IMG/VR virus record: IMGVR_UViG_3300037156_000068
Span: 1-63,314 of that record
Length of the DNA stretch: 63,314 nt
From: a virus
Direction: 5' to 3' (one strand)
This document shows positions 1-63,314 of the stretch, piece after piece. A model generated the notes under the pieces. That model did no database searches. It saw only the letters and a list, made by a program, of their open reading frames with translations, and was not told the origin of the DNA. Within the stretch, counting starts at the first letter, position 1. Each line of letters starts with the position of its first letter. The position numbers and the translations under genes are program-made.

Positions 1-636
1 TTAAGGTGGCCAGCATGTTCCCCATTGGTAAAGTACGCCTGCTGACCCTTCAGGAGGGCAAGGATGCCAATGAGTACCTTGCGGCAGGTAAGCAGGCCCA
101 GTTCATCAAGGAGTGGTTCCAGGCCCCCGTATTTACACCTAGCGGATTGAAGCTCGGTAAGAATATGTGGGATGAGATTAAGGCACCGAAGAATCTCAAG
201 TCCGTCTCGTACCCTTGGGCCGGACTACAGAAGAAGACCTACGGCATTCGGTACTCTGAGGTGGTCATTGTTACCGCTGAAACGGGCGTGGGGAAGTCAA
301 GCATTCTCCGCGAAATCGAGCACCATGTACTGAAGGAGACACTAGATGATCCTGAGAAACCCGGTGTGGGGCTATTACATCTCGAAGAGTCCAATTCCGA
401 CACCGCCTTGGGGCTCATGTCTATTACTGCTAATAAGCCTCTTCATTTACCGGATGTACGCGAGCTAGTAGATGAAAAAGAACTGCGGGAATATTACGAC
501 AAGACTATCAATACTGATCGTATCGTGGTTTGGGATCACTTTGGAGCCAACTCTATTCATGAAGTTCTGAATAAAATCAGACACATGGCCAATCTTGGTT
601 GTAAATATATTATCGTAGATCACTTGTCGATTATTG
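1..636. repeat. Terminal overlap with 62679-63314, two diverged alleles
   Basis: Bases 1-636 align without gaps to 62679-63314. The first 109 and the last 127 bases are identical. Between them lie roughly 60 substitutions, nearly all at third codon positions of the helicase. This is not an exact direct terminal repeat. It looks like the two ends of a circular assembly path crossing an allelic bubble, so the non-redundant unit is about 62,678 bp. Confidence 0.85.
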
Positions 637-1016
637 TCTCAGATCAGGCGGTTGATGAAAGGAAGGCCTTGGATGAGATCGCAACTAAGCTCAAAACGAT
701 TTGCATGGAACTTGGTATTGCCGTTATTGCGGTCATCCACCAAAATCGTAACGGTCAGATTCGTGGCACGGCGGGCGTGGAGCAGTTGGCCAATCTTGTG
801 TTTAAGCTTCACCGTGAGACCGAGAGTGCTAGTGAATGGCGTAGAAACGTCACCAAGGTTTCTGTACAAAAGAATCGTTTCTGTGGAATTACCGGGCCTG
901 GGGTTTATCTTTTCTATGACCCTATTACCGCAAGGCTCAGTGAGCTAACCGACGATGAGATTAAGGCGTACGAAGAGGGTGAGGAGCCCGGAAGTTCGAT
1001 GGAGGCACCATGGTAA
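1..1016 (+). CDS. Primase-helicase, helicase part (3' part of gene broken by window edge)
   Basis: This is the C-terminal part of a T7 gp4/Twinkle-like DNA primase-helicase, the hexameric motor that unwinds the fork and works with the polymerase at 3195. The reading frame is open from base 3 and continues upstream from the segment at 62012-62678. Joined, the two parts give about 560 residues, close to T7 gp4 (566). Walker A (AETGVGKSS) falls near residue 313 of the joined protein and a Walker B-like strand (YIIVDHLSII) follows about 110 residues later. A conserved RGTAGVEQLA segment fits the RecA-fold motif H4 region. The stop overlaps the next start by 7 bp. The first GTG in this frame is not a real start, because it lies inside the TOPRIM-helicase linker. 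Confidence 0.93.
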   Translation, partial: KVASMFPIGKVRLLTLQEGKDANEYLAAGKQAQFIKEWFQAPVFTPSGLKLGKNMWDEIKAPKNLKSVSYPWAGLQKKTYGIRYSEVVIVTAETGVGKSSILREIEHHVLKETLDDPEKPGVGLLHLEESNSDTALGLMSITANKPLHLPDVRELVDEKELREYYDKTINTDRIVVWDHFGANSIHEVLNKIRHMANLGCKYIIVDHLSIIVSDQAVDERKALDEIATKLKTICMELGIAVIAVIHQNRNGQIRGTAGVEQLANLVFKLHRETESASEWRRNVTKVSVQKNRFCGITGPGVYLFYDPITARLSELTDDEIKAYEEGEEPGSSMEAPW

Positions 1017-1501
1017 ATAAGATAATCTTTCTCGACCTTGATGGGCCTATGATTCCTGGCAGGTCCTATCTAAATGGTCCCGGCGATAATCGAGACCTGG
1101 TTCTGGCCGGAATGTACAACAAATTTGATCCTCTTGCTGTAGCCATGATTAATGATGTCTGTGAGCACAAGGGTTGGAGACTAGTCTTGCACACTAGTTG
1201 GGTCAGGCATATTGGCGGTAAGTTAACCCAGAATCATTGCATTGAGGAGGGTATTAAGCCTGAATATTTTCATGAGAATGCCTGGTGTGATGAGAATGAA
1301 AACTGGCGCTATACGCGTGTGGCTCGGTGGCTTGAGGGGCATCCTGAGGTCACAGATTATGTAATCATTGATGATAGCCCTTACAACGCGGACATCATGA
1401 GTGGTTATCCTCATCCAGAGGACATGGAGCGGCACCTAATGCTTGTTAGTTATGAGGACGGGCTTTTGTCTGAACACTATAACAAATTGAGAGGAATTTA
1501 A
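1010..1501 (+). CDS. HAD-like phosphatase of the RNA-repair-associated type
   Basis: The 163-residue protein opens with hydrophobic residues and a FLDLDG motif (nucleophile Asp near residue 9), followed by LVLHTSWV and, near residue 117, YVIIDDSPYN, the second acidic pair of the HAD fold. The arrangement resembles HAD domains found in 'Swiss army knife' RNA-repair proteins. HAD enzymes use the first Asp to form a phospho-aspartate. A role in 3'-phosphate removal is inference. It overlaps the helicase gene by 7 bp, and an RNA ligase lies 1.1 kb downstream, which supports an RNA-end-processing role. It could instead be a nucleotidase. Confidence 0.75.
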   Translation: MVNKIIFLDLDGPMIPGRSYLNGPGDNRDLVLAGMYNKFDPLAVAMINDVCEHKGWRLVLHTSWVRHIGGKLTQNHCIEEGIKPEYFHENAWCDENENWRYTRVARWLEGHPEVTDYVIIDDSPYNADIMSGYPHPEDMERHLMLVSYEDGLLSEHYNKLRGI

Positions 1502-1503
1502 AT

Positions 1504-1707
1504 ATGTACGGAATTGACGTACTTGAGGCGGATGGGCCTCTGACCAAACATGACTATGAGTTCCTCTCAGGCCTCTGGAAGGGCAGCCAGGGGGCCGCAA
1601 TGAACATCGTTGAGGAATGGTGCCATAACAAGGGCCTTGGCGGCTATGGGGCTCCCACGGAGAAGGGGCTTAAGGCGATGAGGGCTTATGAGGACTATGA
1701 TGGTTAA
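1504..1707 (+). CDS. Small hypothetical protein (67 aa)
   Basis: Short ORF two bases after the HAD gene stop, preceded by a purine-rich GAGAGGAAT stretch that can serve as ribosome binding site. No recognised domain, no membrane segment. Its last 20 bases overlap the next gene. Position within a tightly packed early operon is the main support. Confidence 0.6.
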   Translation: MYGIDVLEADGPLTKHDYEFLSGLWKGSQGAAMNIVEEWCHNKGLGGYGAPTEKGLKAMRAYEDYDG

Positions 1708-1888
1708 GCAGTCTTCCGACTTGGCCGAAGGTACTGAGGGCGAGTTGAACGAGGCTCGCCGAGTGCTGAACTCATACGATTGCCCCTGTGGGCGCGTCTG
1801 GCAGGACACATGGTCATGCGCTTGTGATGATCGGTGCCCTAAGTGTCATAGGTCATGTTCTCCTAGTAAGTCTAAGGAAATCAAATGA
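1688..1888 (+). CDS. Cysteine-rich small protein, probable zinc binder
   Basis: Up to 66 residues with three in-frame ATGs (1688, 1697, 1700). The later ones avoid most of the overlap with the upstream gene. The second half holds seven Cys in CPCG, CACDDRCPKC and SC clusters, with a His nearby, which suggests a small zinc-binding fold. Function unknown. The stop overlaps the next start as ATGA. Confidence 0.6.
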   Translation: MRTMMVKQSSDLAEGTEGELNEARRVLNSYDCPCGRVWQDTWSCACDDRCPKCHRSCSPSKSKEIK

Positions 1889-2037
1889 GCCTGTTTTGGT
1901 GCGCTGACTGTGGAGACTTAAAGGATTCTGATGATGGTTGTGACGAGGGCTTTGGATATCTGGATCTAAGGTGCTCAGACTGCATGATCAATGTGTTGGA
2001 TCAAGAATTGGATGAAGTTTTCGAGGATGGAAGTTAG
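1885..2037 (+). CDS. Small CxxC/CxxC protein (50 aa)
   Basis: Starts at ATG 1885 in a 4-bp ATGA overlap. It holds CADC near the N-terminus and CSDC near residue 30, a minimal zinc-ribbon spacing, followed by an acidic tail. Such peptides are common in phage early regions and have no assignable function here. Confidence 0.55.
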   Translation: MSLFWCADCGDLKDSDDGCDEGFGYLDLRCSDCMINVLDQELDEVFEDGS

Positions 2038-2039
2038 AT

Positions 2040-2321
2040 ATGGCTAGCTATTATGAGCTGTTCAAGTGTCTACCAGAGGATGCGACTCTGACAGATATGG
2101 TTAAAAGACTATTTGAGTACCTTGATTACCAAGAGGAATCTGAATCTGGTAGGACATTCCATCCAGTCACTATTGGTAGTTGCCGAGTGATGTTTCAAGA
2201 ACCTTTGAATGATCTACTGAAACGCATGAAGGAACTCTCAGTTAAACCGTGTCCGCACTGTGATTACGATAGCTGGTGCAACGAGGGGATCAAATATGAG
2301 GATTTACGTTCTACGCGTTAA
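2040..2321 (+). CDS. Hypothetical protein (93 aa)
   Basis: Begins two bases after the previous stop, with GGAAG upstream as ribosome binding site. Mixed charged and helical composition, with one CPHCDYDSWC stretch near residue 74 that could hold a metal or a disulfide. No family recognised. Confidence 0.6.
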   Translation: MASYYELFKCLPEDATLTDMVKRLFEYLDYQEESESGRTFHPVTIGSCRVMFQEPLNDLLKRMKELSVKPCPHCDYDSWCNEGIKYEDLRSTR

Positions 2322-2445
2322 ACCCCGACTGGACATGTTCTTTGTTTTGCCATGGGCATTTCATGTGATCCAACGATTTAATTCGGGTTGGCCATATACA
2401 AGTTACAGGTTCGGGCCAATCGCAGTAAGGAGATTTTGGAGGTGA
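2296..2445 (+). CDS. Small basic aromatic protein (49 aa)
   Basis: I take ATG 2296 rather than the upstream in-frame ATG because GAGGGGAT lies at proper spacing and this limits the overlap with the gene ending at 2321. The N-terminal half is basic and hydrophobic (RVKPRLDMFFVLPWAF) and could associate with the membrane. The C-terminus is Arg/Trp-rich. Function unknown. Confidence 0.5.
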   Translation: MRIYVLRVKPRLDMFFVLPWAFHVIQRFNSGWPYTSYRFGPIAVRRFWR

Positions 2446-2651
2446 GGCAAGGGCCAATTTATGCAATGCAAGGGGTTAAGTGGATAGATGCTCACCCACA
2501 TATCCCGGTTCCGCTAGAACTGATGGAGGATTTTATGAATTGTCAATACATTAATTGGAGGGATGATAAGCAAGGATGTTTTACGCTGATTGTTGTAAAG
2601 CTTCTGCCAGAAGCGTGCGAAGCTGGGCATAAGGATAGGCCAAATGTCTGA
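2442..2651 (+). CDS. Hypothetical protein (69 aa), GTG start
   Basis: The GTG at 2442 overlaps the previous stop as GTGA and has AAGGAG about nine bases upstream. The longer in-frame TTG start at 2388 lacks such a site. The protein has a VKWIDAHPHIPVPLELMEDF segment and no recognised domain. Confidence 0.55.
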   Translation: MRQGPIYAMQGVKWIDAHPHIPVPLELMEDFMNCQYINWRDDKQGCFTLIVVKLLPEACEAGHKDRPNV

Positions 2652-3195
2652 AGATTTTATTAAATATCCAAAAACTCCAAGACTATTCAGGGACATTGTA
2701 GTCACAGAGAAGATCGACGGAACAAATGCTCAAATTGTAATTGACGAGAATGAGACCATTCGAGCTGGTTCACGTAATCGTTGGATCACACCGGATGATG
2801 ATAACTACGGATTTGCTAGGTGGGTTCACGAGAATTCAGAACTTCTAGTTAAGGTTCTCGGTCCAGGGAGGCATTTCGGAGAATGGTGGGGGCAAGGTAT
2901 TCAACGCAATTATAATCTTGATGAGAAGCGCTTCAGCCTATTTAATGTGGGCAAGTGGGGTGATCACTCAACACCAGAGACTCGTATCGCAGGTTTGATC
3001 TATACGGTGCCAACTCTTCTTCAGTACACATTCTCAGAAGAGGCTCTTGAAACTGTAAAGCTTGATCTTGAGGTGAATGGTTCTAAGGCTAGTCCGGGTT
3101 TTATGGAGCCTGAGGGATATATTGTGTATCATACCGCAGGAAATCATACCTATAAAGTTCTACTGGAAAATGATAGCCAACCAAAAGGAGAGTAA
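2644..3195 (+). CDS. RNA ligase
   Basis: The 183-residue protein has the covalent nucleotidyltransferase motif I EKIDGTNAQ near residue 22, with the Lys expected to take AMP. The downstream FGEWWGQGI segment is typical of compact Rnl2/DRB0094-type RNA ligases. It is shorter than T4 Rnl2 (334 aa), so an added C-terminal domain is lacking. The family seals RNA 3'-OH/5'-P nicks using ATP. In phages it commonly repairs tRNAs cut by host anticodon nucleases; that role here is inferred from the HAD phosphatase at 1010. It overlaps the upstream gene by 8 bp and the polymerase gene by one base. Confidence 0.85.
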   Translation: MSEDFIKYPKTPRLFRDIVVTEKIDGTNAQIVIDENETIRAGSRNRWITPDDDNYGFARWVHENSELLVKVLGPGRHFGEWWGQGIQRNYNLDEKRFSLFNVGKWGDHSTPETRIAGLIYTVPTLLQYTFSEEALETVKLDLEVNGSKASPGFMEPEGYIVYHTAGNHTYKVLLENDSQPKGE

Positions 3196-5039
3196 TGTAT
3201 CTGCGGCATGAGAACTTATCAAACTATTGGATTCTGGACGTCGAGGCGGATGACCTTAAAGCGACTAAAGTATATTGTATTGTCCTGGTCAATGTGGGGG
3301 ATCGCTCTAGGGTTATATTTCGCCCTGATGACTTGGCCAGGTTTCGAGATTGGGTTGAGGCTCATCCTCAGGCTATTCTCGTAGGACACAACATTGTTTC
3401 CTTTGATGCGCCTACTCTTAACCGTCTTCTTAATACCAGCATTTCAAGTGATCGCTGTGTGGATACTCTTATTCTTTCTTATCTTTATAATCCGAGGATG
3501 CCTGGGGGGCACTCGCTAGCGGCATGGGGTGAGAGACTAAACTTTAAGAAGGGGGATTTCCATGACTTCAGTTGCTTTACGGGGGAGATGCTTGATTACT
3601 GTGCGCAAGACGTCGCCTTGACACTTAAAGTCTTCCTCGCGCTTACCAAGCGTATGTTAGCACAAGGGTTCAGTGAGAAGTCCTGTGAGCTGGAACATCA
3701 AATTCGAGTAGTATTAGACAAACAGGAAAAGAATGGATTCTATTTTGAAATTGAAAAGGCCGGGGCGCTCCAACAACGGCTCCTTGAGAAGCAGGCCCAA
3801 TTGGAGGGACCGATCCGAGAACTCTTCCCTCCCGTGCTCGAAGTTATACAGTCTTATAAATATCGGACTAAGCAAGATGGACAGCCGTTTGCCAGTTATC
3901 TCAGACACTTAGAGGAGTATCCTGATGTACGGTTAAACGCGGATGGTTCCTATGATTGCTATGACTGGGTAACATTTAACATCGGCTCGCCTCCACAACG
4001 AGTTGAGAAGCTGTTGTCCCTTGGCTGGAAACCTAATAAGTTCACAAAGAAAACGGCTAAGGGTGGCGGAGGCAATCCTCAGGTTGATGAGGAGAGTCTT
4101 GTCGAGTTCGCTAATAAGACCAAGCGCCCTGAGATACAGGCGATTGCGGATTGGCTGGTCCTTCAGGGTCGATGCTCGATGCTTGGCACATGGTTGAATT
4201 GTGTTAATCGTGAAGATCATCGTATGCATGGTCGTGTCTTCACCTGCGGGGCTGGGACGCGGCGTATGACCCACACCCAACCCAACTCAGCCAATTGTCC
4301 CAAGGCCAAAAAGAAGGTGCCATATGGCATCGAGATGCGGAGTTGTTGGTCTGTAACAGATAAGCCTACCCGCTGTCTCGTAGGTTATGATGCTAAAGGT
4401 CTTGAGATGCGGATGCTTGCCCATTATCTCAATGATCCTGAGGCTGCCGAATTGTTTATCAATGGTGATCCCCATATGGTAAATACTCGGGCCCTAGGCC
4501 TGCCTGACGAGTACCGCGACTTAACTGTAAAAAATGCTTTTTACGCCTTCCAGTATGGCGCTCAGGATGCCAAACTTGGGGCCACGCTTAAACCAGAACT
4601 ATCTGGTCGAGCCGCTAAAGAGGAGGGCAAGAGAGTTCGGAAGATTCTTGAAGAGGCCACACCGGGTTTGGCTAGGCTGGTTAAAGAGCTTAAGCGTGAG
4701 TATGAAGGAGATAACGGTTGGCTGGAGACTATTGATGGGGGCTATGTACGTTGCCCAAGTCCACATGCCGCATTGAATTACAAGTGTCAATCGGCGGGAG
4801 GCATCGTTATGAAACAGGCATCTATCATACTGGACAGACATATTACAGAAAGAGGTTTGGATTGTTTACGAGTCGCGGACATCCACGACGAGGGTCAACT
4901 AGATTGCTTACGGAGGGATTCACGTGAAGTCGGTAAGCTCGCCATGCAAAGTATCAGGGAAGCGGGTGAAGAACTCAACTTCCGTGTCCCCCTCGCAGGT
5001 TCATTCAAACGAGGGTTCTCATGGGCAACGACCCACTAA
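3195..5039 (+). CDS. DNA polymerase, family A (T7 gp5-like) with 3'-5' exonuclease
   Basis: 614 residues. The exonuclease domain shows DVEADD (about residue 15), GHNIVSFD (about 65) and YCAQDVAL (about 138), the DEDD metal ligands. The polymerase domain shows motif A GYDAKGLEMRML (about 397), motif B as K-NAF-Y-AFQ-YG (about 446) and motif C HDEG (about 564). The Tyr four residues after the motif-B Lys matches T7 Tyr526. The Arg of motif B sits one residue further upstream than in T7, a small oddity. It replicates the phage genome with the gp4-like helicase and the SSB at 5924. The ATG follows AAAGGAG at ideal spacing. Confidence 0.96.
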   Translation: MYLRHENLSNYWILDVEADDLKATKVYCIVLVNVGDRSRVIFRPDDLARFRDWVEAHPQAILVGHNIVSFDAPTLNRLLNTSISSDRCVDTLILSYLYNPRMPGGHSLAAWGERLNFKKGDFHDFSCFTGEMLDYCAQDVALTLKVFLALTKRMLAQGFSEKSCELEHQIRVVLDKQEKNGFYFEIEKAGALQQRLLEKQAQLEGPIRELFPPVLEVIQSYKYRTKQDGQPFASYLRHLEEYPDVRLNADGSYDCYDWVTFNIGSPPQRVEKLLSLGWKPNKFTKKTAKGGGGNPQVDEESLVEFANKTKRPEIQAIADWLVLQGRCSMLGTWLNCVNREDHRMHGRVFTCGAGTRRMTHTQPNSANCPKAKKKVPYGIEMRSCWSVTDKPTRCLVGYDAKGLEMRMLAHYLNDPEAAELFINGDPHMVNTRALGLPDEYRDLTVKNAFYAFQYGAQDAKLGATLKPELSGRAAKEEGKRVRKILEEATPGLARLVKELKREYEGDNGWLETIDGGYVRCPSPHAALNYKCQSAGGIVMKQASIILDRHITERGLDCLRVADIHDEGQLDCLRRDSREVGKLAMQSIREAGEELNFRVPLAGSFKRGFSWATTH

Positions 5040-5076
5040 ACGACGATTCTTTTTGGCAAAGCCCGAGGATCGCGAG

Positions 5077-5127
5077 ATGGTGCCAATCACTAAGGAAGAT
5101 TTTATGAAATCACTAGGAATTAAATGA
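5077..5127 (+). CDS. Possible 16-residue peptide
   Basis: A short ATG frame with GAGG at suitable spacing lies between the polymerase stop and the next gene, which it overlaps as ATGA. Translation coupling is the only support. A longer version using an upstream TTG is possible. Confidence 0.25.
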   Translation: MVPITKEDFMKSLGIK

Positions 5128-5306
5128 CAACCAAAATCACTGTTGAGAACCACAGTCGAGTCAGGCTGGAGGTGACCTTTGAGAATAAGATTAACGATGA
5201 GGAGGGATGGGTACGATTTAAATCAACGATCTTTGAAAAAGATGATGTGCAGCCACGAGACTTTTACATCTGGGGTAAGCAGCGCCTAATTGTTGAGGAG
5301 CTGTAG
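5124..5306 (+). CDS. Small hypothetical protein (60 aa)
   Basis: Starts in an ATGA overlap. The sequence alternates in a beta-strand pattern (ITVENHSRVRLEVTFEN) and ends in an acidic EEL. No domain recognised. Confidence 0.55.
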   Translation: MTTKITVENHSRVRLEVTFENKINDEEGWVRFKSTIFEKDDVQPRDFYIWGKQRLIVEEL

Positions 5307-5364
5307 TATTATCCTGCTTAGGGGGCCCAACTAAAGTATTTTATCATGGATTGGAGATTTGTCA

Positions 5365-5535
5365 ATGGATGACTATGATTCGTATTTCGATGGTGCCTAT
5401 GACTGGGGTCGTGACCTGGCCAAGGAGTATGATTTAGCACCGGCCTTTGACCGACTATTCGATGGGTACTTAACAGATACTCAAGTGTCTGTATCTGCTG
5501 CTCGGATGGCTCTAGAAGTTTTAGGAATCCTATAG
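5365..5535 (+). CDS. Small acidic protein, member 1 of a tandem pair (56 aa)
   Basis: ATG 5365 with GGAG eight bases upstream. The protein has a Tyr/Asp-rich N-terminus with YDWGRDLAKEYDLA and ends VSAARMALEVLGIL. The next gene has the same plan (GYDLAEEYALE ... AVSALQTLGIL), so the two look like a tandem duplication. Function unknown. Confidence 0.6.
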   Translation: MDDYDSYFDGAYDWGRDLAKEYDLAPAFDRLFDGYLTDTQVSVSAARMALEVLGIL

Positions 5536-5691
5536 ATGGAAGATAACGAAGAGTACAATTTCGGCTATGACCTAGCAGAAGAGTATGCCCTTGAAGATGC
5601 GTACTCATTCATATTCTTTCGGAGGACTGAGGATGGTTATTCAGATCGAGATGCGGCAGTCTCGGCGTTACAAACATTAGGCATTCTGTAG
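5536..5691 (+). CDS. Small acidic protein, member 2 of a tandem pair (51 aa)
   Basis: The ATG follows the stop of its paralogue with no gap. It shares the GYDLAxEYxLE core and the A-LxxLGIL ending with the upstream protein. Divergence is high outside these, so the duplication is not recent. Confidence 0.6.
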   Translation: MEDNEEYNFGYDLAEEYALEDAYSFIFFRRTEDGYSDRDAAVSALQTLGIL

Positions 5692-5693
5692 GT

Positions 5694-5846
5694 ATGCGAT
5701 GTTACTCCTGCGAAGACCCAGAATGTGATGAGCATTGTATGCTTGAAGATGTAGTTTTTACAGAGGAGGAGATCGAGGACTATAATTGGTATATCAACAC
5801 TCACTTGCTGCCTAGTAGTACGAATAGTGTTGACACAGATACGTAG
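5694..5846 (+). CDS. Small Cys/acid-rich protein (50 aa)
   Basis: ATG two bases after the previous stop. Cys residues occur in a CYSCEDPECDEHC cluster at the N-terminus, a possible metal site, followed by a strongly acidic stretch. The 3' end of the gene overlaps the promoter for the SSB gene. Confidence 0.5.
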   Translation: MRCYSCEDPECDEHCMLEDVVFTEEEIEDYNWYINTHLLPSSTNSVDTDT

Positions 5847-5858
5847 ATAGGTTATTAT
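5830..5858 (+). promoter_or_regulatory. Sigma70-type promoter for the SSB gene
   Basis: TTGACA at 5830-5835, a 17-base spacer, and TATTAT at 5853-5858. The -35 box is consensus and the -10 box differs by one base. Transcription would start near 5865, giving a leader of about 60 bases before the SSB gene. This suggests the host RNA polymerase reads the gene strongly. Confidence 0.8.
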
Positions 5859-5923
5859 ATTCGTAGTGGAAGATGTATTCCTCCACTATCAAACAATAAG
5901 AAAAAATAGGACAAGAAACAAAC

Positions 5924-6385
5924 ATGCCAATGTTACAAGGTAAGGCTTTCTACGCTAAGGTTGTCGGTAAGCCTAAGCCAGGTTATGATAAGACTAAGCT
6001 CGAATGGTCGCTTGATGTGGCCATTACCCCGGACACTAAGAAGCGCCTAATCAAAGAGGGCGTTGGTGCGTACATTAAGAACAAGGGTGATGATCGCGGA
6101 GACTTTATCTCCTTCAAGCGTGCTGCTACGAAGATGGATGGTACCCCAGGTAAGCCCATCGAGGTTGTTGATAACAAGGGTCAGCCATGGGATCAGAATA
6201 CCTTTATCGGTAATAAGTCTGTGGTCAATGTCATGTATGCGCTTAATGAGAAGGCTGCTGGTGGCCTGAAGCCCGGGCTAATTAAGATGCAAGTCTGGGA
6301 GCATGTGCCCTATGTGCCCTCCGGTGATCAGGAGGACTTCCCGGTTGTGGACGATGGTGAGAACTGGTCTGAGGATGCTGCGTAA
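5924..6385 (+). CDS. Single-stranded DNA-binding protein (T7 gp2.5-like role)
   Basis: 153 residues, beta-rich with scattered Lys and aromatics (AFYAKVVGKPKPGYDK, IKNKGDDRGDFISFKR) and an acidic tail ending VVDDGENWSEDAA, the usual partner-binding C-terminus of phage SSBs. It would coat single strands and bind polymerase and helicase through that tail. It has its own promoter at 5830-5858, as expected for a protein needed in many copies. A second in-frame ATG at 5930 is possible. Ribosome binding site is weak (AGGA at long spacing). Confidence 0.8.
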   Translation: MPMLQGKAFYAKVVGKPKPGYDKTKLEWSLDVAITPDTKKRLIKEGVGAYIKNKGDDRGDFISFKRAATKMDGTPGKPIEVVDNKGQPWDQNTFIGNKSVVNVMYALNEKAAGGLKPGLIKMQVWEHVPYVPSGDQEDFPVVDDGENWSEDAA

Positions 6386-6403
6386 CCCGCAGTAAGAACT
6401 AAC

Positions 6404-6453
6404 CCAAGACCTACGGGTGCTTGGATTGGGCGTAGCATAAGTTCGTTGCTACG
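6404..6453 (+). promoter_or_regulatory. Two consecutive hairpins after the SSB gene
   Basis: A hairpin at 6404-6424 (CCAAG/CTTGG with an inner ACC/GGT around a TACG loop) is followed by one at 6431-6453 with a perfect 7-bp stem CGTAGCA/TGCTACG. Neither is followed by a T-run, so they are more likely mRNA 3'-end stabilisers or attenuators than full terminators. Confidence 0.45.
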
Positions 6454-6522
6454 GAAGAGTAGGCGGCAGGATGGGGCCTATCTTCGCACTTTTAAGCAGA
6501 ACTAACAATTAAGAAAGATAAG

Positions 6523-6732
6523 ATGCGAAAATACGCATTTAAGTTTAATAGGCAGATCGAAGGTACTGAGGACTGTGACGCTACGGTCCTAGCTGAGACC
6601 GAACAAGAGGCCTTTGAGAAATTCAATAACAAAGAATGGGCCACGTTCTTAATCGCAAAGCGCGATGTTAAGACTGATATGTCAGACACACTGATCTCCA
6701 GTTATAAGGACCTTGGCATTGTCAGCACCTGA
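6523..6732 (+). CDS. Small hypothetical protein (69 aa)
   Basis: ATG 6523 with an AAGAAAGATAAG purine stretch upstream. It begins MRKYAFKFNRQIEGTEDCDA, a beta-type start seen in small phage proteins of the 'ferredoxin-like' or Arc-like size class, but I recognise no family. Its end overlaps the nuclease gene. Confidence 0.55.
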   Translation: MRKYAFKFNRQIEGTEDCDATVLAETEQEAFEKFNNKEWATFLIAKRDVKTDMSDTLISSYKDLGIVST

Positions 6733-7624
6733 GATCACGACACTAATTGAGGACGTGTACGGGCTGTTCAAGGGGCATGAGTGTGACCCTAAGCGTGTTG
6801 AGGAATTTGGCCACAGCCTCGCTCAAATAGTCTCTAGCCGCCTAGCTGAGAACCGTGAGGGCCAGAAGCCAAACCTCCGCCTATCGGCCATAGGGAAGCC
6901 CCCTAGGGCTCTCTGGTACGATTTAAATGATAGTGAGTTAGCAGAGGATGCAAGGCGGTCAGCAGAACCCCTAGAACCTTATGTACGTCTCAAGTTTCTT
7001 ACCGGAGATTTGTGGGAGGCTGTTCTCTTGTTCCTGGCTAAAGAGGCTGGGCACACTGTTGAGCAGGAGCAGGCCACAGTCGAACTTAATGGAGTTGTGG
7101 GGCATATCGATGCGATAATCGATGGAGTGGTTGTGGATGTTAAGTCCGCATCGACGCGATCTTTTGAGAAGTTCAAGACCGGCGAACTCCGGAATGATGA
7201 TGGTTTCGGTTATATGGAGCAAATTTCCGGATATAGTTTGTCACTTGGAGGACTTCCCGGGGCTTTCTTCGCGGGGGATAAAACTCTTGGTCATCTAGCG
7301 CTTATGCAAATGGATAGTGCTGAGCTGGCCAATATTCAACCGGTTGAGCGCATTGACTATCTAAGAGGCGTTATTGCCAGCCCCGAGCCCCCTGAGAGGT
7401 GCTACAGCCCTAAGATTGAGGGGTCTAAAAACTATAAGACCGGTGGATTTAGTCCGAATGGTAATCTGAGCCTAAGCACTGGCTGCTCCTATTGCAAATT
7501 CAAGCAGACGTGTTGGTCAGACTCTAATGGTGGTCTCGGGCTCAGAGGCTATGTCTATTCCAGCGGTATCAAATGGTTCACCCATATCGAGTCAGAACCT
7601 AAGGTTATGGAAGTGACCTTTTAA
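6719..7624 (+). CDS. PD-(D/E)XK nuclease (Cas4/RecB-like exonuclease)
   Basis: About 301 residues from TTG 6719. That start has AAGGA eight bases upstream; the earlier TTG at 6713 is too close to it. The core motif GHIDAIIDGVVVDVKS gives the Asp and DxK catalytic set, and EQISGYS supplies the Gln motif. Near the C-terminus Cys residues in ERCYS and TGCSYCKFKQTC could ligate an Fe-S cluster, as in Cas4 and AddB. It likely takes the place of T7 gp6 exonuclease in recombination and host DNA breakdown. The stop overlaps the next ATG. Confidence 0.82.
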   Translation: MSAPEITTLIEDVYGLFKGHECDPKRVEEFGHSLAQIVSSRLAENREGQKPNLRLSAIGKPPRALWYDLNDSELAEDARRSAEPLEPYVRLKFLTGDLWEAVLLFLAKEAGHTVEQEQATVELNGVVGHIDAIIDGVVVDVKSASTRSFEKFKTGELRNDDGFGYMEQISGYSLSLGGLPGAFFAGDKTLGHLALMQMDSAELANIQPVERIDYLRGVIASPEPPERCYSPKIEGSKNYKTGGFSPNGNLSLSTGCSYCKFKQTCWSDSNGGLGLRGYVYSSGIKWFTHIESEPKVMEVTF

Positions 7625-8151
7625 TGGGTAAGAGAAGTAATTTTGAAAGGATTCCAAGGGATTTCTATCAAACACCGCTGGAAGCAGTCCTACCACTTCT
7701 AGACCATCTCCCTCTAAATACGCAATTCATCGAACCGTGCGCTGGTGACGGGGCGCTTGTTAGACATTTAGAGGCTTCCGGGCATACTTGCATAGAGGCT
7801 TATGATATTGAGCCTCAGAATGTGGATATTTATAAGGCTGATGCGCTGCAAGTATATTTCGGTGATAGGGCTGAATATCTAATAACCAATCCCCCATGGG
7901 ATCGAAATATCCTCCACCCACTGATTGACCATTTTTCGGCGCAGGTCTCGACTTGGCTACTGTTTGATGCTGATTGGATTCATACTAAACAGTCGATACC
8001 TTATCTGAACAGGCTACGTAGCATAGTTTCCATCGGACGCATCAAATGGATTCCAGATTCAAAGATGACTGGTAAAGATAACTGTGCATGGTATCTATTC
8101 GTGCCAGAGGACCGGAATCCCGGCGAAATAACTTTCTATGGTCGTAATTAA
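7624..8151 (+). CDS. DNA adenine methyltransferase-like protein
   Basis: 175 residues, class I SAM-dependent fold. It begins with IPRDFYQTP, common in phage N6-adenine methyltransferases. Motif I is EPCAGDGALV (about residue 37) for SAM binding, and the catalytic motif IV is NPPW (about 90). It is short and has no evident target-recognition domain, so it may act as an orphan enzyme or have low specificity. Methylating phage DNA against restriction is the usual role, and here it is inference. The ATG overlaps the previous stop (TAATG). Confidence 0.8.
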   Translation: MGKRSNFERIPRDFYQTPLEAVLPLLDHLPLNTQFIEPCAGDGALVRHLEASGHTCIEAYDIEPQNVDIYKADALQVYFGDRAEYLITNPPWDRNILHPLIDHFSAQVSTWLLFDADWIHTKQSIPYLNRLRSIVSIGRIKWIPDSKMTGKDNCAWYLFVPEDRNPGEITFYGRN

Positions 8152-8176
8152 AATAATAATAATAAGGATAAAAAGT

Positions 8177-8443
8177 ATGAAAAACATCGTTGACTTCCCC
8201 TCCACTGGAGACGAACAACCCAAGGAACCTACGCATTATATCTATGAAATCTCAGTAAAGAAATCTGATGGTCAGGACGAGATTATTAAGTGCGAAGGTT
8301 ATCTTATTGCAACTCCAGCGTTTATTGGTATTTGTCAAGGCCCATACGCTGCATCGAAGTTCCATTTTATCGCCCCGCTGGATAATGTTAATTACGCGAA
8401 CTCTAGTGGCTCGGTCAAGTTCACCGGAAGGCTGTCCAGCTAG
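8177..8443 (+). CDS. Hypothetical protein (88 aa)
   Basis: ATG 8177 with AAGGAT upstream at good spacing, preceded by an AT-rich stretch. The sequence is beta-rich (HYIYEISVKKSDG, EGYLIATPAF, FHFIAPLDNV) and small. No family recognised. It sits between the methyltransferase and endonuclease I genes. Confidence 0.6.
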   Translation: MKNIVDFPSTGDEQPKEPTHYIYEISVKKSDGQDEIIKCEGYLIATPAFIGICQGPYAASKFHFIAPLDNVNYANSSGSVKFTGRLSS

Positions 8444-8444
8444 T

Positions 8445-8795
8445 ATGGCGGGACCAAGAAACCCCTTTGAACGTAGGGTTGATGCTGAATTTCAGCGGTT
8501 AAAGGCTGGGGCCAAGTATGAGAGTCTCAGGATTCCCTACAGTATCCATGCGGAGTACATCCCCGATTGGGTTCTGCCAAATGGTAATGTCATTGAGGGG
8601 AAGGGGTTCTTGGACAAAGATTCTAAGAGGAAGATGATTGCAGTTAAGAAATGTAATCCACACCTAAAAATCTTCTTTGTCTTTTTCGATGCCCATAAGA
8701 AAATTAGTGGGACAAAACAAACTCATGCGGGCTGGGCCGAGAAAAACGGCTTTGGCTGGAGCCATGAGTTGCCACTGGAGGAATGGATTAAATGA
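8445..8795 (+). CDS. Endonuclease I, Holliday-junction resolvase (T7 gp3 family)
   Basis: 116 residues from ATG 8445, just after the previous stop. It shows YIPDWVLPNG, VIEGKGF and KKCNPHLKIFFVF, matching the T7 gp3 core in which Asp55, Glu65 and Lys67 bind metal (here D, then E-G-K). An upstream Glu in DAEFQRLK can be the partner-subunit Glu. T7 gp3 is 149 residues, so this is a compact form. It resolves branched DNA during replication and packaging and can degrade host DNA. Confidence 0.88.
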   Translation: MAGPRNPFERRVDAEFQRLKAGAKYESLRIPYSIHAEYIPDWVLPNGNVIEGKGFLDKDSKRKMIAVKKCNPHLKIFFVFFDAHKKISGTKQTHAGWAEKNGFGWSHELPLEEWIK

Positions 8796-8989
8796 TTTTA
8801 GACTTAGGTATTTCTAGGATGTCTCGCGTGTACGCCTCACGGGAATGGCATAAAACCTTCGCATGGTTGCCTGTTTATGTAGGTGATCGCGACTGGCGTT
8901 GGCTAGAGTATGTTGAGCGGAGATTCGACGGTTGGTCCAATTGGTATGATAAGCCGGTTCTCCCGGAGTATAGGGCACTAGATGAGTAA
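8792..8989 (+). CDS. Small Trp-rich hypothetical protein (65 aa)
   Basis: ATG in a 4-bp ATGA overlap with endonuclease I. Rich in Trp, Tyr and Arg (WHKTFAWLPVYVGDRDWRWLEYV). No transmembrane segment. It overlaps the exonuclease gene by 8 bp. Function unknown. Confidence 0.55.
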   Translation: MILDLGISRMSRVYASREWHKTFAWLPVYVGDRDWRWLEYVERRFDGWSNWYDKPVLPEYRALDE

Positions 8990-9722
8990 GCGAGTGCTGG
9001 TGATTGACTGTGAGACAAAGCCAAGTGTTGTTTACGCGTTCAATGCCTATGATGTTAATGTCCAACCCGAGCAAGTAATAAAGTCTGGTGGTATCATCTG
9101 TTTCGCAGCCCAATGGGTTGGTGAAAAAGAGATCATGTTCTACTCTGACTGGGATGATGGTCACTACGGTATGCTTAGAGCAGCCCATAAGCTGTTATCT
9201 GAAGCTGATGCGGTCGTGGGCTACAATTCGATGAAGTTCGACATACCTAAGTTCCGCGGGGAGTTCATCCTAGCGGGCCTTGAGGATATTCCCCCTCTGA
9301 CCCAGATCGATGTGTATAAGACAGTCAAACAGTTCGGACTATATATCAACAAACTAGCCTTCATCGGTCCCCTATTTGAACTCGGCGCTAAGATTAAGCA
9401 CGAGGGGTTTTCTCTCTGGCGCGGTGTTATGGAGGGGGATGCGAAATGCCAGAAGCGCATGAAAAAGTATTGTATTGGTGACGTCAAACTCACTACACGT
9501 CTTTATCTGCATGTGAAAGGCTTCATCCGTAATCATCCTCATCTCGGAGACGACAGGTCAGAGTGTGGAAATTGTGGCAGTAAGCACACCCAGCATCGAG
9601 GATTTAGTCGGACTAAGTATTTTAAGACACAGAGGCTGCAATGTGTCCAGTGCGGCAGTTGGAGTACGGGTGCCCGGACTGCCATCAAGAAAGAAGTCGG
9701 TGACGGCATTGTTGACCACTAG
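8982..9722 (+). CDS. DEDD-type 3'-5' exonuclease with C-terminal zinc ribbon
   Basis: 246 residues. The RNase H-like exonuclease part shows DCET (about residue 10), YNSMKFDIP (about 80) and YCIGDV (about 165), the four acidic metal ligands. A zinc ribbon follows at about residues 197-228 with CGNCGSKH and CVQCGSW. The domain combination suggests a structure- or RNA-directed nuclease rather than the polymerase proofreader, which is already in the gene at 3195. Substrate unknown. It overlaps the upstream gene by 8 bp. Confidence 0.75.
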   Translation: MSKRVLVIDCETKPSVVYAFNAYDVNVQPEQVIKSGGIICFAAQWVGEKEIMFYSDWDDGHYGMLRAAHKLLSEADAVVGYNSMKFDIPKFRGEFILAGLEDIPPLTQIDVYKTVKQFGLYINKLAFIGPLFELGAKIKHEGFSLWRGVMEGDAKCQKRMKKYCIGDVKLTTRLYLHVKGFIRNHPHLGDDRSECGNCGSKHTQHRGFSRTKYFKTQRLQCVQCGSWSTGARTAIKKEVGDGIVDH

Positions 9723-9726
9723 TGAG

Positions 9727-9861
9727 ATGGAACGCCTCCGGGAGAACTTTGATGTGTACGATTTGGTGGAGATGCTCAACCTATCAGTCAACGATCTAAT
9801 CGATGCTTTTGATTATTTAATTGAAGAAAATGAGGAAATCCTTGACCGCATCGCCGGTTAG
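9727..9861 (+). CDS. Small acidic helical protein (44 aa)
   Basis: ATG 9727, with an in-frame TTG at 9712 as alternative start. The sequence DVYDLVEMLNLSVNDLIDAF is typical of a widespread small phage protein family of unknown function that looks like a short helix-turn-helix or helical hairpin. Confidence 0.55.
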   Translation: MERLRENFDVYDLVEMLNLSVNDLIDAFDYLIEENEEILDRIAG

Positions 9862-9880
9862 AGCGAGAAGGGCGAATACT

Positions 9881-10174
9881 ATGAGCGAATTGCAGGATAA
9901 GGCGGAAGCCTGGGCAGAAACTTTGATGGGGGAGTATGGGAGGGTGTTAGCCCCAAGTAAGTTCTCCGCCCTAAGTACTCAGGTCGGTGGGTCACATTAT
10001 AAGAATAACATCATCCAACCTGTCGAATACATTATGGCCAATAAGCTCACCTATCTTGAGGGTAATGTGGTCAAACGAATTACTCGTTGGCGTAACAAGA
10101 ATGGTCTTGAGGACTTGCTGAAGATCAAACATGAAATCGATTTGATCATCGAATTAGAAGGTCTTCGTGTTTAA
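9881..10174 (+). CDS. DUF3310-type phage protein
   Basis: 97 residues from ATG 9881, with AGAAGGG upstream. The core VGGSHYKNNIIQPVEYI, then a VVKRITRWRNKNG segment and KIKHEIDLII, is the signature of the DUF3310 family of phage early proteins. Some members are annotated as nucleotide kinases by analogy to T7 gp1.7. I see no Walker motif, so I leave the activity open. Confidence 0.75.
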   Translation: MSELQDKAEAWAETLMGEYGRVLAPSKFSALSTQVGGSHYKNNIIQPVEYIMANKLTYLEGNVVKRITRWRNKNGLEDLLKIKHEIDLIIELEGLRV

Positions 10175-10451
10175 TTTTGAAAAGCCTGATCTCTTTAATG
10201 CGACCATCGAATTCGTAGGAGCCTTATTTCAAGTTATGAATGTTAGGGCCCTTCTACGCGACAGGCAAATCCAGGGAGTCTCATGGGTGCCTACACTATT
10301 CTTTTGGTCATGGGGTATTTGGAACCTCTATTTCTATAGTCATCTACAACAGTGGGCTAGCCTCATCGGTGGGATTGCCCTAACTTCAGTTAATTTAATT
10401 TGGTTGGTGATGGCTTTGATGTTACTTTATGGTAAGGAAACTGCAAATTGA
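10167..10451 (+). CDS. Small membrane protein, PQ-loop/SemiSWEET-like
   Basis: 94 residues with about three hydrophobic segments (ATIEFVGALFQVMNV, WVPTLFFWSWGIWNLYFY, LIGGIALTSVNLIWLVMALML). The IQGVSWVPTLFFWSWG portion resembles the half-transporter PQ-loop fold. GTG start with GAAGGT upstream, overlapping the previous stop. It likely sits in the host inner membrane. A transport role is not supported beyond the shape. Confidence 0.6.
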   Translation: MFNFEKPDLFNATIEFVGALFQVMNVRALLRDRQIQGVSWVPTLFFWSWGIWNLYFYSHLQQWASLIGGIALTSVNLIWLVMALMLLYGKETAN

Positions 10452-10618
10452 TTACGATGTGCGACCCTCCCGAGGGATGGCGGTATGGCTTCCCAAAACC
10501 TCTTGATGAAAGTACGACTTTTCGTAAATTCCTTTTAAATAACGGCTATCCCAGGGACATGCTTGAGCTTGCAGAAAAATATAGTAGGTATTGGCAGACG
10601 GACGATAGCCCCGGGTAA
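10448..10618 (+). CDS. Small hypothetical protein (56 aa), TTG start
   Basis: TTG 10448 overlaps the previous stop (TTGA) and has AAGGAA eight bases upstream. The ATG at 10457 is too far from that site. The protein contains PPEGWRYGFPKPL and NNGYPRDMLELAEKY, a pattern I associate with small conserved phage proteins. Function unknown. Confidence 0.55.
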   Translation: MITMCDPPEGWRYGFPKPLDESTTFRKFLLNNGYPRDMLELAEKYSRYWQTDDSPG

Positions 10619-10631
10619 TTAGGCCAAGCGA

Positions 10632-10820
10632 ATGACTGGTTTGAATAAATATGATTCCAAACAACGACGTCTTCAGCGACGGAGAAATCATATCGCAAGA
10701 GACCTAGCATCTAATAAATACCGTCAGCGAGTGTTACCGGATCGCAGGCGTAGGCAGATTGACGAAGATGACGATGGCGTCTTTTTCGAGCAGATAAGGT
10801 ATGATGAGGAATATGAGTAA
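10632..10820 (+). CDS. Small basic protein with acidic tail (62 aa)
   Basis: Strongly basic N-terminal half (KYDSKQRRLQRRRNHIARD) followed by NKYRQRVLPDRRRRQ and an acidic tail, suggesting nucleic-acid binding. It lies upstream of the ribonucleotide reductase genes. The RNHIARDLASNKYRQRV motif looks conserved in podoviruses, but no function is known to me. Confidence 0.6.
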   Translation: MTGLNKYDSKQRRLQRRRNHIARDLASNKYRQRVLPDRRRRQIDEDDDGVFFEQIRYDEEYE

Positions 10821-10971
10821 CGAATACACTGATACAAAACTACTACTCCTTGCGGAGGCCAAGGCACTTCTAATTCAATTATTTATCCGGGGAGATTTCG
10901 TACCTGGCGATATTACTGAAATTCAGACTCAAGGTCTGGTAAATCGAATTAATAAGCTTCTATATGAATAA
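10813..10971 (+). CDS. Small hypothetical protein (52 aa)
   Basis: ATG 10813 with GAGGA five bases upstream, overlapping both neighbours by 8 bp. Helical, with AEAKALLIQLFIRGDFVPGD. It lies directly before nrdB, so it is co-translated with it. Confidence 0.55.
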   Translation: MSNEYTDTKLLLLAEAKALLIQLFIRGDFVPGDITEIQTQGLVNRINKLLYE

Positions 10972-11956
10972 TTTACCCAGTATTCTGATGCCTAGTGTAG
11001 GCTACCGCCCTTTCCGATATCCGTGGGCCTACGACAAGTACAAGCTCCAGCAGCGCATCCATTGGCTCCCCGAAGAGGTGCCTCTAGCGGAAGATGTGAA
11101 AGATTGGGCAATCAAGCTCAACGACCAGGAGCGAAGCCTCCTTACTCACATCTTTCGTTTCTTTGTCCAGTCGGATATTGAAGTGCAAGATAACTATATG
11201 ACTAGGCTCGGACAATTATCTTTTCCGACTGAAATTAAGATGATGCTTTCCAGCTTTGCAAATATGGAATCTGTGCATATTGATGCGTACAGTCAGCTTA
11301 TTGATACGGTTGGTATGCCCGATGTTATGTATAGTCAGTTCATGGAGTACGACGAATTAAAAGCCAAGCACGAGACATACCAGAACTTCACTGTAGACAG
11401 TGCGGAAAATATTGCAAAGACCTTGGCTATGTTCGGTGGATTCGCGGAAGGCGTCCAGCTTTTTGCATCCTTTGCAGTCCTAATGAACTTCCCGCGTCGA
11501 AATCTCATGAAAGGAATGGGTCAAATTGTTAGTTGGTCTGTTAGGGATGAGTCTCTTCACTGCGATGGTATTACTGATCTGTTTAATACATTCGTACACG
11601 AGACAGGATGCCTTACAAAAGGACTTAAAGGCGAAATCTACGATATTGCAGAATTGGTCGTTCAGCAAGAGGACAAGTTTGTTGATCTTGCGTTCGAAGG
11701 TGGAGCTGTTGAGGGACTCACTCCAGAAGAACTCAAACATTACATACGATACATATGTGATTTTAGACTGCGTAATCTCGGACTTAAGTCAATCTTTAAA
11801 ACTGGTAGAAAACATCCACTCCCCTGGTTAACTCCGCTGCTCTCTGGGCCCGAACATAGTAATTTTTTCGAGACTCGTGCGACTGAGTATAGTAAGGCCG
11901 CGACCATGGGGAGCTGGGATGATGTGTGGAAAGGTTTAGATGACAATAAAAATTGA
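10964..11956 (+). CDS. nrdB: Ribonucleotide reductase class Ia, beta subunit
   Basis: 330 residues, di-iron tyrosyl-radical subunit. The ligand set is visible: QSDIEVQD region, MESVH (Glu and His), FAEGVQL (Glu) and VRDESLH (Glu and His). Tyr sits four residues after the first His (VHIDAYS), the position of E. coli Tyr122, so the radical site is intact. With the alpha subunit at 12118 it makes deoxynucleotides for phage replication. The end overlaps the GGQ-motif gene by 17 bp. Confidence 0.94.
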   Translation: MNNLPSILMPSVGYRPFRYPWAYDKYKLQQRIHWLPEEVPLAEDVKDWAIKLNDQERSLLTHIFRFFVQSDIEVQDNYMTRLGQLSFPTEIKMMLSSFANMESVHIDAYSQLIDTVGMPDVMYSQFMEYDELKAKHETYQNFTVDSAENIAKTLAMFGGFAEGVQLFASFAVLMNFPRRNLMKGMGQIVSWSVRDESLHCDGITDLFNTFVHETGCLTKGLKGEIYDIAELVVQQEDKFVDLAFEGGAVEGLTPEELKHYIRYICDFRLRNLGLKSIFKTGRKHPLPWLTPLLSGPEHSNFFETRATEYSKAATMGSWDDVWKGLDDNKN

Positions 11957-12128
11957 AGTATACCCCGTTCGTGAGCGAGGCGGCCAATACGTATCCCCAG
12001 AACCTACGTGGGTAAAAGTTACAGATGACGAGAGTGGCCTAATGGCGGCCTGCTGTAGCGAAAGGTCTCAGTTTAAAAATAGAGAAATAGCTTTTAGTAT
12101 GATTGAGTGGGGTAAAATTGTTAACTAA
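11940..12128 (+). CDS. Minimal release-factor-like (RF-1 domain, GGQ) protein
   Basis: Only 62 residues. It contains GGQYV near residue 14, then WVKVTDDESGLMAACCSERSQFKNREIAF. This follows the order of the catalytic domain of class I peptide chain release factors and ArfB: GGQ, a VRITH-like strand, SGI/V, ERSQxxNRxxA. GGQ triggers peptidyl-tRNA hydrolysis on the ribosome. It lacks any stop-codon-reading domain and the basic ribosome-anchoring tail of ArfB. It overlaps nrdB by 17 bp and the nrdA start by 11 bp. It could rescue stalled ribosomes or be a degenerate, non-catalytic relic. Confidence 0.72.
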   Translation: MTIKIEVYPVRERGGQYVSPEPTWVKVTDDESGLMAACCSERSQFKNREIAFSMIEWGKIVN

Positions 12129-13803
12129 CTTCGGTATTGCGACGCTTAAGGACAGGTATCTATGGGGCGATGAGAAAGAGCCGGATGACATCTTTGATCG
12201 TGTGGCGCAGGCATATGCTTCTGATGAGGGCCATCGAGAACGGATACGATCCTATCTTGACAAGCTTTGGTTCATGCCCAGCACACCGATCCTCAGTAAC
12301 GGTGGCACAGACCGAGGCCTGCCGATCAGCTGCTTTTTGAACTCTGTAGAAGATTCGATGGAGGGTATCAAGGATGCGTGGAACGAGAACATTGAGCTAT
12401 CTAAACAAGGTGGCGGGCTTGGAACTTATTGGGGCGGAGTTCGCTCTATTGGAGAGGCGGTTGGAAGTTCGGGGAGTACTTCAGGCATTATCCCGTTCCT
12501 CAAGGTGCAGGATAGCCTTAGCCTTGCAATCTCTCAGGGAAGCCTTAGACGAGGAAGTGCGGCAGTCTACTTAGACATCTATCACCCAGAAATTGAAGAG
12601 TTTATTTCAATACGCAGGCCCTCTGGCGATGCGAACCGCCGTTCCCTTAATATTCACCATGGCATTAATATCACTGATAACTTTATGGAGGCCGTTAAAG
12701 CTGGGACTAAGTTTAATCTCGTTAGCCCCAAGACCGGTAAGACAATTAAAAAGGTTGTGGCCCGAGAGTTATGGGCACGTATTCTAGAGACTAGGTTAGA
12801 GACTGGTGAGCCTTATCTCAATTTCATTGATACTGTTAATCGGGCACTTCCACAGGCTCAGAAGGATTTAGGTCTACGTGTACGACAATCTAATCTATGC
12901 ACCGAGATTACTCTTCCCACGGATAAAGATCGTACTGCTGTTTGCTGCTTGGGCAGTCTTAACCTGGCAAAATGGGATGAATTTCAATCCCCATTGGATC
13001 AAGTTGTCTCTGATTGTTGTGAGTTCCTCGATAATGTTCTGGATGATTTTGAACATCGTACAACTGTACCGAGAGCTAGATATTCTGTAGGGCAGGAACG
13101 AGCTATCGGACTTGGTGTGATGGGGTTGCACACATTCTTTCAACAGAACGATATCCCCTTCGAATCTGTAATGGCAAAGGTATGGAATGCAAGAATCTTC
13201 AAGACGATTAAAAAAGCGGCTGATCTGGCTTCTATTCAACTTGCAAACGAAAGGGGAAGTTGCCCAGATGTTCCAGGTGAAAGGTTCTCACACAAGTTGG
13301 CAGTGGCTCCGACGGCAAACATCTCGGTTATCTGTGGAGGAGTTAGTGCAGGTATTGAGCCGATCCCGGCGAATGTCTACACGCATAAAACGTTATCGGG
13401 ATCATTTATCGTTAGGAATTCAGAACTTGAACGACTTATTGGATCAGATGAAGAACTCTGGGAAGACATCCTCAAACGAGACGGATCAGTCCAGCATCTT
13501 GATCAGCTAACAAAGCACCAGAAGGATGTATTCAAGACTGCTTTTGAAATCAACCAACGATGGGTGGTGGAACTTTCAAATGACAGAGCACCGTATCTCT
13601 GCCAAGCTCAGTCAGTTAATCTGTTCCTTCCTGCCGATATTGATAAACAACTCCTGAATGACTTGCATTGGACGGCCTGGGAAGGTGGGTCAAAATCATT
13701 GTATTATGTGAGAAGTCGCTCCATGCAAAGGGCTACGAACACAGTTGCGGATGGATACTTAGCACCTAAACTTGAACCAGAGGAGTGTTTAGTTTGTCAA
13801 TAA
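12118..13803 (+). CDS. nrdA: Ribonucleotide reductase class Ia, alpha subunit
   Basis: About 561 residues from TTG 12118, which has GGGG upstream; an earlier TTG at 12103 is the alternative. Active-site Cys are seen in LPISCFLNS, QSNLCTEITLP (the NLCxEI thiyl site) and AVCCLGSLNLA. The C-terminus ends ECLVCQ, the swinging CxxC re-reduced by thioredoxin or glutaredoxin. No N-terminal ATP-cone is present, so allosteric overall activity control is probably absent, as in many phage enzymes. Pairs with nrdB. Confidence 0.93.
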   Translation: MLTNFGIATLKDRYLWGDEKEPDDIFDRVAQAYASDEGHRERIRSYLDKLWFMPSTPILSNGGTDRGLPISCFLNSVEDSMEGIKDAWNENIELSKQGGGLGTYWGGVRSIGEAVGSSGSTSGIIPFLKVQDSLSLAISQGSLRRGSAAVYLDIYHPEIEEFISIRRPSGDANRRSLNIHHGINITDNFMEAVKAGTKFNLVSPKTGKTIKKVVARELWARILETRLETGEPYLNFIDTVNRALPQAQKDLGLRVRQSNLCTEITLPTDKDRTAVCCLGSLNLAKWDEFQSPLDQVVSDCCEFLDNVLDDFEHRTTVPRARYSVGQERAIGLGVMGLHTFFQQNDIPFESVMAKVWNARIFKTIKKAADLASIQLANERGSCPDVPGERFSHKLAVAPTANISVICGGVSAGIEPIPANVYTHKTLSGSFIVRNSELERLIGSDEELWEDILKRDGSVQHLDQLTKHQKDVFKTAFEINQRWVVELSNDRAPYLCQAQSVNLFLPADIDKQLLNDLHWTAWEGGSKSLYYVRSRSMQRATNTVADGYLAPKLEPEECLVCQ

Positions 13804-13976
13804 TTGAACGGGAGGAGCTGGCAGACCGCCTGGAATTACAGTGGAAAGATCGACACCCGGCATTCATGAAAATTCCAGACATGATTAGAAAAGGTTCATC
13901 GGAAGGTGAGCGACTATTAGCCTACCAAAGAGCATGTGAACTCGAAATAGCTGAGCTACGTGAACTACTAGTATAA
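13794..13976 (+). CDS. Small helical protein (60 aa), TTG start
   Basis: TTG 13794 has GAGGAG eight bases upstream and overlaps the end of nrdA. The GTG at 13785 abuts that site and is less likely. The sequence is charged and helical (EREELADRLELQWKDRHP, ELEIAELRELLV). Possibly a nrdA partner; no family recognised. Confidence 0.5.
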   Translation: MSIIEREELADRLELQWKDRHPAFMKIPDMIRKGSSEGERLLAYQRACELEIAELRELLV

Positions 13977-14033
13977 ATGCGTCGCGGAGTATTACCGGGC
14001 GCTCTAGACAAACTAAAGGCCCGCCAGGAGTAG
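13977..14033 (+). CDS. Possible 18-residue peptide running into the terminator
   Basis: An ATG follows the previous stop immediately. The frame encodes a short basic peptide (MRRGVLPGALDKLKARQE) whose stop codon lies in the loop of the terminator hairpin. Translating ribosomes would cover the left arm. Support is only positional. Confidence 0.3.
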   Translation: MRRGVLPGALDKLKARQE

Positions 14034-14054
14034 CATCCCAGCGGGCCTTCTTTT
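14016..14054. terminator. Bidirectional terminator between converging blocks
   Basis: A perfect 9-bp stem AAGGCCCGC (14016-14024) / GCGGGCCTT (14041-14049) with a 16-base loop is followed by CTTTT on the plus strand. On the minus strand the stem is followed by TAGTTTG, a weaker tail. It separates the plus-strand replication block from the minus-strand late block. Confidence 0.85.
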
Positions 14055-14074
14055 GTAGCAAATCTGCTACGCTT

Positions 14075-14446
14075 TTATTTAGTAAGACTGGCCCTAAACG
14101 CCACAACCTGAGCATCCACCGCAGCCTTCAGCGCATTAGCGGCAGTAACGATGGCCGCATCAATAGCCGGAGTTACAACACCAGCTACAGGCCCCACAGC
14201 ACTCGCTAGAAGCCCATTAACTGTAGTCTCAACGGTAAGGGTCGCCGGACCAATAAGACCGCCCAGAAGGGTGTCTGCGGCCCCAATGGCATTGCTCGCA
14301 GCCTGCTTAAGGTCTGTAAGGATTGCAGCCTCAGCCTGAGTGGCCACTGTGCTGCCGCTAAAGGCCTTGGTAACATCCGCCTCAATACGAGTAACGGCAG
14401 TTTGCCATGTAGTTTTGCCGGTCCAGGCGTCTGATAGAATAGACAT
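14075..14446 (-). CDS. Ala/Thr-rich hypothetical protein, last gene of the late block
   Basis: 123 residues, very rich in Ala, Val and Thr (LIGPATLTVETTVNGLL, AIVTAANALKAAVDAQV). It could form amphipathic helices. The start overlaps the upstream stop (TAATG), so it is coupled to the holin-like gene. Position at the end of the late transcript and next to membrane proteins suggests a lysis or virion accessory role, but I recognise no family. Confidence 0.6.
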   Translation of the reverse strand: MSILSDAWTGKTTWQTAVTRIEADVTKAFSGSTVATQAEAAILTDLKQAASNAIGAADTLLGGLIGPATLTVETTVNGLLASAVGPVAGVVTPAIDAAIVTAANALKAAVDAQVVAFRASLTK

Positions 14447-14709
14447 TAGTTTGTATCTCCTTGTTCAGTTTGGGTTGTGCTAACTTTGGCCTTCTCATTC
14501 ATGAAGGACCAGATCAAACCAACCAAGATTAATCCCCCATTAACGCCCCAATTAACAAAGGCCTGCTCCGCAGTATTTGATGGAAGCACGCCCTTTGCAA
14601 GCATGTAAGTCCCAGCAGCCACCATAAGGTGCCTGAGTTGCCCCGAGATGAGCCAACGAATTACAGCAGGTGTGGTATTAGCGATGTCCTGAATTGGGTC
14701 ATCAGTCAT
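14446..14709 (-). CDS. Holin-like membrane protein
   Basis: 87 residues. RWLISGQLRHLMVAAGTYMLAKG and, after a short loop, a GGLILVGLIWSFMNEKAK segment make two hydrophobic helices with charged ends. The RHLxxAxGxxxxxKG ... GxxxxxxxxWSxxxK pattern resembles a common phage holin family. Holins open the inner membrane to time lysis. The lysozyme gene lies 16 kb away in the same block, which is unusual but not prohibitive. Confidence 0.68.
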   Translation of the reverse strand: MTDDPIQDIANTTPAVIRWLISGQLRHLMVAAGTYMLAKGVLPSNTAEQAFVNWGVNGGLILVGLIWSFMNEKAKVSTTQTEQGDTN

Positions 14710-14721
14710 TATATCTTCCTT

Positions 14722-15003
14722 TTAAGTGTTGCACGTATCATCATGAGCCGGTATTCTCTGGCGTTGTCTGCCTCTAAGACCCTCGGCTAGGTCTTTGATG
14801 GTCTCACGGAAGCCACGCATTTCAGTTCTAAGTTCAATTACCAGTTCACGCATAGCACTACTAGCCTTAGCATCCTCTTTTAGTGTTTTCACTTGCTGAG
14901 AGATACCTGAGGCCCACCAGATGGCAACGCCTAGTTGTACCATCATAGCGAAGCCTAGGGCGACTGCGGCGACTGTACCCTGATCAAGGGACCAACCGTT
15001 CAT
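14722..15003 (-). CDS. Membrane-anchored coiled-coil protein, holin or i-spanin candidate
   Basis: 93 residues: an N-terminal transmembrane helix (AAVALGFAMMVQLGVAIWWAS) followed by a charged coiled-coil (QQVKTLKEDAKA, ELVIELRTEMRGFRETIKDL). This is the shape of an inner-membrane spanin or of a holin-associated protein. It lies beside the holin-like gene. No partner lipoprotein is adjacent. Confidence 0.55.
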   Translation of the reverse strand: MNGWSLDQGTVAAVALGFAMMVQLGVAIWWASGISQQVKTLKEDAKASSAMRELVIELRTEMRGFRETIKDLAEGLRGRQRQRIPAHDDTCNT

Positions 15004-15009
15004 GATATT

Positions 15010-16197
15010 TTAAAAACCATTTGAATCTATCCAGTTCTTAACCCAGGTGGCAATGCCGGTGTAGCCATTGGTAAAATTTGGGTTGGCCGCACTCGTAGCG
15101 TTCTGTCCTGGGTGGATCACATCAACTGCCGTGAAAGCAGAACTACTGATATGGGTTACTGCCGTGGTCGAGGCATAGCCCCGAGTGCAGGTGTACGACC
15201 CGCTGGAGCCACCGGAAATGAATACCTTCTCGGAGCCCACCGTCACGACGTTGCCGTTAGCTAGGGCTGCGGTCGTCGTAAACGCGCAGGTGCTTGTGTC
15301 TGCTATCGCACCGGTCGTGCCGCTAAGGTCCCCAGCGCGCAGAGAATAAGGCGGAACATCGTGGCCGTGGTCGATGACGTCAGCAGCGTTAGAGGGGTCG
15401 TAGGCATTTATTAGGTTGGTCCGGATATCAATCACGTGGGAGCCGTAGGCAGAGATGAGCGCGGTGTTCAGGGCAATGATCGAGTTGTAGTCCGCCTGCC
15501 CTGACCATTGAGTTGTCTCGGCGTCATTAAGCAGCGTCATGACCATCCAGCAGGTCGTGTAGCTTTGGGCCGTCGCTACCGATGCTGCGATATCCGCCAG
15601 AACTTGGGTGGGCGCGGTGAGGCCATTGTTGATCCCCTCCTCGATGACGATGCAGCCGTTGAGCTGGGTCCGCGTGACGGGGGTCCAATTAGTTCCGGCC
15701 GAGACAGAAATGGGCGAAGCGGGGAAGTTGATCGGCGTGAAAAGGTAGAGATGGGTTCCAGGGTCGATACAATAGCCCAGGTAGGGCGTGCCCGAGAGAA
15801 CGACTTGAAGAATGATGCCGGGGGCAAATGCGCGATAACAGGGATCGTAGAACGCCGGAAAGTGGACAGCGACTTGGCCGCTCGTCGGAAGGGTGAACCC
15901 GACATCGAACGTTTGCTGAGTCTGGCCAGGATAGGCGTTCATCCGCACGGCGATCTGGCCAGAACCCTGGCCGCCGATGCCGTTGTTGTTGACGATGAAC
16001 GTGGGTTTCTGGCCCAACAATTGTCCTGGCCAAGTGACGCCGCTGGCGTCTTGATTTCCCGCAGTGATGCTATCGCCGAAACCCGAGACTTGGCCTTGGG
16101 ACAGACCCGCTCCAAGCGAGATGCTCTGTGCGTAAGCGCCAAAGCTAACCGCCCAACTAAGAACAAGACATAGAAGGAATCTAGCGATCACGGTCAT
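15010..16197 (-). CDS. Exported SGNH/GDSL-hydrolase-like tail-region protein
   Basis: About 395 residues from the ATG at 16197, overlapped by no upstream gene and preceded by AGGGAT. A Sec signal peptide is plain (FLLCLVLSWAVSFGAYAQ, cleavage expected after AYA). The mature part has GFGDSITAG at about residue 40, the SGNH nucleophile block, GIGGQG (block II-like Gly) and DVIHPGQNA near residue 365 with the catalytic Asp-His. SGNH enzymes de-esterify, often removing acetyl groups from polysaccharides, and are known in phage tail proteins. A signal peptide on such a protein is odd. The region looks more GC-rich than its neighbours. Confidence 0.78.
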   Translation of the reverse strand: MTVIARFLLCLVLSWAVSFGAYAQSISLGAGLSQGQVSGFGDSITAGNQDASGVTWPGQLLGQKPTFIVNNNGIGGQGSGQIAVRMNAYPGQTQQTFDVGFTLPTSGQVAVHFPAFYDPCYRAFAPGIILQVVLSGTPYLGYCIDPGTHLYLFTPINFPASPISVSAGTNWTPVTRTQLNGCIVIEEGINNGLTAPTQVLADIAASVATAQSYTTCWMVMTLLNDAETTQWSGQADYNSIIALNTALISAYGSHVIDIRTNLINAYDPSNAADVIDHGHDVPPYSLRAGDLSGTTGAIADTSTCAFTTTAALANGNVVTVGSEKVFISGGSSGSYTCTRGYASTTAVTHISSSAFTAVDVIHPGQNATSAANPNFTNGYTGIATWVKNWIDSNGF

Positions 16198-16201
16198 ATC
16201 C

Positions 16202-16969
16202 CTAGTGCTGGAAGCAATGATAGTCGATCTTTTCACCCGTCGTCGCCGTCTGGGTAATCGTGATCGCGGTGGTGGAAATGGTATAGGCGAACGCCAGGAG
16301 CTGGGTTTGCGGCGTGACGGTACAGAATGGGGCATTAGTCTTCGTGCTGGCGAAAGTGATGACTAGAGAGGTTCCCGATGTGCCAGTGGTCGCCTCGCCT
16401 GCCGTGTCTGTCGAGCCTGAAGCGATAGTGGGCGTACCCGTGCCGGTTACGGTGGGGATGGCCCCTAAGGCAAAGACGCCTAGAGGAGCGGCACGAAGCG
16501 CTTCGGTCGCGGTCCCCGAAACATCCACGATTAACGAAACATCTCCGGCCGCGTCCGCACCAATCCCTGCTTTCGCGTCCGCACGATTGGGGGAAAAGGT
16601 GGGTAATGTTGCCGTTGCCCCCTGCCCCTGTAGGCGGAAACTCGTTGCAGTGGAGGAAAGCAGATCGACATATACGATCGTCCCAAACGTGCCCCATTGC
16701 TGCACCCGCGTCCCGCTCGCGATCATGACAGGATTGCCGAGTGCCGCACTGCCGATGCCTGTGGTGGCATCTCCTTTATCCGGATTGATTGTTGGAACCG
16801 TTGCCGACGCGGCTACATTGGACAGGGAGAAGCTATCCGCCGCAGACCCGGTGATGGTGCCCACTGCACAGATGATGCCAGGAGCACAACCCCCGCCAGC
16901 GTTGATCGTTTGGGCTTCAGCCGCACCGGCAAAGGCAAGGAGAGTTAGGACGCTTGCGAAGACTCTCAT
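16202..16969 (-). CDS. Exported fibre-like protein with signal peptide
   Basis: 255 residues. The N-terminus MRVFASVLTLLAFAGAAEAQ is a classical Sec signal with AEA cleavage. The mature protein is Thr/Ala/Gly-rich and ends in a domain of the type seen at phage fibre tips (TPTIASGSTDTAGEATTG, FCTVTPQTQLLAFAY, GEKIDYHCF). It overlaps the next gene upstream by 4 bp (ATGA) and lies four bases before the SGNH gene, so the three are one translational unit. Function inferred as host-surface or virion-tip binding. Confidence 0.72.
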   Translation of the reverse strand: MRVFASVLTLLAFAGAAEAQTINAGGGCAPGIICAVGTITGSAADSFSLSNVAASATVPTINPDKGDATTGIGSAALGNPVMIASGTRVQQWGTFGTIVYVDLLSSTATSFRLQGQGATATLPTFSPNRADAKAGIGADAAGDVSLIVDVSGTATEALRAAPLGVFALGAIPTVTGTGTPTIASGSTDTAGEATTGTSGTSLVITFASTKTNAPFCTVTPQTQLLAFAYTISTTAITITQTATTGEKIDYHCFQH

Positions 16970-17445
16970 TGGTAGACCGCCGAAAAGGCGTGGCCTGTGG
17001 TGGGAGCCGTGATGGTGATTGCGTCCGTAACGACAATGCTACCGCTGGCGCAACTGAACGTGCCGCCTGCTAGAAGATTGAACACCGTCGTTGCACCTAC
17101 CCTGACATTTAACGCTTCAACGGCAGTCGTCGGGTTCTGGATCAGGCACCCCTTGCGTATAGAGCTAGCAGCGATGGCCGTTTGATATGTGCCACCAAGG
17201 GTAACGGTGCCGGACGCATCCGTTGATGTGGCTCCGCTAGGCCTAGTGACTACAGGAATATTCCCACTTGAATCTGGTGCGACACAGTGCAGTGGCGAGT
17301 TAGGATCGCACACACCAACATCCTGGGCAATCACAGGATATGGTGCAGCATGAGCCAACGGGGACAGAGCCAAGATGCACAGAAATGCCCCTAGGCTAAC
17401 GAGCTTAGGCCGATAGGCCGCGCTTCTTGAAAGCTTATTGTGCAT
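16966..17445 (-). CDS. Exported small beta-rich protein with signal peptide
   Basis: 159 residues from the ATG at 17445, chosen because GGGAG lies about nine bases upstream. Longer in-frame starts overlap the fibre gene. The N-terminus (basic RSAAYRPK, then LVSLGAFLCILALSPLAHAA) is a Sec signal. The mature part has four Cys (VCDPNSPLHC, KGCLIQ, FSCASG), which could form disulfides in the periplasm. It looks like a small beta-sandwich; no family recognised. Confidence 0.68.
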   Translation of the reverse strand: MHNKLSRSAAYRPKLVSLGAFLCILALSPLAHAAPYPVIAQDVGVCDPNSPLHCVAPDSSGNIPVVTRPSGATSTDASGTVTLGGTYQTAIAASSIRKGCLIQNPTTAVEALNVRVGATTVFNLLAGGTFSCASGSIVVTDAITITAPTTGHAFSAVYQ

Positions 17446-17479
17446 CAAATTTTCTCCCAAGGTTAATTTATTAATCATC

Positions 17480-18592
17480 TTATCTTGCTCTTCGTGCGCC
17501 AATGAAGCCATAGGACGTTACGGTCCCACTACCAAAATTAGAGTAAGCACCTAGATATACTGTGGTTGTGGTGGCCAAACTTAGACGAATAGTCCCGGTA
17601 ATAATAACCAAGCCACTTACGCTACTTGAATTAGGGGCACTTGAGTTATAGCCTCCCGCATTCGGGGGTGAGGGCCTCGTTGCAGATACTGTACTGATCC
17701 AAGTGATAGCATTAATCGCTGCCGAACTGCTGCCAGCGAATCCAACGTTTCCGTTAACATCCCAGTCACCGGCAGTGAGACTGATGGATGCGACATCAGC
17801 AGCCACTGTGGATGTGAGCGAGACTGCACTGCCAAAGGCTCGGGTCTCGCTAATATACTCACCGACATAACCGGCAGCCGCATCATCATTAGTCGTTGTG
17901 CCGAGTAAGTGGCCTCCAATTGTAATCGTACCTGATCCGGTAATCGGCCCACCCGAGGTGGTGAAGCCGGTAGTGCCACCCGAAACTGCAACACTCGTGA
18001 CGGTACCTGTGCCCGAGACAGAACCCCAGGCAGGCACACCACCAGAGATTAGGAGCACGTCTCCCGTACCACCAACACCTAAGCGGGTAGCGCGGTTAGT
18101 CCCATTTCCAACGATAAGATCGCCAATAGATGTTATAGGCGATAGGGCATTAAAGGCGGCAGCGGCAGTATTCTCACCAGTTCCCCCATTTACCAGTTCG
18201 AGTGTTCCCGCAAGAGTGATGGTTCCTGAGGTTGTGATGGGGCCTCCTGAAGTTATCAGACCCGTGGTTCCACCTGACACATCAACACTAATAACGCCAC
18301 CACCAGAACCCCCGGAAGCCGTGGCGAGAGTTACCTGATCCCAGATGAGATTCTCTAGACTGTCATTAACGATCTGACGATAATAGCCAGGACCCCAGAT
18401 CGCTGCTGACCCTAATGAGTCTAGGGTGATTGGGTTAGTGTTAGGGATAACACCCGCATAATCGCTGTATGAAGTTTTAGGTGTGAAGCCACCTGGGATA
18501 TAAGTGAAAACCTGCCCACCGACGAGTGGTTGGCCATTCCCATCAAAGAATTGCTGACGGCCATTGGGGAGAAGGGCGACGGTAGTGGTCAA
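17480..18592 (-). CDS. Tail fibre, Ser/Thr/Gly-repeat type
   Basis: 370 residues, TTG start just after the upstream stop with AGGGA at good spacing. The N-terminal domain (LLPNGRQQFFDGNGQPLVGGQVFTYIPGG as two parts, NPITLDSLGSAAIWGPG) is a virion-attachment domain shared with the tail spike at 36404. Repeats GGTTGxxTSGGPITxSGTITxxG follow twice, then a C-terminal head of beta type. It lacks a signal peptide, unlike the spike. Likely binds host receptor. Confidence 0.82.
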   Translation of the reverse strand: MTTTVALLPNGRQQFFDGNGQPLVGGQVFTYIPGGFTPKTSYSDYAGVIPNTNPITLDSLGSAAIWGPGYYRQIVNDSLENLIWDQVTLATASGGSGGGVISVDVSGGTTGLITSGGPITTSGTITLAGTLELVNGGTGENTAAAAFNALSPITSIGDLIVGNGTNRATRLGVGGTGDVLLISGGVPAWGSVSGTGTVTSVAVSGGTTGFTTSGGPITGSGTITIGGHLLGTTTNDDAAAGYVGEYISETRAFGSAVSLTSTVAADVASISLTAGDWDVNGNVGFAGSSSAAINAITWISTVSATRPSPPNAGGYNSSAPNSSSVSGLVIITGTIRLSLATTTTVYLGAYSNFGSGTVTSYGFIGARRAR

Positions 18593-21061
18593 TTACTTAG
18601 TTCCCTGTTTTGGACTAGGTTGGAACATATTATTAGTTAAAATAGATCCGGCCACAGTTCCCGCGTTAACAGGAGCCTCGGTCGGATAGTATTTAGATGT
18701 TCCGTTTAGAGCATTACCTAAAAATCTGTTCCTAACGTCTGGTGATAGATTAGACATTCGCTTAGCCGCCCCTGCCAGGCCTTTGATTGCTGCTCCGCCA
18801 CCAGCCACGCCAGCCGCAACAGCCGCAGGAATAGGGTGAGAGAGGGCAAGAACTGAGTCTGCGATACCAGCAGAGCCGACTAAGCTTGGAGCCCATTGCT
18901 TGAGCCTGTCAGATAGGCGGTCAGCCGTAAAGCTATTCGGAGGCTCCTTCATAAAGGTCTGGCCGATTTGAGCTAACTCGCCTAAATCACCAGCGCCTTG
19001 AAATGCGCGTTGTTTGAAGTTTGTATTCACAGCCCCATTGAGAAGATTTGGATTAATTTCACCCTCAACATTAGCCTTAGCTGCAAGATTCTTAACAGTC
19101 ATTAAGTTTTTATATTGAAATCTAGCCTGTTTAAGTGCGGCCGCATCTTCTGGACTAGCCTCTGCCTCCAGAGCATCATCTAGGGCATTTCTGATTTGCT
19201 GGGCGTATTGTCTGATATCGCTGTTCTTGCTTATTGTAGCATTGTCTAGGGGGCTGCCCTTAGCAATCAGGGATTGATATGATGGTCCCGAGAGCACCTC
19301 ACCACTATTATGCCCAATCCCGGGCTGGAATGTGTCTGAGATATTTTTAATTTGATTCAATAGCGGCTTAAGTTCCGCATCTGGCACCACCTGAGCCGCA
19401 TTCCATGTGATTGAGTGCAACTTCGCTAATAGTTCTGGTGTATTGGTAATATTAGTACGGGAACCGATATCATTCATCACGCCGCCAATGCGATCTTTAG
19501 CCGCATCCATAACATCTGGAGTTAGCTTATCTGCATCTGAGCCGAAGGTTTTTGCAACTGCTGTTGTGAAGGCTGTCCGCTGGTCAGCATTATTAGCAGC
19601 GTGCCCAGCATCCTTGCCAATTAACTCAGAGTCAGCAGTCGCAGCCGCACGATTAACGTTGTTAGCACCCTTGATCTGTAAGACACGCAGTGGAATACCA
19701 TACTTGTCCACAGCAACCTGGGCCAGGCTCGCAACAGCAGGGGTCACACCTTTTGTAGCCCCACCACTAAACAGGTTGCTAACATAGTTAGAGGCACCCT
19801 CCGCCAGAGGAGTCGCCACAGCACCGCCAATAGCCCCGAGGCCAACATTCTGACCAAGAGAATTATTATTTCCAGCGGATGTTAGGGCACCCACTTCCCC
19901 GCCCTGCGCAAGACCTCGTGTAGCTAATGAGAGCCCTCGCGTAAGAGCATTCGTTCCGGCAGTACCCCCGAGGAATGATGCGGCGGGGGCAAAGCGAGAC
20001 CCGGCCAATGCACCCTCAGCAAGTTCACCAGCACCCGGGATCATTAGGGCTGGTGCGGTACCGAGCATCTCACCGCCAAATTTGCCCAGACCATATTGAA
20101 GACTACCTGAGTAGTTGGCATCATTCGATTGTCGGTTAAGGAGACCCTGGGCCAGATCATTGCGAGCACTCTGGCTGAAGGGGGCGGCAAGACCTTCGAC
20201 AGAATTCTTGACGTTTGACAGGCCCTGTTCAATACCTGTGAGGCTCTGGCCCCCGCCGGCAGTATCAACTGGGTTGCTAGCGGACTGAGTTTTATGGGCA
20301 ATGTCATCCGGATGATCTTTGAGCCACTGGGCGATCCGATCAGGATTTGTATCTGGTTGAGCGCCAACAGTTAGATGTAGGCTATGGGTGGGATCAGCAG
20401 CCGTGTCAGCCGCATCCTGCTTAGCATTCTTAGCCGCATCGTCAGGATTTCCGCCGAGGAAAGCGATTGATCCATCCGCATTACGACCAACGTGATTATA
20501 CGGATCATAAACGGGGAAGCCCGGCTTATCCTTAGAGGCCTCGGAATCGATAGCTAGTTGGGCAGCCTCGGCCGGGTCAACAGCAGCAGTAGCCGCCCCA
20601 TTGAGGTCAGGTACACCAGGGGGATGGTACTTGTCGGTGAAGTAGAGTTGTCCATCTGGCCCCTCAGTACCAGTCCCATCGTCAAAGGAGGCCTTACTAC
20701 CGGCGGGCTTCATAGCCTTCGGACCATAGTATGTGTCAGCCTGGGTGACTGGCTTCTGTGTCCCGAGCAGATAAGGGGCGGCCGCAGCTAAAGTAGTCTG
20801 GTACCGAGGGCTATCAGTAGGTATATCTTTATACTTATCCCAGTCGGATGTGGTCCGGGCGGAGAACTGAGAATGATCGGTGATTAACGTATTATAGTCA
20901 AGACCAGACTTCAACTTACGATTATACAAGACAGACGCCACAGACGCAGGATCGCCCTCCCCGATGATGGTACGAATAACATCAGGATTAATTGACGAAT
21001 AGTCCGGAGTTGCAGGAGCATCCGGGGCGGGAATGGCATCCTCAAGGTCTGGGATGGACAT
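18593..21061 (-). CDS. DNA ejection protein with N-terminal cell-wall hydrolase-like domain
   Basis: 822 residues. Residues about 28-95 (IRTIIGEGDPASVASVLYNR, HSQFSA, then AAPYLLG) follow the pattern of SleB-type cell-wall hydrolases with a Glu after IIG. The rest is a long Ala/Gly-rich helical protein with hydrophobic stretches near residues 330-360 and 735-765. This is the plan of the large P22 gp16/T7 gp16-like proteins that pass through the envelope and open peptidoglycan during DNA entry. It is last in a run of ejection proteins (21061-23714). Confidence 0.78.
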   Translation of the reverse strand: MSIPDLEDAIPAPDAPATPDYSSINPDVIRTIIGEGDPASVASVLYNRKLKSGLDYNTLITDHSQFSARTTSDWDKYKDIPTDSPRYQTTLAAAAPYLLGTQKPVTQADTYYGPKAMKPAGSKASFDDGTGTEGPDGQLYFTDKYHPPGVPDLNGAATAAVDPAEAAQLAIDSEASKDKPGFPVYDPYNHVGRNADGSIAFLGGNPDDAAKNAKQDAADTAADPTHSLHLTVGAQPDTNPDRIAQWLKDHPDDIAHKTQSASNPVDTAGGGQSLTGIEQGLSNVKNSVEGLAAPFSQSARNDLAQGLLNRQSNDANYSGSLQYGLGKFGGEMLGTAPALMIPGAGELAEGALAGSRFAPAASFLGGTAGTNALTRGLSLATRGLAQGGEVGALTSAGNNNSLGQNVGLGAIGGAVATPLAEGASNYVSNLFSGGATKGVTPAVASLAQVAVDKYGIPLRVLQIKGANNVNRAAATADSELIGKDAGHAANNADQRTAFTTAVAKTFGSDADKLTPDVMDAAKDRIGGVMNDIGSRTNITNTPELLAKLHSITWNAAQVVPDAELKPLLNQIKNISDTFQPGIGHNSGEVLSGPSYQSLIAKGSPLDNATISKNSDIRQYAQQIRNALDDALEAEASPEDAAALKQARFQYKNLMTVKNLAAKANVEGEINPNLLNGAVNTNFKQRAFQGAGDLGELAQIGQTFMKEPPNSFTADRLSDRLKQWAPSLVGSAGIADSVLALSHPIPAAVAAGVAGGGAAIKGLAGAAKRMSNLSPDVRNRFLGNALNGTSKYYPTEAPVNAGTVAGSILTNNMFQPSPKQGTK

Positions 21062-22530
21062 TATTTGTTATACCCGTTGACTAGATTGTCTGAGTGCTGC
21101 TTGCCAGCATTATATTTCTTGAGTTCTGTAGGAGACATAGAACCAGTTATCATCTGAGTTCTCTGCTCAGGTGTCATATACTTATCTTGGAAGTACCGAG
21201 GGTCATGCAGTGCGTTAAATCTCGCCTGAACTGTTAGATAGTCCGTACCAGGGTTCAAGTGTTTCCCAGTCGTCTGGAACTGCTTATTGTCAGCCCAGGT
21301 CCAGGCGGCATTCTTAGCCTTTATCCAGTCTAAGTTCCCCTTAGTCTGGGCGGCAAGCGCATCTAGAGCCGCATTACCCATCTGATTATTCGGGGAGGCG
21401 GCGCGGTTGATATTGGCCTGCTCGTTAGTGGGAAGGAATCCGAGAATACCTCTGTTAGCCGCAGCCATCTGTTCTTGGATTTTACCTAGAATTTGTTGTG
21501 AGGAGGACCCCGCATCAAAAGTTGATCCGGTAGCACGATTGATTGCTGCGATCACATCCGCTGTTTGAGTAGACCCGGGGCCCGTCCTGACACCACGAGC
21601 AAGTGTCCGAAGCTCATCAACATTGGACTCTTGATTTGTGATACTGGCTTGGGTATCCTGGAGGGCCTTGAGCTGCTCAGCAGCACCAAGTTTAGGAATA
21701 TCCGCACCAGTAGCCAGGCCTGTCGTAATCTGGCCCTGCGGCCCTGTAATACCGTTGTTAGGCTTGATGTCTCCGGTAGGCGTGGCTGTTGCCGCATTGG
21801 GGACGGAATAGGGCTGACCAGTAGTGGGGTCAATACCACTATTTCGGACAATTTTCTGTGCAGGCGTTAGCGTGACCGGGATACTTGCGGAATTACCACC
21901 CACAGAGGTTTGAGTCCCAAGGACAGGATTCTGAGCAACACCTTGAATTGTACCACCCGTGTCTATGTTCGCAATATTAGGGGCAATAGTCTGGCGTACA
22001 ATATCCCCGCCAGCGCCTGCGATTGCGGCGGCCCTAATATCATTAGTCAGGTCGCCACTACCCATATAGGCAGCAGCAGCCTCGGGCATGACCGCACCGG
22101 ATAAGACTAACTTACTGATAGCATCATGGGCATCTTTAGTAGCCCCAGCAGTATCGCCCTTCGCAACACCAGCCGCCCCGTATATGGCAGCAGTCTTTCT
22201 GAGTTGATCAACCTGAGTACCTGCGACGGCTAGGCCAGTTTGTTGGTTGGTTAGGCCTTGCCCTTTTAGCGCTGCGACACCCTGCAAAATTTCTGGGATT
22301 GCAAAAGCAGTACGCTTATCCGCCTGCAATAACGGAACTAATTTATTAGGGTCAACCTGACCATCTGGACCAGTAGCTTGACCAACGTATTGACCAGCAA
22401 GTTGCTTAGCCTGAAATAGCTTATTCTGATTCAGGGTATTCTGTAGACCAGCGAACCCTTCAATCGTTTGAAGAGGATTCCCAGGGGGCGTTACTTGTGC
22501 GGCCACATTAGACGTGTCAAAGCCAGCCAT
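21061..22530 (-). CDS. Ejection/internal virion protein
   Basis: 489 residues, Gln/Asn/Ala-rich with long helical parts (IEGFAGLQNTLNQNKLF, LLQADKRTAFAIPEIL) and a low-complexity Thr/Pro/Asn middle. It lacks any signal peptide. Context between two ejection-type genes, with 1-base overlaps on both sides, suggests it is packaged with DNA and ejected. The family match to P22 gp20 is by position and composition only. Confidence 0.68.
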   Translation of the reverse strand: MAGFDTSNVAAQVTPPGNPLQTIEGFAGLQNTLNQNKLFQAKQLAGQYVGQATGPDGQVDPNKLVPLLQADKRTAFAIPEILQGVAALKGQGLTNQQTGLAVAGTQVDQLRKTAAIYGAAGVAKGDTAGATKDAHDAISKLVLSGAVMPEAAAAYMGSGDLTNDIRAAAIAGAGGDIVRQTIAPNIANIDTGGTIQGVAQNPVLGTQTSVGGNSASIPVTLTPAQKIVRNSGIDPTTGQPYSVPNAATATPTGDIKPNNGITGPQGQITTGLATGADIPKLGAAEQLKALQDTQASITNQESNVDELRTLARGVRTGPGSTQTADVIAAINRATGSTFDAGSSSQQILGKIQEQMAAANRGILGFLPTNEQANINRAASPNNQMGNAALDALAAQTKGNLDWIKAKNAAWTWADNKQFQTTGKHLNPGTDYLTVQARFNALHDPRYFQDKYMTPEQRTQMITGSMSPTELKKYNAGKQHSDNLVNGYNK

Positions 22531-22979
22531 TACTGGGGCGCTCCTTGGGGCATCTCTTGAGGCATTCCTTGGGGTTGGGGCGGACCAAATGCAGTATGGA
22601 AATGACCCCTGAGCATTGATAGCTGTAGCAGTTGTTGGCCCAGCGCCTTTCGGATACCAGTCTCATCATCAGGCAGTTTGGCCAACTCAGCAATAAGTTG
22701 TTGCTTCCCTTCGGGGGTCGGGAATGCTCCATGCGAGATCATAGTGGAGGCCTCTTCAAAGACATCCTTCTTGGTCAATTCACCTTGTGGCTTACCAACA
22801 AGTTTGATCAAGCCATCCATAGTCGCCTCAAGAGCCCTGTGACCACCCGCAATCTCATCTGGTTGGGGCATGGCCTGGGGCTGAGCCTGTGGGCCAGCAG
22901 GAGATGGCGTATTGAAACTATTGCCTTGTACGGGCTGCGGGGGCATTTGTTGGGAAGGGAAAATCATCGGATTATCCAT
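22530..22979 (-). CDS. Pro/Gln-rich virion-associated protein
   Basis: 149 residues. Both ends are Pro/Gln/Met-rich (SQQMPPQPVQGN, QPQGMPQEMPQGAPQ) and the middle is helical (HRALEATMDGLIKLVGK, KQQLIAELAKLPDDETG). Located in the ejection-protein run, it may be a chaperone or small ejection component. No recognised family. Confidence 0.6.
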   Translation of the reverse strand: MDNPMIFPSQQMPPQPVQGNSFNTPSPAGPQAQPQAMPQPDEIAGGHRALEATMDGLIKLVGKPQGELTKKDVFEEASTMISHGAFPTPEGKQQLIAELAKLPDDETGIRKALGQQLLQLSMLRGHFHTAFGPPQPQGMPQEMPQGAPQ

Positions 22980-22982
22980 GGG

Positions 22983-23714
22983 TTAGGCCACCACGTTAAG
23001 GCTAGGATCTAACAGATTGTTACTTGCAGTAGTTGCCCCATATATCCCAGTACCACCACCGGCGGTCACGCCAGAATTACTACCGAATAGGTTATTATAG
23101 ATAAGGCCAGAACTCACACTTCCCAGGCCACCATTGACCGCATTAGCCACACCAACGGCCCCGGAAGCACCAGCATTGGCCGCACCAACAGCCGTCTGAC
23201 CGATATTAGCCCCAGTCTGAGTCGCAAACGTACCGGTATTTGCAGCGGCACTTTCGCCAGTAGTGGATAGGTTCTGTAGACGATTAAGATTACTGTTATA
23301 GCTATTCAGGGCATTAGAGAACTGATTCTGATAGGTAGTGTCTGCCAGACCGGAGGCGAACGAGGCCGCGCCCTTCATGGCAGCGCCGGAAGTTCCTAGG
23401 CCCTGCGCTGCATAACTGTTCTGCGTGGATTTCAACCCCTGGGACAGATTGAACTGGTAGCCTGGGGTAGTTTCCAGGTTCGCTTGAGTCGGGTTGAAAC
23501 TGAATGGTGTCAGATTTTGGAGTTCAGTTGTAGCCTGTTGTCCAGCCGCATTGTACGGAGCTAGCCCGGCCTGAGTCTGGTTGAACATCTGTTGCTGCGT
23601 GGCGGCAGCACTCTTCTCAGCACTTACTTGTTGGTTGGATGCGGACATAGATGCACCAGCCGAAATTGCTGCCCCAGCAAGCCCTGTACCGATAACAGCA
23701 GCGGCTAATCCCAT
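22983..23714 (-). CDS. DNA transfer/ejection protein (P22 gp7-like role)
   Basis: 243 residues. An N-terminal Gly/Ala hydrophobic helix (AAAVIGTGLAGAAISAGASM) precedes a Gln/Asn/Ser-rich part with TPGYQFNLSQGLKSTQNS and QGLGTSGAAMKGAASFASG, a pattern recurrent in podoviral ejection proteins. A C-terminal Gly/Asn-rich tail follows. It likely enters the cell with the genome. Starts just downstream of the sulfotransferase-like gene. Confidence 0.72.
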   Translation of the reverse strand: MGLAAAVIGTGLAGAAISAGASMSASNQQVSAEKSAAATQQQMFNQTQAGLAPYNAAGQQATTELQNLTPFSFNPTQANLETTPGYQFNLSQGLKSTQNSYAAQGLGTSGAAMKGAASFASGLADTTYQNQFSNALNSYNSNLNRLQNLSTTGESAAANTGTFATQTGANIGQTAVGAANAGASGAVGVANAVNGGLGSVSSGLIYNNLFGSNSGVTAGGGTGIYGATTASNNLLDPSLNVVA

Positions 23715-23715
23715 T

Positions 23716-24780
23716 CTATGCTTCCTTCAATTGAAGACGATAATACGTTCCAAATGGTTCAGCACCCATTCGACGATAGAGTGTTGAGATCCTGTCTCCG
23801 GCACCTCTAATTCCAGCTCTCATAACCACTTCAGACACTCCACGATTGCGCAATCCCTCAGCGGCTTTACGTTGTAATTTTAAACCAATCCCGGGGTAAT
23901 CTGGCGAACTGTAGAATGCTGTGTGACAGCCAGAGAGACGACCGGTAGACTCTAGAGACTCACCAATAATAGTGACTAAGTATCCGAATATGCGTCCGTT
24001 AGATTTCGCCACTGTGATCTGTAACGCACCAGCATTGTCATAGGACTGTAGTAGGGCTAGATTCTTATTCGCATAGTTATCAGGATTCTCACCGACCTCA
24101 AGGCAATGCTCTTTCATCGCGAGTTGACCAGTGTCTAGTAGATTTTTAAAGGATTCAAACTCTAATACTAATTCTGGACCTGTGGTTACGCTACTAGCGC
24201 CAAGGAGCATCAAACTCTTCTGACGGGCGATAGCCGCTAGGCGTTCTAGTTGTGGCCTGTAAGCTGTAACATAGCGGTTAAGGGCGGCCACATCAACCTG
24301 GATGTTCTTGGCATTAAGTTCTGCCCACCGTTCACTGTCATGTTTGTGTGGGAGAAGATGCTCGAACAAATTTGCGCAGACCTCCTCATGAACTAGATCC
24401 TCGAATTGATAGGACTTACATTTGGTCCGTAGTTCAATTTGGTCTAACTTACGATCTAAATACTTAAATAGTTTAACTGTCTGCTCCAGATCATCGCTGA
24501 GCCCCGCGTTGACCGCACTACGGGCCGCCTCTTCCGGGTCTCTGCGTATAGTGACTATTTTTAAATCAGACTTCATATGGAGAGCCAATCTCCAGAAGGG
24601 TCCCACAGCAGTTTCAACTGTTCCTGTCTTAGGTTGATTAAACCAGGACTGAACATCCTCTAACTGGCGCATGTACTGAAGTTCATCATGGCCACAGTAC
24701 CAGTCATCATATGACAGGAACTCGGATAACCACGCGGTTCGAGACCTCGGTAATGCTAGGATAAGGAATTGCTGAGTCAT
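23716..24780 (-). CDS. Sulfotransferase-like/GNAT acetyltransferase fusion
   Basis: 354 residues, two domains. The N-terminal part begins LILALPRSRTAWLSEFLS, the PAPS-binding strand-loop-helix of sulfotransferase-like P-loop proteins, with IVTIRRDPEEAARS as the 3'-phosphate-binding strand. From about residue 250 a GNAT fold appears (ALQITVAKSNGRIFGYLVTI, SSPDYPGIGLKLQRKAAEGL as two parts, GAGDRISTLYRRMGAEP). GNAT-like proteins are known at the T7 gp13 position. The fusion with a sulfotransferase-like domain in a structural block is unusual. Substrate unknown; either domain may be structural only. Confidence 0.68.
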   Translation of the reverse strand: MTQQFLILALPRSRTAWLSEFLSYDDWYCGHDELQYMRQLEDVQSWFNQPKTGTVETAVGPFWRLALHMKSDLKIVTIRRDPEEAARSAVNAGLSDDLEQTVKLFKYLDRKLDQIELRTKCKSYQFEDLVHEEVCANLFEHLLPHKHDSERWAELNAKNIQVDVAALNRYVTAYRPQLERLAAIARQKSLMLLGASSVTTGPELVLEFESFKNLLDTGQLAMKEHCLEVGENPDNYANKNLALLQSYDNAGALQITVAKSNGRIFGYLVTIIGESLESTGRLSGCHTAFYSSPDYPGIGLKLQRKAAEGLRNRGVSEVVMRAGIRGAGDRISTLYRRMGAEPFGTYYRLQLKEA

Positions 24781-25205
24781 TACGTCTTAACCAATGCTGT
24801 CACAACTGCATAGCGGACTGCTGATGCGGACCCAGCCGCAGTAAGGCCATATGTCCCTGTGAAGTGCGCGTAGTCAGACCCCACCACTACCCTATTTCTG
24901 AGGTCTGGTAAGTTAAATGTGAGAATACCATCCCCGGGACCCCAGGTGGTGCCAATAGCTTCAAATAGTTGTGGGAAGTCTGTCCGATTAACGGGAGCCC
25001 CGTCACATACTAACCAACCATCTTGCCCACTTACTGATCCAGAAAACTTAATATCTCCTGCGGCAAAGAGAGATCCACCCTCCTTAGCCCCGCTGCGAAG
25101 CCACAAGGTCATAAGAAGTCTGCGCCAAGACTCTTTAATGATGCCATCAGTTGTAGTGACAAATGGTGTGGAGATATTTGGAAAGCCCTGCTGCGTATCA
25201 GCCAT
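24780..25205 (-). CDS. Phage tail-collar-domain protein
   Basis: 141 residues. The C-terminal half (GWLVCDGAPVNRTDFPQLF, GDGILTFNLPDLRNRVVVG) is the Phage Tail Collar Domain, usually found in fibre or collar proteins with a microtubule-like tip. The N-terminal part attaches elsewhere in the tail. One-base overlaps with neighbours. It probably forms a short fibre or adaptor. Confidence 0.82.
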   Translation of the reverse strand: MADTQQGFPNISTPFVTTTDGIIKESWRRLLMTLWLRSGAKEGGSLFAAGDIKFSGSVSGQDGWLVCDGAPVNRTDFPQLFEAIGTTWGPGDGILTFNLPDLRNRVVVGSDYAHFTGTYGLTAAGSASAVRYAVVTALVKT

Positions 25206-26533
25206 TATGTTTCACTTGGTTGGAACCAAGCATCAGCTCCGTTAAGTGCAGTAAAGATCGGTAAGTCCCAGAAAACTTCAAAGACCCTATAGCGCCCCTG
25301 GCCCAGTTGGGTGAATAAGACAGATCGATTGAATTGACCTGTAGCCCCAATTCCGCAAGTTCTAGGGTTGCCCCAGGTCTTACCTCTGTCATCACTATAA
25401 CGAAGAGAGATACGAGACTCGTTACTTACGAGTGTATCAGCCATCTCACCCACATCCATATCTAAGATAAGGCGAGACCATTCGATGCGTTGGCCGCCGG
25501 TCTCCTCTATGGGGAATCCTCGCCTGCGCACGATAGGTGAGCTGTTATCCGTATAGGCATTTAAGTCCCACTCGTACAGTTGTCCATTCTGCCAGTCTCC
25601 AACTACTATAGAACCATAAGCAGCCGCACAGTCGTTAGCCCTGATCCTGTGCTCCTCACCATTGTCATCGGTCCAAGTACGTTCGTGCCACATCTCCTCG
25701 GCCACATCATAGACCCATGTGGCGTCCGCAGAGGGGAAGGTCAGGACATAAAACGTATGACCGAGTTGTTGATAGGTAAATCCAATTGCATCAGTAGGGT
25801 CAGCATACTGTTGAATTTGCTGTTCAATGGCATGAGTGGAGATGCGCTTGGCTGCGTACTGATTGCCCGTGAAGACCATACAGCGGCCCTGGCGATCCTG
25901 AGACAACCAGTAGGTATTAAGATCCTGTCTAGCGATGCTGTATTTAGCGCAACAGCCGTGTTCAATGAAGACGCCTGGTAACTCTGCGAATGAGAAGTTG
26001 GCATTGCCAGCATCGTACCAGACTTCCGTAGTCTCAGTTCCGATAAGCCACACTTCACGGTGCATAACAATGACCGCTTGGATTGGATCGGGGTTGCCAG
26101 ATTTAGCGGCAATATCAAGTGGATCAAAAGCCGCTGCGGTTGCCCCCGGGGTTATTCCGCCTAAGAGGTTTGAATACGTCACATTTGATAGGGATGTGTA
26201 CCACTGATTAGTGCCTGGACGATTCAAGACAAAGAAGGTATCTACGAAATCAACTCGATCAGCCCCGTAGAATGCTCCAGTACCATTATCATTAATACTA
26301 GCCATGGCATGGGTAGTCAGGTCGATTGCACTTCCTAGGTTAGTCCCATCTACAATTACAATAGCCAGACCATTATCCGCCATGGATACGGGTGTTGTTA
26401 GATTGAGGTCCGCACTACCAAGTTCCCCTAGAACTGTTCGTGTCCAGTTTGGAGAAGTATAATAGACATACTGACCAATAACCTCAAAGAGTTGGCCATT
26501 TGATGCGGTGTATGAGCAGCGATGAATTGGCAT
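25205..26533 (-). CDS. Tail DNA-stabilisation protein (P22 gp10-like), C-terminal piece of a split gene
   Basis: 442 residues. HRCSYTASNGQLFEVIGQYV, then SMADNGLAIVIVDG, YGADRVDFVDTFFVLNRPG and MHREVWLIGTETTEVWYD are the body of gp10-like head-closure needle-adaptor proteins. The start lacks the usual N-terminal segment (RIPLTGGMYQARSVIASAQR), which is found in the preceding gene. The two genes are in the same frame and separated by just one TAA codon followed by this ATG. It could be a separate protein that reassembles with its N-terminal partner, or be made by readthrough. Confidence 0.82.
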   Translation of the reverse strand: MPIHRCSYTASNGQLFEVIGQYVYYTSPNWTRTVLGELGSADLNLTTPVSMADNGLAIVIVDGTNLGSAIDLTTHAMASINDNGTGAFYGADRVDFVDTFFVLNRPGTNQWYTSLSNVTYSNLLGGITPGATAAAFDPLDIAAKSGNPDPIQAVIVMHREVWLIGTETTEVWYDAGNANFSFAELPGVFIEHGCCAKYSIARQDLNTYWLSQDRQGRCMVFTGNQYAAKRISTHAIEQQIQQYADPTDAIGFTYQQLGHTFYVLTFPSADATWVYDVAEEMWHERTWTDDNGEEHRIRANDCAAAYGSIVVGDWQNGQLYEWDLNAYTDNSSPIVRRRGFPIEETGGQRIEWSRLILDMDVGEMADTLVSNESRISLRYSDDRGKTWGNPRTCGIGATGQFNRSVLFTQLGQGRYRVFEVFWDLPIFTALNGADAWFQPSET

Positions 26534-27088
26534 TTATGGTGAGGTGTAAGTTAAGTTGACGGTATTACTATCAGCCGCAGTACTCGCCGCATCCGTCACA
26601 GTACATTTGATGTACGCATCGAATGAGTTAAATGGTGTACCGATGGTGATTGTGTAACCTGTCGTCTGCGCCGTGGTGGACCCTGTAAATGTCCCGCTGC
26701 CAACACCACCAGTGCTGACTTCATCCCATAGATAGGTATAAGGAGGTGTACCACTACTAGGTGTGACTGTCAGAGAGAATGTATGGGCAGCATCACTACC
26801 AGAGAAATTCTGGTCATTGCCGATATTAGCCGATAAGGGTGGAGGAGGAGGTGGCGGCGGGGGAGGCGGCGGGGGGGGCGGCGGGGGAGGCGGCGGAGGG
26901 GGCGGTGGTGGTGGAGAGGGCGTATCAGCTAGCAGTGTCAGGCCAGGGGTCAATTGCATTGTTACGGGAAAAGGTGTCTCACCCCGAGTATTCGCCTCCG
27001 GATATAGATTAACGCAGCGTTGTGCGGAGGCGATTACAGATCTCGCCTGGTACATTCCGCCAGTTAATGGTATACGCTGTTGAGCCAT
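26534..27088 (-). CDS. gp10-like N-terminal segment fused to poly-proline and an Ig-like domain
   Basis: 184 residues. Residues 1-57 are the start of the gp10-like tail factor (RIPLTGGMYQARSVIASAQR, TPGLTLLADTP). Then come 26 consecutive Pro and an Ig/PKD-like beta-sandwich of about 100 residues (AHTFSLTVTPSSGTPPYTYL, AYIKCTVTDAASTAADSN), ending at TAA directly before the ATG of the body. Relatives have these parts in one uninterrupted protein. Ig-like domains on virions often bind carbohydrate weakly. The poly-Pro run would be a stiff linker and may stall ribosomes without EF-P. Confidence 0.78.
   Translation of the reverse strand: MAQQRIPLTGGMYQARSVIASAQRCVNLYPEANTRGETPFPVTMQLTPGLTLLADTPSPPPPPPPPPPPPPPPPPPPPPPPPPPLSANIGNDQNFSGSDAAHTFSLTVTPSSGTPPYTYLWDEVSTGGVGSGTFTGSTTAQTTGYTITIGTPFNSFDAYIKCTVTDAASTAADSNTVNLTYTSP
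26837..26914. repeat. GGN codon run encoding 26 prolines (minus strand)
   Basis: 26 consecutive triplets on the plus strand end in GG, with only A, C, G or T in the first position. The minus strand reads CCN for proline. It includes an eight-G homopolymer and may form a G-quadruplex on the plus strand. It is prone to slippage and to sequencing error. Confidence 0.9.
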
Positions 27089-27810
27089 TAATATCCGTCA
27101 CTATAGACATTGTAACCGCGCTGAGCACCAATCACAGCGGCGGGCATCTTCATCGTGGGGACCTGTACGTTAGCCCCTCGGATAACATTTAGTGCGTCTT
27201 TAGCCAGCTCAATCATAACTGGATCAGGAGGCATCCTATACGCAACTCGCAGACGAACCTGAAGATTGTAGGACAGGGCCGCCTCATACTCAGGAGGTAA
27301 GTTGATCGTCTGAGTTAAAGAGGTGAACGCAGTGAGTTGGTTCTTTACGAGTATGTGTAATTCATATAGATTGGCCTTGGGTACTGGCCACGCGAAGACT
27401 GTACCTGTGGGCCAGTTGGAATCATAAAACATGATAGATGGCCAGGTGCCCATAGTCTTTAGGCGGATACGGTTATAGTCTTCATGCGAGGGTAGCAATT
27501 GTAGGGGATAGTCGATTTGTTGTGTATTACCTGTTGCAATCTGGCGCAGGAAGCACCCATCCTCTAGCCTGTCTGGCCTGGGCGTATTGAATTGTTGCCC
27601 AGTACCAACTGTATAACTCTCTCCCCCGGTGGTAACGACGGACACATCTGTTAGATTATAGATCAACCAACGCTTACGATTCCATTGTCCAATCATATAA
27701 TTGACACGGATCAGCGCATTCTGAATGTCTTCCGCAGTGGCAATCTGACCCACGCCGAGGATACCGGAGTCGATTAGCGCTAGGGACAGAAGGTCATTCA
27801 CAGTGGTCAT
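27088..27810 (-). CDS. Head-to-tail adaptor, P22 gp4-like
   Basis: 240 residues. It starts TTVNDLLSLALIDSGILGVG and continues AEDIQNALIRVNYMIGQW, then YTVGTGQQFNTPRP. This is the pattern of P22 gp4-type tail accessory factors that bind under the portal and close the head. It comes just before the gp10-like genes as in P22 (4-10). A P22 gp4 muramidase activity cannot be read from the sequence. Confidence 0.85.
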   Translation of the reverse strand: MTTVNDLLSLALIDSGILGVGQIATAEDIQNALIRVNYMIGQWNRKRWLIYNLTDVSVVTTGGESYTVGTGQQFNTPRPDRLEDGCFLRQIATGNTQQIDYPLQLLPSHEDYNRIRLKTMGTWPSIMFYDSNWPTGTVFAWPVPKANLYELHILVKNQLTAFTSLTQTINLPPEYEAALSYNLQVRLRVAYRMPPDPVMIELAKDALNVIRGANVQVPTMKMPAAVIGAQRGYNVYSDGY

Positions 27811-27820
27811 TTAGTTCTCT

Positions 27821-28258
27821 TTACTCGAAAGGGTTGGCAGTCGGGTCGAACCCGGCGTCTTCAATCGCTTTGGTAATCTTAGCGGGGCCCCAGCGCTTAT
27901 CCACGGGAACCTTGTTTACGGAGGCCAGGGTCAGAAGACGAGTACGCTCATCCTCTTCGCTGATAACTTCCTCGCCACCGAGAGCTTCACGCTCCTCTTC
28001 GGCATTATTCACCAGGACATAGTGCTTAGGCTTATCGGGGTGCGGATAGACATGTTTAGGGTACTCATAGAACTGGTAGGGCATATCGTCTCCTGAAGTG
28101 AATTGGCCGGGGAGATCCCAGCGAGATCGGTTTATACGCGAGAATGTAGTTTGACGGATGGCTGGTGGCGTAGTTTTAGCGTGACCACCAGATGCGGAGT
28201 GACCATTACTGCGAACAGATTTGGCCGCCCCTAAATCATCATCATCTTTACTAGACAT
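27821..28258 (-). CDS. Virion-associated hypothetical protein
   Basis: 145 residues between the coat and adaptor genes. Asp/Ser/Lys-rich, probably disordered N-terminus, then a central PYQFYEYPKHVYPHPDKPKHYVLV region in two parts and an acidic helix. The C-terminus (NKVPVDKRWGPAKITKAIEDA) resembles a short SAP- or HeH-like helical motif. Position suggests a minor head protein. Confidence 0.6.
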   Translation of the reverse strand: MSSKDDDDLGAAKSVRSNGHSASGGHAKTTPPAIRQTTFSRINRSRWDLPGQFTSGDDMPYQFYEYPKHVYPHPDKPKHYVLVNNAEEEREALGGEEVISEEDERTRLLTLASVNKVPVDKRWGPAKITKAIEDAGFDPTANPFE

Positions 28259-28285
28259 TCTCGCGCATAGCCCTTAGTTTAAGAC

Positions 28286-29515
28286 TTAGACGGCATCCGC
28301 CACGATGACGGCCCATTCAGGTCGGATATAGAGATAACCGAATAGAACGTCAGCACGAGTGACCGTTTGGTCAGTACCAGGCACGTACGAGCGCAGGACA
28401 CGCATCGACACACCATCATACTCCTTACGGCTGCACTCAGTCATCGGAGGCTTCTCAAGGTCGGCAGTGACCATCGTGATCGCTTCAGGGGCGAAGGCGA
28501 TGTTCTTGCGGAACGTTGAGCCAGCATTCGTAACCAGGCTGATTACGGCGCTGTTGGCCGGGCTGATATCAACAGTTTGGTACTGCTGAGAGTTCTGGCC
28601 GGTAGTGGCTTGATAGCCCGCGCCGCCGGGGACAATAGCCGGATAGATCGGGATAGACGTGGCACCAGACAGGACGTTAGAGGTCACGACGAACTGACGA
28701 ACAGTTTGCAGTGATTGCTTAGTCACGCGGTTCACGGCATTCACGGAAGCAATGGTGATGATGTCACCTTGGTTCAGCGTACCGGTAATAGCATTAACAG
28801 TCAGGGTAGTACCGGTCTGGCTCGCACCGTTAACAGTACCGGCGGTAAAGGTGCCGGTGACGTGTTTGATGGTGGTTTGGTCTTCCAGCCAAGTGTAACC
28901 AGCCGCATTATAGACCGAGCCGTCACGGTACTGCTTAGAGATATCCGTGGCGGGGTTCAGTAGACCAGACAGCGAGCCGGTGAGGCGGGCCATCGAGTGC
29001 GGGTCTAGGACGATTTTACGGTCCAGTAGCGGGGCGGAGTTATCGGCCAGCAGAGCGCGGCTGTCTAGGACTTGTTGAAGGCCCGGGGACAGAACGTTGT
29101 TGCCAGAGTCGAAGTTGGCGACCAGGTTACAGACACCACCTTCAGAACCAGCCATGATCGAGCTGGCGATGTTACCAGCAAGGTTGTTCATGGCGGGGAG
29201 CAGGAAGCGCTCAGCATAGTCATCGACACTTAGGCTTTGCTCAGCCGAGCTGAAGGACAGGTCAACGTGACGTTGAGTGGCCAGAGCCAGGGTGAGTTGT
29301 TGCTCCTGGCTGTCTTGAGCCTGTAGGCCGGGACCGTCAGTAACAGTGTAGTCAAGGGGCAGTCGGACGCGCAGAGACGCACCGATTTTAGCGCCAGTAA
29401 CAGCAAAGGAGCTGTCGTATTGGGTGCTAAGATTCTGCATAAAGGCGTTGGAGTTCTTGAAGATCATTACCGCTTCGGCAGTGATCATGCTGATAGTAAG
29501 AAGGCTATTAGCCAT
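28286..29515 (-). CDS. Major capsid protein, P22 coat family
   Basis: 409 residues. The N-arm (NSLLTISMITAEAVMIFKNS), then GASLRVRLPLDYTV, QRHVDLSFSSAEQSLSVDD and, after residue 230, an inserted beta-domain (VNGASQTGTTLTVNAITGTL) match the P22 coat plan of an HK97 fold with an I-domain. It makes the icosahedral shell around the scaffold at 30827. ATG 29515 has AAAGGGAA upstream. The leader upstream is long (234 bp) and holds a tRNA-like element. Confidence 0.9.
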   Translation of the reverse strand: MANSLLTISMITAEAVMIFKNSNAFMQNLSTQYDSSFAVTGAKIGASLRVRLPLDYTVTDGPGLQAQDSQEQQLTLALATQRHVDLSFSSAEQSLSVDDYAERFLLPAMNNLAGNIASSIMAGSEGGVCNLVANFDSGNNVLSPGLQQVLDSRALLADNSAPLLDRKIVLDPHSMARLTGSLSGLLNPATDISKQYRDGSVYNAAGYTWLEDQTTIKHVTGTFTAGTVNGASQTGTTLTVNAITGTLNQGDIITIASVNAVNRVTKQSLQTVRQFVVTSNVLSGATSIPIYPAIVPGGAGYQATTGQNSQQYQTVDISPANSAVISLVTNAGSTFRKNIAFAPEAITMVTADLEKPPMTECSRKEYDGVSMRVLRSYVPGTDQTVTRADVLFGYLYIRPEWAVIVADAV

Positions 29516-29672
29516 GGAGTAATTTTCCCTTTAATGGCAAGACACCACCGAAATAGTAATGTCTAAATGAGTTCTAGTTCGGTGCCAGGGCCGAGGGAGT
29601 TACAGGCGACACACAGGTTTAAAGAGTCTGGTACTCTGCAGGATATTTAAAGACTGATCCAGGCGTCTTAGT

Positions 29673-29746
29673 TGGAGCCAGATGTAGGAGTCGAACCCAC
29701 GTCTCATCAGTACAAAAGATTAGCTCAACGGTAGAGCTAATCCGGC
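29673..29746 (-). tRNA. tRNA-like element, degenerate; would-be Thr (TGT)
   Basis: 74 nt on the minus strand. The acceptor stem GCCGGAT/ATCTGGC pairs fully (one G-T), with T and an encoded CCA at the 3' end. The T-arm GTGGG-TTCGACT-CCTAC is canonical. The D stem GCTC/GAGC pairs, but the loop reads TACCGTT, the exact reverse complement of the usual AACGGTA, inside a 9-bp perfect inverted repeat GATTAGCTC/GAGCTAATC. The anticodon stem pairs at only three positions around a loop consistent with TGT. It is probably a damaged tRNA or a tRNA mimic. Confidence 0.6.
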
Positions 29747-29749
29747 ATA

Positions 29750-30124
29750 TTACGCATCTAGCCTACTCACCCTAGCCTCTTCGGCAATTGAATCAAATAG
29801 ACTAATATCAACATGGATAGACAGAACATCGACCATAATGTTAGGATTATAGTCTTTGAAGTCGTCTCCATGTCCAATTTTCAGATGGCACTCTTTACTT
29901 GGGTCCATACATAATGTGATTAGATTAGTCGTATCAAGTTCTAGTGCCGGGTAAAGGTGAAAGGGTTTCTTATGGTGAACATTGAGTTTGGTTTTTGAAC
30001 CACAACATTCACAAACTGGATTAAGCTTTCGATAGGCCTTTTCAACTTTAGGCCATTCAGGGCTGCGGGGCTTTGTGATCCCAGCCACCTTATCACGAAC
30101 TTTAGTGTTCGCCAAGTTCACCAT
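29750..30124 (-). CDS. HNH endonuclease
   Basis: 124 residues with CECCGSKTKLNVHHKKPFHL, then NLITLCMDPSKECHLKIGHG. Two CxxC-type pairs bind zinc and the HH and later His/Asn make the HNH active site. HNH proteins in this size class act as homing endonucleases or assist terminase. Here the gene ends four bases before the tRNA-like element, a classic site for mobile HNH genes. It overlaps the lysozyme gene by 7 bp. Confidence 0.82.
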   Translation of the reverse strand: MVNLANTKVRDKVAGITKPRSPEWPKVEKAYRKLNPVCECCGSKTKLNVHHKKPFHLYPALELDTTNLITLCMDPSKECHLKIGHGDDFKDYNPNIMVDVLSIHVDISLFDSIAEEARVSRLDA

Positions 30125-30555
30125 GTATTGGACTCAAGCGCATCTGCACAACGTTCATCTCGCTCTTTAACCTCAGACTCCCACACCTTATTGTTTCTGA
30201 TATCATCCGCAGCGGCTTTATAATCACCACGGCCAATAGCTGCCAGAGTGATCGGCCATCTAATGAGACCGGTGATACCGATATTGTAAGCGATATTAAC
30301 CAATACATCTTGTCTTACTGATGAGAGACTAGACCAGAAAGGGAGTTTGCGTCCTAGAAGTGTGCTAAGGATCATAGTTCGTCCGAGAATTGAACCATTC
30401 GCTTGTGCTTGTGTCCAAACGGTACCTTCAGTGATACCCGGGCCGGTGCAACCATATCCAATTGTCCAGGGGGCTTTGCCAGTCCGGGGGTCAGGATACG
30501 CAGTTAACGACAGGCCCTCGTCCGATTTTAATTGATCTAGGCCTGCCGGTGTCAT
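30118..30555 (-). CDS. Endolysin, T4-lysozyme-like (GH24)
   Basis: 145 residues. The catalytic Glu is in SDEGLSLTAYPDP (about residue 13), followed by Asp in YPDP and Thr in WTIGYGCTG, the E-D-T set of GH24 muramidases. It cleaves the glycan of peptidoglycan at lysis. No signal peptide or SAR helix is present at the N-terminus, so export depends on a holin. It lies among head genes rather than next to the holin candidate at 14446. Confidence 0.9.
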   Translation of the reverse strand: MTPAGLDQLKSDEGLSLTAYPDPRTGKAPWTIGYGCTGPGITEGTVWTQAQANGSILGRTMILSTLLGRKLPFWSSLSSVRQDVLVNIAYNIGITGLIRWPITLAAIGRGDYKAAADDIRNNKVWESEVKERDERCADALESNTW

Positions 30556-30827
30556 GTGTCCTTAACCTCTACATAAATGGCGTCATAGCGAAAGAATGAT
30601 TTTCTGAGTTCTACAAGTTTCTCTACGGTTCTACTTAAAGGACTTTTAGGTAACAGATCAGGGCGGCTAACGGGTGTCCAACCATAGTTAAATCGGATCT
30701 GAAATCCTGATAAAATTTTCTCAAAGGCTAGAGATATACTAAAAGTGTATTCCTCAGTTGTAAATCGATCTTCGTATAAGTTGTAACCAGACCTAACTTT
30801 CGTAAAAACCGGAGACCAGATACGCAT
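30552..30827 (-). CDS. Hypothetical protein (91 aa)
   Basis: Overlaps the lysozyme start by 4 bp and the scaffold stop by one base. Aromatic and beta-rich (RFTTEEYTFSISLAFEKIL, GFQIRFNYGWTPV). No recognised domain. Expressed late with the head genes. Confidence 0.55.
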   Translation of the reverse strand: MRIWSPVFTKVRSGYNLYEDRFTTEEYTFSISLAFEKILSGFQIRFNYGWTPVSRPDLLPKSPLSRTVEKLVELRKSFFRYDAIYVEVKDT

Positions 30828-31648
30828 TACTTACGACCGTTGGCCCAGCGTGAGCCTTGCTTAGCACGGGCGGCGGCATAAGCCGACATATCGTTATCAT
30901 CCGCAATACGCTGCAAGTCCACGACCGGATTAGGTGAGCCGCGTACGGGGGAAATGGGCGCAGGGGCGGAGGAGACTGGGATAGACTTAGCAGCGCCTAA
31001 GGTGTTAGCAATCTTGGCCATCTCAGCCACCTTACGGATAGGCGTGAGGGCATTGATACGCTCAGCCTCATCCAGGTTAGTGCCCAGATAGTGCAAGACT
31101 GTGGGCCCGTCTTCGATGGCCATAGCGGAGTCAACCAAGTCCTTATTCATAAAGCCTGAGACCACGAGAGTATCCACCGCATCTTTCCAATCCTGGAACT
31201 TGTCAGCGCCAGTATTGTACATCTCATCAGCTTTACGATTGAATTCCGCCACCTCAGCACGAGCGGTGACTGCCGCATCGAAATCTGCTTGAGTATATGT
31301 ACCTGCGGGCTTGGAGGAGGCAGCAGGATCAACAGGAGCTTGTCCAGCGGCGAGAAGAGCCTCAGCAGCATCCGCACGAGCCTGTGCAGCGGCCAATTGC
31401 TCATCCTTAGCACTCAGGGTCTTGGTAAGATGTCCAACACGGCCCTTGAGGACCTCCTCAGCGCTCTTACGCGCCTTAACTGGTACCTCGGGCTCAACCG
31501 GGGTCTCAGGGGCCTCAGCGGGCGTCTCTTCGGCAGGGGCATCAGCGATAGGTTCAGCAGCAGGCTCGGGAGCGGGAGCAGTCTGCTCTAGACGAGGATC
31601 AGTAGCCCGTTGATCGAGACCAATTTGTTCAGCGTTCTCTTCAGCCAT
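30827..31648 (-). CDS. Capsid scaffolding protein
   Basis: 273 residues between portal and coat. The N-terminal third is Pro/Glu/Ala-rich and acidic, the middle is coiled-coil (LTKTLSAKDEQLAAAQARAD) and the C-terminus is basic (AAARAKQGSRWANGRK), the coat-binding charge pattern of P22 gp8. Expected to direct procapsid assembly and then exit. Identification rests on composition and position. Confidence 0.8.
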   Translation of the reverse strand: MAEENAEQIGLDQRATDPRLEQTAPAPEPAAEPIADAPAEETPAEAPETPVEPEVPVKARKSAEEVLKGRVGHLTKTLSAKDEQLAAAQARADAAEALLAAGQAPVDPAASSKPAGTYTQADFDAAVTARAEVAEFNRKADEMYNTGADKFQDWKDAVDTLVVSGFMNKDLVDSAMAIEDGPTVLHYLGTNLDEAERINALTPIRKVAEMAKIANTLGAAKSIPVSSAPAPISPVRGSPNPVVDLQRIADDNDMSAYAAARAKQGSRWANGRK

Positions 31649-31736
31649 TTAGTAATTCCTTTTCACTAGTTTGAGCCAAGTGTTGGCTACACGGCGTTAT
31701 TGCCGGAGACATCGCAATATGCGCGAATATCGGAAT

Positions 31737-32039
31737 TTAGTTGAATTGTGCCTGTCTGGTCTCACCCTCAAGGCAAAGAGCTTCAAATACTTCAGTACGA
31801 ATATGTTCACTGAATTTAAAGGTTGGGTTCGCAGGATTAGAGTTAGGCTCTGGGATAAGCATCTGAGTTAGAGCCTTGCGAGCATCACCAATAAATGAGG
31901 ACCAGTTACTTTCAGTAAAGGATCTCATAGTGGGGTACGCTTGGTAGAAACGATAATTACAAGAGGCTAGGACTTCATAGACCTCACAAGCGATTTCATT
32001 AGCGGTCTTAGCAACTAATTTATGTGCAATCTTAGGCAT
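31737..32039 (-). CDS. Hypothetical protein (100 aa)
   Basis: Helical protein (HKLVAKTANEIACEVYEVLA, EHIRTEVFEALCLEG) between portal and scaffold genes. The ATG abuts the upstream stop. No family recognised; late co-expression is implied by location. Confidence 0.55.
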   Translation of the reverse strand: MPKIAHKLVAKTANEIACEVYEVLASCNYRFYQAYPTMRSFTESNWSSFIGDARKALTQMLIPEPNSNPANPTFKFSEHIRTEVFEALCLEGETRQAQFN

Positions 32040-32299
32040 TAAGTGTCCCTGGCAGGTGATCTCGGACGCGGGGTATCTTCAGGGCGACTCTCGGTCGCTG
32101 GGAAAGAATCTTTATATACCGGGCGGGCACTATGAGCATAGCCACCATACTTATTATCGTTCCTATCTACTGAGCGGTTTGCACCAGCCTTAGTTGTAGT
32201 TTTGCCAACGACATTACCGGTCCTATGATTATAAATCTGATAATGATCAGGAGGGATTAAAGTATCCCCATTATATCTATGACCTAGAATTACAGACAT
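32039..32299 (-). CDS. Hypothetical protein (86 aa)
   Basis: Overlaps the portal stop by one base. The N-terminal part is beta-type (LGHRYNGDTLIPPDHYQIYN), then a Lys/Asn/Arg region and a disordered Pro/Arg/Ser tail. Common in phage head modules as a small unknown. Confidence 0.5.
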   Translation of the reverse strand: MSVILGHRYNGDTLIPPDHYQIYNHRTGNVVGKTTTKAGANRSVDRNDNKYGGYAHSARPVYKDSFPATESRPEDTPRPRSPARDT

Positions 32300-34434
32300 T
32301 AACTAACCTCTCCCGTGCCCTCATCTGGGGCCAAATCACTATCAAGAACTCTATGAGCCATCGTCAGATTACCCTCATGCTCTTGCATGGCGAAATCATG
32401 CTGCCACTGAAGAACGTCCTTTTGACTTGGATGAGTTTTTAGAATCACATCCAGCCTATCAGTAATAGCCTTATAGATATCAACATCCTTCTGAATGTCT
32501 TTATCTCTGATCTTCATCTGTAGTTCGACGAGCTTAGTGGACATAGTGGCTGTCAGTTGTTGGTTGGCCTGTAGCTCCTGTTGGAGCTGTTGAACCTGGC
32601 CATTAGTCTCACCGAGGGCCTGAGGAGGCACCATACGCTTAAGGCGTTCAGCGGCCTGCTCAGCCATGGGGAAGTCCGCAGCAAGTAAGACCAAATCACC
32701 AATAATAGACATAAGCTCAGGGGCCGTGGAGGCGATCTGACTTAGGGCGTTAAAGGCCTCCTGACGACGGGTCGCATAGTCCGGACCCACATCGCTGATC
32801 ACCTCATACTTACCTATCTTCGGATTCATGACAATCTGATCCGCTTCAGTCTCCAGGCTGGCCTTTTGCCTGACCATTATCTGCTGAGCGTCCGGATCAA
32901 GTTTAACCGTGGAGGCAGTACCGTCCTCAGCCATGATATTAATGATACGCGGAGTGTCATAGATCTTAGGGATTAGATCGATAATGATCTTACCTAGGCG
33001 ACGGATGGCCTGGGCCTGGTGTTCGATGAAATGGTACGTAGCATTCTCGCCCATACGTTGGCGAGCAGTGATGGCCGTACCAGAGCGTTCATTGCCCTGA
33101 ACACCCAAGGATGCCTGGTATTGCCCAGACACCATCATCATATCGTTAGAGGCATTCTCCATACCAGCTTGGTACAGAGGGGCACCTGTTGGAGGTACAG
33201 GCCTTGTTGGCTCTTCCAGCGGGTTCCCATCATCATCCATGTGATTCCACACGAGGACGGAGTAGTTCAACAGGTTAGCTGAGGCCCAGGCGTCTTGACC
33301 CTCGATGGCGGCGGCTGAGGCTATCCAAGGTGTCTTAGTCTGGAGGGCACCGTACTCGATGGCCGAGCTGGCGTTGTAGTTGAGCATACGCTGGGAATCT
33401 ATCATGGCCCGGATATGGCCCTTGCGATCCAGCTCGCCCTCGATCAGAGTCTTATGGCCAATGACCGGGACTACGGGGATGGTTGAACCGGCCCAGTCTT
33501 TCCTATCTACGACCTCATCACCAACGATCTTACACCATTTAATCTTGTTGCGGATGACCTCACGCTTCTTGGTAGTCGGGGCATCGATCTGCTCATTTAG
33601 AGCCTTGCGGAGCGCACCTTTCCAGGACGTGGTATCAGACTTAAAGATTGGAGTCTTCGCACCGGTGGAAGGATTGGTGAATACGAAGAGGGTATCTCGC
33701 TCAAGTTTCTTGTAGAAGTACTCGGCAACACGAACATGCTTCTCGGAGATCCAGCCCTCATCATTGCCCAGGGCGGTATGGACCATACGGTCCTTAAATT
33801 CGGGATATTCAACCTCGAAGTTATCACGAGGCATGTCCTCAAAGATGAATGCGAAGTTTGAGTCGGAGCCATCGGGCTCTTGGATGTCCGGATCGATGAA
33901 GACTGAGAGAGGGTCCGCAACCGCTGAGATCTTGATGTCTTGGTCGAATGTATCCTCATCGGTGTAGTCTGTGGTTACGCGCAGGACACCATAGCCTGAG
34001 ACCACTTGGTACTTGAAGGCTCGGGCATAATGGCTCTGGGCGTCTGAGGTGTACTCGATGTGACGTACGATGCCCTCTAGGACCTCAGCAGCCTCATAGG
34101 TCGCCTCGTTGCCCACGGGCTTAATTCTGATTGAGGACTTATTTTGTAGAGCATCATTGATTACCATATCACAATGCTTTGCCGACTTATTGACAGTCAG
34201 GCAGGGGCGCTCATTACCGGTGCCGAAGCCACGATCATTACGGACATTATCTGGCCACTGATACATATTGTACGCATCAGCATTATAGAACTTATAGTCC
34301 TCTAGCCAACGCTTACGAGCAATCGCCTCGAACGTGTCCGAACGACGAAAGCGCTGCTTCGCAGTACGAATCAGGTCGCTGTCCACATCTCCCTCTGGAG
34401 TATGACTGTCGTCGTCTAGGAATAGTTCGCTCAA
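32299..34434 (-). CDS. Portal protein, P22 gp1-like
   Basis: 711 residues, close to P22 gp1 (725). Sections RRSDTFEAIARKRWLEDYKF, RPCLTVNKSAKHCDMVINDA and SVFIDPDIQEPDGSDSNFAF are the typical N-terminal portal core. A long C-terminal coiled part (QLQQELQANQQLTATMSTKL) would make the barrel. It forms the dodecameric DNA channel. TTG start in a TTGA overlap with the small gene upstream. No phage RNA polymerase promoter is seen here. Confidence 0.92.
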   Translation of the reverse strand: MSELFLDDDSHTPEGDVDSDLIRTAKQRFRRSDTFEAIARKRWLEDYKFYNADAYNMYQWPDNVRNDRGFGTGNERPCLTVNKSAKHCDMVINDALQNKSSIRIKPVGNEATYEAAEVLEGIVRHIEYTSDAQSHYARAFKYQVVSGYGVLRVTTDYTDEDTFDQDIKISAVADPLSVFIDPDIQEPDGSDSNFAFIFEDMPRDNFEVEYPEFKDRMVHTALGNDEGWISEKHVRVAEYFYKKLERDTLFVFTNPSTGAKTPIFKSDTTSWKGALRKALNEQIDAPTTKKREVIRNKIKWCKIVGDEVVDRKDWAGSTIPVVPVIGHKTLIEGELDRKGHIRAMIDSQRMLNYNASSAIEYGALQTKTPWIASAAAIEGQDAWASANLLNYSVLVWNHMDDDGNPLEEPTRPVPPTGAPLYQAGMENASNDMMMVSGQYQASLGVQGNERSGTAITARQRMGENATYHFIEHQAQAIRRLGKIIIDLIPKIYDTPRIINIMAEDGTASTVKLDPDAQQIMVRQKASLETEADQIVMNPKIGKYEVISDVGPDYATRRQEAFNALSQIASTAPELMSIIGDLVLLAADFPMAEQAAERLKRMVPPQALGETNGQVQQLQQELQANQQLTATMSTKLVELQMKIRDKDIQKDVDIYKAITDRLDVILKTHPSQKDVLQWQHDFAMQEHEGNLTMAHRVLDSDLAPDEGTGEVS

Positions 34435-34544
34435 GTGTCTTTCACTTTCTTGTTGCCTAGCGGCTTACGGAGGAACTTAGAATTGACATTCCCCTTTGAG
34501 CCTTTGGCGCTCACAACCGGGGTCTTAACGATACTAGACTTCAT
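34431..34544 (-). CDS. Small very basic protein before portal (37 aa)
   Basis: ATG at 34544 with AAAGGGG six bases upstream, the best ribosome binding site in the area. The peptide is Lys-rich (KGSKGNVNSKFLRKPLGNKK) and overlaps the portal start by 4 bp, so its translation may set portal output. It may also bind DNA. Confidence 0.55.
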   Translation of the reverse strand: MKSSIVKTPVVSAKGSKGNVNSKFLRKPLGNKKVKDT

Positions 34545-34568
34545 TATAACCCCTTTAAGCATGGATCA

Positions 34569-34596
34569 CCGGGTACCCGCTCGATTGAGCACCCGG
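34569..34596 (-). promoter_or_regulatory. Intergenic hairpin upstream of the portal cistrons
   Basis: CCGGGT/ACCCGG and inner GCTC/GAGC stems form a hairpin, flanked by two direct copies of GGTGATCC (minus-strand reading). No T-run follows, so it is more likely an mRNA processing or stabilising element than a terminator. Confidence 0.4.
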
Positions 34597-34614
34597 ATCA
34601 CCTATTTCATTTAA

Positions 34615-35250
34615 TTAGTAGAGTAGCGCGGTGGGGCCAAGAGCGGCGGTATAAGTAGTCGCGGGAGTAAAGTTGGCCGAAGTACCGAAGGTGCCAGCAA
34701 CGGACCCAGTGACCAGTTGTGCGGTGGTCGCCACAGGAGCCGGGAAGTTGTAGGCGGCAAAGGTGGCAGTCGTACCATTTGACTGGAGGGTCAGGAAGTA
34801 CGTACCGGGGACCAGGTCAACAGTGGACGTGAAGGCAATTTGCTGCCACGTACCAGCAGTACCTGCGGTGGCCCCAGCAAGAGCGGAGGTGGCCACTAGA
34901 ACACCATTAACGTCATGGAGTTCAGCAATCCATTTGTCCGTACCACCAGTGGTACCCACGAGGAACTGAATGCCCGTAATCGTAGCTACGGGTGCAAGTT
35001 GATCCGCACCGCCATCAGCAGCGGCAGGGTTAGGAGCATTCACATCGACCGAACTGTAATACCGGGTCGAGGCGACCATAGTCTTAGGGGTGTTGTTAGT
35101 CAGAAGTTGGACAGCAGCCGCCAGAGACTGAAGAGAGAACTTCGCAGATTGCGGATTCTGACCGTTAGGAAGAGACGTATCTAGAGGGAACTTTTCGCCG
35201 CCATAGACAGTAGCGAGATTTTGGAAACCGTTAGTTAGCCAACCAGCCAT
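34615..35250 (-). CDS. Virion structural protein, beta-rich
   Basis: 211 residues. The N-terminal part (MAGWLTNGFQNLATVYGG, EKFPLDTSLPNGQNPQSAKF) is a pattern I associate with phage head-decoration or fibre-base proteins. The rest is Ala/Thr/Val-rich beta sandwich (GTYFLTLQSNGTTATFAAYN). Located between fibre-like proteins and portal. Exact role unknown. Confidence 0.62.
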   Translation of the reverse strand: MAGWLTNGFQNLATVYGGEKFPLDTSLPNGQNPQSAKFSLQSLAAAVQLLTNNTPKTMVASTRYYSSVDVNAPNPAAADGGADQLAPVATITGIQFLVGTTGGTDKWIAELHDVNGVLVATSALAGATAGTAGTWQQIAFTSTVDLVPGTYFLTLQSNGTTATFAAYNFPAPVATTAQLVTGSVAGTFGTSANFTPATTYTAALGPTALLY

Positions 35251-35294
35251 GTGTATTATATTCCTTTGATTTAATTAATTGATTGTGTTATTGG

Positions 35295-36320
35295 TTAGGC
35301 GACAGTGATAGCTTTACCACCACCGGACGACGGGGCAGTCATGTTCATTTGGACATTAGTCGTTGGCGTAGTTTGCCAAGCGGTAATACCAATACTCAGG
35401 GATGAGCTGTCCAGGAGGACGTTCCCACCAGCGGAGACGGACACGTTAAGAGCCTGAGCCATCGTGGAGGCACCCGAAGAGCCATCGCCGTGGAAGCGAC
35501 AACGGACGAGATCAAGATACCTATCCATACCCGCAGCTTGGATCAAGATATGGCTAGATGCCGTACCGGACGAGCCTAGGTAAGCCTCAAATACACAGTC
35601 AATCATAGATAGGCGAGCACCATTACCGGCAATCTCAACGGTGTAGTTGGTGGCGTTGCGGGTCGTAGTATCATCACCAAATACGCAGTTCTGCCAAGTA
35701 GTTTCACCAGTAGAATTGTTGAACACGAATGCACGAGCACCAGTCAGGTTAGCCGTACCGGTAGACACGGTAGCATCCCCGAAGCCTAGGAATTCCACGT
35801 TGTTGTACATGGAACGACCAGCTTCGTCAGACCAGTTGATTAGGGCGGCCGAGGAGTTAGGCCAGCCGTAGAAGGTGCCGAAGTTCTCAAACTGACAGCC
35901 TTGTGCAGTCACCTGAACGAGCTTGTTAAAGCCGGTGGAACCTGTGACAGAGATACGAGCACGCTTCCCGCGAAGTTGCGTAGAGGCGATACCTACGAGG
36001 TGCGTAGCTGGAAGATTCCAAACAAGAGTGGCGGTGCGGTGCTGTGTGCCCCAGAAGGCCACGATAGCATTACGGCCGACCGAACTCAGACCAATGGCGG
36101 AGAGAGCGGCGGACTCAATAGCCAGAGCCCTGTCGAGAGTTGCCAGAGGTTGCTTAGGATTTTGACCAGTGTTATTCAGATTGTCTGAACCTTTGGTCTC
36201 GTTAACATAATAGGTGGGCCCAGAACCGGGACCGCTGTTAACTTCGCTCACTAGTGCATTTAGCTGATTACCATCAATCAGGCGAAAGCCTGGGGTAAAT
36301 TTTTCTGAAACATAGCCCAT
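35295..36320 (-). CDS. Right-handed beta-helix structural protein
   Basis: 341 residues. It opens with a short attachment part (YVSEKFTPGFRLIDGNQLNA), then YYVNETKGSDNLNNTGQNPK, as in parallel beta-helix proteins, with repeated short strands such as GCQFENFG, NNVEFLGFG, QNCVFGDD, IDCVFEAY and VRCRFHGDG at regular spacing. These are stacked rungs with conserved aromatic-Asn caps. It may be a spike, a head decoration or a glycan-binding protein. Confidence 0.7.
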   Translation of the reverse strand: MGYVSEKFTPGFRLIDGNQLNALVSEVNSGPGSGPTYYVNETKGSDNLNNTGQNPKQPLATLDRALAIESAALSAIGLSSVGRNAIVAFWGTQHRTATLVWNLPATHLVGIASTQLRGKRARISVTGSTGFNKLVQVTAQGCQFENFGTFYGWPNSSAALINWSDEAGRSMYNNVEFLGFGDATVSTGTANLTGARAFVFNNSTGETTWQNCVFGDDTTTRNATNYTVEIAGNGARLSMIDCVFEAYLGSSGTASSHILIQAAGMDRYLDLVRCRFHGDGSSGASTMAQALNVSVSAGGNVLLDSSSLSIGITAWQTTPTTNVQMNMTAPSSGGGKAITVA

Positions 36321-36403
36321 TTATAGCAGTCCTTCTATTGGCCGGTTATTAAGACATCAAGTCCAGAGCAGTGGCCAACCCTCTGGTGATGCGGTATAGA
36401 AAC

Positions 36404-38548
36404 TTATGGCCCAACGTTGCCCGTGACGGACTTCTTAACACCAGATCCGCCGTCGGCAACACCATTTGAGTTGGTGGCTCCGCACATATTGTTGGCGATT
36501 GTGTAGTAGTTAGACGTTCCAGTATTCACGATCACGCAGTAGGTAGATGTTGGATCACCGGGAATTCCGAGCATATTTGAGTTAATCTGGAAGTTCTGAA
36601 CATTCGCCCCGACAGCAATGCCCCCAGAAGCATTACCAGAGATGACATTCCCAGTTAACTGCACACCGCCAGAACCATTTATAAGTACGCCATAAGTGGT
36701 ATTATCTCTAATATGGCTCGTCCCGACACTAGCAAAACCCGAAAATCCACTAGCAAATGTTAATCCGTTGCCAGAGATGGCAGTGCTAAGGTATGAGTTG
36801 CTAATCTGAATACCAGTACCACCATTAAAGACTGCGCCATTGACAGAGTAATCACATTCGAGATCGGATACGATCAGAAACATGCTGCCGCTATCCACTT
36901 GAAGACAACTACTCCCGCTCCCAAGAACATCGCCAGAAGAGTTGGCTGAAGTCATGGCCCAGGTATTGCAGCCGGAGCCCATGTGGAAACTAATGGTGGA
37001 TGTATTTGTAGAGTTATAGCCTAGGGATACGTTAGTCCAACGAGTACCATATACTTGAGAGGCCCCGGAACCGTCACATAGGAAGGCGGATGCCCCTGTC
37101 GGATTAACCCCATATATATTGGTAAACTTAGTTTCAGAGGCCCCCGTGAGGTGGACAAAGCCGGGAATACTGCTAAAATACAGATCATTATAGTGGCCTA
37201 GTGAGGCACCTGCGGAGACGCCCACAGCAAGACCATAACCAGTTGTCCAGCTTCCGCCGTTAAGGATGGCGAGCCCGCTGACATTGACATTATAAGCATT
37301 GACTGAGATAAAGTCGCCGGATGCGGCGTAATAATAGAAGTTGGTCGCCTGAGGGCCGGAGCCCACAATGTTGCAGCCGGTAACGTTATCATTGATACCC
37401 GAGTTGAAGCGGAAGGTCCCAGCTCTGAACCAGATGGTGCCGCCCGTACTTGCACAGGCCGCCAGGGCATTATTAAATGGTGTGACGTTATCAGAAGCGC
37501 CCGTCGGATCGCCTCCGTACGTACCGACCACATCGTAAATCGTCGCGTATGTCCCGCCACCGCCACCGCCACCGCCAGGGCAACCCGTGGCCATTGTGCA
37601 GACCGCAGATCCGCTTAGAGTAATGCTGCTACCAACCGTTAGGGCTGAGGGAATTGCAATCGTGGAGGCGCTTAGATGGATAGTACCATTAAAAGAACTT
37701 CCATCCCACAGACCCCAGGTCCAGCTATTTGCCGTACTGTCCTTTTGGAGTGAGATCGCAGGATTCCCGGTTCCGTAGTTAGATGGTACCCATGCGTCCC
37801 AGACTGTATTTGCAGTTGCAGTGCCTGCTATGTGCTGATTATATTGGGTCCATGTATTTGTGAGAGCCTGAAATGCTAGGACTGTGTTATTCGCCGAGCA
37901 AGTGCCCGAAGTTGTAATCGCACCGCCAGAGAGCCCCGTACCACAGATCACACTAGTCACTGTGCCGCTGGTGGCAATCGCGTGCCATGCCCCATCATCC
38001 CCCAGGAAGCGGCCAGAGACGGTTGTGGGAGAGGGGACCAAACCATTAGTCGTAGATAGGAAAGTCTTGGTCAGGTCGAGAGCTAGGGTACCCGAAGTTG
38101 TGATAGTGCCACCGGTGAGGCCAGTTCCTGCGGAAATTGAGGTTACTGTCCCTGCACCCGCGCCAGCGGCTGGAGATGTCGTCACCCCGTCCCAGATTAC
38201 AGCACCAGAAGCGCTCTTAAGGATTTCACGATAAGAACCTTGGCCCCAGATTAAGGCGGACCCGAGGGCATCCAAGGTGATTGGATTGGTATTAGGGGTA
38301 GTCTCATTAGAGTCTTGCCAAGTGCCCTTATTCGTAAGGGTGGACGGAATATAAAAGCCAACAGTACCACCCACGATAGGCTGACCATTGGCATCAAGGA
38401 ACTGCGTCCGGGCATTAGGCAAGATGGCCGCAGTCTGCGCGCTGGCCACAGACGGTACAGACACGGGTGCAATAGTTGCACATCCGATTAAGGCTAACGC
38501 ACTGAGAATTGTTGATAATTTAATAATCAGACTTACCTTGCCAGCCAT
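36404..38548 (-). CDS. Tail spike with signal peptide and pectin-lyase-like beta-helix
   Basis: 714 residues. Residues 1-37 form an export signal (KVSLIIKLSTILSALALIGC, Cys23 in a LIGC lipobox, then ASAQ as a possible signal-peptidase I site). Residues about 42-110 are the same attachment domain as in the fibre at 17480 (LPNARTQFLDANGQPIVGG, NPITLDALGSALIWGQG). From about residue 345, YDVVGTYGGDPTGASDN starts a pectin-lyase-like helix that ends near 700, as in depolymerising spikes. The gene overlaps the terminase gene by 16 bp. The leading signal is unexpected in a virion protein. Confidence 0.85.
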   Translation of the reverse strand: MAGKVSLIIKLSTILSALALIGCATIAPVSVPSVASAQTAAILPNARTQFLDANGQPIVGGTVGFYIPSTLTNKGTWQDSNETTPNTNPITLDALGSALIWGQGSYREILKSASGAVIWDGVTTSPAAGAGAGTVTSISAGTGLTGGTITTSGTLALDLTKTFLSTTNGLVPSPTTVSGRFLGDDGAWHAIATSGTVTSVICGTGLSGGAITTSGTCSANNTVLAFQALTNTWTQYNQHIAGTATANTVWDAWVPSNYGTGNPAISLQKDSTANSWTWGLWDGSSFNGTIHLSASTIAIPSALTVGSSITLSGSAVCTMATGCPGGGGGGGGTYATIYDVVGTYGGDPTGASDNVTPFNNALAACASTGGTIWFRAGTFRFNSGINDNVTGCNIVGSGPQATNFYYYAASGDFISVNAYNVNVSGLAILNGGSWTTGYGLAVGVSAGASLGHYNDLYFSSIPGFVHLTGASETKFTNIYGVNPTGASAFLCDGSGASQVYGTRWTNVSLGYNSTNTSTISFHMGSGCNTWAMTSANSSGDVLGSGSSCLQVDSGSMFLIVSDLECDYSVNGAVFNGGTGIQISNSYLSTAISGNGLTFASGFSGFASVGTSHIRDNTTYGVLINGSGGVQLTGNVISGNASGGIAVGANVQNFQINSNMLGIPGDPTSTYCVIVNTGTSNYYTIANNMCGATNSNGVADGGSGVKKSVTGNVGP

Positions 38549-39972
38549 GCGCCATTGCCCGTTGGAAATTGGGGCGCTTGTTTCTTGAGTTTGAGTTCGT
38601 ATTGTTCGTTCTCAGTCTGGGTCAGCTTACGACGACCAGTAATCTTATCAAAGATTTCAGTAAGACCCCAAACAAGAGCGTCTACTCTATCGGGTGATCC
38701 GTTTGAGATTGATCGGATGTTATCCGTCGAGAACAGGCACATCTGGTCTTCGAGCTGATCGAACCGCCCCACATGATGCACTCTCCCCTGCTCGTACAAA
38801 GCTGATATAGGCTCGGCTCGGACGACTTTACCTCGGCTGGCGTGAACCAGTTTGACGGGAACAGAGCGATCAACCGCCTTAAGAGTGCTGAGAACCATGT
38901 CACCACCTTGGTTCTTTTCTGCGATAATTTTATCCGCAGACCATGCTCGAAAGAGAGATACCGCCTTGCGCGCCCAGTCTTCGGGTGATCCACGTAATGT
39001 CCCGTCCTCTAATACATAACCCCGAGCATATCCATCCGAGTCTCGGCCTAGCCCTACGACGATAATTCCATGCTCGTCTGACCCCTCGTTATTACTAACT
39101 GCCGGATCGACCGCAACATAGACTCTTTCCAAATCCTCCGGAACCTCTTTAACTCGGCTGGCGTCGATGGAATCTCTGTTCCAAAGTGCCCCCGGGATAT
39201 CTCCGAGAATTTCACCTTCAAGCTCTTGTCTTCCGAGTCTGGTGTTACCATAACGCTCATAGAGTTGCTTAATCGTGTTAGCGGCAAGATTGGATTGATT
39301 ATCTAATGTACTACCCCTTGTGACAATAGTGTCGGGGTCAGACATAAGACGTTTAATAAGCGGGAGAGGCCTCGGTGTGGTCGTTACAAGAGTTTGGGGA
39401 TGTTCTCCAAGACGGAGACCAAATTGAGCCTGGTCCCAGGTCTCTTGCATATAGCGAAACTTAGCTAACTCATCAATCCACAGGGCATGGTGCTGGGGGC
39501 CGCGAAGTTGGTCAGGCTCGGTAGCGTTATAAACCCAGGCCTTGACACCATTGGGCCATGTCAGGCACCTGTTCGTGGGGGACCACTCAGGCCGAAACTC
39601 TTTAGGATGACAGGCCAATATACCCGAGTCGCCCAGAACCATAACATCGCGTGCGTCCGCTGCTGTCTCAGCCACGAGGGCAATACGTCCCCAGCCGGAT
39701 TTAGGTTTTGAGAGAGGTGTGTCCCCGCAGGCACCCGACCTGATCCATTCAGAGCCCATCCTGGTCTTGCCCATACCGCGTCCTGCAAGCACGAGCCAGG
39801 TGTTCCAAGAACCTTCAGGAGCCTTTTGATTGGGGCGAGACCAGAAGTCCCAGGAATATTGTAAGAAAGCCTTCTCAGCATCTGACATCTGAGCCAGCCA
39901 CCGCTCTTGCTCCTCAGGAGACAATTTAGAAAAGATCTCAGCGGCGGATAAATTAGATTCAGATAAATCCAT
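38533..39972 (-). CDS. Terminase large subunit
   Basis: 479 residues. The ATPase part has Walker A GRGMGKTR (about residue 68), Walker B LWIDELAKF (about 165) and the coupling motif LVTTTPRP (about 195). The nuclease part has VAVDPAVSNNEGSDEHG (about 290) and later RVDALVWGL with the C-terminal acidic residues of an RNase H fold. It pumps DNA into the head through the portal and cuts it. The ATG overlaps the stop of terS by one base. Confidence 0.94.
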   Translation of the reverse strand: MDLSESNLSAAEIFSKLSPEEQERWLAQMSDAEKAFLQYSWDFWSRPNQKAPEGSWNTWLVLAGRGMGKTRMGSEWIRSGACGDTPLSKPKSGWGRIALVAETAADARDVMVLGDSGILACHPKEFRPEWSPTNRCLTWPNGVKAWVYNATEPDQLRGPQHHALWIDELAKFRYMQETWDQAQFGLRLGEHPQTLVTTTPRPLPLIKRLMSDPDTIVTRGSTLDNQSNLAANTIKQLYERYGNTRLGRQELEGEILGDIPGALWNRDSIDASRVKEVPEDLERVYVAVDPAVSNNEGSDEHGIIVVGLGRDSDGYARGYVLEDGTLRGSPEDWARKAVSLFRAWSADKIIAEKNQGGDMVLSTLKAVDRSVPVKLVHASRGKVVRAEPISALYEQGRVHHVGRFDQLEDQMCLFSTDNIRSISNGSPDRVDALVWGLTEIFDKITGRRKLTQTENEQYELKLKKQAPQFPTGNGAWLAR

Positions 39973-40487
39973 TAATCTTCTTGTTTGATAAACGGAACAA
40001 CTGTACCGTCTGTACCATTACGCTTACCGAGTTGCTTAAGCTTCTGAGTGAAGGCGTCCGCAGATTCTGTAATGCGTTGTTCTGTTTGAATCGCCTGTCC
40101 GTCCACACCAGAAATCTCCTGGCGCTCTTTCCAGAGCGCAATGGACTTGCCTAGGAGTTCGATGGCCCTGAGCTGATCAGACGTTCTAATCTCGTCATTA
40201 TTAACAATTTTAAAAAGCTTTTGAATAAGATAGTCCGCCTCGACTGTGGACTTCTCAGAGCGGACGGCAAGGCGCTTCTCAATCTCAAGGCGGATGAGTG
40301 GATGTTGCATCAGGTCCGCAGCGTGCCTGGCGGGATTCTTGGTTGTGTATGAACCGAGTTCGACAGCCTTGGTAGCATTCATGTGGATCATGTACAGGTC
40401 CACGAACTCGACCATCTTTGGCGTGAGCTTCTTACCCTTACCGTTGCCTGAGGTGAGGCGACCATCACAGACGGATAGAAATGCCAT
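39972..40487 (-). CDS. Terminase small subunit
   Basis: 171 residues. An N-terminal helix-turn-helix region (LTPKMVEFVDLYMIHMNATK, HAADLMQHPLIRLEIEKRL) is typical of TerS DNA-binding domains of the Terminase_2 kind. The middle is a helical oligomerisation part and the tail is basic and disordered. It recognises the packaging site and passes DNA to the large subunit, whose gene overlaps it by one base. Confidence 0.85.
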   Translation of the reverse strand: MAFLSVCDGRLTSGNGKGKKLTPKMVEFVDLYMIHMNATKAVELGSYTTKNPARHAADLMQHPLIRLEIEKRLAVRSEKSTVEADYLIQKLFKIVNNDEIRTSDQLRAIELLGKSIALWKERQEISGVDGQAIQTEQRITESADAFTQKLKQLGKRNGTDGTVVPFIKQED

Positions 40488-40489
40488 TA

Positions 40490-40597
40490 TTAGTCAGCCA
40501 TTGCTGTGGCAAAGAACACTAGCGCAGCCCAGGCAAGTCCACTGACAACGAGTAGCCCTAGGAATATGCAGCCGAGAACTTCTAGGATGATCTGCAC
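40490..40597 (-). CDS. Single-span membrane microprotein (35 aa)
   Basis: GTG start with GGAG at longer spacing. Nearly the whole peptide is one hydrophobic helix (VLGCIFLGLLVVSGLAWAAL). It ends just upstream of terS. May be a holin-class peptide or an inner-membrane modulator. Too short for family assignment. Confidence 0.45.
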   Translation of the reverse strand: MQIILEVLGCIFLGLLVVSGLAWAALVFFATAMAD

Positions 40598-40598
40598 T

Positions 40599-40823
40599 TT
40601 AAGAAATGTCTCCGAAGTTATTATCATCAGGTATGAATTCTTGACAACTCACCGAGGCCTGATTAATATTTTGTTTGAGGAGGTTCGCCGTTACCAGCTT
40701 GATCTGAGACATACAGGCCGCCTGTGATTCGAAGGCCTTTGAATGGACGACGTACTGCCCACCGCCATCGTCAGAATCGCCAGGGGTAAAGAAGAAGACT
40801 ACCAAGATAAAGACTGAAAGCAT
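40599..40823 (-). CDS. Small protein with N-terminal hydrophobic segment (74 aa)
   Basis: MLSVFILVVFFFTPGDSDDG is a membrane or signal segment, followed by YVVHSKAFESQAACMSQIKL and, 22 residues after that Cys, a second one in SVSCQEF, which could pair in the periplasm. Similar Cys-pair exported small proteins occur at this site in other podoviruses. Function unknown. Confidence 0.55.
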   Translation of the reverse strand: MLSVFILVVFFFTPGDSDDGGGQYVVHSKAFESQAACMSQIKLVTANLLKQNINQASVSCQEFIPDDNNFGDIS

Positions 40824-40824
40824 T

Positions 40825-40926
40825 TTATGGGATAAGATCTTCTAATTTATTACGATCAAATACTGAACACCACAGCACAAGGACAATAAGAGCCACATAG
40901 CCGAAGGTCGCTTTAATTTTATTCAT
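40825..40926 (-). CDS. Membrane microprotein, first gene after the late promoter (33 aa)
   Basis: ATG 40926 with AGGGG eight bases upstream, 14 bases after the -10 box region. One transmembrane helix (GYVALIVLVLWCSVF) with a basic N-terminus and charged tail. Ends two bases before the next gene. Confidence 0.5.
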   Translation of the reverse strand: MNKIKATFGYVALIVLVLWCSVFDRNKLEDLIP

Positions 40927-40939
40927 TGCTAATACCCCT

Positions 40940-40968
40940 ATTATAACAGATTTAGACAAAGAAGTCAA
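40940..40968 (-). promoter_or_regulatory. Sigma70-type late promoter
   Basis: On the minus strand TTGACT (40968-40963), a 17-base spacer and a perfect TATAAT (40945-40940). It faces the terminase and head genes. Five of six -35 positions and all -10 positions match consensus. Confidence 0.82.
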
Positions 40969-40977
40969 CAGATATTG

Positions 40978-41238
40978 CTAATCTCGTGCATTCTTTTTAT
41001 GGGCACCGGATGTCCTGGCATAGGAGCGATTAGCCGCCTTAGTTTTTAGAACCCTATTTGATGCTTTATTATTTAAAGGGTTCCCATCTTTATGGTCCAC
41101 GTCTTTGCCATCACCCTTGTGGGCTTTCCCCTCGCTGATCATCTGTCTGCGGGCGGTATTACGGGCAGTGCGACGTTGCACTTGTTCGGGTTTTGAGTTA
41201 TATTTAGCTTGGGCAGCTTGTCGGGCTTTTGTAGCCAT
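40978..41238 (-). CDS. HNH-like basic protein
   Basis: 86 residues from ATG 41238, which has GAGG upstream. The longer in-frame version lacks such a site. It is very basic, with KYNSKPEQVQRRTARNTARR and DVDHKDGNPLNNKASN, then TKAANRSYAR. This D-x-DH...NN...N arrangement is a compact HNH-like motif common in phages, without the zinc Cys. Possibly a homing-type nuclease or a DNA-binding regulator. Confidence 0.65.
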   Translation of the reverse strand: MATKARQAAQAKYNSKPEQVQRRTARNTARRQMISEGKAHKGDGKDVDHKDGNPLNNKASNRVLKTKAANRSYARTSGAHKKNARD

Positions 41239-41290
41239 TAAATGGACCTCAAGGATTGAAAGGGGAGACAAATAAAAAGATTAGATATTT

Positions 41291-41345
41291 GATTTAATTA
41301 TTTATTTTATATAAATCGATTGTTTTTTATCATATTAATTAAATC
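41291..41345. repeat. AT-rich inverted repeat, possible origin element
   Basis: Arms GATTTAATTA (41291-41300) and TAATTAAATC (41336-41345) are exact complements, with 35 bases of A/T-dominated sequence between. It could melt easily or bind a protein dimer. Confidence 0.45.
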
Positions 41346-41520
41346 TTCTTATCTTTTGTCTTAATCTCTTACATATGGATGCTACATACTCCGTAAGAGA
41401 AGTCTGTCTTAACCATGAGGACTGATAAACTATCTAACGAGAAGGATTATAAGTAAGACTTAAATAACTAAACAAACTTAATTGAACAGCGAGATGTACC
41501 ATTAAGCAGCTTCTATCTCT

Positions 41521-41549
41521 ATTATAACATTTTGAAAGAGTGATGTCAA
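41521..41549 (-). promoter_or_regulatory. Consensus sigma70 promoter, minus strand
   Basis: TTGACA (41549-41544), 17-base spacer, TATAAT (41526-41521) on the minus strand, matching consensus at all 12 box positions. It drives the HNH-like gene at 40978 and possibly the late block, with a leader of about 275 bases that contains the AT-rich repeat. Confidence 0.88.
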
Positions 41550-41570
41550 GAGAATTAGAACATCTAAGGG

Positions 41571-41598
41571 ATTATCCCGCGATTAAAATGCTTGTCAA
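41571..41598 (-). promoter_or_regulatory. Second tandem minus-strand promoter
   Basis: TTGACA (41598-41593), 16-base spacer, GATAAT (41576-41571). It lies 50 bases upstream of the consensus promoter and points the same way. It also lies in a GGGATTATCCC palindrome, which may be an operator. Confidence 0.65.
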
Positions 41599-41790
41599 GG
41601 GGAAATGTGCGTGGGACATACGAAATATTAGGCATATTTGTATTATTTTTATGTAACGACTGTGATCACTCGATATCGTCTTCGAGGCGGTAGGCGCTGG
41701 GCCCCTGCCCCCCGGTTGACATGGCAATGTTAAGTCTCACAAGGGGGTTTCAGGCTGCAAGCGCGAGAGAAGGGCAAGGAGGGCACAAGA

Positions 41791-41847
41791 ATGTTTCTGA
41801 GCCATGAGTACCAGCAATGTGCTCAATCGGCCTGTAGCACGCTCTAA
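41791..41847 (+). CDS. Possible 18-residue leader peptide
   Basis: ATG 41791 follows AAGGAGG at ideal spacing, the strongest ribosome binding site nearby, but the frame closes after 18 codons. It overlaps the start of the 52-residue gene at 41804 in another frame, so it may act as a translational leader. Speculative. Confidence 0.3.
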   Translation: MFLSHEYQQCAQSACSTL

Positions 41848-41962
41848 TGCGCCGTATGAGGCATTTCAGCTAGTGAGCCTAGGCGATGGCCATGGTGGAG
41901 TAGATCACAGAGTTGTGATCGAAGATGGTACACAAACAGGACCAATAGCGTTGACACAGTGA
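41804..41962 (+). CDS. Hypothetical protein (52 aa)
   Basis: First gene of the right-hand plus-strand block. Mixed sequence (NRPVARSNAPYEAFQLVSLG, GVDHRVVIEDG) without a membrane segment. The AAGGAGG site lies 21 bases upstream, closer to the alternative ATG at 41791. No family recognised. Confidence 0.45.
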   Translation: MSTSNVLNRPVARSNAPYEAFQLVSLGDGHGGVDHRVVIEDGTQTGPIALTQ

Positions 41963-42088
41963 GAGAATAGGCTTAAGTGCGAGAAGCACTTCAAGTGAAG
42001 CGCAGCTAGGTCTTTGAAATCGTTAATCAATCCAAGGTTAGCCCGCGAGGGGGTGCAGTAGTGTGCCCAATTAGCGGAGGCTAGAGCC

Positions 42089-42316
42089 ATGTCGAAGAAG
42101 TATTACACCCTACTCAGCAAGAGTAGTGAGACTTACCATAACAATGACTGGATCATTGAGTATGGGTCCTATGACAAGGAAGACTGTGTGTCAGAGATGG
42201 CAGACGGTAAAGACGCAGCGGAACGTGAGCAGATCCGCATGAAATTCAAGATAATTACTACAGATGATACGCAAGATGCAATCAACCGGGCAGTCATGCA
42301 GTTGAACGGCGAGTAA
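42089..42316 (+). CDS. Hypothetical protein (75 aa)
   Basis: ATG 42089 with GGAGG nine bases upstream. Starts KKYYTLLSKSSETYHNNDWI, with an acidic middle (DKEDCVSEMADGKDAAERE). This size and style is typical of phage anti-host or regulatory early proteins. No known family. Confidence 0.65.
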   Translation: MSKKYYTLLSKSSETYHNNDWIIEYGSYDKEDCVSEMADGKDAAEREQIRMKFKIITTDDTQDAINRAVMQLNGE

Positions 42317-42407
42317 AACAGTCCTTACAGGGGCCTTAAACAATAATTAATTATCGTGAAACAATAACACTCTTTCACCCCTTCCCGCGCTAACCTTGGC
42401 GAAGCAA

Positions 42408-42439
42408 GCACATACAGTCAGCGTTTACTCTGTATGTGC
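42408..42439 (+). promoter_or_regulatory. Perfect 10-bp hairpin in the leader of a membrane peptide
   Basis: GCACATACAG/CTGTATGTGC with a 12-base loop, ending 20 bases before ATG 42459. No T-run follows. It could control translation of the peptide or mark an RNase III processing site. Confidence 0.5.
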
Positions 42440-42458
42440 AATAGAAGGGAATAAAACT

Positions 42459-42548
42459 ATGAAAGAGTACCTATTAGCCTTGAGGGATGGCGTCGCTATC
42501 CTTCTCTTTGTCTCCGTCGTCTGTATCCTCGCTGGCCTAGTGTGGTAA
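42459..42548 (+). CDS. Membrane microprotein (29 aa)
   Basis: ATG 42459 with AAGGGA upstream. A charged start (KEYLLALRDG) leads to one hydrophobic helix (VAILLFVSVVCILAGLVW). Probably an inner-membrane peptide. Function unknown. Confidence 0.5.
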   Translation: MKEYLLALRDGVAILLFVSVVCILAGLVW

Positions 42549-42551
42549 GTG

Positions 42552-42740
42552 ATGAGAAAAGTATTCATCAAATACGATAGTAAACAGACAATCGAAGGTC
42601 AAAATGCTTATAGTAGGGGCCTAGATATGTCTTCAAACCCCTATGACCCCTTAAAACAACCTGCTTTCTACAGTAGGTGGCGAACAGGTTACCTTGAATA
42701 CAGGACAATAGTCCGTAATGCGGGGTCCGTATTCAAATGA
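42552..42740 (+). CDS. Ribosome modulation factor (RMF/CrpP)-like protein
   Basis: 62 residues. EGQNAYSRGLDMSSNPYDP, then FYSRWRTGYLEY, follows the RMF-family pattern: G-x-x-A-x-x-x-G ... (C/N)PY ... W-x-x-G(W/Y). Host RMF pairs ribosomes into inactive dimers; phage and plasmid relatives are of unknown role. It may alter host translation. The start could be GTG 42549 or ATG 42552. Confidence 0.6.
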   Translation: MRKVFIKYDSKQTIEGQNAYSRGLDMSSNPYDPLKQPAFYSRWRTGYLEYRTIVRNAGSVFK

Positions 42741-42937
42741 ATATAATCTTACTCTCTCACTCTGAAAGAATAGTCACACAATCGCACCGCGATGACCTAG
42801 CGTTTAGACGCGGTTGGACAGTATTTGAGCATAGGCGTTACCAGTGTTGCCCGGGGCATTTCTTAAGCTTCCCTGGCGATCCGGTGTATCGTTACATACC
42901 TCAATTGGACGTATGGTCCGAATTACTGAAAGGATAA
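42737..42937 (+). CDS. Hypothetical protein (66 aa)
   Basis: ATG in a 4-bp ATGA overlap with the RMF-like gene. Contains RDDLAFRRGWTVFEHRRYQC and CPGHFLSF. The G-W-T pattern with a C-C pair may be a degenerate RMF-like or small zinc protein. Function unknown. Confidence 0.5.
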   Translation: MNIILLSHSERIVTQSHRDDLAFRRGWTVFEHRRYQCCPGHFLSFPGDPVYRYIPQLDVWSELLKG

Positions 42938-42941
42938 GTAA

Positions 42942-43088
42942 ATGTTACTTCCGATTAAGGTCGGTCACAGATATATCAAGCTAACAGAGAGGATCGGAGA
43001 TCAGTCTTACTACAGACCTGCTAAACAAATGGTTGAAGAGGCGATGCGTATATGGGCATTTACTGAAGATCGTAGATGCACGGGCTAA
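42942..43088 (+). CDS. Hypothetical protein (48 aa)
   Basis: ATG 42942 with AAGGA eight bases upstream. Basic N-terminus (LPIKVGHRYIKLTERIGDQ) and a helix (KQMVEEAMRIWAF). Last gene before the terminator at 43118. Confidence 0.5.
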   Translation: MLLPIKVGHRYIKLTERIGDQSYYRPAKQMVEEAMRIWAFTEDRRCTG

Positions 43089-43117
43089 CCATTGCTTAGC
43101 GGTAGCTAGGCTTTAAC

Positions 43118-43158
43118 ATGGGCCATGAGGTGTAACAACCTTGTGGCCCATTTTCTTT
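43118..43158 (+). terminator. Rho-independent terminator
   Basis: Outer stem ATGGGCCA/TGGCCCAT and inner stem AGGT/ACCT separated by a symmetric TG/TG loop, followed by TTTTCTTT. It closes the small gene cluster 41804-43088. Confidence 0.85.
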
Positions 43159-43505
43159 GCTTGGGATAAGAACAAAAGATGAACGATATCAAACAATTGA
43201 TTGCTTTGCGTGAGCAAGGCTATTGACATTTGTCTAAACCCATTTCACGCGCCCGCCCGATTTCCATAAACCGCGTGTGACAGTTTCGATCACGCTTTCG
43301 TGATAACAGGGGCATTGCAACCTAAGGCGCATGGGCGCATTAATGTGATGTGGTGAAACCCTCGATTGGACTTCTCTCTAGCTCCAGGGCGCGAGAGGGG
43401 ACCATATACCGGGAACGGTCGAACCTGCCCTGCAAGGGGATTGGAACGTTTGTTCTACGGGCTAGGGTTTTGTTCCCCTTGTGTTCTATAGCGGAGCTAT
43501 GTCCT
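43159..43505 (+). other. Non-coding stretch with a truncated gene stub
   Basis: A 15-codon frame at 43179-43226 (MNDIKQLIALREQGY, then stop) looks like the beginning of a helix-turn-helix protein cut short, just where base composition becomes more GC-rich. A hairpin ATCACG/CGTGAT with a CTTT loop follows at 43289-43304. TTGACA occurs at 43223 without a -10 box. Otherwise I see nothing. Confidence 0.4.
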
Positions 43506-43877
43506 ATGTCCGTGACAATCGTCTATAAGACGGCAATGCGTTCACCTAAGCCTATGACTGAGGAAAGCGCCAAGGCTAAGCAATTGGCCAAAGGCAAGCG
43601 CCCCGGCAAACATGAACGCATGGCCCTTCGTGCTGAGCAACAAGCGCGCAAGGCTACCGTCTCAAGGAACCTTTCCAATCCTGCCAATGCGCCAACGTTT
43701 GCGCGCACTGATCGTGACGGGCCGCTTGTGCATATTGTTTCGGCTGGCAAATCTAGCGCCAACCGTGACACCCTGCTAGGTGGCTCGCACACAACGGGGT
43801 TTCACTCTTCGTCTATCCGTGGCCACAAGGCCGGGGAGCGTTCCGTTTCTCAACTATTTGCGCGGGACGGATTTTAG
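43506..43877 (+). CDS. Basic, probably disordered hypothetical protein (123 aa)
   Basis: Taken from ATG 43506 (MSVTIVYKTAMR), which has GGAG upstream. A longer frame exists but has no ribosome binding site. The protein is Lys/Arg/Ala-rich early (AKAKQLAKGKRPGKHERMAL) and Ser/His/Gly-rich later (LLGGSHTTGFHSSSIRGH). It could bind nucleic acid. No family recognised. Codon use is more GC-rich than in the flanking block. Confidence 0.5.
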   Translation: MSVTIVYKTAMRSPKPMTEESAKAKQLAKGKRPGKHERMALRAEQQARKATVSRNLSNPANAPTFARTDRDGPLVHIVSAGKSSANRDTLLGGSHTTGFHSSSIRGHKAGERSVSQLFARDGF

Positions 43878-43880
43878 GGA

Positions 43881-43909
43881 TTGACTTACGTTTTGTCAGT
43901 CCTTATCTA
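43881..43909 (+). promoter_or_regulatory. Candidate promoter before the non-coding region
   Basis: TTGACT (43881-43886), a 17-base spacer and TATCTA (43904-43909). The -35 box is good and the -10 box poor. It would transcribe the 590-bp gene-free region and the gene at 44468. Confidence 0.4.
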
Positions 43910-44361
43910 GGGGTTTGTTAAAGTTAGTCATGCCTTTCAGCCTTTGGGTTGTCGCGGTATGCCGCTAAGGGGTCCGGCGATTGTGGCCTAGGTGGTTAAG
44001 CGTGCGCTAGTACTCTCGCCGTCCTGAGCCTATGCGAAAGCATGGGGATGGGCATAGGGGTTGCAAAGCAAGCGTGATGACGTAAATCCGTACTTGGCGC
44101 GCGAACGTTCGCTAGGTCATTTGGGATAATCCCGCAGATAGGTCTAGGGCATAACTGTGCCTTTTACCTAGCGTCTTTAAGGCGCATTCGCTGGGGATAT
44201 CACTCGCTGCAATGTGAAGAAACGGAAAAGCAATCCGCCTATCACTTATGCCTTTGCAGCGATATTCATTTATGCCACGGCTTTGCAGCAACAAATCGCA
44301 TCGGGGGATGCATTATGGTTTGTTGCGCGTTAGGTTAATCGCCTAGCGTTAAGGGGTTGCG

Positions 44362-44382
44362 TCAATCAATCAATCAATCAAT
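44362..44382. repeat. TCAA microsatellite, five units
   Basis: Five perfect TCAA units plus one base. In phage genomes such a short tandem run is likely to vary by slippage. It lies about 85 bases upstream of the gene at 44468. Confidence 0.85.
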
Positions 44383-44467
44383 ACGTGTCCCTTTAACCTT
44401 AGGCGATTATGTCTAAGGCCTTTTGCATTTGTGCAATAAGGTTTCAATTCAATAAAGGGATATGGTT

Positions 44468-45274
44468 ATGTCTGTTAAATCGACTTTGCTCGCCCGCAAT
44501 GAACAGGGTGTGCTTACCGCTCTGCTTCCCGCCGCCGCCATCATGGCGAACATTCTTGCCATCGGCAGGCGCACGGATGGCCTGGACGAGGCTGTTCACA
44601 AGGCTGCAATCCAGTGTGCCTTGCACGCCATGGAACACGGCGATTCCATGCTTGCGGATCGTCTCGTGAAAACCTTGGGCGGCAAGAACACCCAGAAGGC
44701 AATCGACGCGGCTCACAAGGCGGGCCACGAAGGCTACAAGCTTGGGCGCATGACTGGCTACAACGTCCAAGGCCTCGTCATGTGGTTCGCCCGCTACACG
44801 CCTATCATGTGGAACGGTGACGGCAAGGTTGGCCTGCTTAAGGCGGGAATGAAGCTGTATGACCAGCTTTTGGCCCGTAACGGTGGCGCAACCTGGAACA
44901 TGGAACACGCTGAGGCTAATCCGTTTTGGACCCTGCCCGAAGTGCGCCGTGAAATGGAGCGTCAACCGTTTACGCTCGAAACGGTCAATACCATTGTCAT
45001 CAATCTGCGCGACCGCTTCAACAAATCGGTCGAAGCGGGGACGTTCAAGGGTGATAAGGACGCCGCGCTCGCCTATATCAGCCGTCTGTCTGACGTGGAA
45101 ATGCCCGAAGAGGACGACAGCAAGATGATCCTTCCGACGGCCCCGAATATCAAGGGGACCACCTACAAGGGGCAGGACCCGGCGGCCCATGAACAAGCTG
45201 TCGCTGAGGCGCATGGCGCGGACGTGGTGGCCGATGACGTGGCCGTCGCCCCCTTGGAACAAGCTGTAGCTTAG
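44468..45274 (+). CDS. Unknown 268-residue protein
   Basis: ATG 44468 is favoured over ATG 44462 because AAAGGGAT lies eight bases upstream of it. The body is helical with QCALHAMEHGDSMLADRLVK, a KAIDAAHKAGHEGYKLGRMTG segment in two parts and WNMEHAEANPFWTLPEVRRE. The C-terminal 60 residues are low-complexity Ala/Val/Asp/Glu. Codon use is clearly GC-rich at third positions. Its size and strong ribosome binding site suggest an abundant early protein. No family recognised. Confidence 0.6.
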   Translation: MSVKSTLLARNEQGVLTALLPAAAIMANILAIGRRTDGLDEAVHKAAIQCALHAMEHGDSMLADRLVKTLGGKNTQKAIDAAHKAGHEGYKLGRMTGYNVQGLVMWFARYTPIMWNGDGKVGLLKAGMKLYDQLLARNGGATWNMEHAEANPFWTLPEVRREMERQPFTLETVNTIVINLRDRFNKSVEAGTFKGDKDAALAYISRLSDVEMPEEDDSKMILPTAPNIKGTTYKGQDPAAHEQAVAEAHGADVVADDVAVAPLEQAVA

Positions 45275-45652
45275 GGCTAACACCCCTCTTGTGCCCCCGC
45301 AAAAGCTCTACTACAGGGCTTGCGTGTTAGCCTATAGGCGTGCGCCTCCTGTTTGGTTTGTGTCTCATACTCACGGTATGGGATATGGGCCGGGCAGGGG
45401 GCGCACTGCTATGCGCTCAACATGTGATCTATCACGGTTTGTGTGTCAGAGTTGGCTTGTGGGTTGTCCAATGTGTCCCCTATACGCGGGAAACAACCCT
45501 CTAATGTGAAGGACGGACGCCCATTTGTTAACGTGGTTCACGCGGGGCGGATAAAGAGCAGTGAGCGGACCTTGTGGCATGTCGGTAAGGGCCGAAGGCC
45601 CGCGCGTCTTTGACGCTTAAACTGTCACACCCACAAACCGGAGCGGATTAAG
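45275..45652 (+). other. Gene-poor stretch
   Basis: A GTG frame from 45291 to 45509 and one at 45506-45613 exist, but neither has a clear ribosome binding site and both look random. A GGGCC-GAA-GGCCC hairpin lies at 45589-45601. I see no other element. Confidence 0.35.
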
Positions 45653-45718
45653 ATGATATTGATTATCCTGCCCTTCGTCTTCGGCTGGGTCATGATGGGC
45701 GTTTGGGAAAAGTACTAA
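45653..45718 (+). CDS. Membrane microprotein (21 aa)
   Basis: ATG 45653 with GGAG at good spacing. Almost all of it is one short hydrophobic helix (ILIILPFVFGWVMMGVW) ending EKY. One of several such peptides in this block. Confidence 0.4.
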   Translation: MILIILPFVFGWVMMGVWEKY

Positions 45719-45798
45719 CGGTATGAAAGCCTCGCGCTTAGAGGCGGGGCGAAGCACAATCTATCACGCTTTGCACGACGGTATGGGGGCCTAGTCTC

Positions 45799-46038
45799 AT
45801 GGGACGCATAGTCAAAAACCTAGCCTATCCGGGCGTCTATGACGTGTTCAACAAGCTTGGACATAAACTAGGCCACGTTGAACGCTTCACGGGGTCCGTA
45901 GGCTGGATATTTATGCAGTCCGCGGGCGTGGGCAAGCATTTCATCCGACAGAACCTGATAGCCGTCGCGGTGGCCCTTGAGCTTAGGCATGGGGAGCACT
46001 TTTCCGTACCGCGTATCACAATCCCGCCGGGAGGCTAA
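45799..46038 (+). CDS. Hypothetical protein (79 aa)
   Basis: ATG 45799 with GGGGG nine bases upstream. Contains YDVFNKLGHKLGHVERFTGS and a weakly hydrophobic VGWIFMQSAGVG. Likely real because it is followed at once by a well-spaced downstream gene. Function unknown. Confidence 0.5.
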   Translation: MGRIVKNLAYPGVYDVFNKLGHKLGHVERFTGSVGWIFMQSAGVGKHFIRQNLIAVAVALELRHGEHFSVPRITIPPGG

Positions 46039-46042
46039 GACT

Positions 46043-46210
46043 ATGTTTGGAACAATCTTATTTTTCGTTTGTCTCCTGTCCTTTATCTGGATCGGGACAA
46101 AGATTTTAGTCTGGCTTATAGGCATGAACGATAGGCAGCTAAGGCGCACCGGATGGCTCTTTGCCGCTGGTGTTCTGGTGTGCCTAGTCCTTGTTATTAG
46201 ATACGCCTAG
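46043..46210 (+). CDS. Two-span membrane protein (55 aa)
   Basis: ATG 46043 with GGAGG at ideal spacing. Helices FGTILFFVCLLSFIWIGTKI and GWLFAAGVLVCLVLVIRYA flank a charged loop (NDRQLRRT). This is the topology of a small holin or inner-membrane modulator. No family recognised. Confidence 0.6.
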   Translation: MFGTILFFVCLLSFIWIGTKILVWLIGMNDRQLRRTGWLFAAGVLVCLVLVIRYA

Positions 46211-46222
46211 GGGTCACACGCC

Positions 46223-46402
46223 ATGCGGTACGAAGTCTATATTGGAAATAGATGTGTCTTTAAGTCCACGGAAAGTGGGATGGCCACAAGGTTCTTCGAG
46301 GGTATGTGGGGCTATCGCGGCAATAAGGTCTCCTTATACTACCGCGAGAATCAAGAAACCCTGAACCTTATCTCAGTCCTCATACCACTAGAGGGGGATT
46401 AA
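46223..46402 (+). CDS. Hypothetical protein (59 aa)
   Basis: ATG 46223, 12 bases after the preceding gene. Beta-type sequence (RYEVYIGNRCVFKSTESG, YRGNKVSLYYRENQETLNL), no membrane span. No family recognised. Confidence 0.5.
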   Translation: MRYEVYIGNRCVFKSTESGMATRFFEGMWGYRGNKVSLYYRENQETLNLISVLIPLEGD

Positions 46403-46405
46403 GAC

Positions 46406-46471
46406 ATGGCATGGGCCGTTGCAATCCTTATCTTTTATATCTTAGGTCTGATATCATTTAAATATGCCTAA
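46406..46471 (+). CDS. Membrane microprotein (21 aa)
   Basis: ATG 46406 with a GAGGGGG site. One hydrophobic helix (AWAVAILIFYILGLISF), basic end. Resembles the peptide at 45653 in size and form. Confidence 0.42.
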   Translation: MAWAVAILIFYILGLISFKYA

Positions 46472-46764
46472 TTGTGTGTGCATCGGTAAGTCACTGCACT
46501 ACTCCAACGCATACTCACTTGGGCATCACTGATAAAGGTGTTTCCAGGCTTATCCACGAAGATGACCAGCTAGGGCGTGGATACGAATTAATGCTGGCGG
46601 TATCCTAGGACATGGGCGCTTTGCCATGTAAAAAGGTGGCCGCTTCGCACGCTTCAAAAGTGTGAAGCTATAGGAGATGGGCATCTCTGTAAAAGGCCTA
46701 TTCCCTTGAACTAACTGTATACACCACGCGTTCAATTTTAACAGGTCGAGGAGGCCTAAGCTAA
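46472..46764 (+). other. Structured leader or small RNA region
   Basis: No gene seen. A 9-bp hairpin GCTTCGCAC/GTGTGAAGC at 46642-46668 is followed by GAGAT-GGGC-ATCTC at 46674-46687, then a stretch before a GAGGAGG ribosome binding site. This could be a small RNA or a leader controlling the gene at 46765. Confidence 0.4.
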
Positions 46765-47016
46765 ATGATTTGCTGGAATATTAAGGACCGTAAATCGGGA
46801 CAATCTATCATAGTCCCCGGCCCCACCACGCCGGGCGAGGCGGACACCCTACGCACCATACTCAAGAACTGTGCGGCAATGGGCAATATCCGTCACGGCG
46901 ATGGTGTGCATAAACATCCGTCTGTCAAAGCCATGCCCCCATTGATGGCCCCGGCCTTAGAGCCGAAGGCTCGCGGGACGACAGTCCCTTTAGGCGAAGT
47001 GGTGATCTATGTCTAG
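46765..47016 (+). CDS. Hypothetical protein (83 aa)
   Basis: ATG 46765 with GAGGAGG about ten bases upstream. Beta-type start (ICWNIKDRKSGQSIIVPGP), helix EADTLRTILKNCAAMG, then a Pro/Ala linker. Function unknown. Overlaps the next gene by 8 bp. Confidence 0.55.
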   Translation: MICWNIKDRKSGQSIIVPGPTTPGEADTLRTILKNCAAMGNIRHGDGVHKHPSVKAMPPLMAPALEPKARGTTVPLGEVVIYV

Positions 47017-47305
47017 CGATATCGGCCCTGGTGACTATGTGAAATACATCGGAACCAAGTCCACAGTGTTCCGATGTGACGGTGTTTATCTCGTTAGTCG
47101 AATTGGCCCGACCCTTCCGTGTAGGCGTTGCGGCGGAAATCACGCCGGGCTCGGTATTCTCGGCAAGAGATCGAAGCACAGAACGGGTTGTTTCGCTCTG
47201 TGCAACTTCCGCCCGTTCAAAGGCCCTGAAATCGAGTCCAAGCTTTTCCGGGCTGCACCTAAACGAGTTCAAAAATACAAGGAACCAAAACATGCCCACA
47301 CGTAA
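47009..47305 (+). CDS. Zinc-ribbon-like hypothetical protein (98 aa)
   Basis: Starts IGPGDYVKYIGTKSTVFRC, then TLPCRRCGGNH and TGCFALCNFRPFKG. The two Cys pairs and the short beta strands before them match a widespread family of small phage proteins with a KOW- or SH3-like front and a ribbon. Function unknown. Confidence 0.55.
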   Translation: MSSDIGPGDYVKYIGTKSTVFRCDGVYLVSRIGPTLPCRRCGGNHAGLGILGKRSKHRTGCFALCNFRPFKGPEIESKLFRAAPKRVQKYKEPKHAHT

Positions 47306-47420
47306 GAACTTCCCTGGCCGCAAGGACGTGCCCACGGATGAACCACTCATGAATGGTGATCGGCCCGTTTTCATGTCTAATAAGAAATCATCGTGGAGTT
47401 CAAATGATCGCCCAAGTTGA
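47292..47420 (+). CDS. Small basic protein (42 aa)
   Basis: ATG 47292 with AAGGA nine bases upstream. Basic start (PTRKNFPGRKDVPTDEPLMN), Ser/Lys-rich end. Overlaps both neighbours in other frames. Confidence 0.45.
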   Translation: MPTRKNFPGRKDVPTDEPLMNGDRPVFMSNKKSSWSSNDRPS

Positions 47421-47634
47421 CCGGCGTCACATCAAATATCAACCACCCTTTCATGTTGAGAGTTTTAAATCTGGTGCTGTTATAGGGGCAGACAGCTCTG
47501 GCCATAACTGCGTCAGGTTCACAGATTGGCCTCCGGGCGCAGTCATGTGCGATAGTGTGGAAATAATGCAAAAGGCTTGCGACGCATTAAACTTACAACC
47601 GATCTCAGATTTCATGGAGGCGGAGGTAATATGA
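47404..47634 (+). CDS. Hypothetical protein (76 aa)
   Basis: ATG 47404 with GTGGAG seven bases upstream. Soluble alpha/beta-looking sequence (FKSGAVIGADSSGHNCVRFT, GAVMCDSVEIMQKACDALNL). No family recognised. Ends in an overlap with the next ATG. Confidence 0.5.
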   Translation: MIAQVDRRHIKYQPPFHVESFKSGAVIGADSSGHNCVRFTDWPPGAVMCDSVEIMQKACDALNLQPISDFMEAEVI

Positions 47635-47723
47635 CCTCTGAAACCATTGATAAGATGGGGGCATATGTTTTGTGTTCTCTTGTGTTTGTAATCGGCCTGA
47701 TTGCAATTGTGCAGTCTTGGTAA
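47631..47723 (+). CDS. Membrane microprotein (30 aa)
   Basis: ATG 47631 with GGAGG at good spacing, overlapping the previous stop (ATGA). One helix AYVLCSLVFVIGLIAIVQSW. Precedes the lipoprotein gene. Confidence 0.45.
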   Translation: MTSETIDKMGAYVLCSLVFVIGLIAIVQSW

Positions 47724-47725
47724 AA

Positions 47726-48289
47726 ATGGATCATAAAATCATGAACAGACTCTCTGTATTTATTGCGGGCTTGAGCCTGCTTGCGCTTGCCGCCTGTGAT
47801 GTTCAAAGCACAGCCACATCAGCCGATCAAAAGGCTGCGGTACAACAAGAGGATATCGCCAAGCGTGCTCAAGATGAGGTGGGCATCTACACACCCACGC
47901 ACTTTACTCGCAAGCGCCTAGCCAATCGTATCGGTCAGATGCTTGATGACCCCACACTGGCCACTGTGAGCTACGCACAGGGCCTTGATGGCCGTCTCCG
48001 GTGCATTGGCCCATCCATGGGCTTCCCCCTGCCAGCGGCCACTCAGACGACCAGCCCAACTAAGTGGGGCGACCCACCTAACTACTACCAAGGCTACCAG
48101 AGCGTTCAGGTCCCGCAATCCGAGCCGGATCAACTATTTAGCCCCAGCTCTGAGGATGCGACCTGGATTCTGCTTGTGAACCCTAAGACTGGCCAAGCGA
48201 GCCCCGCGTATTTCGAGGGCCACGTTCAAGCCTTCCTAGCCTTAAACAAGCCTGATCCGAGCCTGATCGCACAGGACTGCACCCGTTAG
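47726..48289 (+). CDS. Predicted lipoprotein
   Basis: About 187 residues from ATG 47726, or 182 from ATG 47741. The N-terminus has FIAGLSLLALAACDVQS, an n-region of basic residues, an h-region and an LAAC lipobox, so the mature protein would start with lipid-modified Cys and probably reach the outer membrane. The rest is soluble (GIYTPTHFTRKRLANRIGQM, EDATWILLVNPKTGQASPAY). It could block superinfection or be half of a spanin-like pair, though it lacks coiled-coil. No family recognised. Confidence 0.72.
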   Translation: MDHKIMNRLSVFIAGLSLLALAACDVQSTATSADQKAAVQQEDIAKRAQDEVGIYTPTHFTRKRLANRIGQMLDDPTLATVSYAQGLDGRLRCIGPSMGFPLPAATQTTSPTKWGDPPNYYQGYQSVQVPQSEPDQLFSPSSEDATWILLVNPKTGQASPAYFEGHVQAFLALNKPDPSLIAQDCTR

Positions 48290-48376
48290 TCTTAACTTGG
48301 GGTCCGCGCCAGAAGCAGCACGGATTAAATGACCAGCCTAGTGTGCGCCCCATTTTTTATAAGGAATTATGACCCA

Positions 48377-48994
48377 ATGTACCGTTACGGATTTGAACTC
48401 GAAGGATTTTATCGCAGTCCTGAGACTGGTCTTATCACCGTCCCCCCGGTCATGTACCCAACCGATGGTTTCCCGGGTTTAGTAGAATTCAGGACGGATG
48501 GACATGCAATCCTAGAGGACGCCTTCGGGAAACTTCTTCTCAAGATGTGTATGACAGGGTACGCAGATTTTACCTGCACTGAGGCCTATCACACGTTTAC
48601 ACCACAAGAGAAGCGTCTCATCCGTAAGCGCCCTAACTTCCAGAAGCCGGAAGCGGATATTCAAAATATCTATGACAAAAATCCGAAGGCTCTTGGTAAC
48701 AAAACGATAGCTTCTCTACAGATAAATATATCTAACCTCGTGAGTGCGTCCTACACAGATAAGGATCGTGTTTTCCACCCAGATCAATTCACACTCCTAG
48801 ATGTTCCGAGAATTGTTAAGGCCCTCGACACATCCTTTAAGGATGAGATTAAGGAGGCCGGTAGGCAACGCGGGGAATACTGCATCAAAGGGGAGCGCTT
48901 GGAGTATAGAAGTCTTCCAAATACAGTCATGCCATCAACGTTCGAGAATATAAAAGATTTCTTGGGCAGAATCAAAAACGCAATAGAGGATTAG
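48377..48994 (+). CDS. Amidoligase-like protein (third putative carboxylate-amine ligase)
   Basis: About 205 residues from ATG 48377 with AAGGAA upstream; an in-frame ATG at 48329 is possible. YRYGFELEGFY at the start, PGLVEFRTDGHA near residue 45 and ERLEYRSLPNTV near the end resemble the GxExE and E-x-R metal/ATP motifs of glutamine-synthetase-fold amidoligases. ASLQINISNLV in the middle fits the next strand. Weaker than the other two (56710, 58194). If correct it belongs functionally to the cluster at 52.7-60.1 kb. Confidence 0.5.
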   Translation: MYRYGFELEGFYRSPETGLITVPPVMYPTDGFPGLVEFRTDGHAILEDAFGKLLLKMCMTGYADFTCTEAYHTFTPQEKRLIRKRPNFQKPEADIQNIYDKNPKALGNKTIASLQINISNLVSASYTDKDRVFHPDQFTLLDVPRIVKALDTSFKDEIKEAGRQRGEYCIKGERLEYRSLPNTVMPSTFENIKDFLGRIKNAIED

Positions 48995-48998
48995 GATC

Positions 48999-49346
48999 AT
49001 GAAATACGTAGCAGCCTTTATAGGCATTCTCCTGCTCCTAGCCATCGCGGGCCTTGGCACATCTTGGTTTGGCCTAGTCACATCCCGCCCGATGGCAAAG
49101 TACAGCAAGGAGACTGAGCGCCAGGTGTATCTCAACTCCGTGGCACACCAGCAGGGCGCTATGGCTGGTCTGGCCATCGACTGCTCAAACATGCGTAATG
49201 CCAGCACCCCCGCCCCGCAGCGCCATGCCTTCGCCTCCCTGGTCATCCAGGACGCTGTGGCCTATGCGGGAGACCAATCGTTGCCGTCGGATGGGCGCGT
49301 TTGTGTCCGTGAGGCTAACGATCTCCTAGCCGTGGCGTTGGGGTAA
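48999..49346 (+). CDS. Membrane-anchored exported protein (115 aa)
   Basis: ATG with AGGA in the end of the previous gene. N-terminal helix YVAAFIGILLLLAIAGLGTS, then a periplasmic-looking part with AGLAIDCSNMRNAS and GRVCVREANDLL, two Cys that may pair. Probably anchored in the inner membrane facing the periplasm. Function unknown. Confidence 0.58.
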   Translation: MKYVAAFIGILLLLAIAGLGTSWFGLVTSRPMAKYSKETERQVYLNSVAHQQGAMAGLAIDCSNMRNASTPAPQRHAFASLVIQDAVAYAGDQSLPSDGRVCVREANDLLAVALG

Positions 49347-49352
49347 AGACTA

Positions 49353-49697
49353 ATGACTATTGACATCACTAAAATCAAGCCGGGCGACAAGATTACAGTT
49401 GAGTTGACTGTTAAAGGTCGTGACGGATACGGATATTTCCGTTCTGAAGGTATCAAAAGTATCAATCCGAATTTCGTCGGCAATCATATCGACCCTGGCG
49501 ATATTGTGTCTCACACCCCAAAGCCAGTTGAGATCGTGGTTGGTACGGTGTTCACACCTTATATCGGGGATCGCCGGACCAGTGGTAACGCCCGAGTTAT
49601 TGCCGTGGCTGAGGGTTGGTGCTTGGTTAAGTATCATGACAAGTCTGTAGGGAGTATGGATGAGAACCACATCAGGGGACTTCCGATAGTCTCTTGA
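49353..49697 (+). CDS. Hypothetical beta-rich protein (114 aa)
   Basis: Starts TIDITKIKPGDKITVELTVK, an opening typical of small beta-barrel (KOW/SH3-like) phage proteins, repeated in part at residue 60 (VEIVVGTVFTPYIGDRRTSG). The 3' end overlaps a promoter. Function unknown. Confidence 0.55.
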   Translation: MTIDITKIKPGDKITVELTVKGRDGYGYFRSEGIKSINPNFVGNHIDPGDIVSHTPKPVEIVVGTVFTPYIGDRRTSGNARVIAVAEGWCLVKYHDKSVGSMDENHIRGLPIVS

Positions 49698-49721
49698 CAA
49701 ATCCTAAAACTGTGAGATAAT
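49694..49721 (+). promoter_or_regulatory. Sigma70-type promoter
   Basis: TTGACA (49694-49699), 16-base spacer, GATAAT (49716-49721). It lies 24 bases upstream of ATG 49745 and likely starts transcription of the downstream run that reaches the amidoligase cluster. Confidence 0.75.
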
Positions 49722-49744
49722 ATCCAGACAAGGGGTAAATAGAT

Positions 49745-50116
49745 ATGAACCTAGTTAAATTCTTACCATTCACCAATAAGTCAAATGTGGGCTCTCATGA
49801 TACGGTTCTGGTCAAAGTACCGTACTGTGCGTTGATCGGCTCGCACCTGACAAATGTTGAGATTGTTGGTGTTGAGATTAAACCGATTGTTGTTGGTGAT
49901 AAACTCATATGCACCCGATGGAGGGCTGAATACGATGTTCTATACGTAGATGAGAAGGGATTTCTTTTAAAAGTTATAAAATTGGCTAATCTCAAGAGTT
50001 ACAGAGAACCTCGGCACTACTTGTCTCCACATTCGCAACAATTTACTTACTTAGGCGTTGGAGCCAGAGTATGGGAAGATAATGCAGCCTTTCCCAGTGA
50101 ATACGAGAGGTTCTGA
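49745..50116 (+). CDS. Hypothetical protein (123 aa)
   Basis: First gene after the promoter at 49694. Beta-rich (HDTVLVKVPYCALIG, EIVGVEIKPIVVGDKLICTR) with no membrane segment. Short leader and weak ribosome binding site (GGGGTAAATAGAT). No family recognised. Confidence 0.6.
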   Translation: MNLVKFLPFTNKSNVGSHDTVLVKVPYCALIGSHLTNVEIVGVEIKPIVVGDKLICTRWRAEYDVLYVDEKGFLLKVIKLANLKSYREPRHYLSPHSQQFTYLGVGARVWEDNAAFPSEYERF

Positions 50117-50500
50117 TTGACCTCATCAAACCTGGACATAGCCATTAAATGGGCTGAGTCAAATCCAATCACAAATCTCCCTAGAATGGCCTGCTGTCTT
50201 AGCGACGGGAGGTCATTTTTTATTGGGTTGAACAGTCGTAAGACTCACCCACTCCAGAAGCGCTTCAGTACTCACCCAGAGCGCATATGTACGCACGCGG
50301 AGATTGATGCGATCTCTAAGGCCATCAGTGCGGGCTCTTTGATCTATCATCGCTCTGCACGTCTCTCAACGGGTGGGGCTTCCTTTCTTCTGAGCGTGGC
50401 TAGAGTACATAAGAACGGGCAGAAAGCATTAGCCCAACCTTGCCCTGGTTGCATGAGGGCAATCAAGCATTTTAAAATCAAACGAGTCGAGTGGACATAG
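50117..50500 (+). CDS. Cytidine/deoxycytidylate deaminase-like enzyme
   Basis: 127 residues, TTG start directly after the previous stop, with AGAGG eight bases upstream. CTHAEIDAI supplies the zinc His and proton-shuttle Glu, and PCPGCMRAI the two zinc Cys, the deaminase signature. NSRKTHPLQ ahead of it is common in this phage subfamily. Substrate is not readable. Pyrimidine supply, with the reductase, or nucleic-acid editing are both open. Confidence 0.8.
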   Translation: MTSSNLDIAIKWAESNPITNLPRMACCLSDGRSFFIGLNSRKTHPLQKRFSTHPERICTHAEIDAISKAISAGSLIYHRSARLSTGGASFLLSVARVHKNGQKALAQPCPGCMRAIKHFKIKRVEWT

Positions 50501-50550
50501 TGTCCGCACGAAATGAATGGACCTAATCATTGGGAATGGGACATAAATAA

Positions 50551-51222
50551 ATGGCATACCAGTATAATCTTAAAGTCGTAAATACCTCTTTTGACTGCTG
50601 TGGCTCCGCTACGGTCGGGGGATTCTACGGAGAATGCAAACGTACCTTTAAAGTTCTCTCCGATAAAGAGGGCATTGATAAGTTAATGGCCGTGGAAGTG
50701 ATCCTTACACGAGAGAGGCGAAACCTAGGCGTTGCGGTACTCACACACAAACAGGTGGATGAGTATGGTTGGCGGAAGTATCTCGATGCCAGGGGCTGGA
50801 CTAAGGTCGGCCAATCCGTCCAGAACCAAAAGACCCTGAACATGCTTGAAATCTGGATGCTTGATATGACCAATCGCAAGGTCGTAGATATCACACCACC
50901 TCCCGCGCCCCCAGTAAATGCCTTTGATGCGGGGGGGGTGCGCTTAGATCGCCGCAATGAGCCCCGTTCCGCTGAGATCATTGGACGCTCAACTGTCAAT
51001 GACCATGGCCAGATTAAAGAGTACTTTATGGATATCAATAATCATAGGGTTGAATTCGTAGACTTACCAATTTTCAATCGTGGTCAACTTCTCGACCGAC
51101 ACCTAACCTTCAGCTCAATTCGCCTAGTTAATGGTGGGGGCTCATACTCATGGCTCCAAGGTGGTACCCATCGATTTCCTCAGCCAATTGCTCGGCCTGA
51201 TGAGGGTGACGATGATTTTTGA
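50551..51222 (+). CDS. Unknown 223-residue protein
   Basis: Early Cys (NTSFDCCGSATVGG, GECKRTFKV), a Pro-rich linker (ITPPPAPPVNAFDAGG) near residue 118 and a beta-rich end with an acidic tail (DEGDDDF). Two-domain look. No family recognised. ATG has no strong ribosome binding site. Confidence 0.6.
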   Translation: MAYQYNLKVVNTSFDCCGSATVGGFYGECKRTFKVLSDKEGIDKLMAVEVILTRERRNLGVAVLTHKQVDEYGWRKYLDARGWTKVGQSVQNQKTLNMLEIWMLDMTNRKVVDITPPPAPPVNAFDAGGVRLDRRNEPRSAEIIGRSTVNDHGQIKEYFMDINNHRVEFVDLPIFNRGQLLDRHLTFSSIRLVNGGGSYSWLQGGTHRFPQPIARPDEGDDDF

Positions 51223-51224
51223 GT

Positions 51225-51383
51225 ATGTCTAAGCTTACGGAACGTTCAGAAAGACTTGAGCAAATAAAGCTTGAAAAGCGTCTCCAACACCTGACCCAAC
51301 AAAGGGCTCATGTCCTGAGGGAGTTACAAAAGAATGTCCAGCGAGGATACCAAAAAGGCTCTATTCAAATTACGATGGCCTGA
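51225..51383 (+). CDS. Small coiled-coil protein (52 aa)
   Basis: ATG 51225 two bases after the previous stop. Charged helix (ERSERLEQIKLEKRLQHLTQ, then QRAHVLRELQKNV) typical of a dimeric coiled coil. Function unknown. Confidence 0.5.
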   Translation: MSKLTERSERLEQIKLEKRLQHLTQQRAHVLRELQKNVQRGYQKGSIQITMA

Positions 51384-51435
51384 GAATACGTGGTCTCTGC
51401 ACGCTTTAGCAAATCAACCAAGGACATTGACGTCT

Positions 51436-51681
51436 ATGTCTAATAATCGTCATAACCATTTCAAAAATGCCTCCTGCTATTATGAATGGCGTTCCCATTG
51501 GCGTTACGCCTATAAGCGCCTCTCCAATCAAATCGCATCACTTAAAGATCGCGTTAAGTATGGGGACCATCCGCGCCTCTATCAGGGCGTCCTAGCATCG
51601 TTACGATGTGAGGCTCATGCGATGATGATTGCGCGTGAGGCGGTCACTGAGCAATATAGGCAAAATAGGTTAGCAGAATGA
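51436..51681 (+). CDS. Basic helical protein (81 aa)
   Basis: ATG 51436 with AAGGAC upstream; an in-frame ATG at 51334 would overlap the previous gene by 50 bp. Rich in Tyr, Trp, Arg and His (CYYEWRSHWRYAYKRL), which suggests nucleic-acid binding. Overlaps the next start by 4 bp (ATGA). Confidence 0.5.
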   Translation: MSNNRHNHFKNASCYYEWRSHWRYAYKRLSNQIASLKDRVKYGDHPRLYQGVLASLRCEAHAMMIAREAVTEQYRQNRLAE

Positions 51682-52376
51682 CCATTCTCTATAAACTCAC
51701 AACACAAGATAACAAGACTCGTAGGGGTTATCCTAACGAGATTACCTGGGGGCCTTGTGTGACCCACTCTGGGACCGGTAAGGGTGGACTTTGTGGCCCG
51801 GGCTATATCCACGCTTACACCAGCCCGCTTCTGGCAGTTCTGTTGGACCCTTCTCATGCAAACATTTATAATCCAAAGCTTTGGGTGTGCGAAGGGGATA
51901 TCACACTTAGTGATAATGGTTTGAAGGTTGGGTGCGTAAGTTTGACCACCACAACGGAGATTATGCTGCCTGTTATCACTGTTGAACAGAAAATTAAGTT
52001 TGCTATTCTGTGCGCCCAGGCAGTTTGTAAAGACAGTTATTGGAATGCGTGGGCTAATGACTGGTTGTCCGATAAAGATCGTACCTACGCAGCGACGAGT
52101 TATGCGTCGAGTGCGTCGAGTGCGTCGAGTGCGGCGAGTTATGCGGCGAGTTTAGCGGCGAGTTATGCGGCGAGTTTAGCGGCGAGTTTAGCGGCGAGTT
52201 TAGCGGCGAGAGCGGCGAGTTATGCGGCGAGAGCGGCGAGTTATGCGGCGAGGGATGCGGCGAGAGCGGCGAGTTTAGCGGCGAGTTTAGCGGCGAGTTA
52301 TGCGGCGAGAGCGGCGAGTGCGGCGAGGGTACCATTAGATTTAATTAGTCTCGCTGAAAAAGCAATGGAAAGTTAA
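51678..52376 (+). CDS. Protein with hypervariable Ala/Ser repeat domain (232 aa)
   Basis: Residues 1-130 form a folded part (PNEITWGPCVTHSGTGKGG, PLLAVLLDPSHANIYNPKLW) and end WNAWANDWLSDKDRTYAATS. Residues about 137-215 are a run of four-residue units such as AASL and AASY with some AAR, which would make a long Ala-rich helix with Ser on one face. A short tail LISLAEKAMES follows. Phages with the same front and other repeat lengths exist to my knowledge. Function unknown. Confidence 0.65.
   Translation: MTILYKLTTQDNKTRRGYPNEITWGPCVTHSGTGKGGLCGPGYIHAYTSPLLAVLLDPSHANIYNPKLWVCEGDITLSDNGLKVGCVSLTTTTEIMLPVITVEQKIKFAILCAQAVCKDSYWNAWANDWLSDKDRTYAATSYASSASSASSAASYAASLAASYAASLAASLAASLAARAASYAARAASYAARDAARAASLAASLAASYAARAASAARVPLDLISLAEKAMES
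52098..52328. repeat. Tandem repeat of GCGGCGAG-based units
   Basis: Units GCGGCGAGTTTA, GCGGCGAGTTAT and GCGGCGAGA (9-12 bp) alternate for about 230 bp, beginning with three GCGTCGAGT copies. All keep the reading frame. Unit order is irregular, as expected from repeated slippage or unequal recombination. Confidence 0.9.
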
Positions 52377-52381
52377 ATAGT

Positions 52382-52585
52382 ATGAGCGAACAAACTACAG
52401 GTGCTGAGCGGGCTGCTAAACTTCTGGCCTTTGTAAAAGAATGGCAGGCTAAGGCCTATCGCATTAAGCCCTCAACAGGCCAATCTCGCCAGGTCAAGCG
52501 CCGTGCAGACCGCCTTGAGCTTAAGTGGATGGAACGTCAGGCCCGCAAGAAATCAATCCGTAACCGAGAGGACCTAGCACTATGA
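52382..52585 (+). CDS. Small basic helical protein (67 aa)
   Basis: ATG 52382 shortly after the repeat gene. Helical and basic toward the end (RQVKRRADRLELKWMERQAR, KKSIRNRE). May bind nucleic acid. No family recognised. Confidence 0.5.
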   Translation: MSEQTTGAERAAKLLAFVKEWQAKAYRIKPSTGQSRQVKRRADRLELKWMERQARKKSIRNREDLAL

Positions 52586-52728
52586 GCACAGCGACTGAGC
52601 ACCCTGATGAGGGAAACAAGGGTAGGGTCAGTAATCCCACCAATCGAATTAAGAATCTGACAAAGAAACTTAATCGTCAACGTAAATCCCGGGCGACTGC
52701 ACGACAACTTGAAATGCAAGAGGCATAA
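52582..52728 (+). CDS. Small basic protein (48 aa)
   Basis: ATGA overlap with the previous gene. Acidic start, then TNRIKNLTKKLNRQRKSRAT. The basic helix is similar in style to the preceding protein. Function unknown. Confidence 0.45.
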   Translation: MSTATEHPDEGNKGRVSNPTNRIKNLTKKLNRQRKSRATARQLEMQEA

Positions 52729-52730
52729 CA

Positions 52731-53177
52731 TTGGATCACCTTCATGGACTCTCAAATCACGTCTTCACCTATGGCACCCTTCGCAAGGGACAGGGGGCCT
52801 ATAATCGATTCGGCCTGGACAAGGCGTGCACATTCATCAAGACCACAACTATCCCGGGACTAATGTACTCAATGGGTGGGTATCCTGGTATTAAACTCGG
52901 TGCTAGAGACAAACCTGCTCCGTACAACCGTACCGTATATCCCCTCATTGTTGGCGACCTTTTTGAAATCACCGATGAGTACATTGTCCGTCGGTTAGAT
53001 GGCTACGAGGGCTGCGATGAGCGCAACAGTGATGATGGGCTTTATCGACGTGTCTTGGCCATGACCACATGCGGCATTGAGACGTGGATTTATGAGATTA
53101 ATGGTAAGCAGAATCCAGCCAGGCTTATTAAATCTGGTAATTGGCTCGAACCGGGGAGGGATAAGCGCTATGGATAG
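52731..53177 (+). CDS. Gamma-glutamylcyclotransferase-like protein (GGCT/AIG2 fold)
   Basis: 148 residues, TTG start with AAGAGG nine bases upstream. FTYGTLRKGQGAYNR is the YGTLR substrate loop of the GGCT fold, and ITDEYIVRRLDGYEG matches the region with the catalytic Glu near residue 85. These enzymes release 5-oxoproline from gamma-glutamyl amines or peptides. Its place at the head of a cluster of amidoligases and glutamine amidotransferases suggests it edits or reverses gamma-glutamyl bonds made by them (inference). Confidence 0.82.
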   Translation: MDHLHGLSNHVFTYGTLRKGQGAYNRFGLDKACTFIKTTTIPGLMYSMGGYPGIKLGARDKPAPYNRTVYPLIVGDLFEITDEYIVRRLDGYEGCDERNSDDGLYRRVLAMTTCGIETWIYEINGKQNPARLIKSGNWLEPGRDKRYG

Positions 53178-53739
53178 TAGCATGAAGGCTGAGCAGATAG
53201 CGGAGCGAGCTTGCACCTGTCATCCCGACGACGCGCCAACACCTTGCGCCCACAAGTACGCCCTAAGTGCCTGTCTTCGCACCTCCTACGAAGCCCTACA
53301 GGTAGAGAACGAGAGGCTGAAAACGGACGCGGCGGATTGGGCAAAAGCTGACGCCGACGATGAAATCCTGATCACCTCCCTCCAGTCCCAGCTATCCGAA
53401 CGAGAGGGGGAAGTGGAGCGCGACAACCGGGACATTGAGAAGCAAAACGCTGAAATACGCGCGCTGAAAGCCCGACTCAACACCGCCGAGACTGAAGTAG
53501 CGCGCGTCAAAAAGGTCTTGCATGAATGCGAGACCGAAGCGGGGATCACGGCCCTTCAGTTAGACCGTAGAGCCAACACCGCCGAGGCTGCGTTGAAGAA
53601 CGCGACCGAGCTGCTGCCGTACTTAGTCGCCTTCACCGGCGATCTAGGACTGGCTGGTCTTGACCACATCACGCGCGAGATCGCCGCGCAGGAAGGACGG
53701 CGTTTGATCGCCACCCTCAATCAGCCGGGAGCGGAATGA
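53170..53739 (+). CDS. Coiled-coil protein (189 aa)
   Basis: ATG 53170 has GGAGGGA eight bases upstream and overlaps the GGCT-like gene by 8 bp. N-terminal Cys/His group (RACTCHPDDAPTPCAHKY), then a long coiled coil (EREGEVERDNRDIEKQNAEI) to residue 140 and a helical end. It is GC-richer than its neighbours, perhaps acquired separately. Function unknown. Confidence 0.6.
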   Translation: MDSSMKAEQIAERACTCHPDDAPTPCAHKYALSACLRTSYEALQVENERLKTDAADWAKADADDEILITSLQSQLSEREGEVERDNRDIEKQNAEIRALKARLNTAETEVARVKKVLHECETEAGITALQLDRRANTAEAALKNATELLPYLVAFTGDLGLAGLDHITREIAAQEGRRLIATLNQPGAE

Positions 53740-54608
53740 TGGATAAAGCAGAACTTATTGAAATTGCTCGCGCAGCACTAACCAAACTCAGGCTCGATGC
53801 CTTAGGTGTCGCATCATACGGATGCGTAGATGCGGATGGCTCATCATATAGTGCTCTCAATGAGGTGTGCCATGCCGCCTGCTCAGGATTTGTTTCTAGG
53901 AATGAGGGTGTAATTTTATATACGATTACAACCGGCCTAAATGTCCCCAGTAATCCTGTTCCGGACGACATCAAGCTGCGTTATTTTGAATGGCTCTGTT
54001 CCGCCGAGTCCCCCTGGGCCGATTGCCTAAACAATGGCTTGAATACCGATGCCAGGTTCGTGTCCGAGTACGGCCTACTAATTACGGACCTGGATAAACA
54101 CGGTAAGAACCTTGTAATCGCATCTCTTGCAGCCTCAAGGGCCTGTTTTGAACACCCTTCGCATATCAATATGTGGGATAAGCTGGTTCAGGATGGTGTT
54201 GAGCCTCGCTGGGCCTTTTTTGTTGCGGGTTTCGTGACGTTCTCGGGCCAAGATACTGTAGTATATGGTATGCGTTCGGGCGTTAATCACTGGCCCTTGC
54301 ATCCGTGGTCCGCGTCCGAGAAGTACATCAAGAATTACCTAACTCAGACCGTTAAGTTTGATGAGATCCCCTTCTCAGCAACAGGGCATGGAACCTCCGT
54401 AGGGGGTGCCTGGGGCCCATTGGGGGAGATTACAAATAACAAATGGGGCTCATCTTGTTATGGCACATCAACGTACTGGGACGACCTGAAAAAGAAAGTT
54501 AAGTCCAAATTCAAACAAGACCCAGGTGACTTTGTGAGTATCGAGCAGGGAGATTACAAGAGCTTCCTAGAGGTCATTAAACAGGAACAGGAGAGGCTGT
54601 ATGCCTAA
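53739..54608 (+). CDS. Unknown protein of the amidoligase cluster (289 aa)
   Basis: Two adjacent ATGs (53736, 53739) follow GGGAG; the second has better spacing. Contents include KLRYFEWLCSAESPWADCLN, SRACFEHPSHINMWDKLV and GTSVGGAWGPLGEITNNKWG. It overlaps the next gene by 8 bp. No family recognised. Its location between GGCT-like and amidotransferase genes suggests a role in the same pathway. Confidence 0.6.
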   Translation: MDKAELIEIARAALTKLRLDALGVASYGCVDADGSSYSALNEVCHAACSGFVSRNEGVILYTITTGLNVPSNPVPDDIKLRYFEWLCSAESPWADCLNNGLNTDARFVSEYGLLITDLDKHGKNLVIASLAASRACFEHPSHINMWDKLVQDGVEPRWAFFVAGFVTFSGQDTVVYGMRSGVNHWPLHPWSASEKYIKNYLTQTVKFDEIPFSATGHGTSVGGAWGPLGEITNNKWGSSCYGTSTYWDDLKKKVKSKFKQDPGDFVSIEQGDYKSFLEVIKQEQERLYA

Positions 54609-55329
54609 GAGTATTTATATCCAAGGCCCCGGCGGGGCTCCATATGAAGTAATGTTCGGCTCGATGGGCATTAGCCGGGCCAAGACTATTGGAGAGGCCG
54701 ATTACGTATGTTTCACGGGGGGTGAGGACGTTGATCCAGCCCTCTATGGTGAGAATGCCCTGCGCAATACATGCTTCAATGACCTTCGGGATGGCTTCGA
54801 CTCAGCGGCCTATGCTCGTGCCAAGACCGTATTCAAGGGGGAGACACTCAAGCCTTGCGTGGGTATCTGTCGTGGAAGCCAATTCCTCAATGTCATGAAT
54901 GGGGGGAAGCTCTGGCAGGATATTGACAGGCACACTAGCTCCCATACACTCTGGGACCCCCATGTCCAGAAGGAGTACTTCGTCAGTTCGACCCACCATC
55001 AGCAGATGATTCCACATAGCTCAGGCATCCTGGTGGCCTATGCGAAGGAGGCTCACCATAAGTCTAGCTGGGGGCGTGGGTGGGATACGGTTGTGCATAA
55101 TGCTGGGCTCCGAGCCGATAAGCAGTACAAGGATGGTATCAAGATTACTAAGGCCAGGGACTCAATTCACCCAAGCATTGATGCGGAGGTGGTCTGGTAC
55201 CCTGACACGTTGGACCTATGTTTCCAGCCTCACCCGGAGTTTCACACGGCCAAAGAGTGCAAGGCGTACTTCGAACTAGTCTTCAATCGTTATCTCAATG
55301 AACCAAACCTACAGAAAAGGGTTAGCTAG
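54601..55329 (+). CDS. Class I glutamine amidotransferase-like (peptidase C26) protein
   Basis: 242 residues. The nucleophile elbow is GICRGSQFLNVMNGG (Cys near residue 89), and QPHPEFH near residue 210 supplies catalytic His and Glu, giving a complete triad. VCFTGGEDVDPALYG near residue 45 is typical of gamma-glutamyl-gamma-aminobutyrate hydrolase/PuuD-like members. It would hydrolyse gamma-glutamyl bonds or supply ammonia. Cluster context points to processing of a gamma-glutamyl product. Confidence 0.85.
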   Translation: MPKSIYIQGPGGAPYEVMFGSMGISRAKTIGEADYVCFTGGEDVDPALYGENALRNTCFNDLRDGFDSAAYARAKTVFKGETLKPCVGICRGSQFLNVMNGGKLWQDIDRHTSSHTLWDPHVQKEYFVSSTHHQQMIPHSSGILVAYAKEAHHKSSWGRGWDTVVHNAGLRADKQYKDGIKITKARDSIHPSIDAEVVWYPDTLDLCFQPHPEFHTAKECKAYFELVFNRYLNEPNLQKRVS

Positions 55330-55331
55330 AT

Positions 55332-56708
55332 ATGTGTGGTATTGTTGGTGTTGCTGGGTGGGTAGGGCATCGAGAGAAGGCCGTATTCTCTAACCTGCTA
55401 GGTTGGGATGTTGTTCGAGGTCCCCATGCTACTGGTGTGGCGGCTATTCGGGGTGGGGCTAACGAAGTTCATATCTTAAAGCGGGCGATGCACGCCTATG
55501 ATTTTATGGACCTAAAAGCCTATGACCCTACGATTGATAACTCAAAGATTCTAATCGGTCACAATAGATTTGGGACTGTCGGCGGTAATTCGAGTAGGAA
55601 CGCCCACCCATTTGTATTCGACAATGTTGTTGGTGTCCATAACGGAACCATCCAATATTCTGATCGTAAGGTTTTGAAAGATCATGACAAATTCGATACG
55701 GACTCGGAGGCCATCTACTATAACATCAGTGAACTCGGTCCAAAGGAGGCCCTTAAAGACCTTAAGGGTGCGTGGTCTCTCGTGTGGTGGGACCGCGTGG
55801 AACATAAGCTTAACTTCCTTAGGAATAAAGAGCGTCCTATGTATTGGACACTTTCCGAGACGGGAAAGGAGCTCTACTGGGCATCTGAGTCTGGGATGCT
55901 TCAAGCCGTCTTGGCTCGTCATAGTGTCAAGCACGGAGCGGTCTACGGCACACCAGAAGACACGATGCTATCGTTTACCATTCCTGATGATTATAACACT
56001 GTGATAGCTAGCCCTGAGCGCACGGAGGTGAAGGGAGCGCTCCCTTTCGTGTTTCCGGTTCATCAAAGGGGTCTGGGGGGCTACGAGAATTGGGACGAGG
56101 AGGGATGGCGCGGGGGGTATCACAGTCGCAACAAGGTACGAGACACCACAGCGTTACCCGGGCATGGCACAGGGGGTCAGAAATCCCTGTCGGATTTGCG
56201 GTCAACGGGGCAGGGCAGCTCATCCCAACCACCAGCCTTAGTCGTAGGGCCCTCAGAAAAGCCAGCCGAAGAGGCCTCGTCGGAAAGGCCCAACCTCAAG
56301 AAGCCTGAACGAGGGGCCATGTCTGATCTGGTGGAGACGGTTCAAGCGAAGATCAGGGAGTATGGTGGGGGAGATAGCTCTGTCCCTTTCACGCCAGGAC
56401 GCGCACCAGATACGCCAGGTGATAAAGTCGTTCATCTAGAGGATAAGATGCGGGGGACAGCGGCCAGATTTGTCCCGGCCTTTAATGACATTTATATCGG
56501 CCGAGAGGATTTCGATAAGATGTCAAAGAATGGCTGCGCCTACTGCGAAAAGGGCGTGCTATTCCAAGACATTCTCCAAAAGCGTGAGACCATCCATTGG
56601 CTCAAGCGAGACGCCTTCTTATGCACTGAATGTATGGATGATCCGGACATCCTTGAGTACCTGGCCGGAATGAACATTGAACTTCCACAAAGGAAAAAGT
56701 CGAATTAA
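55332..56708 (+). CDS. Class II glutamine amidotransferase with extra C-terminal zinc-like domain
   Basis: 458 residues. It starts MCGIVGVAG with the N-terminal nucleophile Cys. GHNRFGTVG and VGVHNGTI are the glutamine-binding and oxyanion loops of the Ntn amidotransferase fold, and DTDSEAIYYNISE follows. Residues about 250-345 are disordered and Pro/Ser/Gly-rich. The C-terminal 70 residues have CAYCEKG and FLCTECMDDP, a likely zinc site not normal for this family. It supplies ammonia to an amide-forming partner, probably the ligases that follow. Confidence 0.86.
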   Translation: MCGIVGVAGWVGHREKAVFSNLLGWDVVRGPHATGVAAIRGGANEVHILKRAMHAYDFMDLKAYDPTIDNSKILIGHNRFGTVGGNSSRNAHPFVFDNVVGVHNGTIQYSDRKVLKDHDKFDTDSEAIYYNISELGPKEALKDLKGAWSLVWWDRVEHKLNFLRNKERPMYWTLSETGKELYWASESGMLQAVLARHSVKHGAVYGTPEDTMLSFTIPDDYNTVIASPERTEVKGALPFVFPVHQRGLGGYENWDEEGWRGGYHSRNKVRDTTALPGHGTGGQKSLSDLRSTGQGSSSQPPALVVGPSEKPAEEASSERPNLKKPERGAMSDLVETVQAKIREYGGGDSSVPFTPGRAPDTPGDKVVHLEDKMRGTAARFVPAFNDIYIGREDFDKMSKNGCAYCEKGVLFQDILQKRETIHWLKRDAFLCTECMDDPDILEYLAGMNIELPQRKKSN

Positions 56709-56709
56709 T

Positions 56710-57537
56710 ATGGCTAAGATTTTAATTGGCGCTGATCCGGAACTATTCTTGCGTAATCCAAACAACGGTAGCTTTGTCTCCGGGCATATCTTTAACCTAG
56801 GTGACAAAAAGAATCCATGCCCAGTCCCATTCGGTGCTGTGCAGAATGATGGGTGCGCGGTAGAATTTAATATTGATCCGGCGGCCACCGTTCAGGAATT
56901 TGTCCACAATACGCAGCATGTGCTGGAGACCCTCCGCTCAATGACGCCAGGCTATAACCTATGCATGGAGCCGGTCGCGGACTTCGACAAGGATTACTTT
57001 GACAAGGAAGTCCCCATGAAGTCCAAGGAACTGGGGTGTGATCCGGACTATAATGCATGGACCGGGATGGCAAATGATCCTCCGGACAATACACAACCCA
57101 TGCGAACCGCATCTGGGCATATCCACATCGGCTGGACTGATGGGGCTGATGTACAGGACGCCAAGCACTTCGCAAATTGTTGTGCCGTGGCCAAGCAGAT
57201 GGATTATTACCTAGGCATCCACTCACTACGATGGGACCAGGATAACCGACGGAGGTCTATGTATGGTCAAGCTGGAGCATTTAGGCCCAAGCCATACGGT
57301 TGCGAGTACCGTGTTCTTTCTAATCGCTGGCTCTCTTCTGAGCCTCTTATGCGCTGGGTTTATCATAGCGCTGTCCGTGGTGTTGGTCATCTCATCGAGG
57401 AGGGGCAATCTGCGGCGGAGATGTATGGAGATTTGGCGCGAGATATCATCAATGGTAACGTTGTTGATTGGCCAAGTAAACATAATCTTAATATTCCTGT
57501 TCCAGCACCCCCAGGGTTTAATAAAGCGGTGGCTTGA
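56710..57537 (+). CDS. Phage-type COOH-NH2 ligase (amidoligase)
   Basis: 275 residues from ATG 56710. ILIGADPELFLRNPNNG at the start, GAVQNDGCAVEFNIDPA near residue 47, SGHIHIGW near 138 and EYRVLSNRWLSS near 201 carry the Glu, Asn and Arg residues of the glutamine-synthetase-like phage COOH.NH2 ligase family. Members are predicted to join a carboxylate to an amine using ATP. Located directly after the class II amidotransferase, which fits ammonia transfer. Confidence 0.85.
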   Translation: MAKILIGADPELFLRNPNNGSFVSGHIFNLGDKKNPCPVPFGAVQNDGCAVEFNIDPAATVQEFVHNTQHVLETLRSMTPGYNLCMEPVADFDKDYFDKEVPMKSKELGCDPDYNAWTGMANDPPDNTQPMRTASGHIHIGWTDGADVQDAKHFANCCAVAKQMDYYLGIHSLRWDQDNRRRSMYGQAGAFRPKPYGCEYRVLSNRWLSSEPLMRWVYHSAVRGVGHLIEEGQSAAEMYGDLARDIINGNVVDWPSKHNLNIPVPAPPGFNKAVA

Positions 57538-57538
57538 G

Positions 57539-58171
57539 ATGTATGATACAGTTGAAGAGGCGAGGATGCGCCTTACGGGTACGGTAATCTTTTATCGCGG
57601 CACCCCTAAGTATGTCCGGGATTGTGTTGCGGGTCTGGGCGGTGAGATCATGCTTCACATGGACAATCTTCCAAATATGAATGGGGGCATTGCAATCTCC
57701 ATCCGTGACCCGGACGTGAACATGCGGGACTTCCGGAGTTCAGTCGGCTACATGAATAATATTACCGTTGATGGTGGGGCCAGCTACAAGGCTCACTATG
57801 TTATGCGTATGCCCATCCGAGGTGACGGGTTCAAGCAGGGGCTCCATAACTCTAACCTGGCCTTCCCCCGAATTGGTGGCGAACGACAGCGCTGGGACAG
57901 GGCCTTAACATCCCCTAGCTTCAAAGACATGCTTATGGGTGTCTATCCGAGTATCGAAGAGTGCAAAGTTATTCTTGACGGGGATCAGACCCAGCATTCT
58001 GTGGCATTTAACAGAACCTTCGCCCTGGCCAAGGATCATGAGCTTGGATTTTTCATCTTGAATTATAAGGGCAGGCGCGTGGCTTCTGGTGATATTGAGG
58101 CCCTGACCCTACCCTCTCACAATTGGTATTTGAATGATGTGTTACGGCAGTCAGGGATTAAGGTGCGATGA
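57539..58171 (+). CDS. Unknown protein of the amidoligase cluster (210 aa)
   Basis: ATG 57539 follows the ligase stop at one base. A longer frame exists inside the ligase gene, but its extra part is a shadow. Contains VIFYRGTPKYVRDCVAGLGG and ISIRDPDVNMRDFRSSVGYM, and looks alpha/beta. It is tucked between two ligases, so it probably belongs to the pathway, perhaps as carrier or substrate-binding protein. No family recognised. Confidence 0.6.
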   Translation: MYDTVEEARMRLTGTVIFYRGTPKYVRDCVAGLGGEIMLHMDNLPNMNGGIAISIRDPDVNMRDFRSSVGYMNNITVDGGASYKAHYVMRMPIRGDGFKQGLHNSNLAFPRIGGERQRWDRALTSPSFKDMLMGVYPSIEECKVILDGDQTQHSVAFNRTFALAKDHELGFFILNYKGRRVASGDIEALTLPSHNWYLNDVLRQSGIKVR

Positions 58172-58193
58172 ATAACGTCCGGAGGACCTACTA

Positions 58194-59342
58194 ATGGCTA
58201 AAGCCCAAGGAGCTAAGACTTATAATTATAACAATACGATCCGAGAGCATCTTGCCCGACACGGTAAGGTGACTGGTGAGGTGGGTATTGAAATTGAGTG
58301 TGAGGGCAGCAAACTCCCAAGCCTCAACTACCTAGAGAAGTACTGGATTACTCATGCCGACGGAAGTCTTCGCGGTGAGAGCATCGAGTACGTCATGGCT
58401 GGCCCTGTGCCCCGTAAGGAAGTGATACCAGCACTTGAGTATCTAGATGGTCTGTTCAAGGAGCACAAGACTAAGATCAAGGATAGCTACAGGACCTCTG
58501 TGCATGTGCATGTGAATATGCAGACTGTGACCATCCGTCAGACTTATAACATGGTTCTGATGTATGGAATCTTGGAGGATATCCTGACTGATTATGCGGG
58601 TACAACTCGCGTTGGCAATCTCTTCTGTCTTCGTATGTCTGACGCGGAGTTCATGCTCGACCAACTCCGCCACGGGGCCAGCACGGATAGGTATGAGCAT
58701 CTGAACACTAATGGTCTGCGGTATGCTGGGTGCAACGTTAAGTCCCTGTTCGATCACAACTCGCTAGAGTTCAGGGCCTTCCGTGGCACTACAGATATGA
58801 AGTTGATTGCTGAATGGGTGGATATTATCCTTCAGATTAAGGACTCAGCACTCACATATGCGAACCCAGCGGAGATGCTACAGAACTTCTCAAACATCGG
58901 TCCTGATGGTTTCTTGCAAAAGAACTTCAACAAGAGTTTGATCAGTATTATTAAGGCCTCACCTAAGTGGGAAGATCGGATTATGTCTGGTGTTCGTCTT
59001 GTACAAGATGTGGCCTATGCCAATGACTGGGCGGCAATGCCTGAGAAAAAGGATGGTGCGGAGAAAGAGCCAGCCAAGATGGCTTATTACGGTGTGCAAG
59101 GGATGGCTGATCCAGTGCAACTTCCCGATGATATGGTGCCACGATGGGGAGATCCGGCCCAACAGGCACACCAGAATGCGATGGATCGGTTACTCGGTAT
59201 TCAACGTCAGAATGCACCGGTCAATCTTGTGGCACCCGCACCAAGGCCCGCTCGTGCCCGTCGTGTATTGCACAATCTTGATCCCGTTGAAGTTGCAATT
59301 GATCACATTGATTGGCCCGCAGCAGGTGCTGAAGAACTATAG
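58194..59342 (+). CDS. Amidoligase (Amidoligase_2 family)
   Basis: 382 residues. TGEVGIEIECEG near residue 24, HADGSLRGESIEYV near 45, TSVHVHVNMQ near 104 and HNSLEFRAFRGT near 185 hold the ordered Glu, His and Arg residues of the GS-like amidoligase fold. The last 100 residues are Pro/Ala/Gln-rich and probably disordered. A second ATP-dependent carboxylate-amine ligase next to the phage-type one implies two successive bond-forming steps. Good GGAGGACC ribosome binding site. Confidence 0.86.
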   Translation: MAKAQGAKTYNYNNTIREHLARHGKVTGEVGIEIECEGSKLPSLNYLEKYWITHADGSLRGESIEYVMAGPVPRKEVIPALEYLDGLFKEHKTKIKDSYRTSVHVHVNMQTVTIRQTYNMVLMYGILEDILTDYAGTTRVGNLFCLRMSDAEFMLDQLRHGASTDRYEHLNTNGLRYAGCNVKSLFDHNSLEFRAFRGTTDMKLIAEWVDIILQIKDSALTYANPAEMLQNFSNIGPDGFLQKNFNKSLISIIKASPKWEDRIMSGVRLVQDVAYANDWAAMPEKKDGAEKEPAKMAYYGVQGMADPVQLPDDMVPRWGDPAQQAHQNAMDRLLGIQRQNAPVNLVAPAPRPARARRVLHNLDPVEVAIDHIDWPAAGAEEL

Positions 59343-59366
59343 CCTTCGGCTACATGAGGAGCTATA

Positions 59367-60137
59367 ATGAGGAACGTCAATCTTTATGCGTACAACCCTA
59401 ACTCTGAAGGGGCCGCCGAACTCTGCGACGCCTTGGGTATTAGGCGCATCAGACACCAGAACTCAAACTATGTGGGGTCTCAGCGAAAGACTGTAATTAA
59501 CTGGGGTTCATCTAGTCTCCCCGGTTCGGTTGCAGTCTCTCGTATCCTGAATCCCACGGCCACTGTGTCCATGATGTCTAACAAGCGCACATTCTTTGGT
59601 GCGATGGAAGATACTGATTGCAGAGTGCCTGATTGGACTGTGGATATGGGTGCGGCTATTAATTGGCTCGGAGCTGGACACACAGTTTGTGCCAGAGCTA
59701 TTCTTAATGGGCACTCCGCAAACGGTCTAACCATTTATGTACCAGGACGAGACCAGATATTAGAGAGAGTCCCGCTCTATACTAAATACGTTAAGAAGAA
59801 AGCTGAGTACCGTGTTCACTTTGTTGGGGGACAAGTTATTGATATCCAACGTAAAATCCGCAGACCAGACTTTGCTGGCCCAATTAATTGGCACATTCGC
59901 AACCACGACAACGGTTTCATTTTTGTCCGTAACGGTGTTCGTGAGGCTTTGCCAGTAGATGTTCTAACCCAGGCACAGCATTGCATTGATAACTCCGGTC
60001 TTGATTTTGGGGCTGTGGATGTGATCTACAATGAGCAACATGATCAGGCGTATGTGCTGGAAGTTAATACTGCGCCAGGGCTTACGGGTGAGACTGTTAC
60101 CAATTATGCTGAGGCCTTCCGTAGGATGTTAGGATGA
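59367..60137 (+). CDS. ATP-grasp ligase
   Basis: 256 residues. The C-terminal part has DFGAVDVIYNEQHDQAYVLE, followed by EVNTAPGLTG, the metal-binding Asp/Glu/Asn of ATP-grasp. YRVHFVGGQVIDIQRKIRR supplies the preceding strands. It resembles RimK/D-Ala-ligase-like proteins that make amide or peptide bonds via acyl-phosphates. GAGGAG before the ATG. The last enzyme of the cluster, it overlaps the next gene by 4 bp. Confidence 0.88.
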   Translation: MRNVNLYAYNPNSEGAAELCDALGIRRIRHQNSNYVGSQRKTVINWGSSSLPGSVAVSRILNPTATVSMMSNKRTFFGAMEDTDCRVPDWTVDMGAAINWLGAGHTVCARAILNGHSANGLTIYVPGRDQILERVPLYTKYVKKKAEYRVHFVGGQVIDIQRKIRRPDFAGPINWHIRNHDNGFIFVRNGVREALPVDVLTQAQHCIDNSGLDFGAVDVIYNEQHDQAYVLEVNTAPGLTGETVTNYAEAFRRMLG

Positions 60138-60409
60138 GATACTCTGTATCTGCGTACAATATCTATGATGGTGATGGCAGCCCGCTGTACGATGGAGATA
60201 TCGTTCGAGTAACCCTTGGTGGCGGAAATGACGGCGGAAAGAGATACCGAAGTGTCAGATACCATCAACTCTCAATCTCTAGAACAGGCCGCTTAAAGCT
60301 TTCTGGGATTGAAAATATTGTTAATCCGAAAGAATTGGTGAAGACTGCGCCCTACGACCCTATATTCCAGGCTCGCGGTATTGATAAATATTTCAAAGAG
60401 TACTATTAA
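60134..60409 (+). CDS. Hypothetical protein (91 aa), a candidate substrate peptide
   Basis: ATGA overlap with the ATP-grasp gene. Beta-rich (YSVSAYNIYDGDGSPLYDGD, RYRSVRYHQLSISRTGRLKL) and ends KYFKEYY. Being translationally coupled to the ligase it may be a partner or a substrate of the cluster. No evidence beyond position. Confidence 0.55.
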   Translation: MRYSVSAYNIYDGDGSPLYDGDIVRVTLGGGNDGGKRYRSVRYHQLSISRTGRLKLSGIENIVNPKELVKTAPYDPIFQARGIDKYFKEYY

Positions 60410-60438
60410 TCAATAATAATAAGAAAGAAGAAGACTAA

Positions 60439-60624
60439 ATGCGATGCGTTATTTGTGATGTGACTATCGAACAACCCCAGCTCGACCCTCGTGATCTGAA
60501 GGTCAGGCCCTGTCGGAAATGTGAGAGTGTAATTCAAGATTGCATTGATAGCTTCCATGATCCAGAGTTGGACATGTTTGCTTATATCGATTACACAGAT
60601 GAGGATACGAAAGGTTTGCTATGA
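60439..60624 (+). CDS. Small zinc-ribbon-like protein (61 aa)
   Basis: CVICDVTIEQ and, about 25 residues later, CRKCESVIQDCI make a CxxC...CxxC zinc pattern, then an acidic tail (FHDPELDMFAYIDYTDEDT). ATG 60439 with AAGAAGAAG upstream. Function unknown. Confidence 0.6.
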   Translation: MRCVICDVTIEQPQLDPRDLKVRPCRKCESVIQDCIDSFHDPELDMFAYIDYTDEDTKGLL

Positions 60625-60926
60625 TTAGTAAGAAACAATTCGGCGGTGTGATTGAGCACTGGCACAAGCAGCAGGTGGCTGGTGCTGAGTACGGTGGTAT
60701 GATCATCTCTAAAAGGTCGCTAGACACTAAGTTTGGAAAATCTCTAGGCTACATTATCCGAGGATTTTTAGAGGAGGACCCGACAGGGCGCTTCGGCCGG
60801 GGTCCATTGCGTACAAGTCTTGTAGTTAAGATTAACAAGGCTCAGACTGAGATCGAAACTTTGAACACGATCTATCATCTCGGCGAGCCATTTAGTCGTG
60901 TACCCAGGGTGGGGGAATTCTTTTGA
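60621..60926 (+). CDS. Hypothetical protein (101 aa)
   Basis: ATGA overlap with the previous gene. KKQFGGVIEHWHKQQVAGAE and GYIIRGFLEEDPTGRFGRG look like an alpha/beta domain. No family recognised. It overlaps the HTH gene by 4 bp. Confidence 0.55.
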   Translation: MISKKQFGGVIEHWHKQQVAGAEYGGMIISKRSLDTKFGKSLGYIIRGFLEEDPTGRFGRGPLRTSLVVKINKAQTEIETLNTIYHLGEPFSRVPRVGEFF

Positions 60927-61180
60927 CCACGCAAGGACAGGTCCTCTCTGAGGCTAATGCCTTGGGTGAAACTTTCTCAAGTCTTGCCCGGCGATATGGC
61001 CTTACTAAGGGTAAGGTGGCTGGGCTGGTGCGTAGATATAAGATTCAAGAGCCCCCTAAGCGCAAGCGCCTTAGCCCAGATCGCTTTGAATATGACAACG
61101 CTAGCCGATGGACTGAGGAGAGCCTGACCGAAAAGTGGGCTGATCGTAAGAGCCGTAAACTGAAGGGAGTATGTTCATGA
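60923..61180 (+). CDS. Helix-turn-helix protein (85 aa), TTG start
   Basis: TTG 60923 in a TTGA overlap, with GGGGG eight bases upstream. LGETFSSLARRYGLTKGKVA, then GLVRRYKIQEP, reads as a helix-turn-helix of the Trp-repressor/sigma-4-like kind, followed by a basic stretch and WTEESLTEKWADRKSRKL. A DNA-binding regulator is likely. Target unknown. Confidence 0.65.
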   Translation: MTTQGQVLSEANALGETFSSLARRYGLTKGKVAGLVRRYKIQEPPKRKRLSPDRFEYDNASRWTEESLTEKWADRKSRKLKGVCS

Positions 61181-61220
61181 GGAAGCAGACTTTAAGCTGC
61201 CACGAGCGGAGTGTAACGCA

Positions 61221-62000
61221 GTGAGGAATGGACCAGTACTATGGAATGAGATTTTACACGTTGTACGTGAGTTGGGTGGCCATAACCCTGTAATTGCAGG
61301 GGGTGCTATCCGTGATTATGTGCTCAAACTCGGTGATCCGAGAGACATTGATGTCTTCATTGGTGGTGAGCCGCCTGATGATATGCAACTACCAGAAGGG
61401 GAATGGGGTGCAGTGGATGAGCTGGATAGAATTGCACCAGTTCAAGCTGAGTATAACGGTCAAATCGGAACAATCACTGCAATTCAGAATTGGCGTTTTA
61501 TCCTATGTGACTTCCCTGTTCAATTCATCTGGATTGGTGACAATGATCCCGTCCATTACGTACGAGGATTTGACTTAGGCACGAGTAAGTGTTATTATAG
61601 GGGTAGCGTAGTCCTGGGTAAGGACTTCTTGCACGACTGGCACCATCAACAGATTACCATCCTGCCGATTGCATATGAGCGTCCGAGGAATGTTGAACGA
61701 TCCAGAGAGAGGGCCAGGGCGCTTCAACAGCGTTATCCCAATGGTGCTACGATTGTTGAGCGGCCGCCAGCAATAGACCCAGTTCCTGTTATGGGTGGTA
61801 TGCTTCGAGTGAGGGTTCCTTTTGCCGACATTCCCGTTGGATTCGCAGATCGGATTGCGCGTCAAGATCAGGCGATGCCTGCGGAAGGTTGGATAATGCG
61901 GAATGCTGCTGGCGTGCCGGGTAATGCCCTGGAGAATGCACCAGCACAACTGGAGGGTGAAGTACCGCAAGAACGGGCAGGCCTATGGCCTAATTGGTAG
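61221..62000 (+). CDS. Nucleotidyltransferase (Pol-beta/CCA-adding-like fold)
   Basis: 259 residues, GTG start with GGAG nine bases upstream. PVIAGGAIRDYVLKLGDPRD, then IDVFIGG, is the GG-x-x-RD ... DxD signature of class II nucleotidyltransferases such as the CCA-adding enzyme. The rest has a beta-rich region and a Pro/Ala end. It lacks the C-terminal tRNA-binding helices of real CCA enzymes. It may add a nucleotide to RNA or a protein; phage members are of unknown substrate. Confidence 0.78.
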   Translation: MRNGPVLWNEILHVVRELGGHNPVIAGGAIRDYVLKLGDPRDIDVFIGGEPPDDMQLPEGEWGAVDELDRIAPVQAEYNGQIGTITAIQNWRFILCDFPVQFIWIGDNDPVHYVRGFDLGTSKCYYRGSVVLGKDFLHDWHHQQITILPIAYERPRNVERSRERARALQQRYPNGATIVERPPAIDPVPVMGGMLRVRVPFADIPVGFADRIARQDQAMPAEGWIMRNAAGVPGNALENAPAQLEGEVPQERAGLWPNW

Positions 62001-62011
62001 GTAAATAAAAT

Positions 62012-63314
62012 TTGAGTAGCAAGTTTGTACGTCATATCCCCTGCAAGTCGTGCGGCTCATCAGATGGCAATAGCCTGTACTCAGATGGGCACACGTTCTG
62101 TTTTCGATGCAATTCACGCGAAGGTAATAGCCCTCGCCAAGAGAAACAAGAAAGTAATAATTTGGAAGAATTTAAACTGAAAGATAATAACTTTGAAAAG
62201 TCATCAAACATCAGGCCCCTGCCAGAGAGTTACTCTGAACTCAAAGATCGAGGAATTTCTGCGGCAACCGCGAAGAGATTTGGTGTTGCTGTCTCGGACG
62301 GGGAGCATGTTTATCCTTACTTCGATAAAGATGGGCACCATGTCGCAAACAAGATACGGCGTGTCTATCCCAAGGGATTTAGGTGGGAGGGCGAAGTTGG
62401 TCAAAGTGCGCTCTTCGGACAGAATATTTTCCCACAGCGAGATGGTGGCGCTATTACCATTGTTGAGGGGGAGTGCGATGCCATGGCGGCTTATGAAATT
62501 ACTGGTAGCCGCTATCCAGTTGTATCCGTCCATTCCGCTGTCAGCGCTCCGAAAAACGTAGCGGATAACTTTGAGTACCTGAATTCCTTTGATAAGATTG
62601 TTGTTTGCTTCGATAAGGATGAGGGGAAGATCAATCCAACTACTGGCATTACATCTTACCCGGGCCAAGAGGCCGCCCTTAAGGTGGCCAGCATGTTCCC
62701 CATTGGTAAAGTACGCCTGCTGACCCTTCAGGAGGGCAAGGATGCCAATGAGTACCTTGCGGCAGGTAAGCAGGCCCAGTTCATCAAAGAGTGGTTCCAG
62801 GCCCCTGTGTTTACGCCTAGCGGATTGAAGCTCGGCAAGAATATGTGGGATGAGATCAGGGCCCCGAAGAACCTTAAGTCCGTCTCCTACCCCTGGGCAG
62901 GCCTACAGAAAAAGACTTATGGCATTCGCTACTCGGAGGTAGTCATTGTGACTGCTGAAACGGGTGTGGGTAAGTCGAGTATATTGCGTGAGATCGAACA
63001 CCACGTACTAAAGGAGACATTAGATGATCCTGATAAGCCGGGCGTGGGGCTGCTACACCTTGAAGAGTCCAATTCCGACACCGCCCTCGGGCTTATGTCT
63101 ATTACTGCTAATAAGCCTCTGCATCTGCCGGATGTGCGGGAATTAGTGGACGAGAAAGAACTGCGGGACTATTACGATAAGACTGTTAATACTGATCGTA
63201 TCGTGGTTTGGGATCACTTTGGAGCCAACTCTATTCATGAAGTTCTGAATAAAATCAGACACATGGCCAATCTTGGTTGTAAATATATTATCGTAGATCA
63301 CTTGTCGATTATTG
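62012..63314 (+). CDS. Primase-helicase, primase part (5' part of gene broken by window edge)
   Basis: TTG 62012 is the first possible start, because a TAA lies two codons upstream. An AGGT at nine bases is a weak ribosome binding site. Residues about 11-40 hold CKSCGSSD and CFRCNSRE, the T7 gp4-type zinc ribbon that reads primase recognition sites. TOPRIM motifs are VEGECDAMAA (about 152) and VVCFDKDEG (about 197). From 62679 the sequence repeats bases 1-636 as a second allele (helicase Walker A again at about 62960). In the closed circle this continues at base 637. Confidence 0.93.
   Translation, partial: MSSKFVRHIPCKSCGSSDGNSLYSDGHTFCFRCNSREGNSPRQEKQESNNLEEFKLKDNNFEKSSNIRPLPESYSELKDRGISAATAKRFGVAVSDGEHVYPYFDKDGHHVANKIRRVYPKGFRWEGEVGQSALFGQNIFPQRDGGAITIVEGECDAMAAYEITGSRYPVVSVHSAVSAPKNVADNFEYLNSFDKIVVCFDKDEGKINPTTGITSYPGQEAALKVASMFPIGKVRLLTLQEGKDANEYLAAGKQAQFIKEWFQAPVFTPSGLKLGKNMWDEIRAPKNLKSVSYPWAGLQKKTYGIRYSEVVIVTAETGVGKSSILREIEHHVLKETLDDPDKPGVGLLHLEESNSDTALGLMSITANKPLHLPDVRELVDEKELRDYYDKTVNTDRIVVWDHFGANSIHEVLNKIRHMANLGCKYIIVDHLSII

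What the first reader, a model, noticed from the sequence alone, without database searches (positions are those of the whole stretch)
15010..17445. Three consecutive tail-region genes encode proteins with classical Sec signal peptides
The proteins starting at 16197, 16969 and 17445 (minus strand) begin with a short basic or polar start, a hydrophobic core and an AxA cleavage site (AYA, AEA, AHA). The mature parts are an SGNH-hydrolase-like domain, a fibre-tip-like domain and a Cys-containing beta protein. Phage virion proteins assemble in the cytoplasm and normally carry no export signal. Either these are secreted effectors that modify or shield the host surface late in infection, or they are virion parts assembled by an unusual route.
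Basis: partly seen in the sequence, partly recalled or inferred. Interest (0 to 1): 0.82.

Follow-up and report, generated by a model that had tools for sequence, protein, structure and literature searches.

The report
Phage tail fibres with export signals

Summary
Genes at 17445-16966 (A), 16969-16202 (B) and 16197-15010 (C), all minus strand, begin with n-region, hydrophobic core and AxA (AHA, AEA, AYA). A rule-based scan of the window's 76 ORFs found only six such N-termini. Four are A, B, C and a missed one: the 714-aa protein at 38548-36404, where the signal is joined to a tailspike-type anchor domain. A named phage tail spike and the window's own 370-aa fibre start directly with that domain. 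C's mature part matches a solved 'Tail spike protein' (E 9e-7) and keeps the SGNH motifs. Relatives show a general pattern. One fibre N-terminal domain exists in 17 non-redundant forms with a signal peptide and 27 without. In 13 of the 17, predicted cleavage leaves the same N-terminus, to the residue, as the commonest signal-less form. Export signals also occur in Mu-like baseplate operons, in an apparently complete 46.5-kb genome whose candidate fibre genes all carry Sec or Tat signals, and in the induced Acetobacter phage phiAX1. Export is well supported but predicted, not shown. Whether the exported proteins later join virions (slightly favoured) or act as secreted surface enzymes or decoys is open. 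I found no published description.

The parts
16966..17445 (-). Gene A, 159 aa: Sec signal (residues 1-33, 17347-17445), Cys-containing linker, C-terminal ~90-aa beta-sandwich domain
   Evidence: signal kept in homologues of 46-64% identity; AF2 pLDDT 73.7, about 90 in most of the C-terminal domain; BFVD match to uncultured Caudovirales protein E 1.9e-9
16202..16969 (-). Gene B, 255 aa: Sec signal (residues 1-19, 16913-16969), then QTINAGGGCAPGIIC module, fibre-tip-like C-terminal domain
   Evidence: ATGA overlap with A; signal plus Cys module also in L022, L023, L030, L031, joined to different C-termini in L023 and L031; C-terminal third 68% identical to L030
15010..16197 (-). Gene C, 395 aa: Sec signal (residues 1-23, 16129-16197), SGNH hydrolase/tailspike esterase-like mature part
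   Evidence: Lipase_GDSL_2 3.6e-6 (below cut-off); GDS, G, GxN, DxxH present; PDB 9sij 'Tail spike protein' 9.4e-7; signal also in L002 and L003
36404..38548 (-). 714-aa tailspike-like protein: export signal (Sec site ASA|Q after residue 37, alternative lipobox LIGC with Cys23) joined to the phrog_26190 anchor domain
   Evidence: no good start codon after the signal; named and most environmental relatives begin directly at the anchor domain
17480..18592 (-). 370-aa tail fibre without signal, same phrog_26190 domain at its very start, no Cys (cytoplasmic counterpart)
   Evidence: phrog_11393 tail fiber 2.3e-11; phrog_26190 3.1e-10
15011..17235 (-). Horizontally exchanged cassette: C, B and the C-terminal domain of A
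   Evidence: 94.7% DNA identity over 2228 bp to contig L022, the only DNA match between the two; GC3 63-67 in B and C against 44-45 in the neighbouring fibre and ejection genes
14446..14709 (-). Holin-like gene just downstream
   Evidence: PF23987 Pam3 gp28 holin family 1.1e-7
30118..30555 (-). Endolysin (phage lysozyme) without signal peptide
   Evidence: PF00959 5.9e-13

Best explanation
A, B, C and the 714-aa protein are host-recognition proteins of a P22-like phage (fibre-tip, SGNH esterase and tailspike types) that are made late, exported by the host Sec pathway and cut by signal peptidase I (possibly II for the 714-aa protein). Cutting leaves a normal fibre N-terminus. They fold in the periplasm. 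When the holin opens the inner membrane, virions meet the exported fibres and the anchor domains attach, as a last assembly step outside the cytoplasm. On the way the same proteins may bind or trim the host's own surface glycan. Shown by sequence: the signals, their recurrence, the precise joins to anchor domains, the late-operon position. Inferred: actual export, cleavage, periplasmic folding and attachment after export. For A, B and C, which have no recognised anchor domain, attachment is the weakest step.
For: Signals in the window. A fibre N-terminal domain (xIIGxLPxxLTNGTTADAxQVM) has 17 forms with and 27 without a signal; 13 of 17 predicted cleavage sites lie exactly 11 residues before NG, the commonest position of the Met-removed N-terminus in signal-less forms. 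Signal and signal-less copies occupy the same operon position (L060, L108, L051 against L064). A second anchor domain, phrog_26190, has 5 forms with signals (window, L121, L132, L177, L182) among about 60 without. Signals on proteins with tail-collar domains: L029, L028, L108, and L024 by tblastn to tail-collar and short-tail-fibre genes. In record G002 (100-base terminal repeat, so apparently complete) every candidate fibre gene has a Sec or Tat signal and none is signal-less. One copy of the fibre domain per record in 12 records. C matches a tail spike structure. The endolysin has no signal, so a hole-forming holin is expected.
Against: No protein was seen in a virion. The window also has a signal-less fibre with the same anchor domain (17480-18592) that could serve the virion alone. 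C and the phiAX1 GH66 protein look like complete enzymes without a recognised anchor, as secreted enzymes would. The 714-aa signal contains a lipobox, which could tether it to a membrane instead. Cys content of signal-bearing and signal-less fibres does not differ significantly (p = 0.17).
Confidence: 0.5

Rival explanations
1. They are secreted non-virion proteins: esterases, depolymerases and lectin-like adhesins released into the periplasm or medium late in infection, which strip or mask the host's surface glycan so that progeny can leave and do not re-adsorb, or which block superinfection.
For: C keeps the SGNH motifs. Acetobacter phage phiAX1 carries a signal-bearing full-length GH66 glucanase (PF13199 2.9e-84) between adaptor and head-closure genes, with no recognised anchor domain. 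A bacterial tailspike-fold EPS enzyme, WceF, carries a Tat signal (PMC7949094). Phage PBR31 gp40 is an SGNH esterase with a signal (PMC10975493). The window keeps a signal-less fibre.
Against: Does not explain why signals are joined exactly to virion-anchor and collar domains, or why the apparently complete genome G002 has no signal-less fibre candidate left for its virion.
Confidence: 0.37
2. Mixed system: some exported proteins (fibre anchors) join virions, others (C, GH66) stay soluble, and all share the export route because they act on the same surface polymer.
For: Fibre-type and enzyme-type signal-bearing genes occur side by side in one gene cluster in the window, L022 and phiAX1.
Against: No direct evidence for a split; more complex than either single role.
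Confidence: 0.08
3. The N-termini are not working signals: hydrophobic virion segments, wrong start codons or chance.
For: Predicted with a rule-based score only; shuffles reach the threshold about 10% of the time.
Against: Diverse signal sequences keep the same features; the cleavage register is constant; Tat-type signals appear on genes of the structural region in two phages; the 714-aa gene has no good downstream start.
Confidence: 0.05

Closest known systems
Tailspikes and tail fibres of P22-like podophages (phrog_26190/phrog_11393 types; Xanthomonas phage PBR31 tail spike)
   Same: Same N-terminal anchor domain, same kinds of C-terminal domain (SGNH esterase, probable beta-helix), same late operon
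   Different: The known proteins start directly at the anchor domain; here a Sec signal precedes it in the 714-aa protein, and A, B and C carry signals
PDB 9sij tail spike protein (SGNH-like)
   Same: Profile match over about 220 residues of C
   Different: C carries an N-terminal signal and is otherwise almost only the enzyme part
PBR31 gp40 SGNH esterase with signal peptide
   Same: Exported phage SGNH esterase encoded near lysis genes (PMC10975493)
   Different: Lies after the lysis genes as a single enzyme, not a run of fibre-like genes
Pantoea WceF
   Same: Exported enzyme with tailspike fold acting on EPS
   Different: Bacterial, Tat signal, part of an EPS synthesis cluster (PMC7949094)
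Filamentous phage coat proteins
   Same: Virion proteins with cleaved Sec signals (own knowledge)
   Different: Membrane-extruded virus with unrelated proteins; to my knowledge tailed phages are not known to do this

Membership tests
Sec/SPase I signal peptides | Basic n-region, hydrophobic core, AxA before the mature start | tested here: met
   A, B, C and the 714-aa protein score 9.2-10.9, within or just above the six control signal peptides
Sec/SPase I signal peptides | Export and cleavage shown by experiment, or SignalP call | not testable with these tools
   No SignalP or wet-lab data; only the constant cleavage register in homologues
Phage tailspike/tail fibre | Virion-anchor or fibre domain | tested here: met
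   714-aa protein: phrog_26190 7.4e-13; relatives with collar domains
Phage tailspike/tail fibre | Anchor domain or other virion-attachment domain in A, B and C themselves | tested here: not met
   No Pfam or PHROG anchor match
Phage tailspike/tail fibre | Presence in virions | not testable with these tools
   No proteomics available
SGNH hydrolase (C) | GDS, G, GxN and DxxH blocks | tested here: met
   GDS at residue 41, GIN at 188, DVIH at 359; GDS, IGGQ, GxN and DxxH conserved in L003
SGNH hydrolase (C) | Pfam GDSL family score above curated cut-off | tested here: not met
   28 bits against 32.9
Superinfection-exclusion lipoprotein (Llp-like) | Lipobox in a small protein without enzyme or fibre domains | tested here: not met
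   A, B and C have no lipobox; the 714-aa protein has one (LIGC) but also an anchor domain

The most novel reading that the evidence does not exclude
Several unrelated groups of tailed phages export their tail fibres and tailspikes through the host Sec and Tat systems, let signal peptidase restore the normal fibre N-terminus, and mount them on virions only at or after lysis: an assembly step of a tailed phage outside the cytoplasm.
Probability: 0.42. Interest if true: 0.92.

Novelty: new variant of a known kind. Interest (0 to 1): 0.75.

Why it matters
Textbook assembly of tailed phages is entirely cytoplasmic. If host-binding parts are exported first, it would explain how phages keep depolymerases and lectins away from cytoplasmic glycan precursors, how fibres could gain disulfides, and why fibre genes in these phages carry bacterial export signals. 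It would also affect annotation: in phiAX1 the deposited start of the GH66 gene (27492) leaves the signal out, and such proteins may be misread as bacterial. If instead they are secreted, it would be a widespread class of phage effectors that edit the host surface late in infection.

Tried and rejected
Disulfide argument as a general rule: mature A, B and C have 4, 4 and 6 Cys, but across the large fibre family Cys content does not differ between forms with and without signals (p = 0.17). A Cys pair inside the anchor domain occurs in 3 of 17 signal forms (L031, L059, L113) and none of the 27 others; kept only as suggestive. AlphaFold of C failed (pLDDT 36). The A model gave only weak PDB matches (Ena pili, cupins, E >= 3.7e-3), not interpreted. 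Searching named phages and plasmids with the signal-bearing fibre N-terminus gave nothing. The 714-aa protein gave no viral-contig match and no PDB match. The one genome-contig scan found a single contig from a Chloroflexi bin with no clear host value. Trees of the two anchor domains have too few columns to prove repeated gain of the signal: four changes each, one forced. Literature searches for signal peptides on tail fibres found no report. Chance or wrong starts were rejected because of the constant register and the lack of a good downstream start in the 714-aa gene. The high-scoring internal starts in L056 (541 aa) and L022 (2007) were rejected as false positives of the score.

Full report
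What was checked. The window is a 63-kb IMG/VR virus record with a P22-like structural module on the minus strand: terminase, portal (phrog_156, 2.4e-111), major head protein, adaptor, head closure (phrog_578), ejection proteins and tail fibre. Genes A, B and C lie between the 370-aa tail fibre and a small membrane protein followed by a Pam3-type holin. Their N-termini are as described.

Are the signals real? A, B and C score 10.9, 9.2 and 9.5. Composition-preserving shuffles of other signal N-termini reach 9 about 10% of the time, so single calls mean little; the pattern matters.

The fourth protein. It starts MAGKVSLIIKLSTILSALALIGCATIAPVSVPSVASA|QTAAILPNARTQF. The stretch from residue 46 matches phrog_26190, an anchor domain found at the very start of the PBR31 tail spike (annotated as such), of proteins from Rhodoferax phage P26218 and Pseudomonas phage PAE2, and of the window's own 370-aa fibre. 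Among about 65 environmental and window copies of this domain, five have a signal in front of it (window, L121, L132, L177, L182) and the rest start directly. The window therefore holds one signal-less and one signal-bearing protein with the same anchor. The 714-aa signal also contains a possible lipobox (LIGC).

Relatives of A, B and C. Contig L002/L022 is 94.7% identical in DNA over 2228 bp covering C, B and the C-terminal domain of A, and shows no other DNA match to the window; GC3 of B and C (63-67%) departs from the adjacent fibre and ejection genes (44-45%). So the cassette probably moved recently, signals of B and C included. A-family proteins at 46-64% identity (L002, L007, L008, L013) have different N-terminal sequences but keep a signal. 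Contig L015 has the A-type domain without signal directly followed by a gene with a signal. B-type genes follow A with ATGA overlaps in several phages, and the signal plus a Cys-containing QTI module is joined to different C-termini in L023 and L031 and recurs in L030. In L027 a signal-bearing A-domain gene sits between Mu-like GP46 (1.6e-23) and Baseplate_J (4.5e-58), so the trait crosses virion types. L028 and L029 carry a signal in front of a tail-collar protein (PF07484 9.7e-12 and 1.7e-7).

The clearest test. A fibre N-terminal domain (xIIGxLPxxLTNGTTADAxQVMANFN) in L024, L022 and L031 was used to fetch 80 loci. After removing near-copies, 17 forms have a signal and 27 have none. In 13 of 17 the predicted cleavage site leaves exactly 11 residues before NG; in three of the other four a second AxA gives 11. 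Signal-less forms most often also have 11 after removal of Met. Diverse signals (MSMTRFLAALLVWLGLSTAQA|QIIG, MKRLLFALMLLWCWPAFA|QAPIIG, MTRIKALILAFFMMLPVVAQA|QVIP) therefore restore the ordinary fibre N-terminus. Forms with and without signal occupy the same operon position, just after a ~550-aa structural gene (L060, L108, L051 with; L064 without). These phages differ from P22 in their structural modules (for example phrog_1357 head protein and phrog_332 connector in G002). Each of 12 records holds one significant copy of the domain.

A complete genome. Record G002 (46.5 kb, with a 100-base terminal repeat) has TerL, a connector, the head gene and ejection-type genes, and seven genes with export signals: five in a row after the connector gene and two after the structural gene mentioned above. 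No signal-less fibre candidate is left. One of the five has a twin-arginine signal (SRRLFLVRAALAAPA) and a Laminin_G_3 lectin-like domain; G007 has another Tat-like signal (SRRRFIAGSSALIAAPA). Use of two export systems argues that export itself is selected.

A named phage. Acetobacter phage phiAX1 (LC644973), obtained as an inducible temperate phage (PMC8566455), has two signal-bearing genes between its adaptor (phrog_637) and head-closure (phrog_578) genes: 26418-27383, and 27387-29312, a GH66 glucanase (PF13199, 2.9e-84). The deposited start of the latter, 27492, omits the signal.

What the mature proteins are. C keeps the GDS, G, GxN and DxxH motifs and matches PDB 9sij 'Tail spike protein' (9.4e-7), although its Pfam score is below cut-off. 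A is a small beta sandwich common in uncultured phages (AF2 73.7, BFVD 1.9e-9). B ends in a domain shared with L030 (68% over about 105 residues).

Interpretation. Export is the best-supported step. After export, two roles compete. (1) Virion parts mounted late. P22 tailspikes are known to attach to otherwise finished particles as the last step, also in vitro (own knowledge, not confirmed in the library). The precise joins to anchor domains, the operon position and the lack of any signal-less fibre in G002 favour this. (2) Secreted enzymes or decoys. C, the GH66 protein, PBR31 gp40 (PMC10975493) and the bacterial WceF precedent (PMC7949094) favour this, as does the signal-less fibre retained in the window. 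I put about 0.50 on the first, 0.37 on the second and 0.08 on a mixture. The Cys-based argument for periplasmic folding did not hold up statistically.

Novelty. No paper in the library describes signal peptides on tail fibres; papers outside the library could exist. The proteins are fibres, spikes and esterases of known kinds; the export signals make them a new variant, and an extracytoplasmic assembly step would be new if shown.

Noticed in passing
window 23716-24780 (-): 354-aa protein with a sulfotransferase-like N-terminal part (PF00685 0.002, below cut-off; phrog_10855 'hydrolase' 1.8e-12) and an acetyltransferase C-terminal part (phrog_1249), placed among ejection and tail genes.
   Followed up: partly
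window 15011-17235: DNA cassette 94.7% identical to an otherwise unmatched phage contig (L022); its edge lies inside gene A, at the start of its C-terminal domain.
   Followed up: yes
L201:11107-11928 and L204:16644-17852: Tat-type signals (SRRLFL, SRRRFI) on phage genes in the structural region, one with a Laminin_G_3 lectin-like domain.
   Followed up: partly
LC644973.1 27387-29312 (L198): GH66 glucanase of Acetobacter phage phiAX1; the annotated start (27492) cuts off a signal peptide whose gene start lies just after the previous stop codon.
   Followed up: yes
window 47672-48289 (+): ORF with a lipoprotein-like N-terminus (SVFIAGLSLLALAAC after an upstream stretch) outside the structural module.
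   Followed up: no
window 55332-56708 (+): Glutamine amidotransferase of the fructose-6-phosphate aminotransferase type (phrog_4736 2.2e-76).
   Followed up: no
L022:5301-5828 and L031:7439-7966: Further exported family (175 aa, 66% identical between two phages) after the fibre genes; similar-looking short signal-bearing genes follow the fibre in L060 and L108; no Pfam match.
   Followed up: partly
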